Source: an uncultured Pelagibacteraceae bacterium (GTDB lineage Bacteria > Pseudomonadota > Alphaproteobacteria > Pelagibacterales > Pelagibacteraceae). From it: 64,000 nucleotides of DNA. Position numbers and translations under genes: made by a program. Numbering within the stretch: position 1 is the stretch's first letter; each line of letters opens with the position of its first letter. Under the pieces are notes generated by a model. It was not told the DNA's origin. It searched no databases and was given only the letters and a program-made list of their open reading frames with translations. This document shows positions 1-64,000 of this stretch, piece by piece. Where the stretch lies: positions 1-64,000 of the forward strand of contig CABZXO010000006.1 of assembly GCA_902529645.1 (NCBI GenBank), in the 5' to 3' direction.

Positions 1-56
1 TGGTTGAATGTAATAAATCTAAATTAAATCTTAAATCAACAGGTACAGAAGGTTAA
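1..56 (+). CDS. nuoG: 3' end of a CDS, probably NADH-quinone oxidoreductase subunit G (partial)
   Basis: A frame open from base 3 ends at TAA 54-56 and encodes a hydrophilic tail, [17 protein letters not shown]. The next start codon follows one base later, so it is translationally linked to nuoH. The identity is inferred only from position: nuoG precedes nuoH in alphaproteobacterial nuo operons. Seventeen residues are too few to recognise the protein itself. Confidence 0.55.
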
Positions 57-57
57 C

Positions 58-1056
58 ATGGAATACTTGAGCATAGTTTTTCATGAAGTTTATAAAATTT
101 TATTCTTACTAGTACCTGTTCTTGTTTCTGTAGCAATGATTGTTTGGCTAGATAGAAGAGTTTGGGCTTTTGTTCAAAAAAGACAAGGACCTAATGTTGT
201 TGGTCCGTTCGGCTTATTACAATCTTTAGCTGATGCTTTAAAATATATATTCAAAGAAATCATTATTCCATCCAGCTCAAATAAAGTGATTTTCATACTG
301 GCCCCTATAGTCACGATGACTTTAGCTTTGATCGCATGGGCTGTAATTCCATTTAGCGCAACTCAGGTTTTGGCCGATATCAATGTTGGAATTCTTTACT
401 TATTTGCTGTTTCTTCACTAGGTGTTTATGGAATAATAATGGGAGGCTGGGCATCCAATTCTAAATATCCTTTTCTAGGAGCAATTCGTTCTGCAGCTCA
501 AATGGTATCTTATGAAGTTTCAATTGGGGTAATAATTATCAATGTTTTACTTTGTGTTGGTTCATTAAACTTAAACGACATCGTTGTTGCTCAACAAAAT
601 ATGTGGTTTGTAATTCCATTATTTCCAATGTTTGTAATATTCTTTATTTCAGCTTTAGCTGAAACTAACAGACCACCTTTTGATTTACCGGAAGCAGAAG
701 CGGAGTTGGTTGCTGGTTATCAAACAGAATATTCAGGAATGATGTATGCAATGTTTTGGTTGGGTGAATATGCAAATATTTTATTGATGTGTGCAATGGG
801 AGCAATATTATTTTTAGGTGGTTGGATGTCCCCAATTGATGTTTATCCATTTACGTTAGTGCCAGGTGCATTATGGTTAATATTAAAAATTCTTCTTTTA
901 TTCATTCTTTTTGCTTTAGTGAAGGCGATAGTACCTAGATATAGATATGACCAATTAATGAGACTTGGTTGGAAAGTTTTTCTTCCTCTTTCTTTAATTT
1001 GGGTGGTATTAACAGCTAGCTTTTTATTTTATTTTAACCTTTTACCTGTGAATTAA
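58..1056 (+). CDS. nuoH: NADH-quinone oxidoreductase subunit H
   Basis: Membrane subunit of respiratory complex I (ND1 family) that forms much of the ubiquinone-binding chamber at the junction of the peripheral and membrane arms. The 332 residues are about normal for the family and contain roughly eight hydrophobic segments. Visible signatures are the N-terminal [15 protein letters not shown] stretch at residues 32-46 and the acidic loop at 201-227, which contains [15 protein letters not shown] and ends EYSG. This loop lines the quinone site in known structures. The ATG is one base after the preceding stop, and nuoI follows two bases after its end, as expected for one operon. Confidence 0.98.
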
Positions 1057-1058
1057 TA

Positions 1059-1544
1059 ATGAAGATATCAAGATTTTTTAAAACTATATTGATGACAGAC
1101 TTCATTGGTGGTTTGTTAATTGCTATAAAAGAATTATTTAAATCAAAAAAAACAATTAATTACCCATTTGAAAAGGGTAAAATTAGTCCCCGTTTTAGAG
1201 GTGAGCATGCTTTGAGAAGGTATCCAAATGGAGAAGAAAGATGTATTGCTTGTAAATTATGTGAAGCAGTATGTCCTGCTCAAGCAATAACTATCGAGTC
1301 AGCTGCAAGAGAAGACGGAAGTAGAAAAACTACTCGTTACGATATTGATATGATGAAATGTATTTATTGTGGATTATGTGAAGAATCGTGTCCTGTAGAT
1401 GCAATAGTTCAAGGTCCAAATTTTGAATTTTCAACTGAAACAAGAGAAGAACTTTATTACACTAAAGAAAAATTATTAGATAATGGTGATAGATGGGAGA
1501 ACGTTTTAGAAGCTAATATTAAAGCTGACAATATCCATAGATAA
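1059..1544 (+). CDS. nuoI: NADH-quinone oxidoreductase subunit I (two 4Fe-4S ferredoxin domains)
   Basis: Peripheral-arm subunit that carries clusters N6a and N6b and passes electrons towards the terminal N2 cluster and ubiquinone. Two complete 4Fe-4S ligand sets are visible: C62, C65, C68 and C72 ([12 protein letters not shown]), and C101, C104, C107 and C111 ([12 protein letters not shown]). The amphipathic N-terminus, about residues 1-30, is expected to lie on the membrane. At 161 residues it has the usual alphaproteobacterial length. It sits two bases from nuoH and one base from nuoJ. No ligand is missing, so this should be a functional subunit. Confidence 0.98.
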
Positions 1545-1545
1545 A

Positions 1546-2178
1546 ATGATTGCACATGCTATTTTCTTTTATACCTTTTCAATAATTGCTGTTGTTTCAG
1601 CTATAATGGTAACAGCTTCTAAAAATACTGTTCATTCAGTATTTTTCTTAATTCTTGATTTCATAAGCATCTCTTGTCTTTTCATAATGATTGGTGCTGA
1701 ATTTTTGGGAATGATAATGCTAATTGTTTATGTAGGAGCTGTAGCGGTTTTGTTTTTATTTGTAGTGATGATGTTAAATGTAGCACAACAAAAAAACCAA
1801 TGGTTTGCAGGTCAAATAACCTCAAAACATATCCCAGTTGGTCTAATTATAAGTATATTAATTTTCTTTGAAATTGTAATCGTAATAAGTGGTTGGAAAT
1901 ATAAACCAGAAATTTTTGATATTAATAATACAATTGCTAATACAAGTGTAAGTAATACCCATTCATTGGGTCAAGTTTTATATACCGATTATATCCATGT
2001 GTTTCAAATAAGTGGAATGATCCTTTTAGTTGCCATGGTTGGGGCCATAGTATTAACTTTTAGACAAAGATCAGGTGTTAAAAAACAAAGTTATATCAAG
2101 CAAATATCCAGAGAAAGAGCAGAAGGTGTTGAGGTTCTAGAGGTTCAAAGTAATAAAGGGGTTAAAATAGATGACTGA
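1546..2178 (+). CDS. nuoJ: NADH-quinone oxidoreductase subunit J
   Basis: Membrane subunit of complex I (ND6 family) that links the quinone-site region to the antiporter-like subunits. The 210 residues contain about five hydrophobic helices. The segment [25 protein letters not shown] (described by position: about residues 53-77) matches the conserved TM3 region, where a pi-bulge takes part in coupling. A charged C-terminal tail follows the last helix. The gene overlaps nuoK by 8 bp, the ATG of nuoK lying inside its last codons, which implies translational coupling. Confidence 0.96.
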
Positions 2179-2482
2179 GATAGGTTTAGGACATTATTTA
2201 ACTCTAGGTGCTGTGATTTTCTCAATTGGAATCATTGGTATTTTTCTAAACAGAAAGAACATCATTGTTATTTTAATGAGTATTGAATTGATATTACTTG
2301 CTGTAAATATCAATTTAGTTGCTTTTTCTATTTATTTAGGAGATTTGGCAGGACAAGTCTTTACTTTATTCATTCTTACTGTTGCAGCAGCAGAAGCAGC
2401 CATAGGATTAGCAATCATTGTAGTGTATTTCAGAAACTCTGGAACAATACGAGTTGAAGAAATAGATAAGTTAAAAGGATAA
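2171..2482 (+). CDS. nuoK: NADH-quinone oxidoreductase subunit K
   Basis: Small three-helix membrane subunit of complex I (ND4L family) in the proton-translocation path. At 103 residues it has the normal length. Two buried glutamates are visible, E39 in SIELIL and E75 in AAAEAAIGL. They correspond to the conserved E36/E72 pair of the E. coli subunit. The start lies inside the end of nuoJ, and nuoL begins two bases after the stop. Confidence 0.97.
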
Positions 2483-2484
2483 CA

Positions 2485-4395
2485 ATGGAACTATCAATTA
2501 TATTCCTTCCACTTATTGCTTCAATTATATCAGGTTTTTTTGGCAGATATATCGGTGATAGAAATTCTGAAATAGTAACAAGTGTTCTAGTTTCAATTTC
2601 TGCACTTTTATCAATTTATGTTCTTTATCAAGTAATCGTAAACCAATACGAAGAAAACATTGTTATAGCCACCTGGATAAGCTCAGGTTCACTTGATGTA
2701 AATTGGTCGATGTTAATTGATCCTTTATCAGCTGTAATGTTAGTTGTTGTAACTTCTGTATCTGCTTTAGTACATATTTATTCAATTGGTTATATGTCTC
2801 ATGACCCTCATAAGCCAAGATTTATGGCTTATTTATCTTTGTTCACATTTGCGATGTTGATGCTTGTAACTTCAGATAATTTTATTCAATTATTTTTTGG
2901 TTGGGAAGGTGTTGGATTATGTTCATACTTCCTAATTGGTTTCTGGTTTAAAAAAGAAAGTGCAAATGCTGCAGCCATAAAAGCATTTGTTGTAAACAGA
3001 GTAGGCGATTTTGGTTTTGCTTTAGGAATTTTTTTAATATTTTATTTATTTGGAACTGTTAATTACTCAGAAGTTTTTCAACAAATTCCAACAGTTATAG
3101 ATAAAAATTTACCATTTTTAGGTCTTGAAGTTAAAGCAATAGATTTAGTTTGTTTACTTTTATTTATTGGAGCAATGGGTAAATCTGCACAGATATTGCT
3201 ACATACTTGGCTACCTGATGCTATGGAGGGTCCAACCCCAGTTTCTGCATTAATTCATGCAGCAACGATGGTAACAGCTGGTGTTTTCTTAGTAGTAAGA
3301 TGTTCTCCAGTTTATGAATATTCACCATTAATACTAAATTTTATAACTATCGTTGGAATGACCACCGCATTCTTTGCAGCAACTGTCGCTCTAGTTCAAA
3401 CAGATATAAAAAAAATTATCGCTTACTCTACCTGTAGTCAACTTGGTTATATGTTTTTTGCAGCTGGAGTAGGTGCATATAATGTTGCTATGTTTCACTT
3501 ATTTACTCACGCATTCTTCAAAGCTTTATTATTTTTAGGATCTGGTTCAGTAATCCATGCATTTAAAGATGAGCAAAATATAAATAATATGGGAGGTGTA
3601 TGGAAAAAGTTACCTTACACCTATACTTTAATGATTATTGGTACACTTGCTTTAACAGGTTTTCCATTTTTATCAGGATTTTATTCTAAAGACGCAATTA
3701 TAGAATTTGCTTATTTAAAAGGTAATACCACTGGTTATTATGCAGCTGGTATTGGAATAATTACAGCATTTTTAACATCTATTTATTCATGGAGATTAAT
3801 CTTTAAAACTTTCCATGGAGAGTATAACAATAAAGAGGTCAAGATAGAGGAAACGCATGAGTCTCCATTAGTTATGCTTGCTCCATTATTTATTCTTTCA
3901 ATAGGAGCTGTGTTTGCTGGTTTTCTATTTAAAGGACTATTTATTGGTAATGGGGAGAATTTATTCTGGGCAGAGTCTATTAAGTTTTTAGAGCCTTTAA
4001 GTACTGAGCACCCACCTTTATGGTTTTTGCTTTCAACTCCTTGTTTGGTTTTATTATCTATTCCAATTGCTTATTACTTATTTGTTAAGAACAAAGAATT
4101 ACCTAATTCAATAGCTTCAATGAATAAACCTTTATATAATTTTTTGGTAAATAAATGGTACTTTGATGAGTTGTATGATGTGTTGTTTATTAAATCTTCA
4201 AAAAAACTAGGTTTATTTTTATGGAAGTTTTGTGATGGAACTATAATCGATGGTTTTGGTCCCGATGGAATTTCATCTTTCATAAAAAAATGTTCAATTA
4301 AAGCAACTAAATTTCAAAGTGGTTTTATCTATCAATACGCATTTGTAATGTTGTTAGGTTTCTCTGCTTTACTAACCTTTTTGATAGTTAAATAA
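2485..4395 (+). CDS. nuoL: NADH-quinone oxidoreductase subunit L
   Basis: The largest antiporter-like proton-pumping subunit of complex I (ND5 family), at the far end of the membrane arm. Its 636 residues include the typical core with the GWEGVGLCSYFLIGFW motif at about 139-154 and the LLHTWLPDAMEGPTPVSALI region on the antiporter helices. A C-terminal extension should form the long lateral helix and final anchor. The stop codon overlaps the ATG of nuoM by one base. No frame damage is visible. Confidence 0.98.
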   Translation: MELSIIFLPLIASIISGFFGRYIGDRNSEIVTSVLVSISALLSIYVLYQVIVNQYEENIVIATWISSGSLDVNWSMLIDPLSAVMLVVVTSVSALVHIYSIGYMSHDPHKPRFMAYLSLFTFAMLMLVTSDNFIQLFFGWEGVGLCSYFLIGFWFKKESANAAAIKAFVVNRVGDFGFALGIFLIFYLFGTVNYSEVFQQIPTVIDKNLPFLGLEVKAIDLVCLLLFIGAMGKSAQILLHTWLPDAMEGPTPVSALIHAATMVTAGVFLVVRCSPVYEYSPLILNFITIVGMTTAFFAATVALVQTDIKKIIAYSTCSQLGYMFFAAGVGAYNVAMFHLFTHAFFKALLFLGSGSVIHAFKDEQNINNMGGVWKKLPYTYTLMIIGTLALTGFPFLSGFYSKDAIIEFAYLKGNTTGYYAAGIGIITAFLTSIYSWRLIFKTFHGEYNNKEVKIEETHESPLVMLAPLFILSIGAVFAGFLFKGLFIGNGENLFWAESIKFLEPLSTEHPPLWFLLSTPCLVLLSIPIAYYLFVKNKELPNSIASMNKPLYNFLVNKWYFDELYDVLFIKSSKKLGLFLWKFCDGTIIDGFGPDGISSFIKKCSIKATKFQSGFIYQYAFVMLLGFSALLTFLIVK

Positions 4396-5876
4396 TGAAT
4401 TTTCCTATTCTTTCATCTTTAATATTATTGCCAACTGTTGGTGCTTTATTTTTATTTTTTACCAAAGATAAAGAGGGAAATAATTTAACCGCTAAATATG
4501 TTGCTTTATTTACAACTGTAGTTAATTTTTTAATTTCGATTTATCTTTGGATTTCATTTGACCAATCAATATCTAGTTTTCAATTTGTAGAAGATAGAAC
4601 TTGGATTGTAGGATTTATTAATTATAAAGTTGGAGTTGATGGTATTTCAATTTTATTTATAATATTAACAACATTTATAACCCCCCTTTGTATAATATCT
4701 GTAAATAATTCTGTTAAAAATAGATTAAGAGATTTTTTAATTGCAATTCTAATCATGGAAAGTTTCATGATTGGTGTTTTCTGTGCACTTGATTTAGTTG
4801 TATTCTATTTATTTTTTGAAGCTGGATTAATACCAATGTTTTTAATTATCGGAATTTGGGGAGGTGCAAGAAGAGTTTATTCTGCATTCAAATTCTTTTT
4901 ATACACATTGTTAGGTTCTGTTTTGATGTTAGTTGCAATAATTTCAATTTATTGGATTACAGGAACAACCGACGTGGTTCAGCTATATGAAATTGGAATT
5001 GATGTTAAATATCAAAATTTATTATGGTTAGCATTTTTTAGTTCATTTGCTGTTAAAACACCTATGTGGCCAGTTCATACATGGTTACCAGATGCTCACG
5101 TTGAAGCTCCTACAGCAGGATCTGTATTACTAGCTGCAATTTTGTTAAAGATGGCTGGATATGGTTTTATAAGATTTTCTTTAGGTCTTTTCCCAGTTGC
5201 ATCAGAGGTATTTACACCTTTAATTTACACCTTGAGTGTTATAGCTATCATATTTACCTCTCTGATAGCTTTAATGCAGGAAGATATGAAAAAATTAATT
5301 GCTTATTCATCAGTTGCTCATATGGGTTTTGTAACTTTGGGTATATTCACTTTGCAACAGCAGGGAATTGAAGGAAGTATAATTCAAATGATTAGCCACG
5401 GATTAGTTTCTGCAGCATTATTTTTAACTGTTGGTGTAGTTTATGACAGAATGCATTCTAGATTAATAAGTACATATGGAGGACTAGTTTCTGTAATTCC
5501 AAAATATTCAATATTGTTTATGTTATTTGCGTTGGCATCTCTAGGTTTACCTGGAACCAGTGGTTTTATCGGTGAGTTTTTAATATTAATGGGCGCTTTT
5601 AAAGATAATTTTTTAGTGGCAGTTTTAGCAAGTATTGGGGTGATTTTAGGAGCTGCATACATGTTGTGGCTTTATAAAAGAGTAATATTTGGAAAATTAA
5701 TAAACAAAGATCTTAAAACAATTTTAGATTTAAATAGATCTGAATACTTTATATTAAGTTGTTTAGCTGCACCAATCTTATTTTTTGGTTTTTATCCTGA
5801 TCCATTAATAAATACTATTGAAGTTTCTGTGACTGACTTAATTAATATGCATAACACAAATATAGCTAGTAAATAA
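4395..5876 (+). CDS. nuoM: NADH-quinone oxidoreductase subunit M
   Basis: Antiporter-like proton-pumping subunit of complex I (ND4 family). The 493 residues are hydrophobic throughout, with about 14 helices. They contain the conserved FFEAGLIPMFLIIGIWGG stretch and the WPVHTWLPDAHVEAPTAGS motif between helices 7 and 8, together with the buried acidic and lysine residues typical of the family. It starts on the last base of the nuoL stop and ends one base before nuoN, in the usual L-M-N order. Confidence 0.98.
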   Translation: MNFPILSSLILLPTVGALFLFFTKDKEGNNLTAKYVALFTTVVNFLISIYLWISFDQSISSFQFVEDRTWIVGFINYKVGVDGISILFIILTTFITPLCIISVNNSVKNRLRDFLIAILIMESFMIGVFCALDLVVFYLFFEAGLIPMFLIIGIWGGARRVYSAFKFFLYTLLGSVLMLVAIISIYWITGTTDVVQLYEIGIDVKYQNLLWLAFFSSFAVKTPMWPVHTWLPDAHVEAPTAGSVLLAAILLKMAGYGFIRFSLGLFPVASEVFTPLIYTLSVIAIIFTSLIALMQEDMKKLIAYSSVAHMGFVTLGIFTLQQQGIEGSIIQMISHGLVSAALFLTVGVVYDRMHSRLISTYGGLVSVIPKYSILFMLFALASLGLPGTSGFIGEFLILMGAFKDNFLVAVLASIGVILGAAYMLWLYKRVIFGKLINKDLKTILDLNRSEYFILSCLAAPILFFGFYPDPLINTIEVSVTDLINMHNTNIASK

Positions 5877-5877
5877 T

Positions 5878-7296
5878 ATGGAAAATTTAAATTTAGTATT
5901 TCCTGAAATATTTATTTCACTTTCAATAATGTCTTTACTTATTTTGGGTGTTTTTAAAAAAAATAGTTCAAAAATCACTTTTAATCTATCTTTGTTTACA
6001 ATTTTAATTACAGCAATAATAACAATAAACGAAACATTCTCGGTTAGTAGGCAAACATTGTTTAATGAAAGTGTTGTGATTGACAGTATGTCTTCACTAA
6101 TGAAAATTATAACTTTGATTGGAGGTTTTTTAGTTTTAGTTATTTCATCAAGCTATTTAAAAACATTTAAAATATATAATATCGAATACCCTGTTCTTAT
6201 TTTGAGTTCTATACTTGGTATGATGGTGATGATTAGTTCAAATGATTTAATTGTTTTTTATATGGGATTAGAATTACAATCATTAGCTCTTTACGTATTA
6301 GCAACATATAATAGAGATCAACTAAAATCATCCGAAGCTGGTTTGAAATATTTTGTTTTAAGTGCACTATCTTCAGGATTGTTATTATATGGATGTTCTT
6401 TAGTTTATGGTTTTTCAGGCTCAACTAATTTTGATATAATATCAAATGAATTAAATTCTAAGGAATATGTTTTAACATTTGGAATTGTATTTATCTTAGT
6501 TGGTTTAGCATTTAAAATTTCTGCAGTTCCATTTCACATGTGGGCACCTGATGTTTACGAGGGGTCACCAACAACTGTAACTTTATTTTTTACAATATTA
6601 CCAAAGATCGCTGCTTTAACTGTGTTTATAAGATTTTTATATGTTCCTTTCCTAAATTTAATTGATCAATGGCAAATGATAATTATTTTCTTATCAATTG
6701 CTTCCATGGTTTTTGGAGCTGTGGCTGCAATAGGGCAAACCAATATTAAAAGATTAATTGCTTATAGCTCTATTGGACATATTGGTTACACATTAGCAGG
6801 ACTAGCCACAGCTTCGAATGAAGGAATTCAAAGTTCAATAACCTATATTTCTATATACCTAGTTATGAATTTAGCTCTTTTCTCATGTCTATTGATGTTA
6901 AGAAGAAAGGATCAATATTATGAGAATATTGAGGATCTCTCAGGACTGTCAAAAAACCATCCAATATTATCCCTTTGTTTGCTTGTAATACTCTTTTCTT
7001 TAGCTGGAATACCACCTCTAGCTGGTTTCTTTGCTAAGTTTTATGTTTTTAAAGCAGTATTAGAACAATCAATGTTTTTTTTAGCTATAGTAGGATTGTT
7101 ATCTACAGTAATTGCAGCTTTTTATTATTTAAGAATTATAAAAATAATTTACTTTGATAAAGAAAAAGACAAATACGATACTGACCATAGCTTATGGTTA
7201 AAATTTTCACTTACAGTTTCAACGATATTAATTCTTTTATACTTCATATTCCCAAGTCAGTTAATAGAAGTTGTTTCAAGAATTAATATTATTTGA
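5878..7296 (+). CDS. nuoN: NADH-quinone oxidoreductase subunit N
   Basis: Third antiporter-like proton-pumping subunit of complex I (ND2 family) and the last gene of the nuo cluster here. The 472 residues show the family pattern: FYMGLELQSLALYVLA in the region carrying the essential helix-5 glutamate, then VPFHMWAPDVYEGSPTTVT, then a C-terminal FSLAGIPPLAGFFAKFYVF segment. Its TGA overlaps the ATG of the biotin ligase gene, so nuo is joined to the housekeeping genes that follow, as in many alphaproteobacteria. Confidence 0.98.
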   Translation: MENLNLVFPEIFISLSIMSLLILGVFKKNSSKITFNLSLFTILITAIITINETFSVSRQTLFNESVVIDSMSSLMKIITLIGGFLVLVISSSYLKTFKIYNIEYPVLILSSILGMMVMISSNDLIVFYMGLELQSLALYVLATYNRDQLKSSEAGLKYFVLSALSSGLLLYGCSLVYGFSGSTNFDIISNELNSKEYVLTFGIVFILVGLAFKISAVPFHMWAPDVYEGSPTTVTLFFTILPKIAALTVFIRFLYVPFLNLIDQWQMIIIFLSIASMVFGAVAAIGQTNIKRLIAYSSIGHIGYTLAGLATASNEGIQSSITYISIYLVMNLALFSCLLMLRRKDQYYENIEDLSGLSKNHPILSLCLLVILFSLAGIPPLAGFFAKFYVFKAVLEQSMFFLAIVGLLSTVIAAFYYLRIIKIIYFDKEKDKYDTDHSLWLKFSLTVSTILILLYFIFPSQLIEVVSRINII

Positions 7297-7832
7297 TGAA
7301 ATTAAAAAAATTTAAATTTAAAAAAGTTAAAAGCACTAATAATACTGCAATAAGAATTATCAAAGAAACTAAATACAACTTAGGTATGGTTGTTGCTGAA
7401 ACACAAGTTAATGGTAGAGGACAGTATGGAAGAAAATGGATATCGTCAAAAGGAAATTTATTTATATCTTTCTTCAATGAACTTAATAAAACAAAACTAT
7501 CGATTAACACTATAACAAAAATTAATTGTCTTTTAGTAAAAAAATTACTCTCGTTATTTACAAGTAAAAAAATTTTATTTAAAAAACCAAATGACTTATT
7601 AATTGATAAAAAAAAGATTAGTGGCATTCTACAAGAAGTCATATTTATAAGAGGTAAAAAATTTTTAATTACTGGCATAGGCATAAATATTAAAAAAAAT
7701 CCAATTATAAGGAATTATCCTGCCACAAACTTGCATGAAGTAACTAAAAAAAGTATTAGTAAATTAATTGTAGAAAATAAACTAAAACAACTTTTTGAAA
7801 AAAATTTATCGAAATTGTATAAAATTAAATAA
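7296..7832 (+). CDS. birA: Biotin--[acetyl-CoA-carboxylase] ligase, minimal form
   Basis: Cytoplasmic enzyme that makes biotinyl-AMP and transfers biotin to the carrier lysine of biotin-dependent carboxylases. The catalytic domain is recognisable from GRGQYGRKW (residues 40-48, the family GRGRxGRxW), KKPND (96-100, usually KWPND) and KKISGILQE (106-114). At 178 residues it lacks the N-terminal DNA-binding domain of E. coli BirA. The C-terminal SH3-like domain also looks largely absent. I chose ATG 7296, which overlaps the nuoN stop, over the TTG one codon upstream. It overlaps coaX by one base. Confidence 0.9.
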   Translation: MKLKKFKFKKVKSTNNTAIRIIKETKYNLGMVVAETQVNGRGQYGRKWISSKGNLFISFFNELNKTKLSINTITKINCLLVKKLLSLFTSKKILFKKPNDLLIDKKKISGILQEVIFIRGKKFLITGIGINIKKNPIIRNYPATNLHEVTKKSISKLIVENKLKQLFEKNLSKLYKIK

Positions 7833-8578
7833 TGTATATTCTAGGTGATATTGGTAATACAGAAACAAAATTATGTATTGTTTCTAAAAATAATAAAATT
7901 TTAAAAAAAATTACTTTTTTATCAAAATCTATAAACAACAGAAAGCTTAATATTTTATTTAAAAAAAATAAAATTCAATTAAATAAAATTGAAAAAATAT
8001 TATTTTGTAGTGTCGTTCCAAAAACATTTTCTATAATTAATAAATTTTTATCGAAAAAAGTTAAACTAAAATGCTATGAGGTTAAAAAATTAAACCTAAA
8101 ATCACTTATAAAAATCAAAGTAGATTATAAACAGGTAGGCTCAGATAGAATTACTAATGCTATAAGTTTAATGAATAACATAAATAATTTTATAATTTTA
8201 GATTTTGGTACAGCGACAACTTTCGATGTACTTATTAGAAATACTTATTTTGGTGGAATTATTGCCCCAGGTGTGAGATTGTCTCTTAATACCTTGTCTG
8301 ACAAAGCAACTTTGATTCCAAAAATAGATTTAAAAAAGATTAATAATGTGATTGGTAAAAATACAATCTCTGCTGTTAGATCAGGCTTTTTTTGGGGTTA
8401 TGCGGGTTTAATTGACAATATTATTTATTTAATTAAGAAGGAGACTGGAAAATCTTTTAAAGTAATTATTACTGGTGGATTTTCAGATTTATTTAAAAAC
8501 TCAATAAAAACGAAAGCAAGTCACAACCAAGATATTACAATTAAAGGCTTAATAAAGATTTCAAAGTTAATCAAATAA
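7832..8578 (+). CDS. coaX: Type III pantothenate kinase
   Basis: Phosphorylates pantothenate in the first step of coenzyme A synthesis. CoaX belongs to the ASKHA (actin-like) ATPase fold. Visible motifs are the N-terminal GDIGNTETKL phosphate loop (residues 5-14), GSDR at 103-106 and DFGTATTFD at 124-132, all diagnostic of the type III enzyme as opposed to CoaA. The 248 residues are near the usual 255. The gene shares a base with birA and ends one base before RNase J. The birA-coaX-rnj order is standard in alphaproteobacteria. Confidence 0.95.
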   Translation: MYILGDIGNTETKLCIVSKNNKILKKITFLSKSINNRKLNILFKKNKIQLNKIEKILFCSVVPKTFSIINKFLSKKVKLKCYEVKKLNLKSLIKIKVDYKQVGSDRITNAISLMNNINNFIILDFGTATTFDVLIRNTYFGGIIAPGVRLSLNTLSDKATLIPKIDLKKINNVIGKNTISAVRSGFFWGYAGLIDNIIYLIKKETGKSFKVIITGGFSDLFKNSIKTKASHNQDITIKGLIKISKLIK

Positions 8579-8579
8579 T

Positions 8580-10238
8580 ATGAAAGATGAACTATTATTT
8601 TGTCCATTAGGTGGATCAGGCGAAATAGGCATGAACATGAATTTGTTTGGCTATGGGTTGCCTAGCGATCATAAATGGATTATGGTCGACATAGGGGTAA
8701 CATTTGCAGATGATACTATACCAGGTGTTGATTTAATTTATCCAGATCCTGGGTTTATAGTAGAAAGAAAAGATAATTTATTAGGAATAGTTTTAACACA
8801 CGCACATGAGGATCACATTGGTGCAATTGCTCATGTATGGCCAAAATTACAATGTAAAATTTTTGCAACTCCTTTTACAGCTTTATTAATTCGAGAAAAA
8901 TTTAAAGAAAAACAAATCGATATAACTAATGATTTACAGATTGTTGAGTTAAATGGAAAGGTTTCTCTGGATCCATTTGAAATTGAATACATTACTTTAA
9001 CGCATTCTATATTAGAACCAAACGGACTTAGAATAAAAACTCCTGCAGGCGTTATTTTGCATACTGGAGATTGGAAGGTAGATCCAAATCCTTTAATTGG
9101 AGACAATATTAACGAAAAAAGATTAAAGGAAATTGGTGAAGAAGGAGTGCTAGCAATGATTTGCGATTCAACAAATGTTTTTAGCGCTGGTAGATCAGGT
9201 TCAGAATTAGACGTAAGAAAAAATATGTTAAACGTTATGTCTCGATTAAAAAAAAGAATTATCATAACATCATTTGCTTCCAACGTAGCTAGAATGGACA
9301 CAGCTTTTTATTGTGCAGAACAAACAGGAAGACAAATCTCTTTAGTTGGTAGATCAATGCATCGTATTTATAAAGCTGCGCGTCAATGTGGATATTTAAA
9401 AAATACAATTGAGCCAATTGACCCAAGAGAAGCTAAAAATTTTTCAAGAGAAAAAATTGTGTATTTATGTACTGGAAGTCAAGGCGAACCAATGGGTGCA
9501 ATGATGAGAATTTCTAGTTATGTTCATCCAGATGTTTTTATTGAAAAAGGTGATGCTGTAATTTTTTCTTCAAAAATTATACCTGGTAATGAAAAAAAAC
9601 TTTATAAACTTCACAATCAACTAGTTAAAGATGGAATTGAAGTAATATCTGAAGAAACTGAATTTGTACATGTTTCTGGACATCCAAATAGAGAAGACCT
9701 TAAAGAGATGTATCAATGGGTAAAACCTAGGTGTGTAATACCTGTGCATGGTGAACATAGACATATGATAGAGCACATTAATTTTGCAAAAGAAATGCAA
9801 GTACCACATCCAGTTCAAGTAGAAAATGGTGATATCGTTAAGTTATATCCTGGTGAAAAACCTGAAGTATATGACAAGGCCCCAAGCGGCAGACTCTTCT
9901 TAGATGGCAGTGTTAGTGTTGATCCAGATTCACAATCGATAAAAGATAGGAAAAATTTAAGTGCAAATGGATATCTCGAGGTAACAATTATGATTACACC
10001 TAAAGGTAATATACACAACAATCCTATTCTTTCATTTCGTGGTTTACCTGTAGATGATCGAGATGATTTTGTTTATGGATTAGAGGAAGAAATAAAGAAA
10101 GCCTCTAGAACTTTTAAAATTGGAAGCAAACAACAAGAACATAATCTTATTGATGCATTAAAAATTGCCTGTAGAAAATTTTCTAAAGAGAGAACAGGGA
10201 AAAAACCTTTTACTAATATCAATTTAGTAAGAATTTAA
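8580..10238 (+). CDS. rnj: Ribonuclease J
   Basis: Metallo-beta-lactamase/beta-CASP ribonuclease that processes and degrades RNA by 5'-to-3' exonuclease and endonuclease activity in the cytoplasm. The zinc-binding HAHEDH motif is at residues 74-79 inside LTHAHEDHIGA. Further metal and beta-CASP motifs follow: HTGDWKVD, CDSTN, CTGSQGEPMGA and HVSGHPNRED. At 552 residues it has the typical length. It begins two bases after coaX, and its stop overlaps the ATG of the next gene by one base. It may be a main mRNA-decay nuclease in this cell. Confidence 0.96.
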   Translation: MKDELLFCPLGGSGEIGMNMNLFGYGLPSDHKWIMVDIGVTFADDTIPGVDLIYPDPGFIVERKDNLLGIVLTHAHEDHIGAIAHVWPKLQCKIFATPFTALLIREKFKEKQIDITNDLQIVELNGKVSLDPFEIEYITLTHSILEPNGLRIKTPAGVILHTGDWKVDPNPLIGDNINEKRLKEIGEEGVLAMICDSTNVFSAGRSGSELDVRKNMLNVMSRLKKRIIITSFASNVARMDTAFYCAEQTGRQISLVGRSMHRIYKAARQCGYLKNTIEPIDPREAKNFSREKIVYLCTGSQGEPMGAMMRISSYVHPDVFIEKGDAVIFSSKIIPGNEKKLYKLHNQLVKDGIEVISEETEFVHVSGHPNREDLKEMYQWVKPRCVIPVHGEHRHMIEHINFAKEMQVPHPVQVENGDIVKLYPGEKPEVYDKAPSGRLFLDGSVSVDPDSQSIKDRKNLSANGYLEVTIMITPKGNIHNNPILSFRGLPVDDRDDFVYGLEEEIKKASRTFKIGSKQQEHNLIDALKIACRKFSKERTGKKPFTNINLVRI

Positions 10239-10483
10239 TGAGCGCAACAGGCCTAGCTATTATCTATATAATTATATGGTGGATAGTTTTTTTTGCTATT
10301 CTACCTATTGATGTGAATCGAACAAAGATTGTAAAAATTGACGGTGAGGATCCTGGCTCACCTGAAAATCCAAAAATGCTGAAAAAATTCCTTTATTGCA
10401 CTGGAATTACTACTGTCATTTTCATAATAATTTACTTATTAATTAAATTTGAATATTTAAATTTAAGAAATATGATTAATTAA
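10238..10483 (+). CDS. DUF1467-like small inner-membrane protein
   Basis: An 81-residue protein with two predicted membrane helices (about residues 5-22 and 51-68) separated by a hydrophilic loop rich in charged residues, glycine and proline. Its size, two-helix layout and position between RNase J and proS match the alphaproteobacterial DUF1467 family. Its function is unknown to me. The start overlaps the rnj stop by one base and proS begins two bases after its end, so it is almost certainly co-transcribed with both. Confidence 0.8.
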   Translation: MSATGLAIIYIIIWWIVFFAILPIDVNRTKIVKIDGEDPGSPENPKMLKKFLYCTGITTVIFIIIYLLIKFEYLNLRNMIN

Positions 10484-10484
10484 G

Positions 10485-11819
10485 ATGCTTTTATCAAATT
10501 CATTTATACCAATATTAAAAAATAACCCTTCAGAAGCAAAAATTAAATCTCATCAATTGATGTTGAGAGTGGGCATGATTAAGCAAGCCTCAGCAGGAAT
10601 TTATTCATGGTTACCTTTAGGTTTTAAGGTAATGAAAAAGATAGAAGACATTGTCAGACAAGAACAAAACAAAATCGGAGCTCAAGAAATATTAATGCCA
10701 ACAATTCAATCCAGCGAAATTTGGAAAGAAAGCGGTCGCTACGACGATTATGGTGAAGAAATGTTAAGAATTACTGACCGTCAAAATAGAGAAATGTTAT
10801 ATGGACCAACCAATGAAGAGCAAGTTACTGAAATTTTTAGATCTTCAATAAAATCTTATAAATCACTACCGCAACTTATGTATCATATTCAATGGAAGTT
10901 CAGAGATGAAATTAGACCTAGATTTGGAATTATGCGTGGCAGGGAGTTTTATATGAAAGATGCTTATTCATTTGATATATCAGATGAAGAAGCTTTTTAT
11001 TCTTATAATAAATTCTTTCTTTCTTATTTAAGAACATTTAAAAGATTATCTTTGACAGCAATACCCATGGCTGCTGATACAGGACCTATAGGTGGAAATT
11101 TATCTCATGAATTTATTATTCTTGCTGATACTGGAGAAAGTAAAATTTTCACAGATAAAAGAATATTCGATCTTTATAGTGACGATACTGAACTAGAAAA
11201 AACATCATTAGAGAGTATGAGAAAAAAATATGAAAAATTCTATGCTGTGACTGATGAAAAGTTTAATAAAGATGAGTTTGAAAAAATCGTTTCCAAAGAA
11301 AATCAATTGATAACAAAAGGTATCGAAGTAGGTCATATATTTTATTTTGGTGATAAGTATTCAAAACCAATGGATGCGTCAGTTGATTTACCAGGGGGAA
11401 AGAAAGATTTTGTTAAAATGGGTTCTTATGGAATTGGTGTATCAAGGTTAGTAGGGGCTATAATTGAGGCTAAATATGATGATAAAAATGAAATCATGAA
11501 ATGGCCATTGTCTGTTGCTCCTTATGATATTGCTATAATACCTATGATAAATAAAAATGACACATCAGCTTTAGATAAAGCAAATAATATTAATAAAGAA
11601 TTATTCAAAAATAATATCGATGCAATCATTGATGATACAGATGAAAATTTTTCATCTAAAATTAAAAAAATGAATTTAATTGGAGCCCCGTATCAAATTA
11701 TTATTGGTAAGAAAAGCGAAGGTGATTTATTAGAGTTTAAAGAAACTGGTGAAGAAACTGAAAATTTACCACTAGATAAAATTATAGAAATTATAACTAA
11801 ACAAAAAAATTCAATTTGA
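10485..11819 (+). CDS. proS: Prolyl-tRNA synthetase, short form without editing insert
   Basis: Class II aminoacyl-tRNA synthetase that charges tRNA-Pro. The core motifs are visible: YGPTNEEQVTEIF, WKFRDEIRPRFGIMRGREF (motif 2), and MGSYGIGVSRL (motif 3), followed by an anticodon-binding domain. At 444 residues it lacks the large INS editing domain between motifs 2 and 3, which is the normal alphaproteobacterial form and not damage. Its stop TGA is interleaved with the TTG start of lolC. proS-lolC-lolD-dnaE is a common alphaproteobacterial order. Confidence 0.97.
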   Translation: MLLSNSFIPILKNNPSEAKIKSHQLMLRVGMIKQASAGIYSWLPLGFKVMKKIEDIVRQEQNKIGAQEILMPTIQSSEIWKESGRYDDYGEEMLRITDRQNREMLYGPTNEEQVTEIFRSSIKSYKSLPQLMYHIQWKFRDEIRPRFGIMRGREFYMKDAYSFDISDEEAFYSYNKFFLSYLRTFKRLSLTAIPMAADTGPIGGNLSHEFIILADTGESKIFTDKRIFDLYSDDTELEKTSLESMRKKYEKFYAVTDEKFNKDEFEKIVSKENQLITKGIEVGHIFYFGDKYSKPMDASVDLPGGKKDFVKMGSYGIGVSRLVGAIIEAKYDDKNEIMKWPLSVAPYDIAIIPMINKNDTSALDKANNINKELFKNNIDAIIDDTDENFSSKIKKMNLIGAPYQIIIGKKSEGDLLEFKETGEETENLPLDKIIEIITKQKNSI

Positions 11820-13027
11820 TTTCTACTTTAGAAAAAGAAATTACTTTTAGATTTTTAAAAGCCAGAAAAAAAGATGGTTTTTTGAATGTTATATCAATTT
11901 TTTCTTTTATTGGCATAAGTCTTGGAGTTGCAGTTCTTATCATCGTGATGTCTGTCATGAATGGATTTAGAACAGAATTAATTGAGAAGATAGTTGGCTT
12001 TAATGCTCATGCGGTTGTCAAATCTTATGATAAACCTTTAGTTTCCTTTTCAGATAAAGATTTTGCTAAAAGCGTTTTATCAAATGATGGGGAAGCAGTT
12101 ATTTTTCACAAGAATGGTACCAAAGGAGTTTTGTTAAAAGGTTATTTGGAAAAAGATTTTAAAGATCTAGAAATTTCAAATAACGATAGTTTTTTTGGTT
12201 CTAAAAAGTTAAATGAAAATACAATTTCTATTGGTCGAGATTTAAGTAATATCTTAGGATTAGACATTGGAGATGAGGTTTCAATTACCTCACCCTCAGG
12301 AGTTCAAACGCTAGTTGGGTCTTTACCAAAGCAAAAATTATTTCTTATAACTTCAATATTTGAAAGTGGATTATCAGAATACGATGAAAATATTGCTTAT
12401 ATAAATTTAAACACTTTAGAAGATTTTTTTGATAAAAGTAAAGATGACAGATTTACCGAGTTTTATTTTAAAAATCCAAAAACTATAGAAAATCACAAAG
12501 AAAAACTGATTAAACTATACCCTGATGCATTTGTATATACATGGGCTGATATGAATAGTTCATTATTTTCAGCACTTAAAGTTGAGAGAAATGTAATGTT
12601 TATCATTTTATCTTTAATTATTATTGTGGCTGCTTTTAATATAATTTCAGGTTTAACAATTTTAGTTAAAAATAAAACTCGAGATATTGCAATTTTAAAA
12701 TCTATTGGAGTTTTGAATAAATCTATAATTAAAATTTTTTTTCTTGTTGGTGTTTCAATTGGAACTTCAGCAACAATTTTTGGGATATTTTTAGGTGTAA
12801 CATTTTCAATTTATGTCGAAAATATTAGACAATTTTTAAGCACTACTTTTAATATTAGTTTATTTCCAGAGGAAATATATTTTTTAAGTAAGATGCCCTC
12901 AGAAATAAATGTTAATTCTATAGTAATTATAGCAATCTGTTCAATATTAATAACAATAGTGGTTTCTATATTTCCAGCACTTAAAGCTGCAAATATGGAT
13001 CCTATAAAATCACTGAAGTATGAATAA
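11816..13027 (+). CDS. lolC: Lipoprotein-releasing ABC transporter permease LolC/LolE
   Basis: Inner-membrane subunit of the LolCDE machinery, which extracts outer-membrane lipoproteins from the inner membrane and hands them to LolA. The 403 residues show the MacB/FtsX-like plan: an N-terminal helix (about 23-45), a large periplasmic domain to about residue 255, then three helices near 260-280, 305-330 and 365-390, ending KAANMDPIKSLKYE. The start is TTG inside the proS stop, an unusual codon supported by the lack of any nearby ATG and by the family's N-terminus. A single permease gene is present here. Confidence 0.94.
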   Translation: MISTLEKEITFRFLKARKKDGFLNVISIFSFIGISLGVAVLIIVMSVMNGFRTELIEKIVGFNAHAVVKSYDKPLVSFSDKDFAKSVLSNDGEAVIFHKNGTKGVLLKGYLEKDFKDLEISNNDSFFGSKKLNENTISIGRDLSNILGLDIGDEVSITSPSGVQTLVGSLPKQKLFLITSIFESGLSEYDENIAYINLNTLEDFFDKSKDDRFTEFYFKNPKTIENHKEKLIKLYPDAFVYTWADMNSSLFSALKVERNVMFIILSLIIIVAAFNIISGLTILVKNKTRDIAILKSIGVLNKSIIKIFFLVGVSIGTSATIFGIFLGVTFSIYVENIRQFLSTTFNISLFPEEIYFLSKMPSEINVNSIVIIAICSILITIVVSIFPALKAANMDPIKSLKYE

Positions 13028-13697
13028 TTTTTTAGAATTAATTAATATACGAAAAAGTTTTACTACGGAAAAAAAAATTAATGTTTTAAGAGGTTTATCT
13101 AGAAAGTTTAAGTTAGGTAAAACTTATGCAATTATGGGACCCTCTGGTTCTGGAAAATCAACTTTACTTAATTTAATTTCATTAATCGATAAACCAACAT
13201 CTGGTACCATTAAGTTTGATAATCATGAGATAAATTTCAGTCAAAATGAAAAAAATGATTTATTAAGATCTAAAAGAATAGGTATTGTTTACCAAGAAAA
13301 TAATCTGCTTTCTGATTTTACAGCTTTAGAAAATGTTTATTTTGCCTCTTTATCTCTTAATAATGACAAAAAATTAGCATTATCTAAAGCTGAAAAATTA
13401 TTAAAAAAAATAGGACTTTCAAACAGATTAAATCATTTTCCCTCACAACTTTCTGGGGGTGAAGCTCAAAGAGTTGCAATAGCAAGAGCGATTATTAATG
13501 ATCCTCAAATTATTTTAGCTGATGAACCAACTGGCAGTTTAGATATGAATACCGCTAAAGATATTTTTAAACTTTTAATTAATCAAAAAAGATCAAACAG
13601 AATAATTATATTTGCAACCCATAATAGATTTTTTGCAAAAAAAGCAGATTATCTATTGGAGATGAGAGATGGTAGTATAAAATCATCTAATGTCTGA
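13020..13697 (+). CDS. lolD: Lipoprotein-releasing ABC transporter ATP-binding protein
   Basis: Cytoplasmic ATPase that powers the LolC/E permease. It has a complete ABC ATPase: Walker [10 protein letters not shown] at residues 40-48, Q-loop at Q92, signature LSGGEAQR at 144-151 and Walker B IILADEPTG at 164-172. Its 225 residues are normal for LolD. It overlaps the end of lolC by 8 bp and the start of dnaE by 8 bp, so all three are probably translated from one message. Confidence 0.96.
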   Translation: MNNFLELINIRKSFTTEKKINVLRGLSRKFKLGKTYAIMGPSGSGKSTLLNLISLIDKPTSGTIKFDNHEINFSQNEKNDLLRSKRIGIVYQENNLLSDFTALENVYFASLSLNNDKKLALSKAEKLLKKIGLSNRLNHFPSQLSGGEAQRVAIARAIINDPQIILADEPTGSLDMNTAKDIFKLLINQKRSNRIIIFATHNRFFAKKADYLLEMRDGSIKSSNV

Positions 13698-16600
13698 ATC
13701 TGTTTCACAAAATTTTAATCATTTAAAAATTCATACTCAATATTCAATTTGTGAGGGAGCTGCTAGAATTGATGATTTGCAAGAATATTCTAAGAAAAAT
13801 AAAATTAAATCTTTAGGTTTGTGCGATACCTCAAATTTATGCGGTGCACTAGAATTTGCTGAAAAGATCTCAAAATCTGGCACCCAACCAATAATCGGGA
13901 CTCAAATTAATTTTAAAATAGGAGAAATAACAGGTTTACTACCTTTGTTTGCTCTAAATGAAGCTGGATATAAAAATATAATAGAACTTTCATCTTTATC
14001 GTATTTGGAAAACGATGAATTGTCTGATCCGCATGTAGATTTTGAATTATTATTAAGCAATTCCAAGGGCGTGGCTGTATTTTCAGGAACTGTTTTTGGT
14101 CTATTTGGCAAATTATTTGATAAAGGAAAGTTTAGTGAAATTGATGAGCTTTATAATAAAATTAAGAATATTTTTGATGACAGATTTTATTTAGAAATTC
14201 AAAGACATAATGATCAAAATGAAATTGTATTTGAAAAATTTAATTTAAAAAAATCTTTAGATTTGGAGATACCTATTATTGCAACTAATGAAGTTTTTTA
14301 TTTAGAAAAAGAAATGCATGAAGCCCACGATGCTTTAATTTGTATTGGTAACAAGACATATGTAAATGAAAAAAATAGATTAAGATTTACTGACCAACAT
14401 TATTTAAAAACGAACTCAGAGATGTCAGAATTATTTGCTGACTTACCTGAAGCTTTAGAAAATAATTATAATTTTCCATTAAGATGTAGTTATAGACCAT
14501 TATTTTCTAACCCAATATTGCCCAATATTAGTAGTGATAAAGATGGAAATGCAGATGAAATTTTAAAAAAAGATTCCATAGAAGGATTAAAAGTCAAATT
14601 CAATAATATCTTTAATTTAAGTGATGAAGATTTAGAAAATAACAATTCTTATAGAGAATATAAGAACAGGCTTAATCATGAACTTTCTATTATTACAGAA
14701 ATGAAATATTCTAGTTATTTTCTTATAGTTGCTGACTATATTAAATGGGCTAAAAATAACGATATCCCTGTAGGTCCTGGAAGAGGCTCAGGTGCTGGTT
14801 CATTAGTTGCTTGGTGTTTGTCAATTACGGACGTCGATCCAATAAAATTTAATCTTATTTTCGAAAGATTTTTAAATCCAGATAGAATTTCAATGCCAGA
14901 CTTTGATATAGATTTTTGTGAGGATAAAAGAGATCAAGTTTTTGAGTATCTAACTACAAAATACAAAGACAGTGTAGCTCACATAATTACTTTTGGTAAA
15001 TTAAAAGCAAGAATGGTAATTAGAGACGTAGGACGTGTACTAGGTTTAGCTTATGGTTTTGTAGATAGCATATCAAAGATGATACCTTTCGATCCTTCTC
15101 GACCGCAAAATTTGTCACAATGCATAGCAGGCGAGCCAAGATTACAAAAACTTATAAAAGAAGATCCAAGGGTTAAAAAACTTACAGATTTATCTTTAAA
15201 ATTGGAGGGACTAAACAGAAATGTTGCAACTCATGCTGCAGGAGTTGTAATAGCAGATAAAAAACTTACTGAGGTTGTTCCATTATATAAAGATGCCTCA
15301 GCAAACCTATTATTACCCTCAACTCAATTTGATATGTACTCAGCAGAAAATGCGGGTTTAGTAAAATTTGATTTTTTGGGATTAAAAACACTCACAGTCA
15401 TTAACAATACCCAAAAACTTGTAAGAAAAAAAATTAAAGATTTTGATATAGAAAAAATTAGCTACGAAGATCAAAAAGTTTTTGATTTAATGACAACAGG
15501 TAAAACAGTTGGCTTATTTCAAATTGAAAGTGCTGGTATGAGAGAAGCTTTAACACAAATGAAACCAAATCATATTGAAGATATTATTGCACTAGTTGCT
15601 CTATATAGACCCGGACCAATGAACAATATCCCAATATACAATGATTGCAAACATGGAAAACAACAACCAGATTATTTACACCCATTGCTAGAAGATATAT
15701 TAAAACCAACTTACGGTGTAATTATTTATCAAGAACAAGTAATGCAAATTGCACAAAAATTATCGGGATTTACAGCAGGACAAGCTGATCTTTTGAGAAG
15801 AGCAATGGGTAAAAAGAAAAGAGCAGAACTTGAGAAACAGAAACAAGGGTTTATTGCAGGAGCTGTTAAAAAAGGTATAGCAAAAGATGTTGCTGCTGGA
15901 ATTTTTTTAAAAATAGAACCATTTGCGGAATATGGTTTTAATAAAAGTCATGCCGCCGCGTATGCAATTATTTCTTACCAAACTGCGTTTTTAAAAACAT
16001 ATTATCCCAAAGAGTTTATTGCAGCTTCAATGACTATGGATATATCTAATCAAAATAAATTAAGTGAATTTTACGAAGAATTAAAAAGATTAAACGTCGA
16101 AGTTGTTCGTCCTGATATCAATGAGTGTTTTGCTGATTTTAGGACAATTGACGATAAATTTTATTATGCTTTAGGTGGCATTAAAGCAGTAGGGTATGAG
16201 GCTATTTCAAATGTAGTAAAAGAAAGAATTTTAAATGGAAAATTTGAATCAATTCATGATTTTATAGCTAGAGTAAATCCAAAAGATATAAACAAACTTC
16301 AATTAGAAGGTTTAGTTAAAGCGGGTGCTTTTGATAATTTAAACACTAATAGACAAACATTATTTGAGTCTATTCCTAATATAATTATTAAAAATAAAAA
16401 TATTTTTGATAATAAATTTGGTAATCAAATTGACTTATTTTCTGAAGATGAAAATATTAGAGATGATATTTTAACTTTTACTGAAGATTGGAACTTTGAG
16501 GAAAGATTATCAAAAGAATTTGAAGCAGTAGGATTTTTTATTTCAGATCATCCTCTAAATCAGTTTAGTGAAATCTTTGATGATTATAAAATAATAGATT

Positions 16601-17106
16601 ATTCAAGATTTTCCTCTTCAGAAAATTTTAAAGATGCTAATATTGCTGCAACACTATTAAAGGTTCAAGAGAGAAAAACTGCAAAAGGAACTTCTTACGC
16701 TGTTTTAAAATTAACAGACTTGTCAAGTGTATTTGAGCTTTTTATTTTTTCAGATGTTTTAGAAACAAATAGAGAAATTTTGATAGAGGGTAACTCTCTT
16801 ATCTTGACATTATTTAAAAATGTTTCTAACAGTGAGAATAGATTAACAAGAATTAATGTGCAAAAAATAGCTTCACTTAAAGATTTATTTAATAGTCCAA
16901 TTAATGAGGTTTCATTCAATCTTAAATCTGATGAGCAAGTTGAAGCAATTTCCAAAATTTTAACAATAGAAGGCAAAACAATAGTTAATATCAAGCTAGT
17001 AACTAAAGATAGTGTTCTTAAATTTAGACTTAAAAAAGCACGTAATTTAGATAGAAAAACATTGAATCTCTTAAGAAATCAAGAAATTCAAGCAATAATT
17101 AACTAA
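13690..17106 (+). CDS. dnaE: DNA polymerase III alpha subunit
   Basis: Replicative polymerase of the chromosome. The 1138 residues follow the DnaE1 order: an N-terminal PHP domain, palm with the catalytic aspartates D404 and D406 in PDFDIDF, thumb and fingers, a helix-hairpin-helix region, an OB fold at about 950-1050 and a C-terminal tau-binding domain. The helical Y-nucleus PGRGSGAGSLVAWCL is also clear. It overlaps lolD by 8 bp. It is the last gene before the rpsB leader, so its transcript probably ends or is processed within 17107-17236. Confidence 0.98.
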   Translation: MSESVSQNFNHLKIHTQYSICEGAARIDDLQEYSKKNKIKSLGLCDTSNLCGALEFAEKISKSGTQPIIGTQINFKIGEITGLLPLFALNEAGYKNIIELSSLSYLENDELSDPHVDFELLLSNSKGVAVFSGTVFGLFGKLFDKGKFSEIDELYNKIKNIFDDRFYLEIQRHNDQNEIVFEKFNLKKSLDLEIPIIATNEVFYLEKEMHEAHDALICIGNKTYVNEKNRLRFTDQHYLKTNSEMSELFADLPEALENNYNFPLRCSYRPLFSNPILPNISSDKDGNADEILKKDSIEGLKVKFNNIFNLSDEDLENNNSYREYKNRLNHELSIITEMKYSSYFLIVADYIKWAKNNDIPVGPGRGSGAGSLVAWCLSITDVDPIKFNLIFERFLNPDRISMPDFDIDFCEDKRDQVFEYLTTKYKDSVAHIITFGKLKARMVIRDVGRVLGLAYGFVDSISKMIPFDPSRPQNLSQCIAGEPRLQKLIKEDPRVKKLTDLSLKLEGLNRNVATHAAGVVIADKKLTEVVPLYKDASANLLLPSTQFDMYSAENAGLVKFDFLGLKTLTVINNTQKLVRKKIKDFDIEKISYEDQKVFDLMTTGKTVGLFQIESAGMREALTQMKPNHIEDIIALVALYRPGPMNNIPIYNDCKHGKQQPDYLHPLLEDILKPTYGVIIYQEQVMQIAQKLSGFTAGQADLLRRAMGKKKRAELEKQKQGFIAGAVKKGIAKDVAAGIFLKIEPFAEYGFNKSHAAAYAIISYQTAFLKTYYPKEFIAASMTMDISNQNKLSEFYEELKRLNVEVVRPDINECFADFRTIDDKFYYALGGIKAVGYEAISNVVKERILNGKFESIHDFIARVNPKDINKLQLEGLVKAGAFDNLNTNRQTLFESIPNIIIKNKNIFDNKFGNQIDLFSEDENIRDDILTFTEDWNFEERLSKEFEAVGFFISDHPLNQFSEIFDDYKIIDYSRFSSSENFKDANIAATLLKVQERKTAKGTSYAVLKLTDLSSVFELFIFSDVLETNREILIEGNSLILTLFKNVSNSENRLTRINVQKIASLKDLFNSPINEVSFNLKSDEQVEAISKILTIEGKTIVNIKLVTKDSVLKFRLKKARNLDRKTLNLLRNQEIQAIIN

Positions 17107-17114
17107 ATAATCCC

Positions 17115-17143
17115 TTGTTAAATATATTAAATCTTTGTAAATA
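17115..17143 (+). promoter_or_regulatory. Possible sigma-70 promoter for rpsB-tsf
   Basis: TTGTTA (17115-17120) and TAAATA (17138-17143) are separated by 17 bp. The match is 4/6 and 3/6 to the consensus, so this is weak in an A+T-rich background. It is placed where a promoter is needed, between the dnaE stop and the structured rpsB leader. Confidence 0.3.
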
Positions 17144-17160
17144 CTCCATAAATTAAATTA

Positions 17161-17236
17161 ACACGCACACAGTTTTTGGTTTTATACCTCCGGTCCTTAA
17201 TTGGAAATTACTGTGGTGGCTTAACCGGGAATAAAT
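17161..17236 (+). ncRNA. rpsB leader RNA (candidate ribosomal protein S2 autoregulatory element)
   Basis: This leader is much richer in G+C than its surroundings. CACAGT (17168-17173) can pair with ACTGTG (17210-17215). CCGGT (17190-17194) can pair with ACCGG (17224-17228). The two helices interlock as a pseudoknot. Between them TAATT-GGA-AATTA (17198-17210) can form an alternative small hairpin. The second helix takes up bases next to GGGA, six bases before the rpsB ATG, so folding could block ribosome entry. A cis-regulatory RNA before the S2 gene has been reported in Candidatus Pelagibacter ubique. Repression by S2 itself is inference. Confidence 0.75.
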
Positions 17237-18043
17237 ATGAAAATACCTAACGTTACAATACAACAATTATTAGAAGCAGGCGTTCATCTTGGACATAAAA
17301 CTTTAAGATGGAATCCAAAAATGAAAAAATACATTTTTGGTAAAAGAGATTCAATTCACATTATAGACTTAACTCAAACGCTCGAGTTAACGAAAATAGC
17401 GCTAGAAAAAGTTTATAATACAATTGCAAATAATGGTAAAATTTTATTTGTTTCTACAAAGAAACAAGCCTCAGAGGCTATAGCTGAAGTAGCTAAAGAA
17501 ACAGATCAATATTTTGTAAATTATAGATGGTTAGGCGGTATGCTTACTAATTGGGGAACAATTTCGAATTCAATTAAAAAATTAAAAAAATTAGAATCTG
17601 ATTTGTCTGCCGAGAATAGAGGTTTTACCAAAAAAGAACTTCTAAAAATGAGTGTAAAAAAAGACAAACTTCAAAGATCTTTAGGTGGTATAGCCGAAAT
17701 GAAAAAAGTTCCAGACTTAGTATTTGTTATAGATACAAATTATGAATCTTTAGCTATTGCTGAATCTTCAAAATTAGGAATACCAATTATAGCAATTTTA
17801 GACAGCAACTCTAATCCAGATAATATTGATTATCCAATACCAGGTAATGACGATGCTAGAAGAGCTATAGATCTTTATTGTAATTTAATTAGAGAAACAA
17901 TTAATAGTGCAAAAAGTTCCCTAAATATCACTGAAACAAACAAAGATAGAAAAAATGAGGATTCTTTAAAAACTATACAGGAATTAGATAGAGAAAAATT
18001 AGAAAAGAAATTTTTGAAAGATAATAAGGAGAAACTAAATTAA
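17237..18043 (+). CDS. rpsB: Small ribosomal subunit protein S2
   Basis: Ribosomal protein uS2, needed with S1 for a complete 30S subunit. The 268 residues match the family from the first motif ([20 protein letters not shown]) through [12 protein letters not shown], and end with a charged lysine/glutamate tail typical of alphaproteobacterial S2. The gene is preceded by the high-GC leader at 17161-17236, which can sequester the ribosome binding site. It overlaps tsf by one base, giving the conserved rpsB-tsf pair. Free S2 is the expected repressor of the unit, as shown in other bacteria. Confidence 0.98.
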
Positions 18044-18894
18044 TGAGTGATATTGAAAAAGTAAAAAAATTAAGAGAAGCAACAGGTGCTGGTTTTAAAG
18101 ATTGCAATTTAGCTATTAAAGAATCTAATGGAAATTTAGATAAAGCTATTGAAATTTTAAGAGTTAAAGGAATTTCAAAAGCCTCAAAAAAAATGTCAAG
18201 AGATGCTAAAGAGGGAGTTGTGGTAGTTAGTGGGAATGATAACAAGACTTCTGTCATAGAGGTAAATTGCGAAACAGATTTTGTTGCTAAAAATGATGAT
18301 TTTATAAACTTTGTTAAGGAACTAGGTGAATTGAACAATAAAAAAAATTCAAATATTGAAGAGTTAAAAATAACAAAAATGAAAAATGGACAAACAGTTG
18401 ATGCTAATTTAGTTGCTTTAATTGCAAAAATTGGTGAAAAAATAACGATTGGTAAAGCTAAAACAATTATAAATTCTGATGGATTAAATAATCACTATCT
18501 TCATACAGTCGTAAAAGACAATGTTGCAAAACTAGCCGTCATGGTTTCATTGGACACTAAAGATAATTCCGAAACAATTAAAACATTTGGTAAACAATTA
18601 TCAATGCATATTGCAGCATCAAATCCATTAGCATTAGAGTCTGGATTAATTGATCAAAAAATAATTGAAAAAGAACAAGAGTTAGTAACTGAAGAGTTAA
18701 AAAATTCTGGTAAACCAGATGATATTGCGAAAAAAATTAGTCTAGGTAAGATGAATAAATTTAAAGAAGAAAATGCTCTTCTAACACAAGCTTGGGTGAT
18801 GGAACCAAAGAAGAAAGTTGAAGATGTTTTAAAAGAACTTTCAGTGACTGATTTAAAAATAAAAGAGTTTTATAGGATAAAGATCGGAGAATAA
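18043..18894 (+). CDS. tsf: Elongation factor Ts
   Basis: Nucleotide-exchange factor that releases GDP from EF-Tu during translation. It has the N-terminal UBA-like domain ([17 protein letters not shown]) and the EF-Tu-contacting motif [12 protein letters not shown], near residues 75-86. The 283 residues are normal. The start overlaps the rpsB stop by one base. The next gene is frr, directly abutting, whereas most alphaproteobacteria have pyrH between tsf and frr. Confidence 0.98.
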
Positions 18895-19446
18895 ATGTTT
18901 GATGAGAAATCATACAGCCTGAAAATGGATAAAGCCATTGAGGTTTTCTCAAAAGAACTATCTTCCTTGAGAACAGGTAGAGCAAATGCATCAATGCTAG
19001 ACCTCATCAAGGTTGATGTATATGGACAACAAATGCCTATAAATCAGATTGGTAGCATAACAACTCCCGAGCCAAGAATGATTAATATTCAAATTTGGGA
19101 TTTAAACAATGTTACATTGGTTGATGCTGCAATTAAAAAATCAGATCTAGGTCTAAATCCACAAATTGATGGTCAATTAATCAGATTACCTGTTCCTGAG
19201 TTAAATGAAGAAAGAAGAATTGAACTTAAAAAATTAATAAAATCAATTGGTGAAAAATGTAAAGTTTCAATAAGGAATATTAGAAGAGAGGCTAACGAGG
19301 ATTTAAAGAAACTGCTAAAATCAAAGGAAATTAGTGAGGATGATGAAAAAAGTCATGAAAAAAAAATTCAAACTATTACAGACGATCATATTAAAGTTGT
19401 AGACGAAAAAGTTTCCTTAAAAGAAAAAGAAATAATGACAATATGA
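18895..19446 (+). CDS. frr: Ribosome recycling factor
   Basis: Splits the post-termination ribosome together with EF-G. The 183 residues match RRF along the whole length, including LSSLRTGRANASMLDLI near residues 22-38, GQQMPINQIG, and a C-terminal basic coiled-coil region with KVSIRNIRREANEDLKKL. The start directly follows the tsf stop, and the TGA overlaps the ATG of uppS by four bases. Position and length are ordinary. The only oddity is the missing pyrH upstream. Confidence 0.98.
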   Translation: MFDEKSYSLKMDKAIEVFSKELSSLRTGRANASMLDLIKVDVYGQQMPINQIGSITTPEPRMINIQIWDLNNVTLVDAAIKKSDLGLNPQIDGQLIRLPVPELNEERRIELKKLIKSIGEKCKVSIRNIRREANEDLKKLLKSKEISEDDEKSHEKKIQTITDDHIKVVDEKVSLKEKEIMTI

Positions 19447-20117
19447 ACCCACTTAATCATGTGGCCATAATAATGGATGGCAATGGGAGATGGGGTTTGA
19501 AATATAAAAATTCTAGAAATGAAGGTCATAGGGCTGGTTTAAGAACAGTTGAAAAAATAATAAGAGAATCAATAAAAAATAATATTAAATTTTTAACTTT
19601 ATTTGCCTTTTCAACTGAAAATTGGAAAAGGCCAAAAAAGGAAATAAATTTTTTATTTAATCTCCTTGAAAATTTTCTACAAAACAAAATCGACGATTTA
19701 TATAATCAAAATATAAAATTAAAAATTTTAGGTAAAAAAAATTTTCCAAAAAAAATTAATAAACTTTTATATTTATCAGAAAAAAAAACTTTTAAAAATA
19801 ATAGGTTGCAAGTTAATTTAGCTTTAAATTATGGATCTAAATCTGAGCTAATAAATGCTTTTAAGTCTATTAAAAAAAATAAAGATAAAATTACTGAAAA
19901 AACATTGTCTAAACATTTGCTTACTAAAAATATACCAGATCCTGATATTTTAATAAGAACCGGAAATACTAAACGATTAAGCAATTTTTTATTATGGCAG
20001 ATAGCCTATACAGAAATTTTTTTTGAAAAAAAATTATGGCCAGCTTTCAATGAAGCAGATTATAATAAAATTATTACAAACTATAAAAAAATCAAAAGAA
20101 ATTTTGGTAATATTTAA
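19443..20117 (+). CDS. uppS: Isoprenyl transferase (undecaprenyl diphosphate synthase)
   Basis: Cis-prenyltransferase that extends farnesyl diphosphate with isopentenyl diphosphate to make the C55 lipid carrier for peptidoglycan and lipopolysaccharide. The catalytic Asp12 and phosphate-binding residues are visible in IIMDGNGRWG (residues 9-18). FAFSTENWKRP and the C-terminal PDILIRTGNTKRLSNFLLWQ and EIFF motifs complete the family pattern. The 224 residues are slightly short but complete. It overlaps frr by 4 bp and cdsA by 1 bp. Confidence 0.95.
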   Translation: MNPLNHVAIIMDGNGRWGLKYKNSRNEGHRAGLRTVEKIIRESIKNNIKFLTLFAFSTENWKRPKKEINFLFNLLENFLQNKIDDLYNQNIKLKILGKKNFPKKINKLLYLSEKKTFKNNRLQVNLALNYGSKSELINAFKSIKKNKDKITEKTLSKHLLTKNIPDPDILIRTGNTKRLSNFLLWQIAYTEIFFEKKLWPAFNEADYNKIITNYKKIKRNFGNI

Positions 20118-20776
20118 TGAATTTAAATTTTTCAAATAGAATTTTTACATCATTAATTTTGTTATCACTATTGTTTGTCGGCTTATCATTTAATAAATTT
20201 TTATGGTTGTATTTGCTAATTATAGCATCATTAATTTCATATTATGAATTTACTAATTTAATAAAAAAAAAATTTAAAAAACAAAATAATAAAATTTATA
20301 TATACAACATTATTACCTTTATATATTTATGTTTTTTAACATACATTGGCTATGATTTGTATGACTCAAATTCAATAAAACTTATCTTTATTTTTTCTAT
20401 TTGTATATTTTCAGATACAGGTGGTTATGTAATTGGTAAAGCAATTGGTGGTAAAAAATTAACTAAAATTAGCCCCAATAAAACTGTATCAGGTAGCATA
20501 GGTTCATTTTTTTTTTCATTAATTCCAATTGTCATATTAAATATAATACCAAATCATATGTATTCTTCACAAGATAATTTGAAGCTGATTTTAATATGTT
20601 TGCTTTTATCACTAATTTGTCAATTAGGTGATTTAATAGTTTCTTATTTTAAAAGACAAGCCAATGTAAAGGATACAGGCTCTATATTGCCAGGTCATGG
20701 AGGTTTATTAGATAGAATCGATGGCATTATTTTTGTCATACCAGCTGCATATTTTTTAGAAAGATTAATATTTTAG
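20117..20776 (+). CDS. cdsA: Phosphatidate cytidylyltransferase
   Basis: Integral inner-membrane enzyme that makes CDP-diacylglycerol, the precursor of all membrane phospholipids. The 219 residues have about six membrane helices and end in the family signature, from KDTGSILPGHGGLLDRIDG (about 185-203) onwards. An acidic-patch motif, FSDTGGYVIGKAIGGKKL, lies upstream. Many homologues are around 270 residues, so the N-terminal helices are reduced. It overlaps uppS by one base and precedes dxr by two bases. Confidence 0.93.
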   Translation: MNLNFSNRIFTSLILLSLLFVGLSFNKFLWLYLLIIASLISYYEFTNLIKKKFKKQNNKIYIYNIITFIYLCFLTYIGYDLYDSNSIKLIFIFSICIFSDTGGYVIGKAIGGKKLTKISPNKTVSGSIGSFFFSLIPIVILNIIPNHMYSSQDNLKLILICLLLSLICQLGDLIVSYFKRQANVKDTGSILPGHGGLLDRIDGIIFVIPAAYFLERLIF

Positions 20777-20778
20777 TA

Positions 20779-21939
20779 ATGAAAAAAAAAATTGCTATAT
20801 TAGGTTCAACTGGCTCTATTGGTAAGACTTTATTAAAAATTATATCAAAAAATAAAAATAAATTTGATATTGTTTTATTAAGTGCCAATAAAAACTACAA
20901 AGAATTATTAAAACAAACAAGCAAGTTTAAAGTTAAGAATGTAATTATAAATGACAAATTCAGTTATCAAAAATTTTTAAAAAAAAATAAAAATCCCAAA
21001 TTAAAAATTTATAAAGATTTTAAAAATTTCAAAAAAGTTTTTGAAAAAAAATTAGATTACGCTATGAGTTCTATAGTTGGTTTAGATGGCTTGGAACCAA
21101 CAATTAATATAATAAAGTACACAAAAATAATAGCTATCGCAAATAAAGAATCAATCATTTGTGCATGGAATTTAATTGATAAAGAATTAAAAAAACAAAA
21201 AACTAAATTTATACCGGTAGACTCTGAGCATTTTTCAATTTGGTATGCGATCAAAAATAATTCAATTTCAAACATTGATAAAATATATTTAACAGCATCA
21301 GGAGGATCTTTACTAAATATCCCAAAACAAAAATTTAATAATTTAAAAATAAATCAAATAGTAAAACATCCTAATTGGCAAATGGGTAGAAAAATAAGCG
21401 TAGACTCCTCAACTTTAATGAACAAAGTATTTGAAATAATTGAAGCAAAAAAAATATTTGATATTGATTATTCTAAACTTGAAATTTTAATACACCCAAA
21501 ATCTTACGTACATGCAATAGTAAAGTTTAAAGATGGCATGATTAAAATGATTGTTCATGATACAACTATGGAAATACCAATACAGAATTCTTTTTATGGC
21601 CATGAATTAAATAAAGTTTCAATCTCAGAGATAAATTTAGAAAAATTAAATAAACTTGATTTAAATTATGTAAATATAAAAAAATTTCCATTAGTGAAAA
21701 TATTAAAAACAATTCCAAATGTTAACTCTTTGTTTGAAACTGTTTTGGTTTCTTCTAATGACGAATTAGTTAGACTTTTTTTAAAGAAAAAAATTAAATA
21801 TAATCAAATTATAACTATACTAACACAATTAACAAAAATGAAAGAATTTACTAAATTTAAAAAAATAACTCCAAAAAGTGTATCGGATGTTGTAAAATTA
21901 AATGACTATGTACGTCTTAAAATAAATTCTTTATATTAA
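20779..21939 (+). CDS. dxr: 1-deoxy-D-xylulose 5-phosphate reductoisomerase
   Basis: NADPH-dependent enzyme that converts DXP to MEP, the committed step of non-mevalonate isoprenoid synthesis. The Rossmann motif GSTGSIG is at residues 9-15, the metal/substrate motif VDSEHFSIW begins at 147, and the substrate-binding TASGGSL and HPNWQMGRKISVDSSTLMNK stretches follow. The 386 residues are normal. Its product feeds IspDF, encoded at 45197-46297, and eventually UppS. The next gene is bamA after 6 bp, with no rseP between them. Confidence 0.97.
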   Translation: MKKKIAILGSTGSIGKTLLKIISKNKNKFDIVLLSANKNYKELLKQTSKFKVKNVIINDKFSYQKFLKKNKNPKLKIYKDFKNFKKVFEKKLDYAMSSIVGLDGLEPTINIIKYTKIIAIANKESIICAWNLIDKELKKQKTKFIPVDSEHFSIWYAIKNNSISNIDKIYLTASGGSLLNIPKQKFNNLKINQIVKHPNWQMGRKISVDSSTLMNKVFEIIEAKKIFDIDYSKLEILIHPKSYVHAIVKFKDGMIKMIVHDTTMEIPIQNSFYGHELNKVSISEINLEKLNKLDLNYVNIKKFPLVKILKTIPNVNSLFETVLVSSNDELVRLFLKKKIKYNQIITILTQLTKMKEFTKFKKITPKSVSDVVKLNDYVRLKINSLY

Positions 21940-21945
21940 ATAATA

Positions 21946-24192
21946 ATGTTTAATAAAACTTTTAAATCCTTAATATTTTTACTTTTCTTTAATTTAATTT
22001 TTATTAAACCATCTTATGGTGAGGTCCTAAAAGAGTTTGAGGTAATTGGTAATGAAAGGATCTCAACAGAAACAATTAAAATATTTTCAAAAGTTTCTAT
22101 AAATGAAAATTTAGACAATAACTCGCTAAATGAAATTATAAAAAATCTTTACAACACAGGTTTTTTTAGAAATATCAATTTATCTTTTGAAAATAATAAA
22201 CTTTCCATAGTAGTTCAAGAAAATCCTATAATAGAAAATATTAATTATAATGGAATTAAATCACAAACAATCTTAAAAGCTTTAACAGATAATTCATTTA
22301 TAAAAGAAAGAAGTTCTTTTAATGAAATCAATCTTAAAAATGAAAAAATAAGATTAGATACAGTCCTTAATGATCTTGGATATTATAATTCATATGTTGA
22401 GATTTTAGTTACAGATGAGGAAAATAATCTAGTTAATGTAATATTCAATTTTGAATTAGGTAAAAAAGCTAAAATTAAAAAGATCACTTTTGTTGGAAAT
22501 AAAATTTTTAAAGATAGAAAATTAAGACGAATTATTGCTAGTTCAGAGTATAAATTTTGGAAATTTATTTCTGGTAAAAAATTTTTAAATAAAAATTTAG
22601 TTGAGTTAGATAAAAGATTATTAGAAAATTATTATAAAAATAATGGCTATTACAATATAGAAGTAAATTCATCATTTGCTAAATTATTAAATGAAAATGA
22701 GTTTGAATTAATATTTAATATTGATGCAAAGTCTAAAGTTTATTTTGGTGATTTGACTTTAAACCTTCCTGATGATTTTGATGAGAAAAACTTTTTAAGC
22801 ATAAAAAAATTATTTAAAAAAATAGAAGGTGAACACTACTCTATAAATTCTATTGATAAAATTTTGGAGGAAATTGATTTAATTACAACAATAGAACAAT
22901 TTAAATTTATCAATGCAACCGTAAGTGAGGATTTGCAAGATAATAAAATAAATTTAAAATTTTTTATAAAAGAGGGAGAAAAGTTCTATGTAGAAAAAAT
23001 AAATATTTTCGGAAACAACGTTACGTCAGAAAACGTTATACGAAACCAACTTGAAGTTGATGAGGGAGATCCATATAATGAACTCCTGACCAATAAATCA
23101 ATAAACAATATTAAAAGCCTGAATTTTTTTAAAACTGTAGACAAAGAGATTGTTGATGGAGAAGGAGTAAAAACTAAAATAATCAATATCTCCGTAGAAG
23201 AAAAACCAACTGGTGAAATTAGTGCATCAGCCGGAGTAGGAACATCCGGAGGCTCGATTGGTTTCGGAATTAAAGAGAACAATTTTTTAGGAAGTGGTGT
23301 TTCACTCGACAGCAATATATCTTTAACATCTTCAACTTTAAAAGGTAAATTTTCAGTAACGAATCCAAATTTTAATAATTCTGATAAATCTGTATATATT
23401 TCTGCTGAAGCTTTAGAAACAGATAACTCAAAAACCTTTGGTTATAAAACAAATAAAACAGGTGTCAGTTTTGGGACTAATTTTGAATATTTGAATGATT
23501 TTTATTTAGGAGTAGGTACCTCAAACTTTTATGAAAAAATTGACACTAATAGTACTGCTTCTGCGCGACAGCAAGCACAGGAGGGAAATTATTGGGATAC
23601 TTTTTTAAAAATGGATTTTAATTATGATAAAAGAAACCAAAGATTTCAAACAAGCTCAGGTTTTAGATCTTTTTATTCAACAGATATTCCTTTAATTAGT
23701 GATACTAATACATTTAAAAATTATTTGAGCCATTCATACTATTTTGATTTATTTGAAAAAAATATTTCTAGTCTTTCATTTTATTTTGAGACTGCTAATT
23801 CAATTAATAATAAAGATGTAAAATTATCGGAAAGAATAACAATTCCCTCTAAGAGATTAAGAGGTTTTGAGGCGGGTCGAGTAGGTCCAAAAGACGGTGA
23901 TGATTATATAGGGGGAAATTATGCTTACTCATTAAATTTTAGTTCAACTATCCCACAAATTTTTGAGGAATCTCAAAATGTTGATTTTTTATTTTTTGCT
24001 GATGCAGCTGATATATGGGGTGTAGATTATGATTCATCTCTAGATAAGAATGAAATCAGAAGTTCTATTGGTGTTGCTCTTGATTGGTTTAGTCCAATTG
24101 GCCCAATGAATTTTTCTTTAGCCCATCCAATCACAAAATCAGATGGAGACAAAACAGAGTCCTTTAGATTTAATTTGGGTACAACTTTTTAA
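21946..24192 (+). CDS. bamA: Outer membrane protein assembly factor BamA
   Basis: Omp85-family insertase that folds beta-barrels into the outer membrane. The 748 residues start with a signal peptide of about 25 residues ending PSYG, then POTRA repeats to about residue 400 (for example VEKINIFGNNVTSENVIRNQ), then a 16-strand-type barrel. The protein ends RFNLGTTF, a C-terminal phenylalanine consistent with a beta signal, and the lid motif region RLRGFEAGRVGPKD is present. It is followed after 5 bp by the periplasmic chaperone gene skp, the common order. Confidence 0.96.
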   Translation: MFNKTFKSLIFLLFFNLIFIKPSYGEVLKEFEVIGNERISTETIKIFSKVSINENLDNNSLNEIIKNLYNTGFFRNINLSFENNKLSIVVQENPIIENINYNGIKSQTILKALTDNSFIKERSSFNEINLKNEKIRLDTVLNDLGYYNSYVEILVTDEENNLVNVIFNFELGKKAKIKKITFVGNKIFKDRKLRRIIASSEYKFWKFISGKKFLNKNLVELDKRLLENYYKNNGYYNIEVNSSFAKLLNENEFELIFNIDAKSKVYFGDLTLNLPDDFDEKNFLSIKKLFKKIEGEHYSINSIDKILEEIDLITTIEQFKFINATVSEDLQDNKINLKFFIKEGEKFYVEKINIFGNNVTSENVIRNQLEVDEGDPYNELLTNKSINNIKSLNFFKTVDKEIVDGEGVKTKIINISVEEKPTGEISASAGVGTSGGSIGFGIKENNFLGSGVSLDSNISLTSSTLKGKFSVTNPNFNNSDKSVYISAEALETDNSKTFGYKTNKTGVSFGTNFEYLNDFYLGVGTSNFYEKIDTNSTASARQQAQEGNYWDTFLKMDFNYDKRNQRFQTSSGFRSFYSTDIPLISDTNTFKNYLSHSYYFDLFEKNISSLSFYFETANSINNKDVKLSERITIPSKRLRGFEAGRVGPKDGDDYIGGNYAYSLNFSSTIPQIFEESQNVDFLFFADAADIWGVDYDSSLDKNEIRSSIGVALDWFSPIGPMNFSLAHPITKSDGDKTESFRFNLGTTF

Positions 24193-24197
24193 ATATA

Positions 24198-24710
24198 ATG
24201 TTTAATTCTAAAAAGATAATTTTTATTTTATTTTTTACATTTATTTTATCAAATTATTCTTTAGCTGAAAGCAAAACAGTAATTATAGATTTAGATTACA
24301 TTCTTTCAAATACCAAAATAGGTAAAAAAATTTTTAATGAATTAGAGCAAATTGAAAATAAAAAATTTGATGAATTAAGAAATACTGAAAAAAACTTAAA
24401 AAACCAAGAGAATAAAATATTAGCAAGTAAAAATATTATATCAGATGATGAATTGAATAAAAAAATAAAAGCTTTTAAAGTTAAATTGAATGAACATAAT
24501 AAAATAAAAAAAATTGAAATAGAAAAATTAAAAAAAAAAAGAAGCCAAGAAATTTTAAAATTATTAGGTTTAATTAATCCAATTATTCAAAAATATATGG
24601 AAGATAACTCAATATCAATTGTGATTGACAAAAAAAATGTGTTTATAGCTAATAAAAATTATGACATAACAGATAATTTAATAATTCTTATAGATAATAA
24701 TAAAAATTAA
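24198..24710 (+). CDS. skp: OmpH/Skp family periplasmic chaperone
   Basis: Predicted periplasmic holdase that carries unfolded outer-membrane proteins to BamA. The 170 residues start with a signal peptide of about 23 residues ending SLA. A long lysine- and glutamate-rich helical region follows (about 50-125), forming the coiled-coil arms of the family, then a short C-terminal beta segment (SIVIDKKNVFIANKNYDITD) that belongs to the trimer base. It lies between bamA and fabZ with 5 bp and 0 bp spacing. Sequence identity in this family is low, so the call rests on architecture and position. Confidence 0.88.
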   Translation: MFNSKKIIFILFFTFILSNYSLAESKTVIIDLDYILSNTKIGKKIFNELEQIENKKFDELRNTEKNLKNQENKILASKNIISDDELNKKIKAFKVKLNEHNKIKKIEIEKLKKKRSQEILKLLGLINPIIQKYMEDNSISIVIDKKNVFIANKNYDITDNLIILIDNNKN

Positions 24711-25157
24711 ATGCTAAAGTTAAATAAAGAAGAAATAGTTAAGTTATTGCCTCACAGAGAGCCAATGCTTTTGATAGACGAGTTATATGATATAAAAAAA
24801 TTATCCTCAGCTACTGCAGTAGTAAATGTAAATAAAAATAGCTTTTTTGTTCAGGGTCATTTTCCTGACAACCCTGTTATGCCAGGTGTTTTAATTGTTG
24901 AATCATTTGGCCAAGCTGCTGCAGCTTTAACTGCTCATGGGCTTGATAAGTCTACATATGATAATAAATTAGTTTTTTTAATGGGTGTCGAAAAAGCACG
25001 TTTTAGAAATCCTGTCATACCTAATTGTAAATTAATACTTAAAATAGAGGCCATAAGATCTCATGGAAGAGTATGGAAATATAAGGGTGAAGCATTTGTT
25101 GAGGAAAAAAAAATGGCTGATGCCATATGGTCAGCTACTATTGTTGATAGGAAATAA
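24711..25157 (+). CDS. fabZ: 3-hydroxyacyl-ACP dehydratase FabZ
   Basis: Hot-dog-fold enzyme that dehydrates 3-hydroxyacyl-ACP in fatty-acid elongation, competing with LpxA and LpxD for the same hydroxyacyl-ACP pool. The catalytic H50 and E64 are visible in GHFPDNPVMPGVLIVESFGQ. LLPHREPMLLID (12-23) is the standard N-terminus. The 148 residues are normal. Here fabZ precedes lpxD, while the usual order is bamA, skp, lpxD, fabZ, lpxA. A 51-bp gap with a perfect hairpin separates it from lpxD. Confidence 0.97.
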   Translation: MLKLNKEEIVKLLPHREPMLLIDELYDIKKLSSATAVVNVNKNSFFVQGHFPDNPVMPGVLIVESFGQAAAALTAHGLDKSTYDNKLVFLMGVEKARFRNPVIPNCKLILKIEAIRSHGRVWKYKGEAFVEEKKMADAIWSATIVDRK

Positions 25158-25187
25158 ATAGCAATAATTATTGATAACTTATTGTTG

Positions 25188-25207
25188 ATTGCTTTGATAA
25201 AAGCAAT
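25188..25207 (+). promoter_or_regulatory. Perfect 8-bp hairpin immediately before the lpxD start codon
   Basis: ATTGCTTT (25188-25195), loop GATA, AAAGCAAT (25200-25207). The stem ends one base before the ATG at 25209 and covers the place where a Shine-Dalgarno site would be. There is no T tract, so it is not a standard terminator. It could limit lpxD translation or be an RNA processing site. Confidence 0.5.
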
Positions 25208-25208
25208 T

Positions 25209-26189
25209 ATGTCAAACCCATTTTTTAAAAACAATGGACCTTTTAAAATTACAGAGATTATTAAATTTCTTGATATTAAAGTTAAAATTTCAAATCAAAA
25301 CTTTGATATTATTGATATAAAAGATCTTTTTTCTTCTAAACAAAACGATATTACTTTCTTCCATTCAAAAAAATATAAGAATATTGCTAATAAAACTAAA
25401 GCATCTTTTTGTTTAACTACAGAAACTTTAAAAAACGAATTACCCAAAAGTTGTACAGCTCTAGTTGTTGATAACGTTTTAGTGTCTACAGCAAGAGTTA
25501 CTTCTTTATTTTATCCAGATTCAATAAATGATGATTTTGATAAAACCGCAACTGATATTAATGATACTGATTATAATAACAAAGTTATCTTTGGTAAAAA
25601 TGTTTTAATTGGTGAAAATGTTTCAATAGGCGTTAATTGTAAAATAGGACATAATACTATTATAGAAAAAAACGTAGTGATCGGAGATAATTGCTCTATT
25701 GGTTCAAATAATGTCATTAAAAATACTTTAATTCAAAACGATGTTAAAATATTAGATAATTGTGTAATCGGTAAACATGGTTTTGGTTTTTTTCCAATTA
25801 ACAATAAAAACTTAAGATACCCTCATATAGGAATAGTTTTAATTGAAGATAACTGTGAAATTGGTTGTGGAGCGACTATAGATAGAGGTTCCATGTCTAA
25901 TACAATAATAGGAAAAAATACCTATTTGGATAATCAAATACATATAGCTCATAATGTAAAAATTGGTGAAAATTCTATTATAGCTGGTCAAGTTGGTATA
26001 GCTGGAAGTTCAATAATTGGTCATAATGTAAAAATTGGTGGCCAAGCTGGAATATCAGGACATCTTAGTATTGGAAATAATGTAGAAATCGGTGGCGGTT
26101 CTGGTGTCATTAGAAACATCCCTGACAACACAAAAGTAATGGGCTATCCAGCAAAAAATATTAGAGAATTTTTAAGAGATAATAAATGA
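25209..26189 (+). CDS. lpxD: UDP-3-O-(3-hydroxyacyl)glucosamine N-acyltransferase
   Basis: Third enzyme of lipid A synthesis, adding the N-linked hydroxyacyl chain. The protein has an N-terminal uridine-binding domain (to about residue 95), a left-handed parallel beta-helix of many hexapeptide repeats (about 110-300) and a short C-terminal helix. The catalytic histidine lies in the IHIAHNVKIGE segment. I chose ATG 25209 (326 residues). A frame open to TTG 25182 would add a hydrophobic nine-residue piece and would place the hairpin inside the coding region. It overlaps lpxA by 4 bp. Confidence 0.95.
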   Translation: MSNPFFKNNGPFKITEIIKFLDIKVKISNQNFDIIDIKDLFSSKQNDITFFHSKKYKNIANKTKASFCLTTETLKNELPKSCTALVVDNVLVSTARVTSLFYPDSINDDFDKTATDINDTDYNNKVIFGKNVLIGENVSIGVNCKIGHNTIIEKNVVIGDNCSIGSNNVIKNTLIQNDVKILDNCVIGKHGFGFFPINNKNLRYPHIGIVLIEDNCEIGCGATIDRGSMSNTIIGKNTYLDNQIHIAHNVKIGENSIIAGQVGIAGSSIIGHNVKIGGQAGISGHLSIGNNVEIGGGSGVIRNIPDNTKVMGYPAKNIREFLRDNK

Positions 26190-26968
26190 TACATAAGACT
26201 GCTATAATTGATACAAAAGCTAAAATTTCGAAAAATGTAAAAATTGGTCCTTATACTGTTATTGGTCCTAATGTTGAAATAGACGAAGAAACAGAAATCC
26301 AATCTCATGTCAATATTACTGGGAATACTAAAATTGGAAAAAATAATAAAATTTATCCGTTTGCCTCAATAGGAAATGATCCACAGGATTTAAAGTTTGA
26401 AGGTGAAGAAACAAAACTAGAAATTGGCAATAATAATAAAATTAGAGAATATGTTACAATAAATCCAGGAACAAAAGGTGGCGGTGGATTAACAAAAGTA
26501 GGAAACAACTGTTTGTTTATGGTTTCAGCACATATTGCCCATGATTGTTTTGTTGGAAATAATGTGATTTTAGCCAACAATGTACCATTAGGAGGACATG
26601 CCTATATTGATGATAATGCTATAATTGGTGGTAATTCTGCTGTTCAGCAATTTACTAGAGTGGGAAAGTCAGCCATGATAGGAGGGATGTGTGGTGTAGT
26701 TAGAGACATAATACCTTATGGTATAGCTCATGGAAACAGGAGTGTTTTACAAGGATTGAATTTAATAGGTTTAAGAAGAAAAAATATTCCAAATAAAGAA
26801 ATAATAATTTTAAGTGACGCGTATAAAGAAATTTTTAAAAATGAAAATTTAACAGAGAATTTAAATAATCTATCAAAAGAATTTAAGAGCAGTGAACTAG
26901 TTGCAGAAGTTATTGGATTTATAGAAAAAGATAAGAAAAGACCAATTTGTACTCCATTTTCAAAATAA
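26186..26968 (+). CDS. lpxA: UDP-N-acetylglucosamine O-acyltransferase
   Basis: First enzyme of lipid A synthesis, a cytoplasmic trimer that moves a hydroxyacyl chain from ACP to UDP-GlcNAc. Hexapeptide repeats fill residues 1-190. The active-site motif AHIAHDC is at 115-121, so H119 is the equivalent of catalytic His125 in E. coli. QFTRVGKSAMIGGM and IPYGIAHGNR are further family motifs, and a helical C-terminal domain follows. The 260 residues are normal. It overlaps lpxD by 4 bp and ends one base before lpxI. Confidence 0.97.
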   Translation: MIHKTAIIDTKAKISKNVKIGPYTVIGPNVEIDEETEIQSHVNITGNTKIGKNNKIYPFASIGNDPQDLKFEGEETKLEIGNNNKIREYVTINPGTKGGGGLTKVGNNCLFMVSAHIAHDCFVGNNVILANNVPLGGHAYIDDNAIIGGNSAVQQFTRVGKSAMIGGMCGVVRDIIPYGIAHGNRSVLQGLNLIGLRRKNIPNKEIIILSDAYKEIFKNENLTENLNNLSKEFKSSELVAEVIGFIEKDKKRPICTPFSK

Positions 26969-26969
26969 A

Positions 26970-27755
26970 ATGATAGGTTTGTTTTTAGGTGACACAGATT
27001 TTTCAGAATTAGTTCTTAAAAAAATAAAAAAACAAAAAATAAAATACTTCATTATAGATTTTTCAAAAAACAATAAATTTAATAAAGACAAGAATTCTTT
27101 TAGAATAAGCATTGGAAGATTTGGGAAAATTATAGATTTTATCAAACAAAAAAAGTGTAAAAGAGTTCTATTTGCAGGCAAAATTTCAAAACCAAATTTT
27201 TCGTCTTTAAGACTAGATTTTAAAGGTATTTATTATATGCCAAGTGTAATCAGAGCTGCTAAAATAGGTGATGCAGCTATAATTAAATCAATAATAAAAA
27301 TTTTAAATAATGAAGGAATAAATGTCATTAGTTCTATATTCTTTAATCCAGAGCTATCTTTAAAGAAAGGTTGTTACACCCAACTAAAACCGAATAAACA
27401 AGATTTAATATCAATAAAAAAAGGGAAATTATTTTTTAATAGAACCAAAAGTCTTGACCACATTCAAGCGTTAGTAGTTAAAGGTGATAAAATTTTAGCT
27501 AAAGAGGGAAAAGAAGGTACCAAAAAAATGTTATCTAAATTAAGGAAAAAATCAGATGGTATTTTAATTAAATTACCGAAAAAGAAGCAGGATTTGAGAA
27601 TGGATTTGCCAACAATTGGTTTACAGACTTTTAAGGATGCTAAAAAATATGGATTACGTGGTGTAGTTTTGCAATCTAAAAAGAATGTTTTTTTAGACAA
27701 AACTCAATGCATTAAATTTGCTGATAAAAATAAGATATTTATTAATATTATATGA
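26970..27755 (+). CDS. lpxI: UDP-2,3-diacylglucosamine pyrophosphatase LpxI (DUF1009)
   Basis: Hydrolyses UDP-2,3-diacylglucosamine to lipid X, replacing LpxH in alphaproteobacteria. The 261 residues have the DUF1009 pattern: a weakly conserved N-terminal domain with GRFGKIIDFIKQKKCKRVLFAGKI, then the conserved C-terminal domain with SLDHIQALVVKGDKILAKEG and KKKQDLRMDLPTIGLQT, ending in GLRGVVLQ. It stands between lpxA and lpxB, as is usual for this group, and overlaps lpxB by 4 bp. Confidence 0.94.
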   Translation: MIGLFLGDTDFSELVLKKIKKQKIKYFIIDFSKNNKFNKDKNSFRISIGRFGKIIDFIKQKKCKRVLFAGKISKPNFSSLRLDFKGIYYMPSVIRAAKIGDAAIIKSIIKILNNEGINVISSIFFNPELSLKKGCYTQLKPNKQDLISIKKGKLFFNRTKSLDHIQALVVKGDKILAKEGKEGTKKMLSKLRKKSDGILIKLPKKKQDLRMDLPTIGLQTFKDAKKYGLRGVVLQSKKNVFLDKTQCIKFADKNKIFINII

Positions 27756-28894
27756 AAAAAATATTTATACTCACAGGTGAGCCCTCTGGAGACAAATTAG
27801 CTTCAATAGTTATTTCTAAATTAAAATCTCAAAATCCTGATATTGAATATTCATCTGTTGGTGGAAATCATTTAAAAAAATTAGGAATTGAAAGTATTTT
27901 TAATTTAAATGAAATAACCTATCTAGGTTTTACGAGTATCTTATTAAATATATTTAAAATTAGAAATAAAATTAATCATACTGTTAATGAAATAATAAAA
28001 TTTAACCCTGATATATTATTTTCTGTTGATAGCCCTGATTTTACAATGAGAGTTGCAGAGAGAGTAAAAAAAATCAACAGTAATATCAAAACTATTCATT
28101 ATGTAGCTCCTCAAGTTTGGATATGGAGAAAAAATAGAGTAAAAAAAATTAAAAAATTTATTGACCATATTCTTTTATTATTTGACTTTGAAAAAAAATA
28201 TTTTGAAGAAGAAAATATAAACAATACTTTTGTTGGACATCCATTGATTGAGAATAATGAGGATAATAAAAAAATTATTGAAAATATAATTCCTATAAAT
28301 AAAAAAATTATATCAATTTTTCCTGGAAGTAGAAAATCAGAAACAGACTCATTATTGAATATTTTAATTGATTTTATAAAACTTATGAATAAAAAACATA
28401 ATGACTTTTATTTTTACTTTCATGCGACTGATGAGAATAAAAATTTAATTTTATCTGAAATTAAAAAATCTAATATTGAGAATATAGATGTAGTTTCTGA
28501 CGAAAGTATTAAATCTAAAATTTTAAATAATTCTATTTTTGCGGTATCTAAATCTGGGACAGTCTCATTGCAAATTTCTAGCTCAAATATACCATCTATA
28601 ATTATTTATAAACTAAGTTTTATAAATTTTATGATATTTAAAATGTTAGTTAATGTTAAATTTGCAAACATAATTAATATAATCAATAATCGTGAAGTTA
28701 TTCCAGAATTGTTACAAAATGAATGTAATGCTGATGAAATCTACAGATCTGTAATTTATCTTTTAAAAAACCCTGAGCTTATTAAAAAACAATTATCTGT
28801 TTGTTCAAAAACATTAGAAGGAATTAGATCTAAAACTTCTTCTTCTGAAGAGGCTTGTCTAGTTTTAAGAAATTATCTTAGCCAGCCTGATTAA
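27752..28894 (+). CDS. lpxB: Lipid-A-disaccharide synthase
   Basis: GT19 glycosyltransferase that joins lipid X and UDP-diacylglucosamine into the lipid A disaccharide at the inner face of the membrane. The N-terminal GEPSGDKLASIVI motif and the YVAPQVWIWRKNRVKKI region are diagnostic, as are FPGSRKSE and the C-terminal SKSGTVSLQ. The 380 residues are normal. It is the last gene of the plus-strand block that began at rpsB. Its final 30 bp overlap the end of gltX on the opposite strand. Confidence 0.96.
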   Translation: MKKIFILTGEPSGDKLASIVISKLKSQNPDIEYSSVGGNHLKKLGIESIFNLNEITYLGFTSILLNIFKIRNKINHTVNEIIKFNPDILFSVDSPDFTMRVAERVKKINSNIKTIHYVAPQVWIWRKNRVKKIKKFIDHILLLFDFEKKYFEEENINNTFVGHPLIENNEDNKKIIENIIPINKKIISIFPGSRKSETDSLLNILIDFIKLMNKKHNDFYFYFHATDENKNLILSEIKKSNIENIDVVSDESIKSKILNNSIFAVSKSGTVSLQISSSNIPSIIIYKLSFINFMIFKMLVNVKFANIINIINNREVIPELLQNECNADEIYRSVIYLLKNPELIKKQLSVCSKTLEGIRSKTSSSEEACLVLRNYLSQPD

Positions 28895-30265
28895 CACCTC
28901 TTCTTTGCCAAGAGCTATAACTATATCATATAAACCAGGACCAAATTTTGATCCAGTCAAAGCAATCCGTATAGGCTGACCAACTCCCTTAAAATTTGTA
29001 TCATTTGTTTTAATCAAATTATTTACTACAGGCTCTAAACTCTCCTTATTTATATTTGAAATAAGTGATAATTCTTTAATAAATTCTGAAATAATTTTTT
29101 TTGCTTTATCATCAATTAATTTTAAATCATCCTGATTGAAGTAAACTTCATCATTGATGATGAATTTTGAATTATTGTAAATATCTTCTAAGGTTTTAGC
29201 CTTATTTTTTAAAAATGATAATGACGATTTAACTTTTGTTTCTTTATCACTTTTAATTTCTTCTTTATAAATTTTGCAATATTCAAATAGATTTTGATAA
29301 AGATCGTTCTCATCGATTGTTTTTATATAGTGCTCATTCATTGATAATATTCTGCTTATATCTAGCTTTGATGGTGATTTGCCAACACCTTCTAAATTAA
29401 AGAATTTAATGCTCTCATCCAGCGTAAATATTTCTTTGTCTTGATATGACCATCCAAGTCTAAGTAGATAATTTCTTAAAGCATCAGGCATTATACCCAT
29501 TTTTGAGTAATCATCTAACGTTGAGGCATTATCTCTTTTTGAAAGTTTTTTACCTTCAATAGTATGAATTAATGGAATGTGCGCAAATTCAGGAACATCC
29601 CAACCCATTGCTTGATATATTTGTATTTGTTTAAAAGTATTTATCTTGTGATCATCTCCTCTAATTATATGTGTCATTCCCATTTGATGATCGTCAACGG
29701 TTGCAGATAGGTTGTAAGTCGGCGTTCCATCGTTTCTTAAAATTATAAAATCTTCTATTGTATTATTTTCAATTTCAATATCTCCTTGAACTAAATCTTT
29801 AAGTTTAGAATTTCCATTTATTTTACTTTTAAATCTAATCACGGGTTTAATATCTTTTGGAGCATCTTTTTCATCAGTATCTCTCCATTTTCTATTATAA
29901 ATATATGGCATCTTTTTTTGCCTAGCTCTTTTTTTTTGTTCCTCTATCTCTTCAGCAGAGCAGTAGCATTTATATGCGTTACCTTTTTTTAGTAATTCAT
30001 GAGCAATTTTAATGTGATCTTCTATTTTTTGTGACTGAATATATTCTTCGCCATCATGCTCAATTCCTATCCACTTTAATGATTTAATAATTTGTATTTT
30101 GTATACTTCTTTTGATCTTTCTTTGTCAGTATCTTCAATTCTTAGGTGAAAAGTTCCTTTTTGATTTTTAGAGAACAACCAATTAAATAAGGCAGTTCTA
30201 ATCCCTCCAATATGAAGAGCTCCAGTCGGGGATGGAGCAAAACGTGTTGCTACTTTAGACATCAA
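28865..30265 (-). CDS. gltX: Glutamyl-tRNA synthetase
   Basis: Class I aminoacyl-tRNA synthetase charging tRNA-Glu. In many alphaproteobacteria it, or a paralogue, also mischarges tRNA-Gln for GatCAB. The HIGH-type motif appears as PSPTGALHIGGIRTALF near the N-terminus and the KMSKS-type motif as KKLSKRDNA in the middle. IIRGDDH and the helical anticodon-binding C-terminus complete the pattern. The 466 residues are normal. It is last in the minus-strand trp-lexA-gltX run, 19 bp after lexA, and its end overlaps the end of lpxB by 30 bp. Confidence 0.96.
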   Translation of the reverse strand: MMSKVATRFAPSPTGALHIGGIRTALFNWLFSKNQKGTFHLRIEDTDKERSKEVYKIQIIKSLKWIGIEHDGEEYIQSQKIEDHIKIAHELLKKGNAYKCYCSAEEIEEQKKRARQKKMPYIYNRKWRDTDEKDAPKDIKPVIRFKSKINGNSKLKDLVQGDIEIENNTIEDFIILRNDGTPTYNLSATVDDHQMGMTHIIRGDDHKINTFKQIQIYQAMGWDVPEFAHIPLIHTIEGKKLSKRDNASTLDDYSKMGIMPDALRNYLLRLGWSYQDKEIFTLDESIKFFNLEGVGKSPSKLDISRILSMNEHYIKTIDENDLYQNLFEYCKIYKEEIKSDKETKVKSSLSFLKNKAKTLEDIYNNSKFIINDEVYFNQDDLKLIDDKAKKIISEFIKELSLISNINKESLEPVVNNLIKTNDTNFKGVGQPIRIALTGSKFGPGLYDIVIALGKEEVLIRLAKIIS

Positions 30266-30284
30266 TGTTGTTTAGACTATTTTT

Positions 30285-30962
30285 TTAGAAGTTTCTATAT
30301 AAAGATACTAAAACTCCTTGAACTTTTACTCTATCAGGTCCAAAAATCTTAGTTTCATAGTTTCTATTAGCACTTTCAAGCGCCACAACTTTACCTTTTT
30401 TTCGAATTCTTTTTAACATCGCTTCATGCTCATCTATTAATGCAACAACAATTTTACCATTATCAGCAGTATCTGTTCTTTTAATAATAACAGTATCACC
30501 TTCATGAATACCTGCATCTATCATGGAGTCACCTTGAACTTTTAATCCAAAGTAATCACCATTTTTTTCTAAATTATTTGGTAGTGGAATTCTAGATACC
30601 TCATTTTGTATTGCTTCAACAGGTGTTCCAGCTGCAATTTTTCCAAGCACTGGAACTTCTACTTCATCTGAATCAGTTTGTTCTATATCTAATCCACCTT
30701 TAATCACACTAGGTGAAAAGCTATTATAAATATCATTGGCAGAAGCTGTTTCTGGCAATTTAATTACCTCTAAAGCTCTTGCTTTGTGAGCTAATCTTTT
30801 TATAAAACCTCTTTCTTCTAAAGCACTAATCAATCTATGAATACCTGATTTAGATTTTAAATTAAGAGACTGTTTCATCTCTTCATATGACGGAGATACG
30901 CCAGAAATTCTCAACTTCTTGTTGATAAATAAAAGTAGGTTTTTTTGTTTTTTTGTTAGCAT
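30285..30962 (-). CDS. lexA: SOS repressor LexA
   Basis: Represses DNA-damage genes and cleaves itself when stimulated by RecA filaments. The 225 residues have an N-terminal winged helix (1-65), a linker, and an S24 peptidase domain. The cleavage site is A111-G112 in GKIAAGTP, and the catalytic pair is S146 (GDSM) and K184 (AMLKRI). A GTTC-N7-GTTC box lies 25 bp upstream of the ATG, so autoregulation is expected. No clear Shine-Dalgarno is present. The usual neighbours moaC, moeA and comEC are absent. Confidence 0.97.
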   Translation of the reverse strand: MLTKKQKNLLLFINKKLRISGVSPSYEEMKQSLNLKSKSGIHRLISALEERGFIKRLAHKARALEVIKLPETASANDIYNSFSPSVIKGGLDIEQTDSDEVEVPVLGKIAAGTPVEAIQNEVSRIPLPNNLEKNGDYFGLKVQGDSMIDAGIHEGDTVIIKRTDTADNGKIVVALIDEHEAMLKRIRKKGKVVALESANRNYETKIFGPDRVKVQGVLVSLYRNF

Positions 30963-30986
30963 AAGAACAAATATCGTACAAACAAT

Positions 30987-31001
30987 GTTCTATAAAAGTT
31001 C
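30987..31001 (-). promoter_or_regulatory. Alphaproteobacterial SOS box (LexA operator) upstream of lexA
   Basis: GTTC (30987-30990), seven bases, then GTTC (30998-31001) exactly matches the GTTC-N7-GTTC direct repeat bound by LexA in alphaproteobacteria. On the minus strand it overlaps a possible -10 element (TATAGA, complement of 30989-30994), so bound LexA would block lexA transcription. Confidence 0.85.
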
Positions 31002-31019
31002 TTTTAAATTAACAATACT

Positions 31020-31044
31020 AAAAAAGCTAGTAAAATAGTGCTTT
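31020..31044 (-). terminator. Possible weak intrinsic terminator after trpC
   Basis: On the minus strand AAAGC (31044-31040) pairs with GCTTT (31027-31023) around a 12-base loop, followed by three more T residues to 31020. It sits just after the trpC stop and before the lexA promoter region. The stem is short, so termination would be inefficient. Confidence 0.35.
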
Positions 31045-31050
31045 ATTTGA

Positions 31051-31842
31051 CTATAAAACTGAAAATATAGAATTTTTATCTAAGTTTTTCAAAAGTGATT
31101 CACCAATTAAAAAAGTGTTAATTGATGTTTTGTTATTTAGCTCTAACAACTCTTCTTTATTCTTAATTCCACTTTCAGATATTAAAGGACCTTTGTGACT
31201 TTTTACAACATCATAAATATCATAAGTTGTATTTATATTAGTTTTAAGCGTTTTTAAATTTCTATTGTTTATTCCAATTAATGCATCTTTAAATTTTAAT
31301 GCTTTTTTAGCTTCTTCCACTGTATGAACTTCAACTATAACCGACATATTGTATTTCATAGCTTCATCATATAATTCAGAAGCAAGATCATCTGAAACCC
31401 CAGCTAAAATAATTAAAATAGCATCAGCGCCATAACTTTTTGCCAAAGGTATTTGAAATTTATCGATAAAAAAATCCTTACACAATATAGGTAAATTTAT
31501 TTTATCTTTTATTTTACTGATATGAATTAAATTTCCTAAAAAATAATCTTCCTCTGTTAAAACTGAAAGGCAAGTTGCCTTATTATTTAAATAAATCTGA
31601 GCAATATCTACAGGATTATAATCGTCAATTATTATACCTGCTGAAGGACTTGCTTTTTTAATTTCAGCAATAATTGAAGTTTTATTATTTTTTATATTAT
31701 TTTCTATTTTCTCTTTAAAATTAATATAGCTGTCGTTTTTATTAATTAATTCATCCAAAGTTTTAAGATCTAGAGATTTTTTTAATTTATCAACTTTTTC
31801 AATTTTTTTTTGAATGATATTTTGAAGTATATTTTCAGACAT
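31051..31842 (-). CDS. trpC: Indole-3-glycerol phosphate synthase
   Basis: Closes the indole ring in tryptophan synthesis. It is a monofunctional TIM-barrel enzyme of 263 residues. The motifs IIAEIKKASPSAG, LPILCKDFFID, and the C-terminal SESGIKN and FLIGESLL segments contain the catalytic lysine/glutamate positions and phosphate-binding residues of the family. trpF is not fused. It overlaps trpD by 8 bp as the last gene of trpE-G-D-C. The remaining pathway genes (trpF, trpB, trpA) are not in this window. Confidence 0.96.
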   Translation of the reverse strand: MSENILQNIIQKKIEKVDKLKKSLDLKTLDELINKNDSYINFKEKIENNIKNNKTSIIAEIKKASPSAGIIIDDYNPVDIAQIYLNNKATCLSVLTEEDYFLGNLIHISKIKDKINLPILCKDFFIDKFQIPLAKSYGADAILIILAGVSDDLASELYDEAMKYNMSVIVEVHTVEEAKKALKFKDALIGINNRNLKTLKTNINTTYDIYDVVKSHKGPLISESGIKNKEELLELNNKTSINTFLIGESLLKNLDKNSIFSVL

Positions 31843-32827
31843 TTTGAATTTTTTCTAGATGTAAAAAAGTTTTTCCAGAAAGGATAAATTCTCTTGTGTA
31901 ATTATATGCTTCAGAAAAGTCTGAAAATTTTTCTCCAACAATTAAACCTGCTGCAGCATTTAAACAAACTGCTTTTGAAAAGTCATTATCTTTACCTTTA
32001 AAAATTTCAATCATCTTATCAGCATTAAATTTCGCATCATCACCCACTAGATTTTTAAAATTATCTGCATTAACCCCTAAAGCATTTGGATCTATTTTTA
32101 TTTCAGATATTAGACCATCTTTTAATTGAATAACATTAGTGATTGCATATGGAGATATTTCATCTAATCCATCCTCGCTATTTAATATCCAAGCAAATTT
32201 TAAATTTAAATTTTTAAGTCCTTCTGCAAAAATTTTTAATAATTTTTTATCAAAAACTCCTACAACTTGTCTCTCTGCAAGTGCTGGATTACTTAATGGA
32301 CCAATCATATTAAAAATGGTTCTTTTTCCAATTTTTTTTCTTACGGGTCCTACAAATCTCATCGCACTATGATAATTTGGTGCAAACATAAAACCAAAAT
32401 TATTGATATTAATTTCATTTTCTATATCCTCAGGTTCTAAATCAATTTTAATTTTAAGAGCTTCTAAAACATCACCGGACCCACATTTCGAGGAAACAGC
32501 TTTATTGCCATGCTTAGCAACTTTTGTACCCATACTAGCTAAAAGTAGGGCAGAAGCAGTTGAAATATTGAGGGTATTCATACCGTCACCCCCAGTACCA
32601 CAAGTATCAATACAATCACTTACATTTACTCGTTTTGATTTTTCTCTCAGAACAAAAACTCCACCTGCTATTTCATCTGAAACTTCACCTTTTTCAGACA
32701 GTAAAGTTAAAAAGTCAAAAATTTCATCATCACTGGCTTTTCCTGTCATTAATATTTCAAAAGCAGTTTTACTTTCTTCAAAAGTTAAATCTTGTTTATT
32801 TTTAAGTTTTTCTAAAATTTGATCCAT
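31835..32827 (-). CDS. trpD: Anthranilate phosphoribosyltransferase
   Basis: Transfers the phosphoribosyl group from PRPP to anthranilate. The glycine-rich PRPP-binding motif CGTGGDGMNTLNISTASALL (about 80-99) is intact, followed by KHGNKAVSSKCGSGDVLEAL and the HPAMRFVGPVRKKIG-like segment, here HSAMRFVGPVRKKIG. The 330 residues are normal. It starts four bases after trpG and overlaps trpC by 8 bp. No frame damage is visible, so this step should be functional. Confidence 0.97.
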   Translation of the reverse strand: MDQILEKLKNKQDLTFEESKTAFEILMTGKASDDEIFDFLTLLSEKGEVSDEIAGGVFVLREKSKRVNVSDCIDTCGTGGDGMNTLNISTASALLLASMGTKVAKHGNKAVSSKCGSGDVLEALKIKIDLEPEDIENEININNFGFMFAPNYHSAMRFVGPVRKKIGKRTIFNMIGPLSNPALAERQVVGVFDKKLLKIFAEGLKNLNLKFAWILNSEDGLDEISPYAITNVIQLKDGLISEIKIDPNALGVNADNFKNLVGDDAKFNADKMIEIFKGKDNDFSKAVCLNAAAGLIVGEKFSDFSEAYNYTREFILSGKTFLHLEKIQNV

Positions 32828-32831
32828 AAAT

Positions 32832-33398
32832 TTAATTATTAATAAAGTTTTTAAGAATTTTCATTCCAAACCTAGTTTTAATACTTTCAGGATGGAATTG
32901 TACACCATGAATATTAAATTTTTTATGTTGTACACCCATTATAATCCCATCTTCTGTCTCAGCTGTAATCTCTAGATCTTTTGATAAGGTTTTTTTATCA
33001 ATTACCAAACTATGGTATCTGGTAGCTTCAAATATATTTGGGAGGTTTTTTAAAATACCGATTTTTTTGGATTTAATTTTGCTTGTTTTGCCATGCATTA
33101 ACTTTCTTGCTTGAACAATTTTTGATCCAAAAACTTGTCCAATTATCTGATGACCTAAACATACACCTAAAAAAGGTAATTCTTTGTACAATGAATTCAA
33201 TATTTTAATACAATTGCCAGATTGATTTGGGTTGCCTGGTCCTGGTGAAATAACAATTTTATCATATTTATTTTTAATGATTTCTTTAAAATTAATTTTA
33301 TCATTTCTAATTACATCAACTTTAACATTTAATGAGGAGATATAGTGATACAAATTAAAAGTAAAACTATCGTAATTATCTATTAACAATACTTTCAT
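32832..33398 (-). CDS. trpG: Anthranilate synthase glutamine amidotransferase subunit
   Basis: Class I glutamine amidotransferase that supplies ammonia to TrpE. The catalytic triad is complete: nucleophile C80 in FLGVCLGHQ, and H169 and E171 in VQFHPES. The 188 residues are normal. It shares one base with the trpE stop, as expected for a heterodimer pair. In small genomes such a subunit often also serves aminodeoxychorismate synthase (PabA role). I cannot tell from this window whether a separate pabA exists. Confidence 0.96.
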   Translation of the reverse strand: MKVLLIDNYDSFTFNLYHYISSLNVKVDVIRNDKINFKEIIKNKYDKIVISPGPGNPNQSGNCIKILNSLYKELPFLGVCLGHQIIGQVFGSKIVQARKLMHGKTSKIKSKKIGILKNLPNIFEATRYHSLVIDKKTLSKDLEITAETEDGIIMGVQHKKFNIHGVQFHPESIKTRFGMKILKNFINN

Positions 33399-34858
33399 TA
33401 TCTTAAAGCATTAATTAAAGCTTTCGCTTTATTAACTGTTTCCTCATATTCATTTTTAGGTTTACTGTCTGCAACTATACCTGCACCTGCTTGTACATAA
33501 AATTTTTTATTTTTAGCAACTGCAGTTCTTAAAGCTATGCATGTATCAAATTCGCCATTTGCAGAAAAATATCCAATTCCACCAGCATAAACTTTTCTTT
33601 TTGTTGTTTCTAATTCATCTATAATTTCCATAGCTCTAATTTTTGGAGCCCCAGAAACAGTACCTGCTGGAAAACCAGCTAAGAGCGATTTAAATTTTGA
33701 AAATTTTTTATTATATTCCCCAACTACATTTGAAACTATATGCATAACATGAGAATATCTCTCAATAATGAAGCTTTCTGTAACTTTTACCGAATTTATC
33801 TTTGAGACTTTACCAGCATCATTTCTACCCAAATCAAGTAACATCAAATGCTCTGAAAGTTCTTTTTTATCTTTAAGAAGGTCTTTTTCATAAAACATAT
33901 CTTCTTTTTTAGTTTTACCTCTTGGTCTGGTTCCTGCAATTGGTCTTACAGTAATTTTATTATCCCTAAGTCTCACAAGTATTTCAGGACTTGCGCCAAT
34001 TATTTGAAAATCGTCAAAATTGAAGAAAAACATAAAAGGAGAAGGGTTTGTTACTCTTAGTTTTTTATAAATATCTAATGGTTTCTTTGTTAATTTTGCC
34101 TCAAATCTTTGGCTTAAAACAACCTGAAAAATATCTCCTAATTTAATATATTTTTTTGCCTTATTAACCATTGATAAAAATTTATTTTTTGAAGTGTTAG
34201 ATTTCACTTTTATATTTTTTGATTTTTGAATTATTTTTTTATCAATATTTTTGATTGATGACTGAATGAGTAATTTAAACAAATCAGATTTAATTTCTTC
34301 ATATTTATTTTTATAGTTTTTAATTTTTTCATCTTTAAAAATATTAGATATGTAAAAAATTTCCTTTTTTAAATTATCATGAATGACTAAAGTTCTTGGA
34401 CGAAGAAGCCTTACATCTGGCAAATTAAGATCGTTTTTACAATTATTTGGAATTTTTTCTATGTATCTGATTGAATCATAAGAAAAATATCCAGATATTA
34501 ATGAGCAAATGTTAGGTAAATTTTTGGGAGTTTCAAATTTAAAATCTTCAATGATTTTTTCAATTAATTTATTTGGTTTATCATTTAATTTCCTTTTTTT
34601 ATTTGTTTGAATTAGATAAGAATTATTATTATTAAATTCCCAAATTTTATCAGGATTTTTACCAAATATTGTATATCTACCTTTGATTTTACCTTTTTCT
34701 ACAGACTCAAATATAAAACTATTTTTTTCCTCTAGGAAATTATCTATTAGGTTTAATACTTCCTCATCATCTTTTACTTTCATTTTAGTAAAGATAATTT
34801 GATTTTTTTTGCTTCTGTGTCGAAACCTAAAATCTTTGAAGTCTCGATTAATAATCAT
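33398..34858 (-). CDS. trpE: Anthranilate synthase component I
   Basis: Converts chorismate to anthranilate using ammonia from TrpG. The chorismate-binding core is clear: RPIAGTRPRGKTKKED, LLDLGRNDAGKVS, GFPAGTVSGAPKIRAM and QAGAGIVADS. The N-terminal FESVEKG (around S52) corresponds to the LLES motif involved in tryptophan feedback inhibition. The 486 residues are normal. I see no leader peptide or attenuator: its ATG overlaps the stop of the preceding ppiD-like gene by 4 bp. Confidence 0.96.
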   Translation of the reverse strand: MIINRDFKDFRFRHRSKKNQIIFTKMKVKDDEEVLNLIDNFLEEKNSFIFESVEKGKIKGRYTIFGKNPDKIWEFNNNNSYLIQTNKKRKLNDKPNKLIEKIIEDFKFETPKNLPNICSLISGYFSYDSIRYIEKIPNNCKNDLNLPDVRLLRPRTLVIHDNLKKEIFYISNIFKDEKIKNYKNKYEEIKSDLFKLLIQSSIKNIDKKIIQKSKNIKVKSNTSKNKFLSMVNKAKKYIKLGDIFQVVLSQRFEAKLTKKPLDIYKKLRVTNPSPFMFFFNFDDFQIIGASPEILVRLRDNKITVRPIAGTRPRGKTKKEDMFYEKDLLKDKKELSEHLMLLDLGRNDAGKVSKINSVKVTESFIIERYSHVMHIVSNVVGEYNKKFSKFKSLLAGFPAGTVSGAPKIRAMEIIDELETTKRKVYAGGIGYFSANGEFDTCIALRTAVAKNKKFYVQAGAGIVADSKPKNEYEETVNKAKALINALR

Positions 34859-36273
34859 TTGAAATAATTTTTAACTCTATCAATAGTTTTTTGATTTAAT
34901 TGAACTTGATACTTATCATTAAGTAATTGATCATACGATTGTAAGATGGTTTTTCTATTATTTGTATTTTGGCTATTTACAAATTTAAGATATTTTTCAT
35001 CTGTTTTGTTAAATGAATTTTTATTTGTTCCAGTAATTTTTACTAAAAAAATTTTATCTTCTTTATTTACCAGAGCAAAAGAGTTTACAGGTAACGCATA
35101 AAGCATTTTTACTGAATTAATATCAATGAGCTTGTCATCTTCTATGGAATTAATAGAAGAATATTCCTTATTTGAACCTGCAAGTTCTTCAAATTTTGAA
35201 TTATCAAATTTCTTTTTTTGAATTTCTTCTATAATTTCTCTGTTGTAATCATATTTATCTTTTTGATAAATAAACTCAACTATTTCTCCTTTAATGATTT
35301 CATCATTTAAATCTGGGGGTCGATCATATTGATTATTAATATTATAAAGTAAAAAGTTATCACCACTTTCTATTAAGTCTATTGTAGATGCTTTCTTAGA
35401 ATAAATTAGATCTTCATTAATTTGTTCACTAGAGCTAGGTGCAAACTCATTTACTTCAATAATTTCTATATTTATATCTTCTAATATAGTTTCAAATGTA
35501 ATTCCTTGAGAAATTTTGCTCTCAATTGAATCAATTTCATCAAAAAATTCTTGATTGAATTCTTCAATTCCAATTAGATTTTTTGGATTTAAAATCACAT
35601 ACTTAAAATCTATATATTCTCTTTTTAATTGATCTTTATTTTCATCAATAAATGCTTTAATTTCGTTTGCCGTGTAATCATCTTTTGTTTTATATAGATT
35701 TTCCATATCAAAATACTCAATATCCAATGATTTATTATTTTCCTCAAACTTTTTTTCTATCAAAAAATTTGGTGTTATTGTTCCAGCACCAATAAAATCA
35801 AATAAGTGTTTCTGTAATTCTCTATTTTTTAATTGCAATTCAAACATTGTAGCTGACAAGTTGTTGGAGAGCAAAAATTTTTCATATTTAATTCTTTGAA
35901 AAGCACCATTTTCATCTTGAAAATTTTTATTTTCTTTAATGTTTTTAAGTATGGTTCTTTCGTTAATTGAAAGATCAAAGTCTTTAATTTCTAAATCAAT
36001 CAATGTAGTTGAAATTAATCCTGATAATAATTCTTCAATAATATTGTTGTCTAAATTATTACGAATAGCTTCTTGTGAAATTCCACTTTGATTCACGTAG
36101 TCAATAAAATCTTGGGTTGTTACATTTGTTTTATTTATTTTTGCAATATTGTTTTGATTGTTTGTGCTAAACCCACCGCCAAAACCACCAAAACCAAAAG
36201 CGATGATGATTATGACAATTAACACCAATCCACCAAGTTGTTTCCAGCCAAAGTTTTTTAATTTTTCAATCAT
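34855..36273 (-). CDS. SurA/PpiD-like membrane-anchored periplasmic chaperone without a visible parvulin domain
   Basis: The 472-residue protein has a short cytoplasmic start, one membrane helix (about 13-28), a glycine-rich stretch and a long charged helical periplasmic region. Residues 40-180 resemble the SurA_N-like chaperone module of PpiD. PpiD relatives have about 630 residues with a parvulin-type isomerase domain in the second half. I cannot find parvulin motifs here, so it may be a chaperone only. Its location beside tpiA and before trpE is where alphaproteobacterial ppiD-like genes usually lie. Confidence 0.75.
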   Translation of the reverse strand: MIEKLKNFGWKQLGGLVLIVIIIIAFGFGGFGGGFSTNNQNNIAKINKTNVTTQDFIDYVNQSGISQEAIRNNLDNNIIEELLSGLISTTLIDLEIKDFDLSINERTILKNIKENKNFQDENGAFQRIKYEKFLLSNNLSATMFELQLKNRELQKHLFDFIGAGTITPNFLIEKKFEENNKSLDIEYFDMENLYKTKDDYTANEIKAFIDENKDQLKREYIDFKYVILNPKNLIGIEEFNQEFFDEIDSIESKISQGITFETILEDINIEIIEVNEFAPSSSEQINEDLIYSKKASTIDLIESGDNFLLYNINNQYDRPPDLNDEIIKGEIVEFIYQKDKYDYNREIIEEIQKKKFDNSKFEELAGSNKEYSSINSIEDDKLIDINSVKMLYALPVNSFALVNKEDKIFLVKITGTNKNSFNKTDEKYLKFVNSQNTNNRKTILQSYDQLLNDKYQVQLNQKTIDRVKNYFK

Positions 36274-36329
36274 AACGTTATAAATTTATTGATCTGTAAA
36301 AAACAAATCTATAGATTAAAAAGTCAATT

Positions 36330-37070
36330 ATGACAAATAAATATATGTATTTTGTAGCTAATTGGAAAATGTTTGGTGATTTAAGAACTCTAAATTCACT
36401 TGATAAAGTAATAAAGTTTTCAAAAAATAATAAAAAAAATAAGATAAAAATAGTTTATTGCCCACCAAATACATTAATTCGTCCATTGTCGAGAAGACTT
36501 AAAAAAACAAAAATAGATGTTGGTGCTCAAAACTGTCATCACAGCTATGAGTACGGTGCGCACACAGGCCAAGTAAATTCTACTATGCTTAAAAATGTTG
36601 GAGCAAAGTTTGTTATTTTGGGACACTCAGAAAATAGGAAGTTAGGAGAAACAGACAATCTAATTAATTTAAAAATTAAAAGTGCAATAAAATCAGGCTT
36701 GAAAATTATATTTTGTATTGGCGAAACTTTGAAAGAAAGAAGACAAAATAAAACTAATCAAATTTTAAAAAAACAAATTGAAAAAGGGTTAAAATCGATA
36801 AAGAATAAATCTAAAATTATTATAGCCTATGAACCTGTATGGTCTATTGGTACAGGTGTAATTCCAAAAGAAGCTGATTTAAATAAAACTATTTCATTTA
36901 TTAAAAGTAGATTTGTAAAAAAATATCCAAAAATTTTATACGGTGGATCTGTAAATACTAATAACGTAAGTATATTAAAAAAAATTCCCAACATTGATGG
37001 TTTTTTGATAGGAGGCGCATCACAAATTCCAAAAAAATTTATTGATATAATTCAAAAAACCATTAATTAG
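36330..37070 (+). CDS. tpiA: Triosephosphate isomerase
   Basis: Interconverts dihydroxyacetone phosphate and glyceraldehyde 3-phosphate. The TIM-barrel motifs are all visible: NWKMFG with the N-terminal catalytic lysine, GAQNCHHSYEYGAHTGQV, the histidine in ILGHSENRK, and AYEPVWSIGTG with the catalytic glutamate and loop 6. The 246 residues are normal. It is divergent from the ppiD-like gene across 56 bp that must hold both promoters, and starts the run tpiA-secG-pyrG-kdsA-eno-ftsB-lipA. Confidence 0.97.
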   Translation: MTNKYMYFVANWKMFGDLRTLNSLDKVIKFSKNNKKNKIKIVYCPPNTLIRPLSRRLKKTKIDVGAQNCHHSYEYGAHTGQVNSTMLKNVGAKFVILGHSENRKLGETDNLINLKIKSAIKSGLKIIFCIGETLKERRQNKTNQILKKQIEKGLKSIKNKSKIIIAYEPVWSIGTGVIPKEADLNKTISFIKSRFVKKYPKILYGGSVNTNNVSILKKIPNIDGFLIGGASQIPKKFIDIIQKTIN

Positions 37071-37076
37071 ACCCAC

Positions 37077-37376
37077 ATGGAAACTTTATTATTAGTAATC
37101 AACATCATACTTGCAGTTATTTTAGTTCTTTTGGTTTTATTGCAAAAATCAGAAGGAGGTGCTCTTGGTATAGGAGTTTCCCAAGAAAATTTTATGTTAT
37201 CAAGATCAGCAGGTAGCTTCATGACTAAAGCAACTGCAATCGTAGCAACACTTTTTATTATTTGTAGTCTGGCTCTAACAATAATTTCTAGAGCAGAACT
37301 TACTCCTACAAGCTCAGTATTAGATACAGTTGAGGAAAAAACTGAAGATACGCCTTCAATTCCAGAAAATAATTAA
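37077..37376 (+). CDS. secG: Preprotein translocase subunit SecG
   Basis: Small auxiliary subunit of the SecYEG channel. The 99 residues have two membrane helices (about 3-23 and 50-70) separated by the conserved loop QKSEGGALGIGVS and SRSAGSFMTKAT, and a flexible C-terminal tail rich in serine, threonine and acidic residues. It starts 6 bp after tpiA, the usual tpiA-secG arrangement. The following 44 bp contain a possible promoter for pyrG. Confidence 0.95.
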   Translation: METLLLVINIILAVILVLLVLLQKSEGGALGIGVSQENFMLSRSAGSFMTKATAIVATLFIICSLALTIISRAELTPTSSVLDTVEEKTEDTPSIPENN

Positions 37377-37383
37377 TTAATTC

Positions 37384-39857
<2,474 letters not shown>

Positions 39858-39858
<1 letters not shown>

Positions 39859-41114
39859 TGAGTAAAATTTTAAAAGTAAAAGCACGTCAAGTTTTTGACA
39901 GTAGAGGAAATCCAACAGTAGAGGCAGAGGTTTATATAAAAAATAATAGCGCATCCGCTATTTGTCCTTCAGGTGCTTCTACAGGAACTTTTGAAGCTTT
40001 TGAAAAAAGAGATAAAAATAATAAACGGTATTTAGGAAAAAGTGTTTTAAATGCAGTTAACTTGGTTAACACAAAAATTTCAAAAAAATTAAAAGGACAA
40101 AGTATTCATAACCAAGAAAGAATTGATACATTGCTAATCAACTTGGATGGCACAAGACAAAAAACTAATTTAGGAGCTAATGCAATGTTAGCTGTTTCTA
40201 TGGCTGTTAAAAAACTTTCTGCAAAAGCAAAAAAATTACCTTTGTACAAAACTTTTTCTCAAAAAAATAACTTTCAATTACCTTATCCATTAATGAACAT
40301 TATTAATGGTGGAGCGCATGCAAATAATGGTCTAAGAATTCAAGAGTTTATGATCAGACCTGATCGAGCAAAAAGTTTTTCTGAGGCAATGCGGATTTGT
40401 TTTGTTGTCATTAAAAACTTAAGTAAATTAATTAAAGATAAAGGTTTATCAACTTCAGTAGGTGATGAAGGTGGGTTTGCACCCATGATCAGTAGTAATA
40501 ATCAAGCTTTAGATTTAATTGTGAGTGCAATTAAAAAATCGGGATTTATTAATGGTAAAGATGTTTCCATTTGTCTAGATGTGGCTGCTAATGAATTATA
40601 TAAAAAAAACAAATACTCTATTCATTCAAAAAGTTATATTTCAGTGGATAAATCAATTAAAGAATATCAAAAAATTATTAAAAAATTTAAAATTAAGTCC
40701 ATTGAAGATCCATTTGCTGAAAATGATTGGTTGGCATGGAATAAATTAATGAAATCAATAAAAAAAATTCAGATCGTTGGAGATGATTTGTATGTAACAA
40801 ATCTTGAAAGATTAAAGAAAGGTTTCTTAAATATTTCCTCTAATTCTATCTTAATAAAACTAAATCAAATTGGTACCGTTTCAGAAACCTTAGATGTAAT
40901 TAAATTTGCTCAAACCATTGGATATAAAACAATTATATCTCACCGATCAGGCGATAGTGAGGATACGTTTATTGCTGATTTAGCAGTGGGTACTAATTCA
41001 AATCAAATTAAAACAGGATCTTTAGCTAGATCTGAAAGGGTTGCAAAATATAATCAATTAATCCGTATTGAAGAAGAACTTGGAAAAAAAGCGAGGATGA
41101 ATAAGATCAATTAA
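39858..41114 (+). CDS. eno: Enolase
   Basis: Converts 2-phosphoglycerate to phosphoenolpyruvate. The 418 residues carry the family motifs: ARQVFDSRGNPTVE, PSGASTGTFEA, the metal ligands in CLDVAANELY, IEDPFAEND and GDDLYVTN, the catalytic lysine in SILIKLNQIGT and SHRSGDSEDTFIADLAV. The start is GTG, sharing a G with the kdsA TAG. MSKILKVKARQVFDSRG is the normal N-terminus, so the start is secure. The stop shares one base with ftsB. Confidence 0.98.
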
Positions 41115-41416
41115 TGCTTCGATTAATAAAAAGAAATTATTTTTTATTAATATCTATTTTTCTTATTTTCTATTTTGGTTTTAATTTAGTTTCAGGAGAA
41201 AGAGGTCTTTTTTCGTATATAGAAAAAAAGGAACTTTTGTCTAACTTGAAAAAAAAAGAATTAACCCTAACTAATAAAATAGAAGATATGGATCATAAAA
41301 ATTCACTTCTAAGCACTAATTTAGACCTTGATTATATTGAGACTTTAATTAGAGAACGATTTTTGTTTGGTAAAAAAAATGAGACAATTTATATAATTAA
41401 AAAAGATGAAAAGTAG
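41114..41416 (+). CDS. ftsB: FtsB/DivIC-type septum formation initiator
   Basis: Small bitopic division protein that recruits and helps activate the septal peptidoglycan synthase with FtsL and FtsQ. The 100 residues have a short cytoplasmic end, one membrane helix (about 10-27) and a periplasmic coiled coil (about 38-72) followed by the conserved [19 protein letters not shown] region. Location directly after eno is diagnostic in proteobacteria. It overlaps lipA by 11 bp. The pdh genes that usually follow it in alphaproteobacteria are missing here. Confidence 0.92.
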
Positions 41417-42326
41417 ACATCCAGAAAAAGAAAACAAACCGATTAATCCAATTAAAAAAAAACCAGAATGGATTCGATCAAAACTTACAAATAGTAAGGA
41501 ATTTTTTTTAACTAAAACAATAGTAAATAACAATAATCTTGTAACTGTTTGTCAGGAAGCAAACTGTCCAAATATAACTGAATGTTGGAGTAAGCGACAT
41601 GCAACGTTCATGATAATGGGTGACACTTGTACAAGAGCATGTGCTTTTTGTGATGTTAAAACTGGTGTGCCAGGAAAATTAGATCAACTTGAACCTATTA
41701 AGATTGCAGAAGCGGTTAAAAAACTAAATTTAAAACATGTTGTTATTACTTCAGTGGACAGAGACGATTTAGATGATGGTGGATCAGAACATTTTTTTGA
41801 AGTGATTAATCAAACTAGAAAATCAAACCCAAATACTACAATTGAAGTTCTCACACCTGATTTTTTAAGAAAAGGGGATGCTTATAAAAAAGTTTTAGAT
41901 GCTAAACCAGATGTTTTTAATCATAATATTGAAACTGTCCCTAGCCTTTATTTAAAAGTTCGACCCGGATCTAGATATTTTGCATCTTTAGAACTTTTGA
42001 AAAATGCAAAAAAAGTAAACAAAAATATTTTTACTAAATCTGGAATAATGGTTGGCTTAGGGGAGACAAGAGACGAAATTTTACAAGTCATGGATGATTT
42101 AAGAGCTGCGGATGTTGATTTTATAACGATCGGTCAATATTTACAGCCTTCAACAAAACATTATCCATTAGATCGATATTACACGCCAAAAGAATTTGAA
42201 GATTTAGGAACAATAGCAAAAGCCAAAGGTTTTTTGTTGGTATCTTCATCCCCTTTAACTAGATCTTCATATCATGCTGATGAAGATTTTGCAAAACTTC
42301 AACAAAATAGATTAAAAAATAATTAA
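41406..42326 (+). CDS. lipA: Lipoyl synthase
   Basis: Radical SAM enzyme that inserts two sulfurs into protein-bound octanoyl groups to make lipoate for 2-oxoacid dehydrogenases and the glycine cleavage system. The auxiliary cluster ligands C49, C54 and C60 and the radical SAM ligands C75, C79 and C82 (TCTRACAFC) are visible. The C-terminal [12 protein letters not shown] contains the serine ligand region. The 306 residues are normal. It overlaps ftsB by 11 bp and ratA by 1 bp. Confidence 0.98.
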
Positions 42327-42781
42327 TGCCAAAAGCATCAGTTAAGCGATTAATTGATAACAGAAAAGATAAACTAATTGAGTTTGTTTTAGATATCGAA
42401 AAATACCCAGAATTTATTCCTTTCTGTGATAATTCAAAAGTTTATGAGAGAAGTGATAACGGAGATACAATAAATATAATTGCTGATCTTACAATAGGTA
42501 AAGGGCCGTTTAAGGATACATTTAAAAGTGACGTTAAATTAAATAAAAAAAATGATCATATTCATGTTGTTAATTTAGGTGGACCATTAAATCATTTGGA
42601 AAATAATTGGAAATTTATTGAAGTAGGAAATGATGTTGATGGTTACAAAACAGAAGTTTTATTTGATATTGATTTTGAAATTGAAAATAAGTTTTTAAAT
42701 ATTTTAATGACTAAATCTTTTCAATTTGGTTTAGAAAAAATAGCAGATGCTTTTCAAAAAAGAGCAGAAAATATTAGATAA
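42326..42781 (+). CDS. RatA/Coq10-family START-domain protein
   Basis: A 151-residue SRPBCC/START-like protein of the family named RatA in gammaproteobacteria and Coq10 in mitochondria, where Coq10 binds ubiquinone and is needed for respiration. The N-terminal IEKYPEFIPFCDNSKVYER motif and the central hydrophobic-cavity strands fit the family. Location immediately after lipA is the standard alphaproteobacterial position. A role in quinone handling is more likely than a toxin role, but the sequence alone does not decide. Confidence 0.9.
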   Translation: MPKASVKRLIDNRKDKLIEFVLDIEKYPEFIPFCDNSKVYERSDNGDTINIIADLTIGKGPFKDTFKSDVKLNKKNDHIHVVNLGGPLNHLENNWKFIEVGNDVDGYKTEVLFDIDFEIENKFLNILMTKSFQFGLEKIADAFQKRAENIR

Positions 42782-42808
42782 TTTTTTAAAATATTATAAA
42801 TATCTTAT

Positions 42809-44248
42809 ATGTTAAATTTATTTAAATTATTTTTATCTTTATTGATAATATCTTTATATTTTAATTCATACTCCTTTGCTGAATTTAGTTATTATGGATC
42901 AATAAATCCTGCAAAACATTATAAAAATTTAAAAACACGTTCATATAACGATAAAATAGGTAAAAAAGACCTTTGGATAGACAATTCTATAAATTTAGAT
43001 GTCATTGATTTTAAAATTAATCATCAAAGAAAAGTTTTACCTGATGATTATTTTAATAGAAAAACCTGTGATGTACCAAATAAAAAACTTATTGATAAAG
43101 TAGCAAGTGGTAAATTGCCTCGTAGTTTAAAAGAATTATATTCTGAGCCTTTGATGGTAGTTGGAAAAGGTTATGATAAAAAAAAAGTTTTATCAGGTGC
43201 ACCAGATGGTGCAAGAAAAGAAACACAAATATTAAGAAAATGGTTAACGACATATGTTTGTGAGTCAGAAAACCTAGATTTTAAGAAATCACTTGCAAAA
43301 GAAATTAAATTTTTTTTGCTAAAATGGGCTAAAGCTGAAGCTTTCATGAAAACTAGAAAAAATAATAGTGATACGTATTGCTGTATTCAAGATGGTGTCC
43401 TTAATATGAATTATAATATGTCAGATTTTCTTACTGCATATTTAGTAGTTACTAGAGACTTTCCTGATGATCCAAATAATGAAAAAATAATTATTGATTG
43501 GGTTAAAAAATATATGAAAAAATATGGAAATAGACATTTTAAAAAAGACAGTGTGGGTCAGTTTTTTAATCAACATGCTATACTTAGAGATTACCTTAAT
43601 CTAAAAATTGCTATTCTAACAAATGATAATAAACTTTTTGCTTTAGCAGCTAAAAGGGCATTAATATTTTTAGCTCAATCAACTCCAGAAGGTGTTTATC
43701 CATACACTGCTGTCAGAGGTCAAAAAGCAACTTTTTATAACCACGAAGCGATGAATGATTATACTCATTTACTAGAGGTATTGAGAGCTCAAGATTATGA
43801 TTTATATAATTTTGAATTAGCAGGAAGAAGCTATCTTAAAAATGCAGAATTTTTAATGGGTGTTTGGGAAAATTATGATTGTGCAAAAGGCTTTACTTAT
43901 GAAAATTATACTAATGAAAAATTACAAAAAGGTACTTCTTATAGATTATGTGAACAAATTTCATCAAATGATGAATATAATTTATTACAATATTACGCAA
44001 AGATTAACGCTGGCTCGGATGGAAGGTTACCTGATAGAGCGGATCCTACAATACAAAATTTAACAAATTATAAAGGTGGACAATTAGAATGGGTTATTTT
44101 TTTTCATCGAAATTTTCCAGACAACAAGTACTCAAAAAAATCTCAAGAATTGGCTTTAATTAGTAATTTAAAAAAGGATAAATGGAAGTCGAAAGGACAT
44201 GGTTTGATTACTTCTGCAATTTTTTCTTATATTCCTGATAAGAATTAA
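42809..44248 (+). CDS. Periplasmic alginate-lyase-like protein (PL5/AlgL-type alpha/alpha toroid)
   Basis: The 479-residue protein begins with a signal peptide of about 24 residues ending SFA. Its order of motifs resembles AlgL (PL5): LLKWAKAEAFM (171-180), an MSDFLTAYLVVTRDFPDDPNN stretch at 204-224, FNQHAILRDY (253-262, where AlgL has NNHSYW), TNDNKLFALA (271-280), PEGVYPYTAVRGQKATFYNHEA (from 293), with R303, Y310 and H312. Six cysteines (87, 151, 191, 192, 358, 381) suggest disulfides. It may cleave a mannuronate-like polymer, but substrate and activity are unknown. It lies alone between ratA and convergent cinA. Confidence 0.6.
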   Translation: MLNLFKLFLSLLIISLYFNSYSFAEFSYYGSINPAKHYKNLKTRSYNDKIGKKDLWIDNSINLDVIDFKINHQRKVLPDDYFNRKTCDVPNKKLIDKVASGKLPRSLKELYSEPLMVVGKGYDKKKVLSGAPDGARKETQILRKWLTTYVCESENLDFKKSLAKEIKFFLLKWAKAEAFMKTRKNNSDTYCCIQDGVLNMNYNMSDFLTAYLVVTRDFPDDPNNEKIIIDWVKKYMKKYGNRHFKKDSVGQFFNQHAILRDYLNLKIAILTNDNKLFALAAKRALIFLAQSTPEGVYPYTAVRGQKATFYNHEAMNDYTHLLEVLRAQDYDLYNFELAGRSYLKNAEFLMGVWENYDCAKGFTYENYTNEKLQKGTSYRLCEQISSNDEYNLLQYYAKINAGSDGRLPDRADPTIQNLTNYKGGQLEWVIFFHRNFPDNKYSKKSQELALISNLKKDKWKSKGHGLITSAIFSYIPDKN

Positions 44249-44271
44249 ATTAAATCAACAATTAATTTAAT
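44244..44271. terminator. Inverted repeat at a convergent gene junction, possible bidirectional terminator
   Basis: ATTAAATTAA (44244-44253), an 8-base loop and TTAATTTAAT (44262-44271) form a perfect 10-bp, all-A/T inverted repeat. It spans both stop codons of the lyase-like gene and cinA. A T tract lies a few bases beyond it on the plus strand. A+T-only stems are weak and common by chance here. Confidence 0.3.
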
Positions 44272-44709
44272 AACCTTTTTTACAGTTAGTTTTTGAATTA
44301 TATTTCTTTTACCTGATTTGAATCTATTTTGACTAATCAAGATAGTTTTACCCTTTTTAATACCAATAAAAACAAGACCAATAGGTTTAACTTTTGATCC
44401 TCCTCCTGGACCGGCAATTCCTGTTATCGAAATGTTAATTTTACTCTTTGAAATTTTAGATAAATTTTGAACCATTGCCTTACAACATTCATGGCTTACT
44501 GCACCATATTTTTTAATAATATTTTTATTTACCTTTAATATTTTTATTTTAGCTTGATTAGAGTAAGTAGTTAGACCCATTTGAAAGTATTTTGACGAAT
44601 TAGCTAATTGAGTAAAATTATGAGCCAATAATCCACCCGTACAAGATTCAGCTACAGATATAGTTAATTTTTTTTTAATTAATTTTTTATGAAGTAATTG
44701 AATACTCAT
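44245..44709 (-). CDS. pncC: CinA C-terminal domain protein (nicotinamide-nucleotide amidohydrolase, PncC)
   Basis: Stand-alone CinA-C domain that deamidates nicotinamide mononucleotide to nicotinic acid mononucleotide and so recycles NAD breakdown products. The 154 residues carry the family motifs SVAESCTGGLLAHNFTQL, with the catalytic serine region, and ITGIAGPGGGSKVKPIGLVFIGI. The N-terminal MoCF-like domain of full CinA is absent, which is common in alphaproteobacteria. It shares one base with pgpA upstream and overlaps the lyase-like gene by 4 bp at its end. Confidence 0.93.
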   Translation of the reverse strand: MSIQLLHKKLIKKKLTISVAESCTGGLLAHNFTQLANSSKYFQMGLTTYSNQAKIKILKVNKNIIKKYGAVSHECCKAMVQNLSKISKSKINISITGIAGPGGGSKVKPIGLVFIGIKKGKTILISQNRFKSGKRNIIQKLTVKKVIKLIVDLI

Positions 44710-45200
44710 TAGAATTTTAAGCTTATTAAATATATTAATATCATTGAATATAATCCTGCCATTATATCATCCATAATTATTCCAAAATAGTTCTTATGGT
44801 TTTTATCAAAATAACTTACTGGAAAAGGTTTTAGGATGTCAAAAAATCTAAAAAAGATAAAAGATAGAATATAATAAATTTCAATTAAAATACTTATTTG
44901 ATTAGTTTGATTTAAATATAATAGTAAAATTAAAGGCATTGATTGTCCTAAAACTTCATCAATTACTATTTGTCGCGGATCTTTATTTTTAAATTCAGAC
45001 TCAGAGTCTTTTACTGCATAAAATGAATAAAAGAATAAAAGTACAAAAAAAATAATTGAAAACTTAAGATCTGTGTATCCTAGAATCTCGTAAGCAATAT
45101 AAATAAAAACAACTGTAACCACGGATGTTATTGTGCCAGGAATTTTGGTTAAATATCCATATCCAAAGAAAGTAGATAATAAAACATTTATTTTTTTCAT
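44709..45200 (-). CDS. pgpA: Phosphatidylglycerophosphatase A
   Basis: Inner-membrane phosphatase that makes phosphatidylglycerol from its phosphate, downstream of CDP-diacylglycerol (CdsA). The 163 residues contain about four membrane helices and the family motifs VIDEVLGQSMPL and FRFFDILKPFPVSYFDKNHKNYFGIIMDD (about residues 115-143), which hold the acidic active-site residues. It overlaps ispDF by 4 bp and shares one base with pncC, so the three minus-strand genes form one unit. Confidence 0.93.
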   Translation of the reverse strand: MKKINVLLSTFFGYGYLTKIPGTITSVVTVVFIYIAYEILGYTDLKFSIIFFVLLFFYSFYAVKDSESEFKNKDPRQIVIDEVLGQSMPLILLLYLNQTNQISILIEIYYILSFIFFRFFDILKPFPVSYFDKNHKNYFGIIMDDIMAGLYSMILIYLISLKF

Positions 45201-46297
45201 TCACTTATTGAGCAAATAACCTCACAAGCTATCGCTTTTTCCTTTCCAATTAATCCTAGTTTTTCTACAGTTTTACCTTTAAGGTTGATTAATTCTTTAT
45301 CTATATTTAATAAATTTGATAAAGATTTAATTATTTTATCTCGATAATTTGAAACTTTTGGTTGTTCACAAATCAAATTTACATCTAAATTATTTATGTA
45401 AAAATTATTATTATTTAATATCTCAATAATGGGCTTAAGCATTTTAGGTGATCTAATATTTTTAAATTTTTTTTGATTATCTGGAAAAAAAGTTCCGATA
45501 TCTTTTTTTCTCATTGCTCCTAGTATCGAGTCTATTACAGAATGAATAATGACATCACCATCAGAGTGCCCTTTAAGACCTGAATGAAAAGGAATTTTTA
45601 TTCCTCCTAAAAAAAGCTTTTTACCTACTATTAATCTATGAATATCAAAACCTATACCAAAATAAGTTTTATTAGTTTCGATATCTTCTTTAAATGTAAT
45701 TTTATTGTTTAAATTTTCTCCTTTAATAAATTTTACTTTTAAATTATTTTCAATAAACAATGTTGCTTCATCAGTAATTTTATTTTTTTGTTTAATTGAA
45801 AGAACATATAAATCTTTAAATTTAAAAGCTTGTGGAGTTTGAGTTAAAATTGAATTATTTCGATTTAAGTTAAAAAGTTTGTTTTTTACTTTGTATTTAA
45901 TGGAGTCTTTTGACTTTATATAGGGAATTACCGCTTTATTATTTTTAAGTGACTTAATTAGTGTTTTTAAAAGCCTGATAGTAAAATTTGGTCTTGCAGC
46001 ATCGTGAATTAGAACATTATTAGGTTTAAATTTTTTTATATATTTTAAGGCTATTAAGGAAGAATCAGATCTTTCTTTACCACCTTTTATAATCGACACA
46101 TTTTTAGGAAATTTTTCTTTAATACTTTTTTTATTATTTACGACCAATATAATTTTTTTAAAGAGCTTTGATTTCATTGCTTTTTCTAAAGAATGTTTAA
46201 AAAGAGCCTTGTTTTTGTAAAAAATAAATTGTTTAAGTTGTTTCGAATTAAATCTTTTGCTTTGTCCTGATGCTAGTATTATAAAATAATTATTCAT
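45197..46297 (-). CDS. ispDF: Bifunctional MEP cytidylyltransferase / MECDP synthase
   Basis: Catalyses two steps of the MEP isoprenoid pathway, downstream of Dxr. The N-terminal half (about 1-208) is the IspD nucleotidyltransferase with ASGQSKRFNSKQLKQF, HDAARPN and TQTPQAFKF. The C-terminal half (about 212-366) is IspF with the zinc-site motifs GFDIHRL and GHSDGDVIIHSVIDSILG and the terminal KAIACEVIC. The fusion is typical of alphaproteobacteria. It starts 24 bp from divergent ntrY. dusB and ntrBC, usual neighbours on this side, are absent. Confidence 0.96.
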   Translation of the reverse strand: MNNYFIILASGQSKRFNSKQLKQFIFYKNKALFKHSLEKAMKSKLFKKIILVVNNKKSIKEKFPKNVSIIKGGKERSDSSLIALKYIKKFKPNNVLIHDAARPNFTIRLLKTLIKSLKNNKAVIPYIKSKDSIKYKVKNKLFNLNRNNSILTQTPQAFKFKDLYVLSIKQKNKITDEATLFIENNLKVKFIKGENLNNKITFKEDIETNKTYFGIGFDIHRLIVGKKLFLGGIKIPFHSGLKGHSDGDVIIHSVIDSILGAMRKKDIGTFFPDNQKKFKNIRSPKMLKPIIEILNNNNFYINNLDVNLICEQPKVSNYRDKIIKSLSNLLNIDKELINLKGKTVEKLGLIGKEKAIACEVICSISE

Positions 46298-46321
46298 TTA
46301 TATGGTAGTTTTTATATTCAA

Positions 46322-48106
46322 ATGTACGAATTTATTAAAAAAAATATATATCTAATAATATTATTTATTATCACATTATCGATAGGTTTTTTAACTTTTT
46401 TAACTTTTATAGATAAAGGTTTTATTGAATTATCAGATCAAAATTTACAGATTTTATTAGTTCTAAATATTTTTCTTTTATTTGCGCTTTTTGTTTTTAT
46501 TTTTATTGAAATTAAGAGTGCAATTAAAAACGATATAGATAAAGACGGTTTAAAATCAAATAAAAAATATATTACATACTTTGGTTTATTTACTTTAATT
46601 CCATCAGTATTAATTTCAATATTTTCACTCTTTTTATTTTCTTTTGCATTAGAAAAATATTTTGACAAAAAAGTTACCACAGTTGTTAACAATTCTTATG
46701 AGTTGGCAAGGAATTACGTAGAGGAAATCAGAAATAAAATTCAATCTGATATTGTTTTGATAGCTTTTGATACAAATAAAAGTAAAAAATTTTTAAATGA
46801 TAATCAAAATGAATATAAAAGATTTTTAGATACACAAAAATTAATAAGAAATGTAGATGAAGTTCATATTATAGATATTAATAAAAAACTATTATTTACA
46901 ACTTTGAATGATGATCAAACATATGTACCACCAGTCGACAGAGCTTTAAATTTAGTTTTGGACGATGATCGTCCTTTAAAAATAATAAATGCACCTGAAA
47001 ATATCTCCGCAGCAATAATGAGGCTGCAAAATTTTGAAGATAGATTTTTATATGTCGTAAAATATTTAGATAAAGATATTTCAAAATATTTAACAGAATC
47101 TCAGGAAGCTATTAATTTTTACTATACTGTTGAGGAAAAAAGTACTGGAATTAAAATCTCATTTGCTATTATTTATATTATAGTAGTAAGTGTTTTATTA
47201 TTTGTTTCTATATCAATAGCAATAAGGTTTTCGTCTAGATTTTTTAGATCTATCAATAATTTAATTCTAGCATCAACATCCATTGGACAAGGAGATTTTA
47301 ATGCAAAAGTTCCTGAAGTGAAGACAGATAAAGATTTAGAAACTTTGAATAAAAATTTTAACTTGATGATAGATAGACTTAAAAGCCAGCAAGAAAAACT
47401 AATTATTAATGAAAGACATGAGGCATGGGGTAGCTTAGCTAGAAAACTTGCTCATGAAATTAAAAATCCTCTTACACCAATCCAATTAACCATTGATAGA
47501 TTAAAAAATAAATATTCTAAACAATTGGATGAAAATGAAATAGAGAATTTTAAAGATAATTTAAAAATTATAAATAATCAAATAAAACAAATCGAAAAAT
47601 TAATTAACGAATTTTCTGACTTTGCAAGAATGCCTAAACCAATTTTTAGAGAAAATAATTTAGTAAATATAATTCTTGAAAATATAAATTTGTTAAAAGA
47701 ATTAGATAATTCTATTGAAATTACTTTTAAAAAAGATTTTGAAAAAATTCTGTTAGAGAGCGATAAAGAACAAATAAGTAGAGTATTTTTAAATTTAATT
47801 AAAAATTCCATTGAAAGTATTAATCAAAAATCCCAAAACAACAACAATTTCAGCAAAAAAATTGCTATTGAACTTTCTGAAGATGATAGCCACATAAAAG
47901 TCACTATAGAAGACAATGGTGTTGGTTTTAGTGAATTAAAAAATAATATTAAAGATATACTTAATCCGTATTTCACAACAAAGAAAAATGGAACCGGTTT
48001 AGGATTATCAATAGTTAATAAAATAATTAATGATCACAATGGAAAAATAGACTTTATACCAATTCAAAATGGTGCAAAAGTTAATATTAAATTTTTAAAA
48101 CAATAA
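46322..48106 (+). CDS. ntrY: Nitrogen regulation sensor histidine kinase NtrY
   Basis: Membrane sensor kinase partner of NtrX. The 594 residues have N-terminal helices (about 10-33, 41-63, 85-110), an extracytoplasmic sensing region to about 275, a further helix, a HAMP segment, the HisKA domain with the phosphoacceptor H378 in ARKLAHEIKNPLTPIQ, and a HATPase_c domain with NLIKNSIES, EDNGVGF and NGTGLGLSIVNKI. Typical NtrY proteins are about 750 residues, so this one is compact. It shares one base with ntrX. Confidence 0.95.
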   Translation: MYEFIKKNIYLIILFIITLSIGFLTFLTFIDKGFIELSDQNLQILLVLNIFLLFALFVFIFIEIKSAIKNDIDKDGLKSNKKYITYFGLFTLIPSVLISIFSLFLFSFALEKYFDKKVTTVVNNSYELARNYVEEIRNKIQSDIVLIAFDTNKSKKFLNDNQNEYKRFLDTQKLIRNVDEVHIIDINKKLLFTTLNDDQTYVPPVDRALNLVLDDDRPLKIINAPENISAAIMRLQNFEDRFLYVVKYLDKDISKYLTESQEAINFYYTVEEKSTGIKISFAIIYIIVVSVLLFVSISIAIRFSSRFFRSINNLILASTSIGQGDFNAKVPEVKTDKDLETLNKNFNLMIDRLKSQQEKLIINERHEAWGSLARKLAHEIKNPLTPIQLTIDRLKNKYSKQLDENEIENFKDNLKIINNQIKQIEKLINEFSDFARMPKPIFRENNLVNIILENINLLKELDNSIEITFKKDFEKILLESDKEQISRVFLNLIKNSIESINQKSQNNNNFSKKIAIELSEDDSHIKVTIEDNGVGFSELKNNIKDILNPYFTTKKNGTGLGLSIVNKIINDHNGKIDFIPIQNGAKVNIKFLKQ

Positions 48107-49461
48107 TGAGTGAAGAAATTTTAATCGTAGACGATAACGCAGATATCAGAAATATAATTAATGAATTAATTATTGATGCTGGTTATACAACTAGATTAGC
48201 TGCAAATTATAACCAAGCACTTGCAGAAATAGATAAAAAATTACCTGATGTAGCAATTCTTGATGTTAAATTGGACAAGGGAGATAATGACGGTATTGAA
48301 CTTCTTTCACATATTAAATCTAAAAATAAAGATACTCCTGTTATAATTATTTCTGGTCATGCAAACATTGAAATGGCTGTTAAATCTTTGCAGCACGGAG
48401 CATTTGAATTTATAGAAAAACCATTCGATCAGGAAAGATTACTTAACTTTGTTAAAAGAGCAGTTGAAAACTTTAATTTAAAAAAACAAAATAAAGAATA
48501 TGAAAGTAAATTATTTTCATCATATGAATTAATAGGAAATAGCAAAAATATAGTAAATGTAATTGATCAAATTAAAAAAATATCAGTAACCGAAAGTAGA
48601 GTATTTATAAGTGGACCTTCAGGTTCAGGAAAAGAATTAATTGCTAGAAAAATTCATAAATCTTCTTTAAGAGGCAAAAATCCATTTATTGTCTTAAATG
48701 GTGCTTTACTAGATACCAACAAATATGAATTAGAATTATTTGGCGAAGAAAAAGAAAATGGATCTATAGCATATGGTGCTTTAGAGAAAGCTAATAAAGG
48801 AACACTATTAATTGATCAAGTTTCAGAAATACCATTAGATATACAATCTAAAATATTAAGAGTTCTAACCGATCAAAAATTTAAAAGAGTTAATGGAATT
48901 AATGATGTTAGTGTGGATGTAAGATTAATTTGTTCATCAAGTAAAGATTTAAAAAAAGAAATAGAAATTGGAAATTTTAGAGAAGATTTATTTCATAGAA
49001 TAAATGTTTTTGAGATAAATATTGAACCTTTAAATCAAAGAATTTCAGATATTCCTTTATTAATCAAATATTTTTCAAAAAAAATATCTGAAAATTATAA
49101 AATTAGAGAGTTAGACATAGATGAAAACAATAGTTACATACTCAATCATAATTGGCACGGTAACGTAAGAGAATTGAGAAATTTAATAGAGAGAATTGCA
49201 ATATTACAACCAGATTCAAAAGATAAAATTTCAAATATTATTAAAGAATCTCTAAAAAATTCAAATTTTGATGATCAATTGGCAGAAAATAGCCTTTCTG
49301 TGCCATTAAAAGAAGCTAGAGAAAAATTCGAAAAGGAGTATTTAACTATTCAACTTAAAAAATTTAATGGAAATATTTCTAAGACAGCTAATTTTGTTGG
49401 AATGGAAAGAAGTGCATTACATAGAAAGTTAAAAGGTTTGGGCATCAAAGAATTTAATTAG
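48106..49461 (+). CDS. ntrX: Response regulator NtrX with degenerate AAA+ domain
   Basis: Regulator with a receiver domain (D53 phosphoacceptor in ILDVKL, K105), an AAA+ domain with an intact Walker A GPSGSGKE (170-177), and a Fis-type HTH near 420-445 (NISKTANFVGMERSALHRKLKG). The GAFTGA sigma-54 contact loop is missing: LFGEEKENGSIAYGALEKA (211-229) takes its place. The Walker B glutamate is glutamine, Q238 in LLIDQVSE, encoded by CAA at 48817-48819. It therefore probably acts without ATP hydrolysis or sigma-54, as proposed for other alphaproteobacterial NtrX proteins. Confidence 0.95.
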   Translation: MSEEILIVDDNADIRNIINELIIDAGYTTRLAANYNQALAEIDKKLPDVAILDVKLDKGDNDGIELLSHIKSKNKDTPVIIISGHANIEMAVKSLQHGAFEFIEKPFDQERLLNFVKRAVENFNLKKQNKEYESKLFSSYELIGNSKNIVNVIDQIKKISVTESRVFISGPSGSGKELIARKIHKSSLRGKNPFIVLNGALLDTNKYELELFGEEKENGSIAYGALEKANKGTLLIDQVSEIPLDIQSKILRVLTDQKFKRVNGINDVSVDVRLICSSSKDLKKEIEIGNFREDLFHRINVFEINIEPLNQRISDIPLLIKYFSKKISENYKIRELDIDENNSYILNHNWHGNVRELRNLIERIAILQPDSKDKISNIIKESLKNSNFDDQLAENSLSVPLKEAREKFEKEYLTIQLKKFNGNISKTANFVGMERSALHRKLKGLGIKEFN

Positions 49462-50853
49462 ATGAATATAATCATTTGTGGAGCTGGAAGAGTAGGTTTT
49501 ACTATAGCTAAACAACTTAGCGAACAAGGTCATTCTATAACTGTTATTGACCCTTCAAGTGAAGATATTCAAAAAATTGATGATGCTTTGGACGTTAAAG
49601 CTATAGTAGGTAAAGGCACCTATCCCTCAATATTAGAAAAAGCTAACGCAGCAGAGACTGACATGATTATAGCAGTCACTAGAAACGATGAAATTAATAT
49701 GCTTATTTGCCAAATAGCTTTTTCAATTTTTAAAATTCCAAAAAAAATAGCTAGAATAAGATCTCAAGATTATCTAAATCCAAAATTTACAAGAGTTTAT
49801 AATAAAGAAAATTTACCAATAGATGTAATTATTTCACCAGAGATTGAAATTGCTAAATCAATACAAAGAAAACTTGAGGCGCCAGGAGCACTTGATAGTG
49901 TTCCATTTGCTGATAATAAAATTAGATTATTAGAAATTTTAATTAATGAAAATTGTAAATTAATTAACATCAAGCTAAATGATTTAACAAAAAAACATCC
50001 TAATTTAGACGCAAATATTATTGGAATAATAAGAGATGAGAAATTTTTAATTCCAAAGAAAATCGATAATGTTAGAAAAAATGATAAAATTTATGTGATA
50101 ATAAATTCATCACAAACGTCAGATACTTTAGAAGCTTTTGGACATGATGAAAAAGTATCTAAAAACATTTTAATTGTAGGTGGTGGCAACATAGGTTTTA
50201 ATCTAGCTAAAAATATTGAGGAAACTCTTGATGCAGCAAGAGTAAAAATTATTGAAAAAAATAAAGAAAGAGCTGAATTTCTTGCTAGTGAGTTAAACAA
50301 TACGATTGTTATTAATGGAGATGCTTTAGATGAAGAGGTTCTCGTAGAGGCTAATTTACAAGAAGCAGAAACAGTTCTTGCTTTAACAAATGATGATGAA
50401 GATAATTTGATGGTAAGTGTTCTTGTTGAAAAATTTGCAAAAGATGAAAAAGATGTAGATGACAAAAGAACAATGGCTTTAATTAATAAACCAAATTATT
50501 CTCTGTTACAAAATTCTTTAAAAATTGATGATCTTATAGATCCTCGAATGAATACCGTATCAAGCATTTTAAAGCATATTCACAAAGGTACTATTGAAAC
50601 AGCTTATACAATTATGAATGGTGAATATGAAGTAATTGAAGCAGAAATTATAGAAACATCAGAACTTATAAATAAAGAACTAAAAAATTCAAATTTACCC
50701 GATGAGATAAGAATTGGAGCAGTTTTAAGAGAAAATAAAGTTATAATACCTCGATCAAATTTTGTATTTCAAAAAGAGGATAAGGTTGTTTTTTTAGCAA
50801 AGAAAGACTCAATCTCAGTAGTGGAAAATATATTTAGAATAAGTTCTATTTAA
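49462..50853 (+). CDS. trkA: Trk system potassium transporter peripheral subunit TrkA
   Basis: Cytoplasmic NAD(H)-binding gating subunit of the Trk potassium channel. The 463 residues contain two tandem RCK_N-RCK_C units: the first Rossmann motif is ICGAGRVGFTIAKQLSEQG (4-22) and the second is VGGGNIGFNLAKNIEE, near 235-250. It follows ntrX with no gap, which is the standard ntrX-trkA order, and is 4 bp from trkH, its membrane partner. Confidence 0.96.
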   Translation: MNIIICGAGRVGFTIAKQLSEQGHSITVIDPSSEDIQKIDDALDVKAIVGKGTYPSILEKANAAETDMIIAVTRNDEINMLICQIAFSIFKIPKKIARIRSQDYLNPKFTRVYNKENLPIDVIISPEIEIAKSIQRKLEAPGALDSVPFADNKIRLLEILINENCKLINIKLNDLTKKHPNLDANIIGIIRDEKFLIPKKIDNVRKNDKIYVIINSSQTSDTLEAFGHDEKVSKNILIVGGGNIGFNLAKNIEETLDAARVKIIEKNKERAEFLASELNNTIVINGDALDEEVLVEANLQEAETVLALTNDDEDNLMVSVLVEKFAKDEKDVDDKRTMALINKPNYSLLQNSLKIDDLIDPRMNTVSSILKHIHKGTIETAYTIMNGEYEVIEAEIIETSELINKELKNSNLPDEIRIGAVLRENKVIIPRSNFVFQKEDKVVFLAKKDSISVVENIFRISSI

Positions 50854-50857
50854 TTAA

Positions 50858-52264
50858 ATGTCATTTTTTAGAATAAAGTATTTAAGTTTTTTTTTTATAT
50901 TAATATCTATTTTTTCTTTTTTTAATATTATTTATTCTTTTTATTTCAATTTTTATCTTAATTTAAACACATATTATTTTAGCTTAATTATTTCTGCGAT
51001 CATTGGAATAATTTTTTACAAAATTAAAATTAATCAAAAAAAACCTACAATATTTGAAAAAATATTGACCATTTTATTGGGATATTTTTTAATGCCATTA
51101 ATTTTATCAATACCTTTTTATTTTAGTATTTATAATTTATCTTTTTTAAATTCCTTTTTTGAAGCTGTTTCTGGATTTACTTCAACAGGTTTTACTATCT
51201 TTGAAAATATTAAACATATTGATCAAGGCTTAATTTTATGGAGATCATCAATACAATGGATAGGTGGGTTATATTTTTTATATTCTATTATTTTTTTAAT
51301 AGATATTTATGATGAAAGTCTAAAAAAATCTTTAACAAATTTTTTATCTTTTAATTCTACAGAGATTTTAAAACAATCAATAAAAATTCTTTTACTATAT
51401 TCAGGGTTAACAGTATTAATTTTTGTTATTTTAAACATACTTGGTATAAGATCATTTAATTCACTGAATTTAGCAATGACAATAATTTCTTCGGGTGGTT
51501 TTCTACCTGTGAATAATCTTTCTTCAATTTTAATAAATGATTTTCAGGTAATTATATTTTCTTTTTTGATGTTGATTTCTTTTTTTAGCATTTTTTTTAC
51601 ATATAATTTAATTTTTCTTAGAAATAAAAATTTAAATTTTTTTTATGAGGATATTCATTTATTTTTATATTTTATTGTTGCTGTAAGTATATTTTTTGTT
51701 TTCTTTAGTTATGACACTAATTTCACATTTAGTTTTTTATCTTTAGTGAGTAGCATTTCAAATATAGGTATTTCACTTGAAGTTGATCAAACTCATTTAA
51801 ACTTTATATATATCTTGCTTGTAATTGTTGGAGGATCTTTTTTTTCTACAAGCTCAGGATTAAGATTTTTGAAAATATATTCATTGACTAAATATTCTAT
51901 TAATCAAGTTCTTTCTTTTAGTAGACCAAAAAATGTATTTATGAACAAACTCATTTTTTCTAAAATTAATTTTGATGTAAAAGATATAAATAAATATTTT
52001 TTAACAATAATAATTTTTGTTATTTCTCTTTTTTCCTTAACTATATTATTATCCTTATCTAATATTCAGTTTGAATATTCATTTAAATTAGCTGTATTGA
52101 CCTTAATGAATACAGTTAATTCTTCAGCTTATGGTGTATCTAATTTTGATTTTCAAAATTTACACTTTTTAACTAAATATTTTCTTATTTTTTTTATGAT
52201 AATCGGTAGGGTTGAGCTTTTATCTTTATTATTAATAGCTAAAAAATTTCTTTTTAAAAATTAA
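50858..52264 (+). CDS. trkH: TrkH-family potassium uptake channel
   Basis: Inner-membrane potassium-conducting subunit working with TrkA. The 468 residues are very hydrophobic, with four membrane-pore-membrane repeats. Pore-loop signatures are SGFTSTGFTIFENI in the first repeat, SSGGFLPVNN in the second, SNIGISLE in the third and MNTVNSSAYGVSN in the fourth. The first helix pair is A+T-rich and rather divergent. It ends 28 bp before the tRNA-Arg gene. Having trkH next to trkA favours a dedicated, co-expressed system. Confidence 0.95.
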   Translation: MSFFRIKYLSFFFILISIFSFFNIIYSFYFNFYLNLNTYYFSLIISAIIGIIFYKIKINQKKPTIFEKILTILLGYFLMPLILSIPFYFSIYNLSFLNSFFEAVSGFTSTGFTIFENIKHIDQGLILWRSSIQWIGGLYFLYSIIFLIDIYDESLKKSLTNFLSFNSTEILKQSIKILLLYSGLTVLIFVILNILGIRSFNSLNLAMTIISSGGFLPVNNLSSILINDFQVIIFSFLMLISFFSIFFTYNLIFLRNKNLNFFYEDIHLFLYFIVAVSIFFVFFSYDTNFTFSFLSLVSSISNIGISLEVDQTHLNFIYILLVIVGGSFFSTSSGLRFLKIYSLTKYSINQVLSFSRPKNVFMNKLIFSKINFDVKDINKYFLTIIIFVISLFSLTILLSLSNIQFEYSFKLAVLTLMNTVNSSAYGVSNFDFQNLHFLTKYFLIFFMIIGRVELLSLLLIAKKFLFKN

Positions 52265-52292
52265 TTAAGTATTATATATATCAATAAATTTT

Positions 52293-52369
52293 GCGCCCTT
52301 AGCTCAGCTGGATAGAGCATCGGTTTTCTAAACCGAGGGTCGTAGGTTCGAATCCTTCAGGGCGCGCCA
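52293..52369 (+). tRNA. tRNA-Arg (anticodon TCT)
   Basis: A full 77-base cloverleaf: acceptor GCGCCCT/AGGGCGC, D arm GCTC-GAGC, anticodon stem TCGGT/ACCGA with loop TTTCTAA, T arm with GGTTCGAATCC, discriminator G and encoded CCA (52367-52369). It reads AGA codons, which dominate arginine usage in this A+T-rich genome. Confidence 0.97.
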
Positions 52370-52453
52370 TTTCTAATCTTTTTAAGCAAAAAAACAATTT
52401 AATATTTAGCTTGACGTAATTTTTATTGAACTTGATTTTTTTATTATTTTCCC

Positions 52454-52482
52454 TTGAACAGTAATTTCTTACATGCTTAAAT
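52454..52482 (+). promoter_or_regulatory. Candidate sigma-70 promoter for the aap operon
   Basis: TTGAAC (52454-52459, 4/6) and TTAAAT (52477-52482, 4/6) are separated by 17 bp, upstream of an 18-bp palindrome and aapJ. An alternative TTGACG at 52411 has no matching -10. The match is modest. Confidence 0.35.
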
Positions 52483-52508
52483 TAAGAATATTCAAAAGTA
52501 ATTTTGAA

Positions 52509-52526
52509 TTATTTGTTAACAAATAA
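52509..52526. promoter_or_regulatory. 18-bp perfect palindrome before aapJ, candidate operator
   Basis: TTATTTGTTAACAAATAA reads identically on both strands. It lies between the candidate promoter and the ribosome binding site (AAAGGAAG, 52536-52543) of aapJ. It resembles a dimeric-repressor site, but no binding protein is known from this window and A+T-rich palindromes can arise by chance. Confidence 0.45.
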
Positions 52527-52547
52527 AAATAACGTAAAGGAAGAATA

Positions 52548-53588
52548 ATGTTTAAATACTTAAAACAATTAACTTCTTTAGTTGCTATGGTTGCAGTGTT
52601 GTTTACTTTTACAACAGAAACTATGGCTGCTAAAAAATCTAAAACACTTAAAAACACTCAAAAGAAAGGTTTTGTAAGATGTGGAGTATCTCAAGGTCTT
52701 CCAGGATTTTCTAACGCTGATGCTGCAGGAAATTGGACTGGTGTTGACGTTGATGTATGTAGAGCAGTAGCTGCTGCAGTATTAGGTGATGCAAACAAAG
52801 TTAAGTTTACACCACTAAGTGCTAAAGAAAGATTTACTGCTTTAACTTCTAATGAGATAGATATCTTATCTAGAAACACTACTTGGACTCTTTCTAGGGA
52901 TGCTGACATTGGTCTTACTTTCGTAGGTGTAAACTTCTACGATGGTCAAGGTTTTATGGTTAGAAAAAATTCTGGAATATCTTCTGTGAATGATTTCAAA
53001 GCAGGTGTTTCAGCTTGTACAAACCTAGGAACAACTACTGAGCTTAACATGAGAGATTTCTTTAATTCAAAAGGAATTCAATATGAGCCAGTAACTTTTG
53101 AAAAAGCTGACGAAGTCGTAGCTGCGTATGATGCTGGTAGATGTGATACTTACACTACTGACAAGTCAGGCTTAGCTGCTCAAAGAATTAAATTGAGTAA
53201 CCCTGATGATCATATGGTTTTACCAGAGACTATATCTAAAGAACCTTTGGGACCTGTTGTAAGACAAGGTGACTCTGTTTGGGAAGATATCGTTAGATGG
53301 TCACTAAATACTATGATTGAAGCTGAGGAGTATGGTGTTACTTCGTCTAATGCAGATTCTATGAAAACTTCTGATAACCCAGCTGTTAAAAGATTAGTTG
53401 GTGCTGAAGGTGAATTAGGTGCTGCTCTAGGTTTAGACAACGAGTGGAGTTTAAGAATTATCAAGCAAGTTGGTAACTATGGAGAAAGCTATAAGAGAAA
53501 TATAGCAGATACAGGAATTCTACCTGACAGAGGTCCAAATGAATTATGGACTAAAGGTGGAATACTTTATGTACCACCAGCAAGATAA
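52548..53588 (+). CDS. aapJ: General L-amino acid ABC transporter substrate-binding protein
   Basis: Periplasmic solute-binding protein for broad-range amino acid uptake (AapJ/YhdW, PBP family 3). The 346 residues start with a signal peptide of about 27 residues ending MAA. The mature part contains KKGFVRCGVSQGLPGFSN, the ligand-site stretch RFTALTSNEIDILSRNTTWT and the C-terminal RIIKQVGNYGESYKRN. It has a strong Shine-Dalgarno, and codons less A/T-biased than the neighbours, which suggests high expression. SAR11 YhdW-type proteins are known to be abundant. A terminator follows directly. Confidence 0.96.
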   Translation: MFKYLKQLTSLVAMVAVLFTFTTETMAAKKSKTLKNTQKKGFVRCGVSQGLPGFSNADAAGNWTGVDVDVCRAVAAAVLGDANKVKFTPLSAKERFTALTSNEIDILSRNTTWTLSRDADIGLTFVGVNFYDGQGFMVRKNSGISSVNDFKAGVSACTNLGTTTELNMRDFFNSKGIQYEPVTFEKADEVVAAYDAGRCDTYTTDKSGLAAQRIKLSNPDDHMVLPETISKEPLGPVVRQGDSVWEDIVRWSLNTMIEAEEYGVTSSNADSMKTSDNPAVKRLVGAEGELGAALGLDNEWSLRIIKQVGNYGESYKRNIADTGILPDRGPNELWTKGGILYVPPAR

Positions 53589-53610
53589 TTTATATCTTTA
53601 AATAAAACTT

Positions 53611-53643
53611 AAAAAGGGCTAGATTTTTCTAGCCCTTTTTTTT
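53611..53643 (+). terminator. Intrinsic terminator between aapJ and aapQ
   Basis: GGGCTAG (53616-53622), six-base loop ATTTTT, CTAGCCC (53629-53635), extended by AAAAA/TTTTT and followed by a run of eight T residues to 53643. It is the best intrinsic terminator in the window. It should let aapJ be made in excess over the permease genes, with partial read-through. Confidence 0.9.
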
Positions 53644-53660
53644 ATAAGTCATTTATTATT

Positions 53661-54806
53661 GTGAATATTAAAAAAATATTACCCCAATTACTTACACTTT
53701 TAGTCGTAATTCTTGTCTTTGGATTTTTTTCATATAACGCACAAATTAACATGGAAAACAGAGGGATTACTTTTGGGTATGGATTTTTATCTCAAGAGTC
53801 TTCATTTGATGTTCAGTTTTCATTGATTGAGTATGATGGTTCTCACTCATATTTTAGAGCTTATTTAGTAGGATTATTAAATACTATTTTAGTTTCCGTT
53901 ATTGGAATTATATTTGCAACTATTATTGGAGTTGTAGTTGGAATTGCAAGATTATCAAATAACTATCTTATTAATAGAACTGCTGCAGTTTACGTAGAAT
54001 TTTTTAGAAACATTCCTTTGTTGTTACAAATATTTTTTTGGTATTTTGCTGCTTTAAGAGCACTTCCATTACCTCAAGATACTGAGCCTATGTTTGGGGT
54101 TTTTTTTCTAACTATAAAAGGTTTTTTTGTTCCTGCTTTTGTTTGGAATAACTTAGATATTTTTATTTATTCAATAATTGCTGCAATAATTTCAATTATT
54201 TTCATTAAAATTTATGCAAAAAGAAAACAAGAGAACAAAGGTATCCAAACACCAGTTTTTTCAATTTCAATAGGAATATTAATAATTTTACCTTTATTAA
54301 GTTTTTTATTTGGTGGCGTTGATGCTTCGGTTGAAGTTCCCGTAATTAAACAATTATCTCAATCTGGTTTCACTTATGAAGGAGGAATTAAGTTACCACC
54401 TGAATTAATATCACTTGCATTAGCCTTATCATTATATACTGCAACTTTTATTGCTGAATGTGTTAGAGCAGGAGTACAGGGTGTGAGTAAGGGTCAAAAA
54501 GAAGCTGCAGCATCAATCGGATTAACACCAAATCAAGTACTTAAACTTGTAGTAATGCCACAAGCATTAAGAATAATAATACCTCCAACCACAAATCAAT
54601 ATTTAAATTTAACTAAAAACTCATCTCTTGCCGCTGCAATAGCTTACCCTGATTTAGTCCTTGTATTTGCAGGAACTGCTTTGATGCAAACAGGAAGAGC
54701 GATAGAAATCGTTTCTATAACAATGTTAACTTATCTGTCTTTGAGTATATCAATTTCAGTATTTATGAATTGGTATAATAAAAAAATAGCTATTAAAGAA
54801 AAATAA
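53661..54806 (+). CDS. aapQ: General L-amino acid ABC transporter permease AapQ
   Basis: Inner-membrane permease (HisMQ family) of the amino acid importer. The 381 residues start with a lone helix (about 7-25), followed by the long periplasmic insertion typical of AapQ, then the transport core. The ATPase-coupling EAA loop is visible as GVSKGQKEAAASIGLTPNQV, and FFRNIPLLLQIFFWYF is a family signature. I use GTG 53661: it keeps the normal N-terminal helix, though no clear Shine-Dalgarno is present. Its expression depends on read-through of the terminator before it. It shares one base with aapM. Confidence 0.94.
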   Translation: MNIKKILPQLLTLLVVILVFGFFSYNAQINMENRGITFGYGFLSQESSFDVQFSLIEYDGSHSYFRAYLVGLLNTILVSVIGIIFATIIGVVVGIARLSNNYLINRTAAVYVEFFRNIPLLLQIFFWYFAALRALPLPQDTEPMFGVFFLTIKGFFVPAFVWNNLDIFIYSIIAAIISIIFIKIYAKRKQENKGIQTPVFSISIGILIILPLLSFLFGGVDASVEVPVIKQLSQSGFTYEGGIKLPPELISLALALSLYTATFIAECVRAGVQGVSKGQKEAAASIGLTPNQVLKLVVMPQALRIIIPPTTNQYLNLTKNSSLAAAIAYPDLVLVFAGTALMQTGRAIEIVSITMLTYLSLSISISVFMNWYNKKIAIKEK

Positions 54807-56248
54807 TGAATAAATTGAATTTTTTACAACCAGATAAAAACAATTTTAATACCTATCTATATACAGGTGTAATTTTAGTGGCACTAAGTATATTTATAGT
54901 TTTTTTAAATTCTTTTTTTAATAAAGATATAATTTCTTTTTTACCTGGATCAATAAGTTTCTTTTTACCACTAATTTTAGGATTTATTGGACTTCATTTA
55001 ATTAGAATTGATTATTCAGGCTTAAAGTTTTTAGACGCTATTAATAAAAATATTAATACTAATAATTTTAATGCTTTTTTATCATTATTAATTGTATTTG
55101 TAGTAATCAAATCACTCCCACCATTATTAAGCTGGTTTATTTTAGATGCGAATATTGCTGGAGACTCAAAAGACGTATGTACAGGTACAGGTGCATGTTG
55201 GACTTATATTAAAATTTGGTTTAACAGATTTATGTATGGAATGTATCCAAATGCTGAACAGTGGCGTATTAACCTATCATTTATAGCTTTAGCTTTTCTT
55301 GGTACTATTGGATTCTTTGCTACTGAAAAATTTAAAAAATATTTGACACTTTATTATGTAGCTGTTTATCCTGTGATTGCTTTTTTCTTTATTTTCTTTT
55401 TCATATCCGGTGGTCCAATATTTTTTGATTTTTCATATGGAATAATTGCAGCTGTAATTTCAATTATAATTGGATTTTTTATTCCATCAAAATTTAAAAT
55501 GTATTATTTCATTATAGTTCCAATCACTCTCTATATATTATTAAAATATGTATTTTTTTATGAAGAGCTTATTGAACTTGGTAAATTAGAATCATTAGAG
55601 TGGGTAGAGACAGGCGCTTGGGGAGGTTTGTCTTTAACTTTTATAGTATCATTTTTTTGTTTGATTTTCTGTTTTCCTATAGGTTTGTTTTTGTCTTTAG
55701 GTAGAAGGTCTGATTTTCCAATAATTAAATATTTTTCAATAGGAATGATTGAATTTTGGAGAGGTGTTCCATTAATTACAGTATTATTTATGTCCTCAGT
55801 AATGTTTCCAATGTTTTTACCTGAAGATATGTTTATTGATAAATTAGTAAGAGTAATTATTGCAATCTCATTATTTGAAGCCGCCTATGTTGCTGAGGTT
55901 ATTAGAGGTGGTTTACAAGCATTACCAAGAGGTCAATATGATGCTGCTAAATCTTTAGGAATGGGATATTGGAAAATGCATATTTTAGTGATTTTACCTC
56001 AGGCACTTAAACTTGTAATACCTGGTATTGCAAATACCTTTTTAGCCCTTGTAAAAGATACTCCTTTAATATTTGTTGTTGGACTTTTAGAAATTGTTGG
56101 AATGCTAAATCTTGCTAAAACAAACCCAGAGTGGCTAGGATTTGCAATGGAAGGTTATGTGTTTGCATCAGTACTATTTTTTATTATTTGCTATGCAATG
56201 AGTAAATATAGTTATAATTTAGAACAAAAATATAAAACGGAAAGATAA
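54806..56248 (+). CDS. aapM: General L-amino acid ABC transporter permease AapM
   Basis: Second permease of the importer. The 480 residues include extra N-terminal helices and a short loop with [21 protein letters not shown] (near 128-148), typical of AapM. The core comes after about residue 270, with the coupling loop [20 protein letters not shown] and the [19 protein letters not shown] segment. It heterodimerises with AapQ. It shares one base each with aapQ and aapP, consistent with one transcript. Confidence 0.95.
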
Positions 56249-56982
56249 TGTCAGATAAAATAATTCAGATTACAGAAATGAATAAATGGTTTGGTGATTT
56301 CCAAGTATTAAAAAATATAAACTTAGAGGTAGAAAAGAATAAAAAAATTGTAGTTTGTGGACCCTCAGGATCAGGTAAATCAACATTAATTAGATGTATA
56401 AACAGACTTGAAGAACACCAACAAGGTTCAATTATAGTAGATGGAAATGAATTAACAGAGGACACTAAAGACATAGAAAAAATTAGAGCTGAAGTTGGTA
56501 TGGTTTTTCAACAATTTAATTTATTTCCTCATCTTTCTATTTTAGATAATTGTACTCTAGCGCCAATTTGGGTAAAAAAAATGCCAAAAAAAAATGCAGA
56601 AGAATTAGCTCTTCAACATTTAGAAAAAGTACAAATTGCAGATCAGGCAAGTAAATATCCTGGTCAATTATCAGGAGGTCAGCAACAAAGATGTGCTATT
56701 GCTAGAGCATTATGCATGGAGCCAAAAATAATGTTATTTGATGAACCAACATCAGCTCTCGACCCAGAAATGATTAAAGAAGTTTTAGATGCAATGGTTA
56801 ATTTAGCAAAAGCAGGAATGACAATGATAGTTGTTACTCATGAGATGGGGTTTGCAAAAGAAGTTGCAGATGAGGTTATTTTTATGGACGAAGGAATGAT
56901 TGTTGAAAGAGCTGAAACCAAAGAGTTTTTTGCTCACCCTAAGAGCGATAGAACCAAGCTATTTTTAAGTCAAATCCTTTAA
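56248..56982 (+). CDS. aapP: General L-amino acid ABC transporter ATP-binding protein
   Basis: ATPase of the amino acid importer. The motifs are intact: Walker [10 protein letters not shown] (38-46), Q-loop FQQFNLFPH, signature LSGGQQQR (140-147), Walker [12 protein letters not shown] (161-171) and the switch histidine in VVTHEMGFA. The 244 residues are normal for the polar amino acid family (GlnQ/AapP). It ends the aapJQMP operon. The 190-bp gap after it has no evident terminator and carries the control region of the XRE regulator. Confidence 0.97.
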
Positions 56983-57040
56983 AAAATATAACTACTATAA
57001 GGCATAATATAAGATTTAAACAATCTAAATAATTCAATTT

Positions 57041-57121
57041 TCTATTGAAGTAATACTTGACAGTATTTTGATTATTTCAAATTTTTAACAAAAAAAAATA
57101 AATTTTTCTATTGCAGTAACA
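57041..57121 (+). repeat. Direct repeat pair in the XRE regulator control region
   Basis: TCTATTGAAGTAATA (57041-57055) and TCTATTGCAGTAACA (57107-57121) match at 13 of 15 positions and start 66 bp apart. The first copy abuts TTGACA at 57057-57062, a perfect -35 hexamer, and contains the palindrome AAGTA-A-TACTT across 57048-57058. They look like paired operator sites, perhaps for the regulator encoded just downstream. Confidence 0.5.
57057..57062 (+). promoter_or_regulatory. Consensus -35 hexamer for the XRE regulator gene
   Basis: TTGACA, a perfect -35 match. The expected -10 position (57079-57085) has only A/T bases with no good TATAAT match, so the complete promoter is not certain. Confidence 0.4.
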
Positions 57122-57156
57122 TTAATAAATGGGTTGAATGAGTTTTATAAAATTTA

Positions 57157-57174
57157 ATTAAGAGGGGTCTTAAT
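57157..57174 (+). promoter_or_regulatory. Hairpin presenting the Shine-Dalgarno of the XRE regulator gene in its loop
   Basis: ATTAAGA-GGGG-TCTTAAT: a perfect 7-bp stem (57157-57163 with 57168-57174) around a GGGG loop. The Shine-Dalgarno bases are in the loop and the first two bases of the ATG (57173-57175) are in the stem. It can act as an RNA structure controlling translation or as a palindromic DNA operator. Confidence 0.6.
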
Positions 57175-57544
57175 GGAAGATAATTTCAATAAACACTTAG
57201 GCAACAAGCTTAAGCTAAGAAGATTAGCTTTAGGTTTAACTCAGACTAAAGTAGCAAAAGCAATTAATGTAACATTTCAACAAATTCAAAAGTATGAGAA
57301 AGGGACTAACGGTGTAAGTTCGATAAGATTACTTCAACTTGCAAATTATTTAAAAGTCCCAATTAATTATTTCTTTGAAGATTTTTCAGAATATTTAGTA
57401 AACTTAGAAAAATCACAAGAAGGTCACATGAGTGTTAATTATAATTTTTTAGTAAAATTATATTCAGAGCTTACTGCTGATCAAAAATTAAAATTTAATA
57501 AATCTTTACAAATTTCAGGTTCAGGAATTTCAAAAGCAGTTTAA
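57173..57544 (+). CDS. XRE-family transcriptional regulator (PraR/PhrR-like)
   Basis: A 123-residue DNA-binding protein with one Cro/CI-type helix-turn-helix (about 10-68). The motif TQTKVAKAINVTFQQIQKYE lies at 23-42, followed by GTNGVSSIRLLQLANYLKVPINYFFED and a short C-terminal region of unknown role. The VTFQQIQKYEKG pattern is typical of the alphaproteobacterial PraR/PhrR group. A strong AGAGGGG ribosome binding site sits in a hairpin loop at the start. Direct repeats upstream and related repeats downstream suggest autoregulation. It may control the adjacent aap operon, but this is conjecture. Confidence 0.9.
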   Translation: MEDNFNKHLGNKLKLRRLALGLTQTKVAKAINVTFQQIQKYEKGTNGVSSIRLLQLANYLKVPINYFFEDFSEYLVNLEKSQEGHMSVNYNFLVKLYSELTADQKLKFNKSLQISGSGISKAV

Positions 57545-57559
57545 TTAAAATTTAATTAA
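57541..57559. repeat. 19-bp A/T palindrome across the stop codon of the XRE regulator gene
   Basis: TTAATTAAA-A-TTTAATTAA is a perfect palindrome around one central base. Its right part, AAAATTTAATTAAGA (57547-57561), is an exact 15-bp copy of 57149-57163 just before the same gene. The bases that follow (ATTAAGACCC) are the reverse complement of GGGTCTTAAT at the start codon. Confidence 0.5.
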
Positions 57560-57604
57560 GACCCTAGTTTTAACTTAAGAGATAATTTTATTTAATTTAA
57601 ATTC

Positions 57605-57680
57605 TGGCTCCTCGGGCAGGACTCGAACCTGCGACCAATTGATTAACAGTCAACTGCTCTACCAACTGAGCTACCGAGGA
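57605..57680 (-). tRNA. tRNA-Asn (anticodon GTT)
   Basis: A 76-base cloverleaf on the minus strand: acceptor TCCTCGG/CCGAGGA, D arm GCTC-GAGC, anticodon stem GTTGA/TCAAT with loop CTGTTAA, T arm GCAGG-TTCGAGT-CCTGC, discriminator G and encoded CCA. It lies downstream of tRNA-Cys and probably shares its transcript. Confidence 0.97.
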
Positions 57681-57729
57681 ATGTAAAAAGCAAACTTACT
57701 TTTTTTTATAACTAAAACAAGAATTTTTT

Positions 57730-57803
57730 TGGAGGCAACGCCCGGAATCGAACCGGGATACAAGGATTTGCAATCCTCTGCGTAACCATTCCGCCACGTT
57801 GCC
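57730..57803 (-). tRNA. tRNA-Cys (anticodon GCA)
   Basis: A 74-base cloverleaf on the minus strand: acceptor GGCAACG/CGTTGCC, anticodon stem GAGGA/TCCTT with loop TTGCAAA, T arm CCCGG-TTCGATT-CCGGG, discriminator T and encoded CCA. It is divergent from valS across 124 bp that contain no other recognisable gene. Confidence 0.97.
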
Positions 57804-57927
57804 ATCTTATTTTTAGCTAATAGCTACAGATGCCTTTTTATATTAAATTTTTTCTATTAGTCTATTAAATAACGATCCAAATTGATTATTGTTAATTTAG
57901 ATTATTAAATTATAAACTTTAACATCA

Positions 57928-60555
57928 ATGAGTAGCGATAAATATATACATTCTGATGTAGAAAATAGAATTTATTCTTATTGGGAAAAAAATGGTCTTT
58001 TTAAACCTAAAGAAAATTTAAAAAAATTTTCGATTGTAATTCCACCACCAAATGTAACGGGTAGTTTGCATATGGGTCATGCGCTTAACAATTCTATCCA
58101 AGATTTATTAGTTCGTTATCATAGGATGAATAATTTTGAAACTTTATGGCAACCTGGTACAGACCATGCCGGTATAGCAACCCAAGCTTTAGTAGAGAAA
58201 AAATTAACTTCTGAAAAAATTAATAAAAATGAAATTGGAAGAGAAAAATTTATTGAAAAAGTTTGGGAATGGAAAGAGCAATATGGTGACATAATTATTA
58301 ATCAATTAAAAAAACTCGGTTGTTCCTGTGACTGGTCAAGAAATGCTTTTACTATGGATGAAAATTTATCCAAATCAGTAATTAAGGTTTTTGTAGATCT
58401 TTATAATAAAGGTCTAATTTATAAAGATAAGAAATTGGTCAATTGGGACACAGTTCTAAAAACTGCTATTTCAGACCTAGAAGTAGATCAAAGAGAGGTG
58501 AACTCCAAAATTTATTATATTAGATACCCGATAGATGGAACAGATCAATTTATAACAATTGCAACAACAAGACCTGAAACAATGCTCGGTGATACAGCTA
58601 TTGCTGTTAATCCAAAAGATGAAAGATTTAGATCCTTTGTAGGTAAAACAGTTACAATCCCAATTGTAGGAAGAAAGATTAAAATAATTGAAGATGATTA
58701 TGCAGATCCTGAGCAAGGAACAGGGGCATTAAAAATAACTCCTGCACATGATTTTAATGACTACGATGTTGGTCAAAGAAATAATCTTGAAATAATAAAT
58801 ATTTTTACAGAAGCAGGTAAAATAAATGAAAACGCTCCAGAACATTACATAGGTCTTGATAGGTTTGAGGCTAGAAAAAGAATTTTAAAAGAACTTAAAG
58901 AAAAAGAATTTTTTGTAAAAGAAGAAAATATTAAAAATAAAGTTCCTTATGGAGATAGATCCAATTCAGTAATTGAACCTTTTTTAACAGAACAATGGTT
59001 TGCTGATGCTGGTAAATTATCAGTTAAAGCTAAAGAAGTTGTTAATTTAAAGAAAACAAATTTTTTTCCTGAGAATTGGTCAAAAACTTATTTCCAATGG
59101 ATGAACAATATTGAACCATGGTGTATTTCAAGACAGCTTTGGTGGGGACATCAAATTCCTGCTTGGTATGGTCCTGATGAAAAAATTTTTGTTTCTGAAA
59201 ATGAAGATGATGCAAAACAGCAAGCTAAAAAACATTATGGTAAAGATGTTGAATTAAATCGTGATCCGGATGTTTTAGATACTTGGTTCTCATCTGGTCT
59301 ATGGCCTTTCGCTACACTTGGTTGGCCAGATGATAATAAATATGTTGATAAATTTTACCCAACGTCAGTATTGGTTACAGGTTTTGATATTATATTTTTC
59401 TGGGTAGCTAGAATGATTATGTTTGGTACAGAGTTTTTAAACAAAGAACCATTTAAAGATATTTATGTTCATGCATTGGTTAGAGATGAGAAGGGACAAA
59501 AGATGTCTAAGTCTAAAGGTAATGTAATTGATCCTTTAGATTTAATTGAAAAATATAGTGCAGATGCACTTAGATTTACTTTGTTATCAATGGCTTCACC
59601 AGGCACAGATGTTAAACTTTCTGAGGATAGAGTTAAAGGTTATAGAAATTTTTTAAATAAATTGTGGAATGCGAATAATTTTTTAATCACTAATGAATGT
59701 GATTTTAAGGAAATAGATAAAGTTCCTAGTTTAAATGTGAATATTAACAAATGGATTTATTCGGAACTTATTGAAACTAAAAATAAGATAGAAAAAAACC
59801 TTGAAGATTATAGATTTGATGAAGCTGCTAAAAATGCCTATCAATTTGCATGGCATTCGTATTGTGATTGGTATTTAGAACTGTCTAAAACTATACTCTT
59901 TTCAGATGATGAAAAAGCTAAAGCAGAGGTAAAAAAAGTATCATCTTTTGTATTTAAACAAATTTTAATTTTGCTACATCCTTTTATTCCTTTTGTAACT
60001 GAAGAAATCTGGCTCAAAAATAAATTTGATAATGAAGGTAGTGATTATTTGATGCTTAAAAATTGGTTATCTGGAGAAATAAACAAGGATACTAGCACCA
60101 AACAAGTTGAAAATATAATTAATATTATTTCAGAGATTAGATCATTTAAAAATGAGCTAAATGTAAGCCCAGGCTCATTTATTGATGTATCAATAAGCAA
60201 TATTAATAAAAATCAAAAAGACTTTATTAATACAAATGAAATTATTCTAAAAAAACTAGGGAGAATAAATAGCATATTGGATAAGGATTTAGATAAACCA
60301 GCTGCGACAATGGTTGTATCCGGAGATTTGTTTAAGATTTATTTTGATAAGGATGTTGATTTAAAATTAATAAAGGAAAATTTAACAAATAAACAAAGTA
60401 GATTAGAGCAAGAGATGAATAAAATATCTCAAAGATTAGAGAATAAGAGTTTTGTAGATCGAGCCCCAAAAGAGATTGTTGAACAAGAAAAAAATAATTA
60501 TAATAATTTAAAGAATGATATTGAGAAAATATCAGTAACAATAAAGGGTATATAA
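57928..60555 (+). CDS. valS: Valyl-tRNA synthetase
   Basis: Class I synthetase charging tRNA-Val, with editing of threonine. HMGH is at residues 48-51 in [16 protein letters not shown] and KMSKS at 525-529. The CP1 editing domain contains [18 protein letters not shown], and the anticodon-binding and C-terminal coiled-coil tRNA arm (about 800-875) are present. The 875 residues are normal. The stop shares a base with the ATG of ilvD. Having valine charging next to valine synthesis (IlvD) makes sense metabolically. Confidence 0.98.
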
Positions 60556-62273
60556 TGGCTAAATTCAATAAAAAGAAACTTCCAAGTAGACATACATCAT
60601 TAGGTGCAGATAGAGCTCCACATAGATCGTTTTATTATGCTATGGGGGAAACCGAGAAAGATGTAGGAAAACCCTTTGTTGGCGTAGTTTCCACATGGAA
60701 TGAGGCAGCACCTTGTAACATTGCGCTAATGAGACAGGCTCAATCAGTTAAAAAAGGAGTTAGAGCAAATGGCGGAACTCCGAGAGAATTTTGTACAATT
60801 ACTGTAACAGACGGTATCGCAATGGGTCATGAAGGAATGAAGTCATCATTGATATCTAGAGAAGTAATAGCTGACTCAGCTGAACTTACAGTTAGAGGTC
60901 ATTGTTATGATGCTTTAGTTGGTATCGCAGGATGTGATAAATCCTTACCAGGTCTAATGATGTCTATGGTTAGACTGAATGTACCGAGTGTTTTTATATA
61001 TGGTGGATCAATCCTACCAGGCAAATATAAAGGAAAAGACGTAACAGTTGTAGATGTATTTGAGGCGGTTGGAAAACATTCAACAGGTCAAATGTCTTCT
61101 GCAGAACTTAGAAAATTAGAATTAGTTGCTTGTCCAAGTGCAGGTGCTTGTGGAGGTCAATTTACTGCAAATACTATGGCATGTGTATCTGAAGCAATTG
61201 GATTAGCACTTCCTTATTCAGCAGGAACACCAGCTCCATATGAAGAAAGAGATAAATACGCAAAAGCTAGTGGTAAAACTGTTATGAACCTTTTGAAAAA
61301 AGGAATTAAACCAAGAGACATTGTAACTAGAAAAGCTTTAGAAAATGCTGCAACAGTAGTTGCTGCAACAGGTGGATCCACTAATGCAGGATTACATTTA
61401 CCTGCTATTGCAAATGAAGCAGGAATTAAATTTGATTTAATGGATGTTGCAAAAATTTTTAAAAGAACACCTTATCTTGCAGATTTAAAACCAGGTGGAA
61501 AATATGTTGCAAAAGATATGTGGTTAGCAGGTGGTGTTCCAATGTTATTAAAAACTTTATATGAAGGTGGATATATTCATGGTGACTGCATGACCGTTAC
61601 AGGAAAAACTATGAAGGAAAATTTAAAAGGAATTAAATTTAATCCAAAACAAAAAGTAATGAGATCTTATAAAAATCCATTATCACCAACAGGTGGTGTT
61701 GTTGGATTAAAAGGAAACTTAGCACCTGAAGGTGCAATTGTTAAAGTTGCAGGACTTAAAAAATTACAATTTACCGGTAAAGCAAGATGCTTTGAAAATG
61801 AGGAAAGTGCAATGAAAGCTGTTCAAAGCAAAAAGTATAACGATGGTGATGTAATTATAATTAGATACGAAGGACCTGTTGGAGGTCCAGGTATGAGAGA
61901 AATGTTATCTACAACAAGCGCAATCTACGGACAAGGAAAAGGGGAGAAAGTAGCCCTTATTACAGACGGTAGGTTCTCTGGAGCCACAAGAGGTTTTTGT
62001 GTCGGTCACGTAGGCCCTGAGGCCGCTCTAGGGGGTCCTATAGGCCTTTTACGTACAGGAGATATCATTGATATCGATGCCAAAAAAGGAACTATAAATG
62101 TAAGACTTTCTAAAAAAGAAATGGCCGCAAGAAAAAGAAAATGGAAAGCTAGAAAATCAGATTTTGGTTCAGGTACTTTATGGAAATATGCACAAACAGT
62201 TGGACCTGCATATTTAGGAGCACCAACTCATCCAGGTAAGAAAAAAGAAGTTAAGGATTATTCAGAGATTTAA
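60555..62273 (+). CDS. ilvD: Dihydroxy-acid dehydratase
   Basis: Iron-sulfur enzyme of valine, leucine and isoleucine synthesis that dehydrates dihydroxy acids to 2-oxo acids. Likely cluster ligands are C54 (AAPCN), C127 (GCDKSLPG) and C199 (CPSAGACGG). [19 protein letters not shown] is a conserved C-terminal motif. The 572 residues suggest the roughly 570-residue group of this family. Bases 61950-62070 are strikingly GC-rich, with C-ending codons unlike the rest of the gene. It overlaps valS and manC by one base each. Confidence 0.96.
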
Positions 62274-63478
62274 TGAAAATTCGTCCAGTCATTTTATGTG
62301 GAGGTGCTGGAACTCGACTTTGGCCAAATTCTAAAAATCATCAAGCAAAACAGTTTATTGATTTTGGTAGTTGGACTTTGCTTGGAAAAACACTTGAGAG
62401 AACAAAAGCATCAATTTACGACTCTCCAATTATTAGTACCAATAAGAAATACTTAAATAAAGTAAAACAGCATTTAAAAAAAAACAAAATAAGCAAATAT
62501 AAAATAGTTGTAGAGCCTGCAAAAAGAAACACAGCGCCAGCTATATTAAGTACAGCTTTAATTAAAGATATACCTGACAATCAACCTTTAATGTTTTTTA
62601 CAGCAGATCATTTAATTGAAAAGATTAGTATTTTTAATAAGGCAATAAACAAAAATAAATCAAATCTAAATGAAGAAAATATATTTGTTTTTGGAATTAA
62701 ACCTAAATCTCCAACTAGTGATTATGGTTATTTTTTATCTAAAAAAATTAAAGGAAATATTAATAAGGTAACCAGATTTATTGAAAAACCAAAAGAAGCT
62801 AAAGCCAAACAAATTATAAAGAATAAAGGCTATTGGAATTCTGGAATGTTTTACCTTAGAAAAGATTCTATTATTAATAACTTTAAAAAATATCAGCCTA
62901 AATCTTATAGAAATTGTGTAAATGCAGTTAGCAAAGCAAAATATAAAGCTAATACATATTATCTGAACAAAGCTTCATTTATAAAAGCGACAGCCAAATC
63001 ATTTGATTATGCAATTTTAGAAAAAACCAAACAAATTAATGCTATTAAATTAGATATTCCTTGGTCAGATCTTGGTAGTTGGAAAGAAATTTTGAAGATG
63101 TATGACAAAAATAAAAACAAATATATTAAGAAAAAAAATGTGTATTACCGTCCATGGGGTAGATACACGAATTTATTTGAAGGAAAAGAGTTTTTAATTA
63201 AAGAGTTATATGTAAAACCAAAAGGCATTCTAAGTTTACAAAAACACCATCATCGAGCTGAACATTGGTTGATCACACAAGGAAATGCTAAAATAACTCT
63301 TAATAAAGATATAATTGTTAAAAAACCTGGAGAACATATATTTATTCCATTAGAAGCTATTCATAGAGTTCAAAATTCAGGTAAGAAAGCAGTTAAGATT
63401 GTTGAAGCTCAGGTAGGTCCAATTTTAAAAGAAACTGACATTGTAAGATACCAAGACGTTTACGGTAGAGTAAAATAA
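62273..63478 (+). CDS. manC: Mannose-1-phosphate guanylyltransferase / mannose-6-phosphate isomerase
   Basis: Makes GDP-mannose for surface polysaccharide, and probably also isomerises fructose 6-phosphate to mannose 6-phosphate. The N-terminal nucleotidyltransferase has ILCGGAGTRLWPNSKNHQAKQF (about 7-28), FIEKPKEAKA and YWNSGMFYLR. SFDYAILEKT and DLGSWKE follow. The C-terminal type II PMI cupin has PWGRYTNLF, LSLQKHHHRAEHWLI and FIPLEAIHRV. At 401 residues it is shorter than the usual 460-480, with trimmed loops but all main motifs retained. It shares one base with ilvD. Confidence 0.93.
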   Translation: MKIRPVILCGGAGTRLWPNSKNHQAKQFIDFGSWTLLGKTLERTKASIYDSPIISTNKKYLNKVKQHLKKNKISKYKIVVEPAKRNTAPAILSTALIKDIPDNQPLMFFTADHLIEKISIFNKAINKNKSNLNEENIFVFGIKPKSPTSDYGYFLSKKIKGNINKVTRFIEKPKEAKAKQIIKNKGYWNSGMFYLRKDSIINNFKKYQPKSYRNCVNAVSKAKYKANTYYLNKASFIKATAKSFDYAILEKTKQINAIKLDIPWSDLGSWKEILKMYDKNKNKYIKKKNVYYRPWGRYTNLFEGKEFLIKELYVKPKGILSLQKHHHRAEHWLITQGNAKITLNKDIIVKKPGEHIFIPLEAIHRVQNSGKKAVKIVEAQVGPILKETDIVRYQDVYGRVK

Positions 63479-63485
63479 ATAATTA

Positions 63486-64000
63486 ATGGACACCACAGTC
63501 TTTTTTGTAATTCTATTAGCAACTATTATGCATGCCATTTGGAATGCGATGGTTAAACATCATCCAGATAAAGCGATTGCAGTTCTAGCTATTGTTTTAG
63601 GCCACATTCCTTTAGCTTTAATTTGTATTTTTTATTTTCCTTTACCTGGAAAAGAGTCGCTACCGTATATAATTGCAAGCGTATTAGCTCATCAAGGTTA
63701 TCAATGGTATATGCTGAATTCTTACAAGGTAGGTGACTACACTAATGTCTATCCAATATTCAGAGGCTTTGGTCCTTTATTGGCTACATTGATCTCCATA
63801 ATTTTTCTTGGTGTAGTATTTAAAATACCTACCCTAGTTTCAATATTGTTAATCTGTGTAGGAATAATGTTTCTTGGATTATTTGGTTCAAAAAATCAAA
63901 ATCAAATTGAAATAATTAAATACTCACTGCTTACTGGATCATTTATAGGTCTTTATTCATTGATTGATGGATACGGAGCAAGAGTAAGTACATCAGCAAT
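63486..64000 (+). CDS. EamA-like (drug/metabolite transporter superfamily) membrane protein, 5' part
   Basis: The frame runs from ATG 63486 to the window edge, giving 171 residues without a stop. It is hydrophobic, with about six helices so far. The N-terminal ILLATIMHAIWNAMVK and VGDYTNVYPIFRGFGPLLAT with LGVVFKIPTLVSILLICVGI match the first EamA repeat of ten-helix transporters. A second repeat should follow beyond the window. Substrate is unknown. It begins 7 bp after manC and is probably co-transcribed with it. Confidence 0.85.
   Translation, partial: MDTTVFFVILLATIMHAIWNAMVKHHPDKAIAVLAIVLGHIPLALICIFYFPLPGKESLPYIIASVLAHQGYQWYMLNSYKVGDYTNVYPIFRGFGPLLATLISIIFLGVVFKIPTLVSILLICVGIMFLGLFGSKNQNQIEIIKYSLLTGSFIGLYSLIDGYGARVSTSA

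Follow-up and report, generated by a model that had tools for sequence, protein, structure and literature searches.

An 18-bp perfect palindrome in the leader of the amino-acid uptake gene aapJ (yhdW) has a core that is retained in all but one of the Pelagibacter-type aapJ leaders we compared and recurs in the leader of a second binding-protein gene, livK. Judged from sequence, the palindrome looks like an operator-like DNA dyad for a dimeric regulator, placed beside a separate 5' RNA hairpin in aapJ. We give this reading an even chance; it is the best of several that we weighed. It is built on the dyad and its conservation, its place relative to the promoter and to published transcription starts, its recurrence at livK, and an enrichment of dyads in binding-protein leaders.

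According to PMC13198564, no heterotrophs in the marine plankton are more abundant than SAR11 bacteria, and transcriptional regulators are relatively few in oligotrophs whose genomes are reduced. How SAR11 tune uptake is a question on which the dyads bear: a conserved palindrome at two amino-acid uptake genes points to an undescribed switch controlling nutrient uptake, and the site common to aapJ and livK, together with the class of dyads at binding-protein genes, supplies concrete DNA probes for finding the regulator.

Layout of the aapJ leader

The window (the whole 64,000-nucleotide stretch of Pelagibacteraceae DNA that was analysed) holds ntrY, ntrX, two further ORFs and a tRNA-Arg upstream of aapJ, and the features listed in Table 1. 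An earlier note on this DNA had described an 18-bp perfect palindrome in the aap operon leader, lying after a candidate promoter and before a ribosome-binding site. Both statements hold: the palindrome TTATTTGTTAACAAATAA, which we call IR2, occupies exactly 52509–52526, with TTGAAC-17-TTAAAT upstream and AAAGGAAG and the aapJ ATG (52548) downstream. The 17-bp promoter spacing recurs in 115 of 118 distinct leaders from relatives, as scored by script. Directly before IR2, and abutting it, stands another inverted repeat, IR1, which was absent from the earlier note and reads ATTCAAAA-GTAA-TTTTGAAT in the window.

Table 1. Features of the aapJ locus, in window coordinates
Feature	Position	Strand	Basis
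Promoter TTGAAC - 17 bp - TTAAAT, TG ahead of the -10 box	52454..52482	+	Sequence; spacing in relatives
Inferred transcription start	52488..52488	+	Analogy with the HTCC7211 start, 60 nt 5' of the ATG (PMC5069720, Table 2)
IR1, inverted repeat of 8 bp around a 4-nt loop, candidate 5'-terminal RNA hairpin	52490..52509	+	Covariation, position
IR2, 18-bp perfect palindrome, candidate DNA operator	52509..52526	.	Sequence, conservation
Conserved core TTGTTAACAA, common to livK leaders	52513..52522	.	Leader comparison
Ribosome-binding site AAAGGAAG	52536..52543	+	Sequence
aapJ (yhdW), amino-acid-binding protein, SBP_bac_3 (family 3 solute-binding protein)	52548..53588	+	Gene calls, Pfam
aapQ, aapM, aapP, two permease genes and an ATPase gene in the same apparent operon	53661..56982	+	
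XRE-type (HTH_3) regulator gene 3' of aapP, weak regulator candidate	57173..57544	+	

Transcription starts have been mapped on strain HTCC7211 (PMC5069720). We took genome G135 to be HTCC7211 because the end coordinates of yhdW and PB7211_130 (livK) agree to the base. The start column in the available table was read as giving mapped starts, and its quality is mixed, with some entries equal to the ATG or apparently internal. The yhdW start given there lies 2 nt before IR1. By analogy, IR2 would occupy about +22 to +39 of the transcribed leader, a place that makes a repressor or roadblock likelier than an activator. A leader peptide was rejected: the ORF covering the region begins in the -10 box, 5' of the inferred start, and its ATG is absent in other clades.

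Conservation of the palindrome core

We collected aapJ upstream regions from 101 relatives, from the best 80 of 589 loci in a scan of genome contigs and from fetched stretches. The 123 resulting Pelagibacter-type leaders comprise 109 distinct sequences, with the window's own leader counted twice and two loci cut inside the gene left out; for 14 of them the start codon was sought downstream of the core, which sits 22–38 nt 5' of it in each. The core TTGTTAACAA was present in 122 of the 123, orthologues that are not independent, here as in the recurrence counts below. The remaining leader (L099) reads TTGTATACAA, changed at the centre yet still symmetric, so that a perfect dyad, as expected of an operator for a dimeric regulator, is found across relatives in 123/123. 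The earlier note had called for an alignment of SAR11 aapJ upstream regions and had named non-conservation in close relatives as grounds for abandoning the idea; the comparison instead finds conservation, which lends the idea partial support.

The full palindrome measures 18 bp in 69 of the distinct leaders, 14 bp in 32, 20 bp in six, and 16 bp and 12 bp in one each, a variation that marks the core as the conserved part. In the window, TTATTTGTTAACAAATAA is the single exact copy in the 1.29-Mb assembly, and near-matches to this AT-rich 18-mer occur within the window at chance level. It is therefore conservation across relatives, and not the single sequence, that rules out a chance origin. For the HTCC7211 orthologue, dinucleotide shuffles of the 48 nt around its published start produced so long a palindrome in 0.4% of cases.

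Conservation fades with distance. Among 30 further loci, one of them without a leader, the core was found in 8/29 (genera g6, g7 and g9) and was absent from 21/29 (g8, g10, g12 and g15), the start codon being uncertain in some. The deeper genera of the family lack the palindrome core in their aapJ leaders, and it was found in none of 21 leaders of the sister family f2, a 22nd being cut. Many core-less leaders have another AT palindrome at the same place, such as TTTAATTAATTAAA (f2) or TTTAATTTAAATTAAA (g12), none of which is singly beyond chance given AT-rich DNA.

Genome-wide, all 12 Pelagibacter genomes scanned had fewer sites for TTGTTAACAA than for its backward control (4–10 vs. 10–23), perhaps reflecting the stop codons that TTGTTAACAA carries on both strands. 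Exact TTTGTTAACAAA occurred 0–4 times per genome and its backward control 0–5 times.

Recurrence of the core at livK

The earlier note had also suggested a genome scan for similar sites. An exact-core scan of 12 genomes led to the livK leader in two of them (G000 and G004), where livK encodes a branched-chain-type binding protein (Pfam PF13458); beyond aapJ and livK, the scan showed the exact core in no leader repeatedly. Searching 30 near-complete Pelagibacter genomes for the core followed by GG and ATG gave 66 matches vs. 41 for the pattern read backwards. By hand classification from coordinates, the 66 fell at aapJ in 30 genomes, at livK in 20 and at 16 other places in 12 genomes. The backward count weighs against an operator. 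The core is nevertheless one site at two genes, aapJ and livK, as an operator for a dimeric regulator can be.

Setting aside two distant paralogues from 29 livK matches left 27 orthologues, whose leaders have the exact core in 20 cases, one mismatch in four and a diverged sequence in three. The four mismatches all fall in the left half and break the symmetry; these asymmetric sites, and the three orthologues without the core, count against an operator. In HTCC7211 the livK core lies at +11 to +20 of the start listed in PMC5069720. Outside the genus it was missing from all six readable livK leaders, a further point against. The matches listed in our literature search, a search whose coverage excludes most subscription journals, included no description that we recognised of this aapJ/livK element.

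In family f2, the livK leaders (L375–L378) carry a block like TTTGCTAGCATAA upstream, which may be part of the promoter, and a different short palindrome.

Two inverted repeats of different character

A covariance model of both repeats was run on 100 aapJ loci (from L006–L115, with duplicates and cut loci omitted); 95 pass at E 0.007, with L095, L097, L100, L110 and L111 scoring lower. Pairing in IR1 reaches 98.1% over the 88 distinct rows; four of its pairs are altered on both sides, one of these occurring as CG, GC, UA and AU, and its loop ranges from 3 to 8 nt across leaders. The core of IR2 has a constant length; in it three pairs are invariant, and the two pairs flanking them switch jointly from AT to TA. 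The end of the -10 box lies 34–36 bp from the IR2 centre in 107 of 118 distinct leaders (with one more lacking a hairpin call), and the IR2 centre lies 21–34 nt from the ATG. Sequence that varies with pairing kept makes IR1 resemble an RNA hairpin, while a fixed core at a near-fixed promoter distance makes IR2 resemble a positioned DNA site. IR1 probably folds as an RNA hairpin where the mRNA begins, since it combines covariation with a position 2 nt away from the start listed for HTCC7211, as expected of a 5'-terminal stem with free sequence.

A competing account, which we consider somewhat unlikely, is that IR1 and IR2 form a tandem pair of RNA hairpins, with IR2 also acting as RNA, and that this pair makes the mRNA more stable or adjusts its translation. 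Both pairings are kept with compensatory changes, and the whole structure has a covariation score of 0.178 vs. 0.036 in shuffles (0/500 shuffles reach 0.178), on an alignment fitted to the structure and with a score that relatedness can inflate. The repeats are separated by 0–1 nt in 117/118 leaders, which a joint RNA structure would explain and which to that extent counts against an operator. IR2 is also predicted to fold (-2.3 kcal/mol at 37°C, -5.3 at 15°C). These points are opposed by the single-sequence fold of the window leader, which is no better than shuffles (z -0.70; 44/200 fold as well), and by RNAalifold, which recovers IR2 alone from an ungapped alignment. The core and its 4-nt centre are invariant save for one symmetric change, and that centre is self-complementary, which a loop does not need. 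Moreover, IR1 is missing from the livK leader, and its core is predicted to stay unfolded at 37°C and to reach no more than -0.9 kcal/mol at 15°C, so a stable stem is predicted at aapJ and not at every core site. According to the accessible part of PMC13198564, YhdW protein and transcripts are uncoupled; this suits an RNA pair and fits either IR1 or IR2.

Applied to 101 genomes, the two-repeat model gave 45 strong matches (E < 2e-4), one per genome. Of these, 44 correspond to the Pelagibacter genomes with full aapJ and one lies at a contig end, leaving no extra copies beyond aapJ at this threshold. A riboswitch or known RNA family was likewise set aside: Rfam matched only tRNAs across the whole window, and within 52370–52700 gave a single sub-threshold match (E 0.89) inside aapJ.

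At the 5' terminus of the ompA leader, a stem-loop stabilises the mRNA. IR1 resembles it in beginning no more than about 2 nt from the inferred 5' end and in keeping structure, not sequence; the comparison covers IR1 and not the reported palindrome IR2. Such 5'-terminal stabilisers, with the E. coli ompA leader as an example, are treated in a review (PMC7509114). The structured RNAs that PMC2704228 proposes for 'Cand. P. ubique' are likewise conserved SAR11 leader elements, some near transporter genes, but yhdW and aapJ do not appear in the accessible text. Table 1 of that paper omits tRNA-bearing intergenic regions, and the aapJ intergenic region of the window holds a tRNA-Arg.

A putative operator

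The earlier note had proposed an operator for nutrient control of amino-acid uptake. The operator part agrees with the conservation, with the near-fixed promoter distance and with a livK core that lacks a stable hairpin; a nutrient signal acting at IR2 is conjecture. We envisage that IR1, in which pairing and not sequence would matter, is an RNA hairpin that probably shields an abundant mRNA at its 5' end. IR2 would be read as DNA, by its sequence and symmetry. A dimeric regulator occupying it would hinder promoter escape or block elongation, and less amino-acid-binding protein would be made. The same regulator may act on livK through the same core.

IR2 can be compared with operators of dimeric repressors that sit just downstream of +1. 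It shares with them a perfect dyad, a fixed place near the start and an association with functionally related genes; it departs from them in that most other binding-protein genes have dyads of different sequence.

Palindromes in other binding-protein leaders

IR2 is not unique in kind, most of the other solute-binding-protein leaders that we looked at having palindromes of other sequence. We examined 26 of the 28 rows with start reads in the PMC5069720 table, an exploratory set chosen because of the finding itself. All six binding-protein genes in it, potD, tauA, opuAC, dctP, livK and aapJ (names as in the table), have palindromes of 12–18 bp (shuffle p <= 0.03). Four other rows also reach p <= 0.03 (proteorhodopsin, PB7211_641, amt and glcB, with the amt palindrome inside coding sequence), and the remaining 16 have p > 0.2. 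The palindrome is kept while its sequence changes in 6/7 genomes for opuAC and in 6/6 for potD.

In a wider screen of 155 leaders, drawn both from the window and from a further 19 longer stretches, a perfect palindrome of at least 12 bp was present in 15/19 solute-binding-protein leaders vs. 14/136 others (Fisher p 7e-10, counting orthologues as independent though they are not), leaving four binding-protein leaders without a long palindrome, which tells against the operator reading. The binding-protein label was assigned by homology and by eye, and Pfam confirms six tested representatives besides aapJ and livK. By gene family, five of seven have a palindrome (one SBP_bac_1 and one SBP_bac_5 family are without), to which the start-site set adds tauA and dctP. 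With each leader represented by its best 4-nt-loop hairpin, loop sequence unrestricted, the loop is self-complementary in 14/17 binding-protein leaders vs. 13/61 others. Because hairpin loops need no symmetry, this favours DNA over an RNA loop.

We tentatively propose, as possible and short of probable, a SAR11 scheme in which many abundant nutrient-binding proteins are controlled through short perfect DNA dyads between the start and the ribosome-binding site. Symmetry would be kept while sequence may drift, one global regulator of relaxed specificity or a few small ones would read the dyads, and aapJ and livK would be members with a shared fixed core. One regulator for all dyads would be unusual, since the sequence differs between most genes. 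That same difference, with symmetry kept and several palindromes beginning at +1 or +2, would suit palindromes acting through properties of the DNA or initial transcript (melting, promoter escape or pausing) with no specific protein; we think this unlikely, as it leaves the exact aapJ/livK core and its near-invariance unexplained. Highly unlikely is a small RNA pairing with the decamer that the two uptake genes share upstream of their ribosome-binding sites: it would itself carry the same self-complementary decamer, and the few non-genic exact sites lie in unrelated places (in the inspected part of 83 sites from 12 genomes).

The HTCC7211 leader of a bacteriorhodopsin-type gene (proteorhodopsin; L410, G135 529540–529820) contains a palindrome of 16 bp, TAGTTTATATAAACTA, which spans roughly +25 to +40.

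Candidate regulators

A GntR-family regulator was rejected, the family (PF00392) being found in 5/25 genomes overall and missing from 5/6 of the Pelagibacter genomes searched. The XRE gene lies 3' of aapP in 4/6 motif-positive regions (the other two are too short to tell) vs. 0/9 motif-negative ones. As a regulator of IR2 it is a weak lead, because its adjacency could equally reflect clade, and no core is seen in the DNA preceding the XRE gene.

NtrX sites are given as CAAN2-5TTG or GCAN9TGC in the accessible part of PMC9223101. They resemble IR2 in being short inverted repeats at nitrogen-related genes, and in the window ntrYX is a close upstream neighbour; IR2, however, is TTG-N4-CAA, with the half-sites in reverse order. 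We rejected IR2 as an NtrX site on this ground and because amt leaders have another motif. That motif, a TGCA-N5-TGCA inverted repeat, precedes 11/13 AmtB-type genes (L247–L252, L254, L255 and L266–L268) and differs from IR2. It looks closer to an NtrX site than IR2 does, and is a candidate nitrogen-control operator, perhaps that of NtrX.
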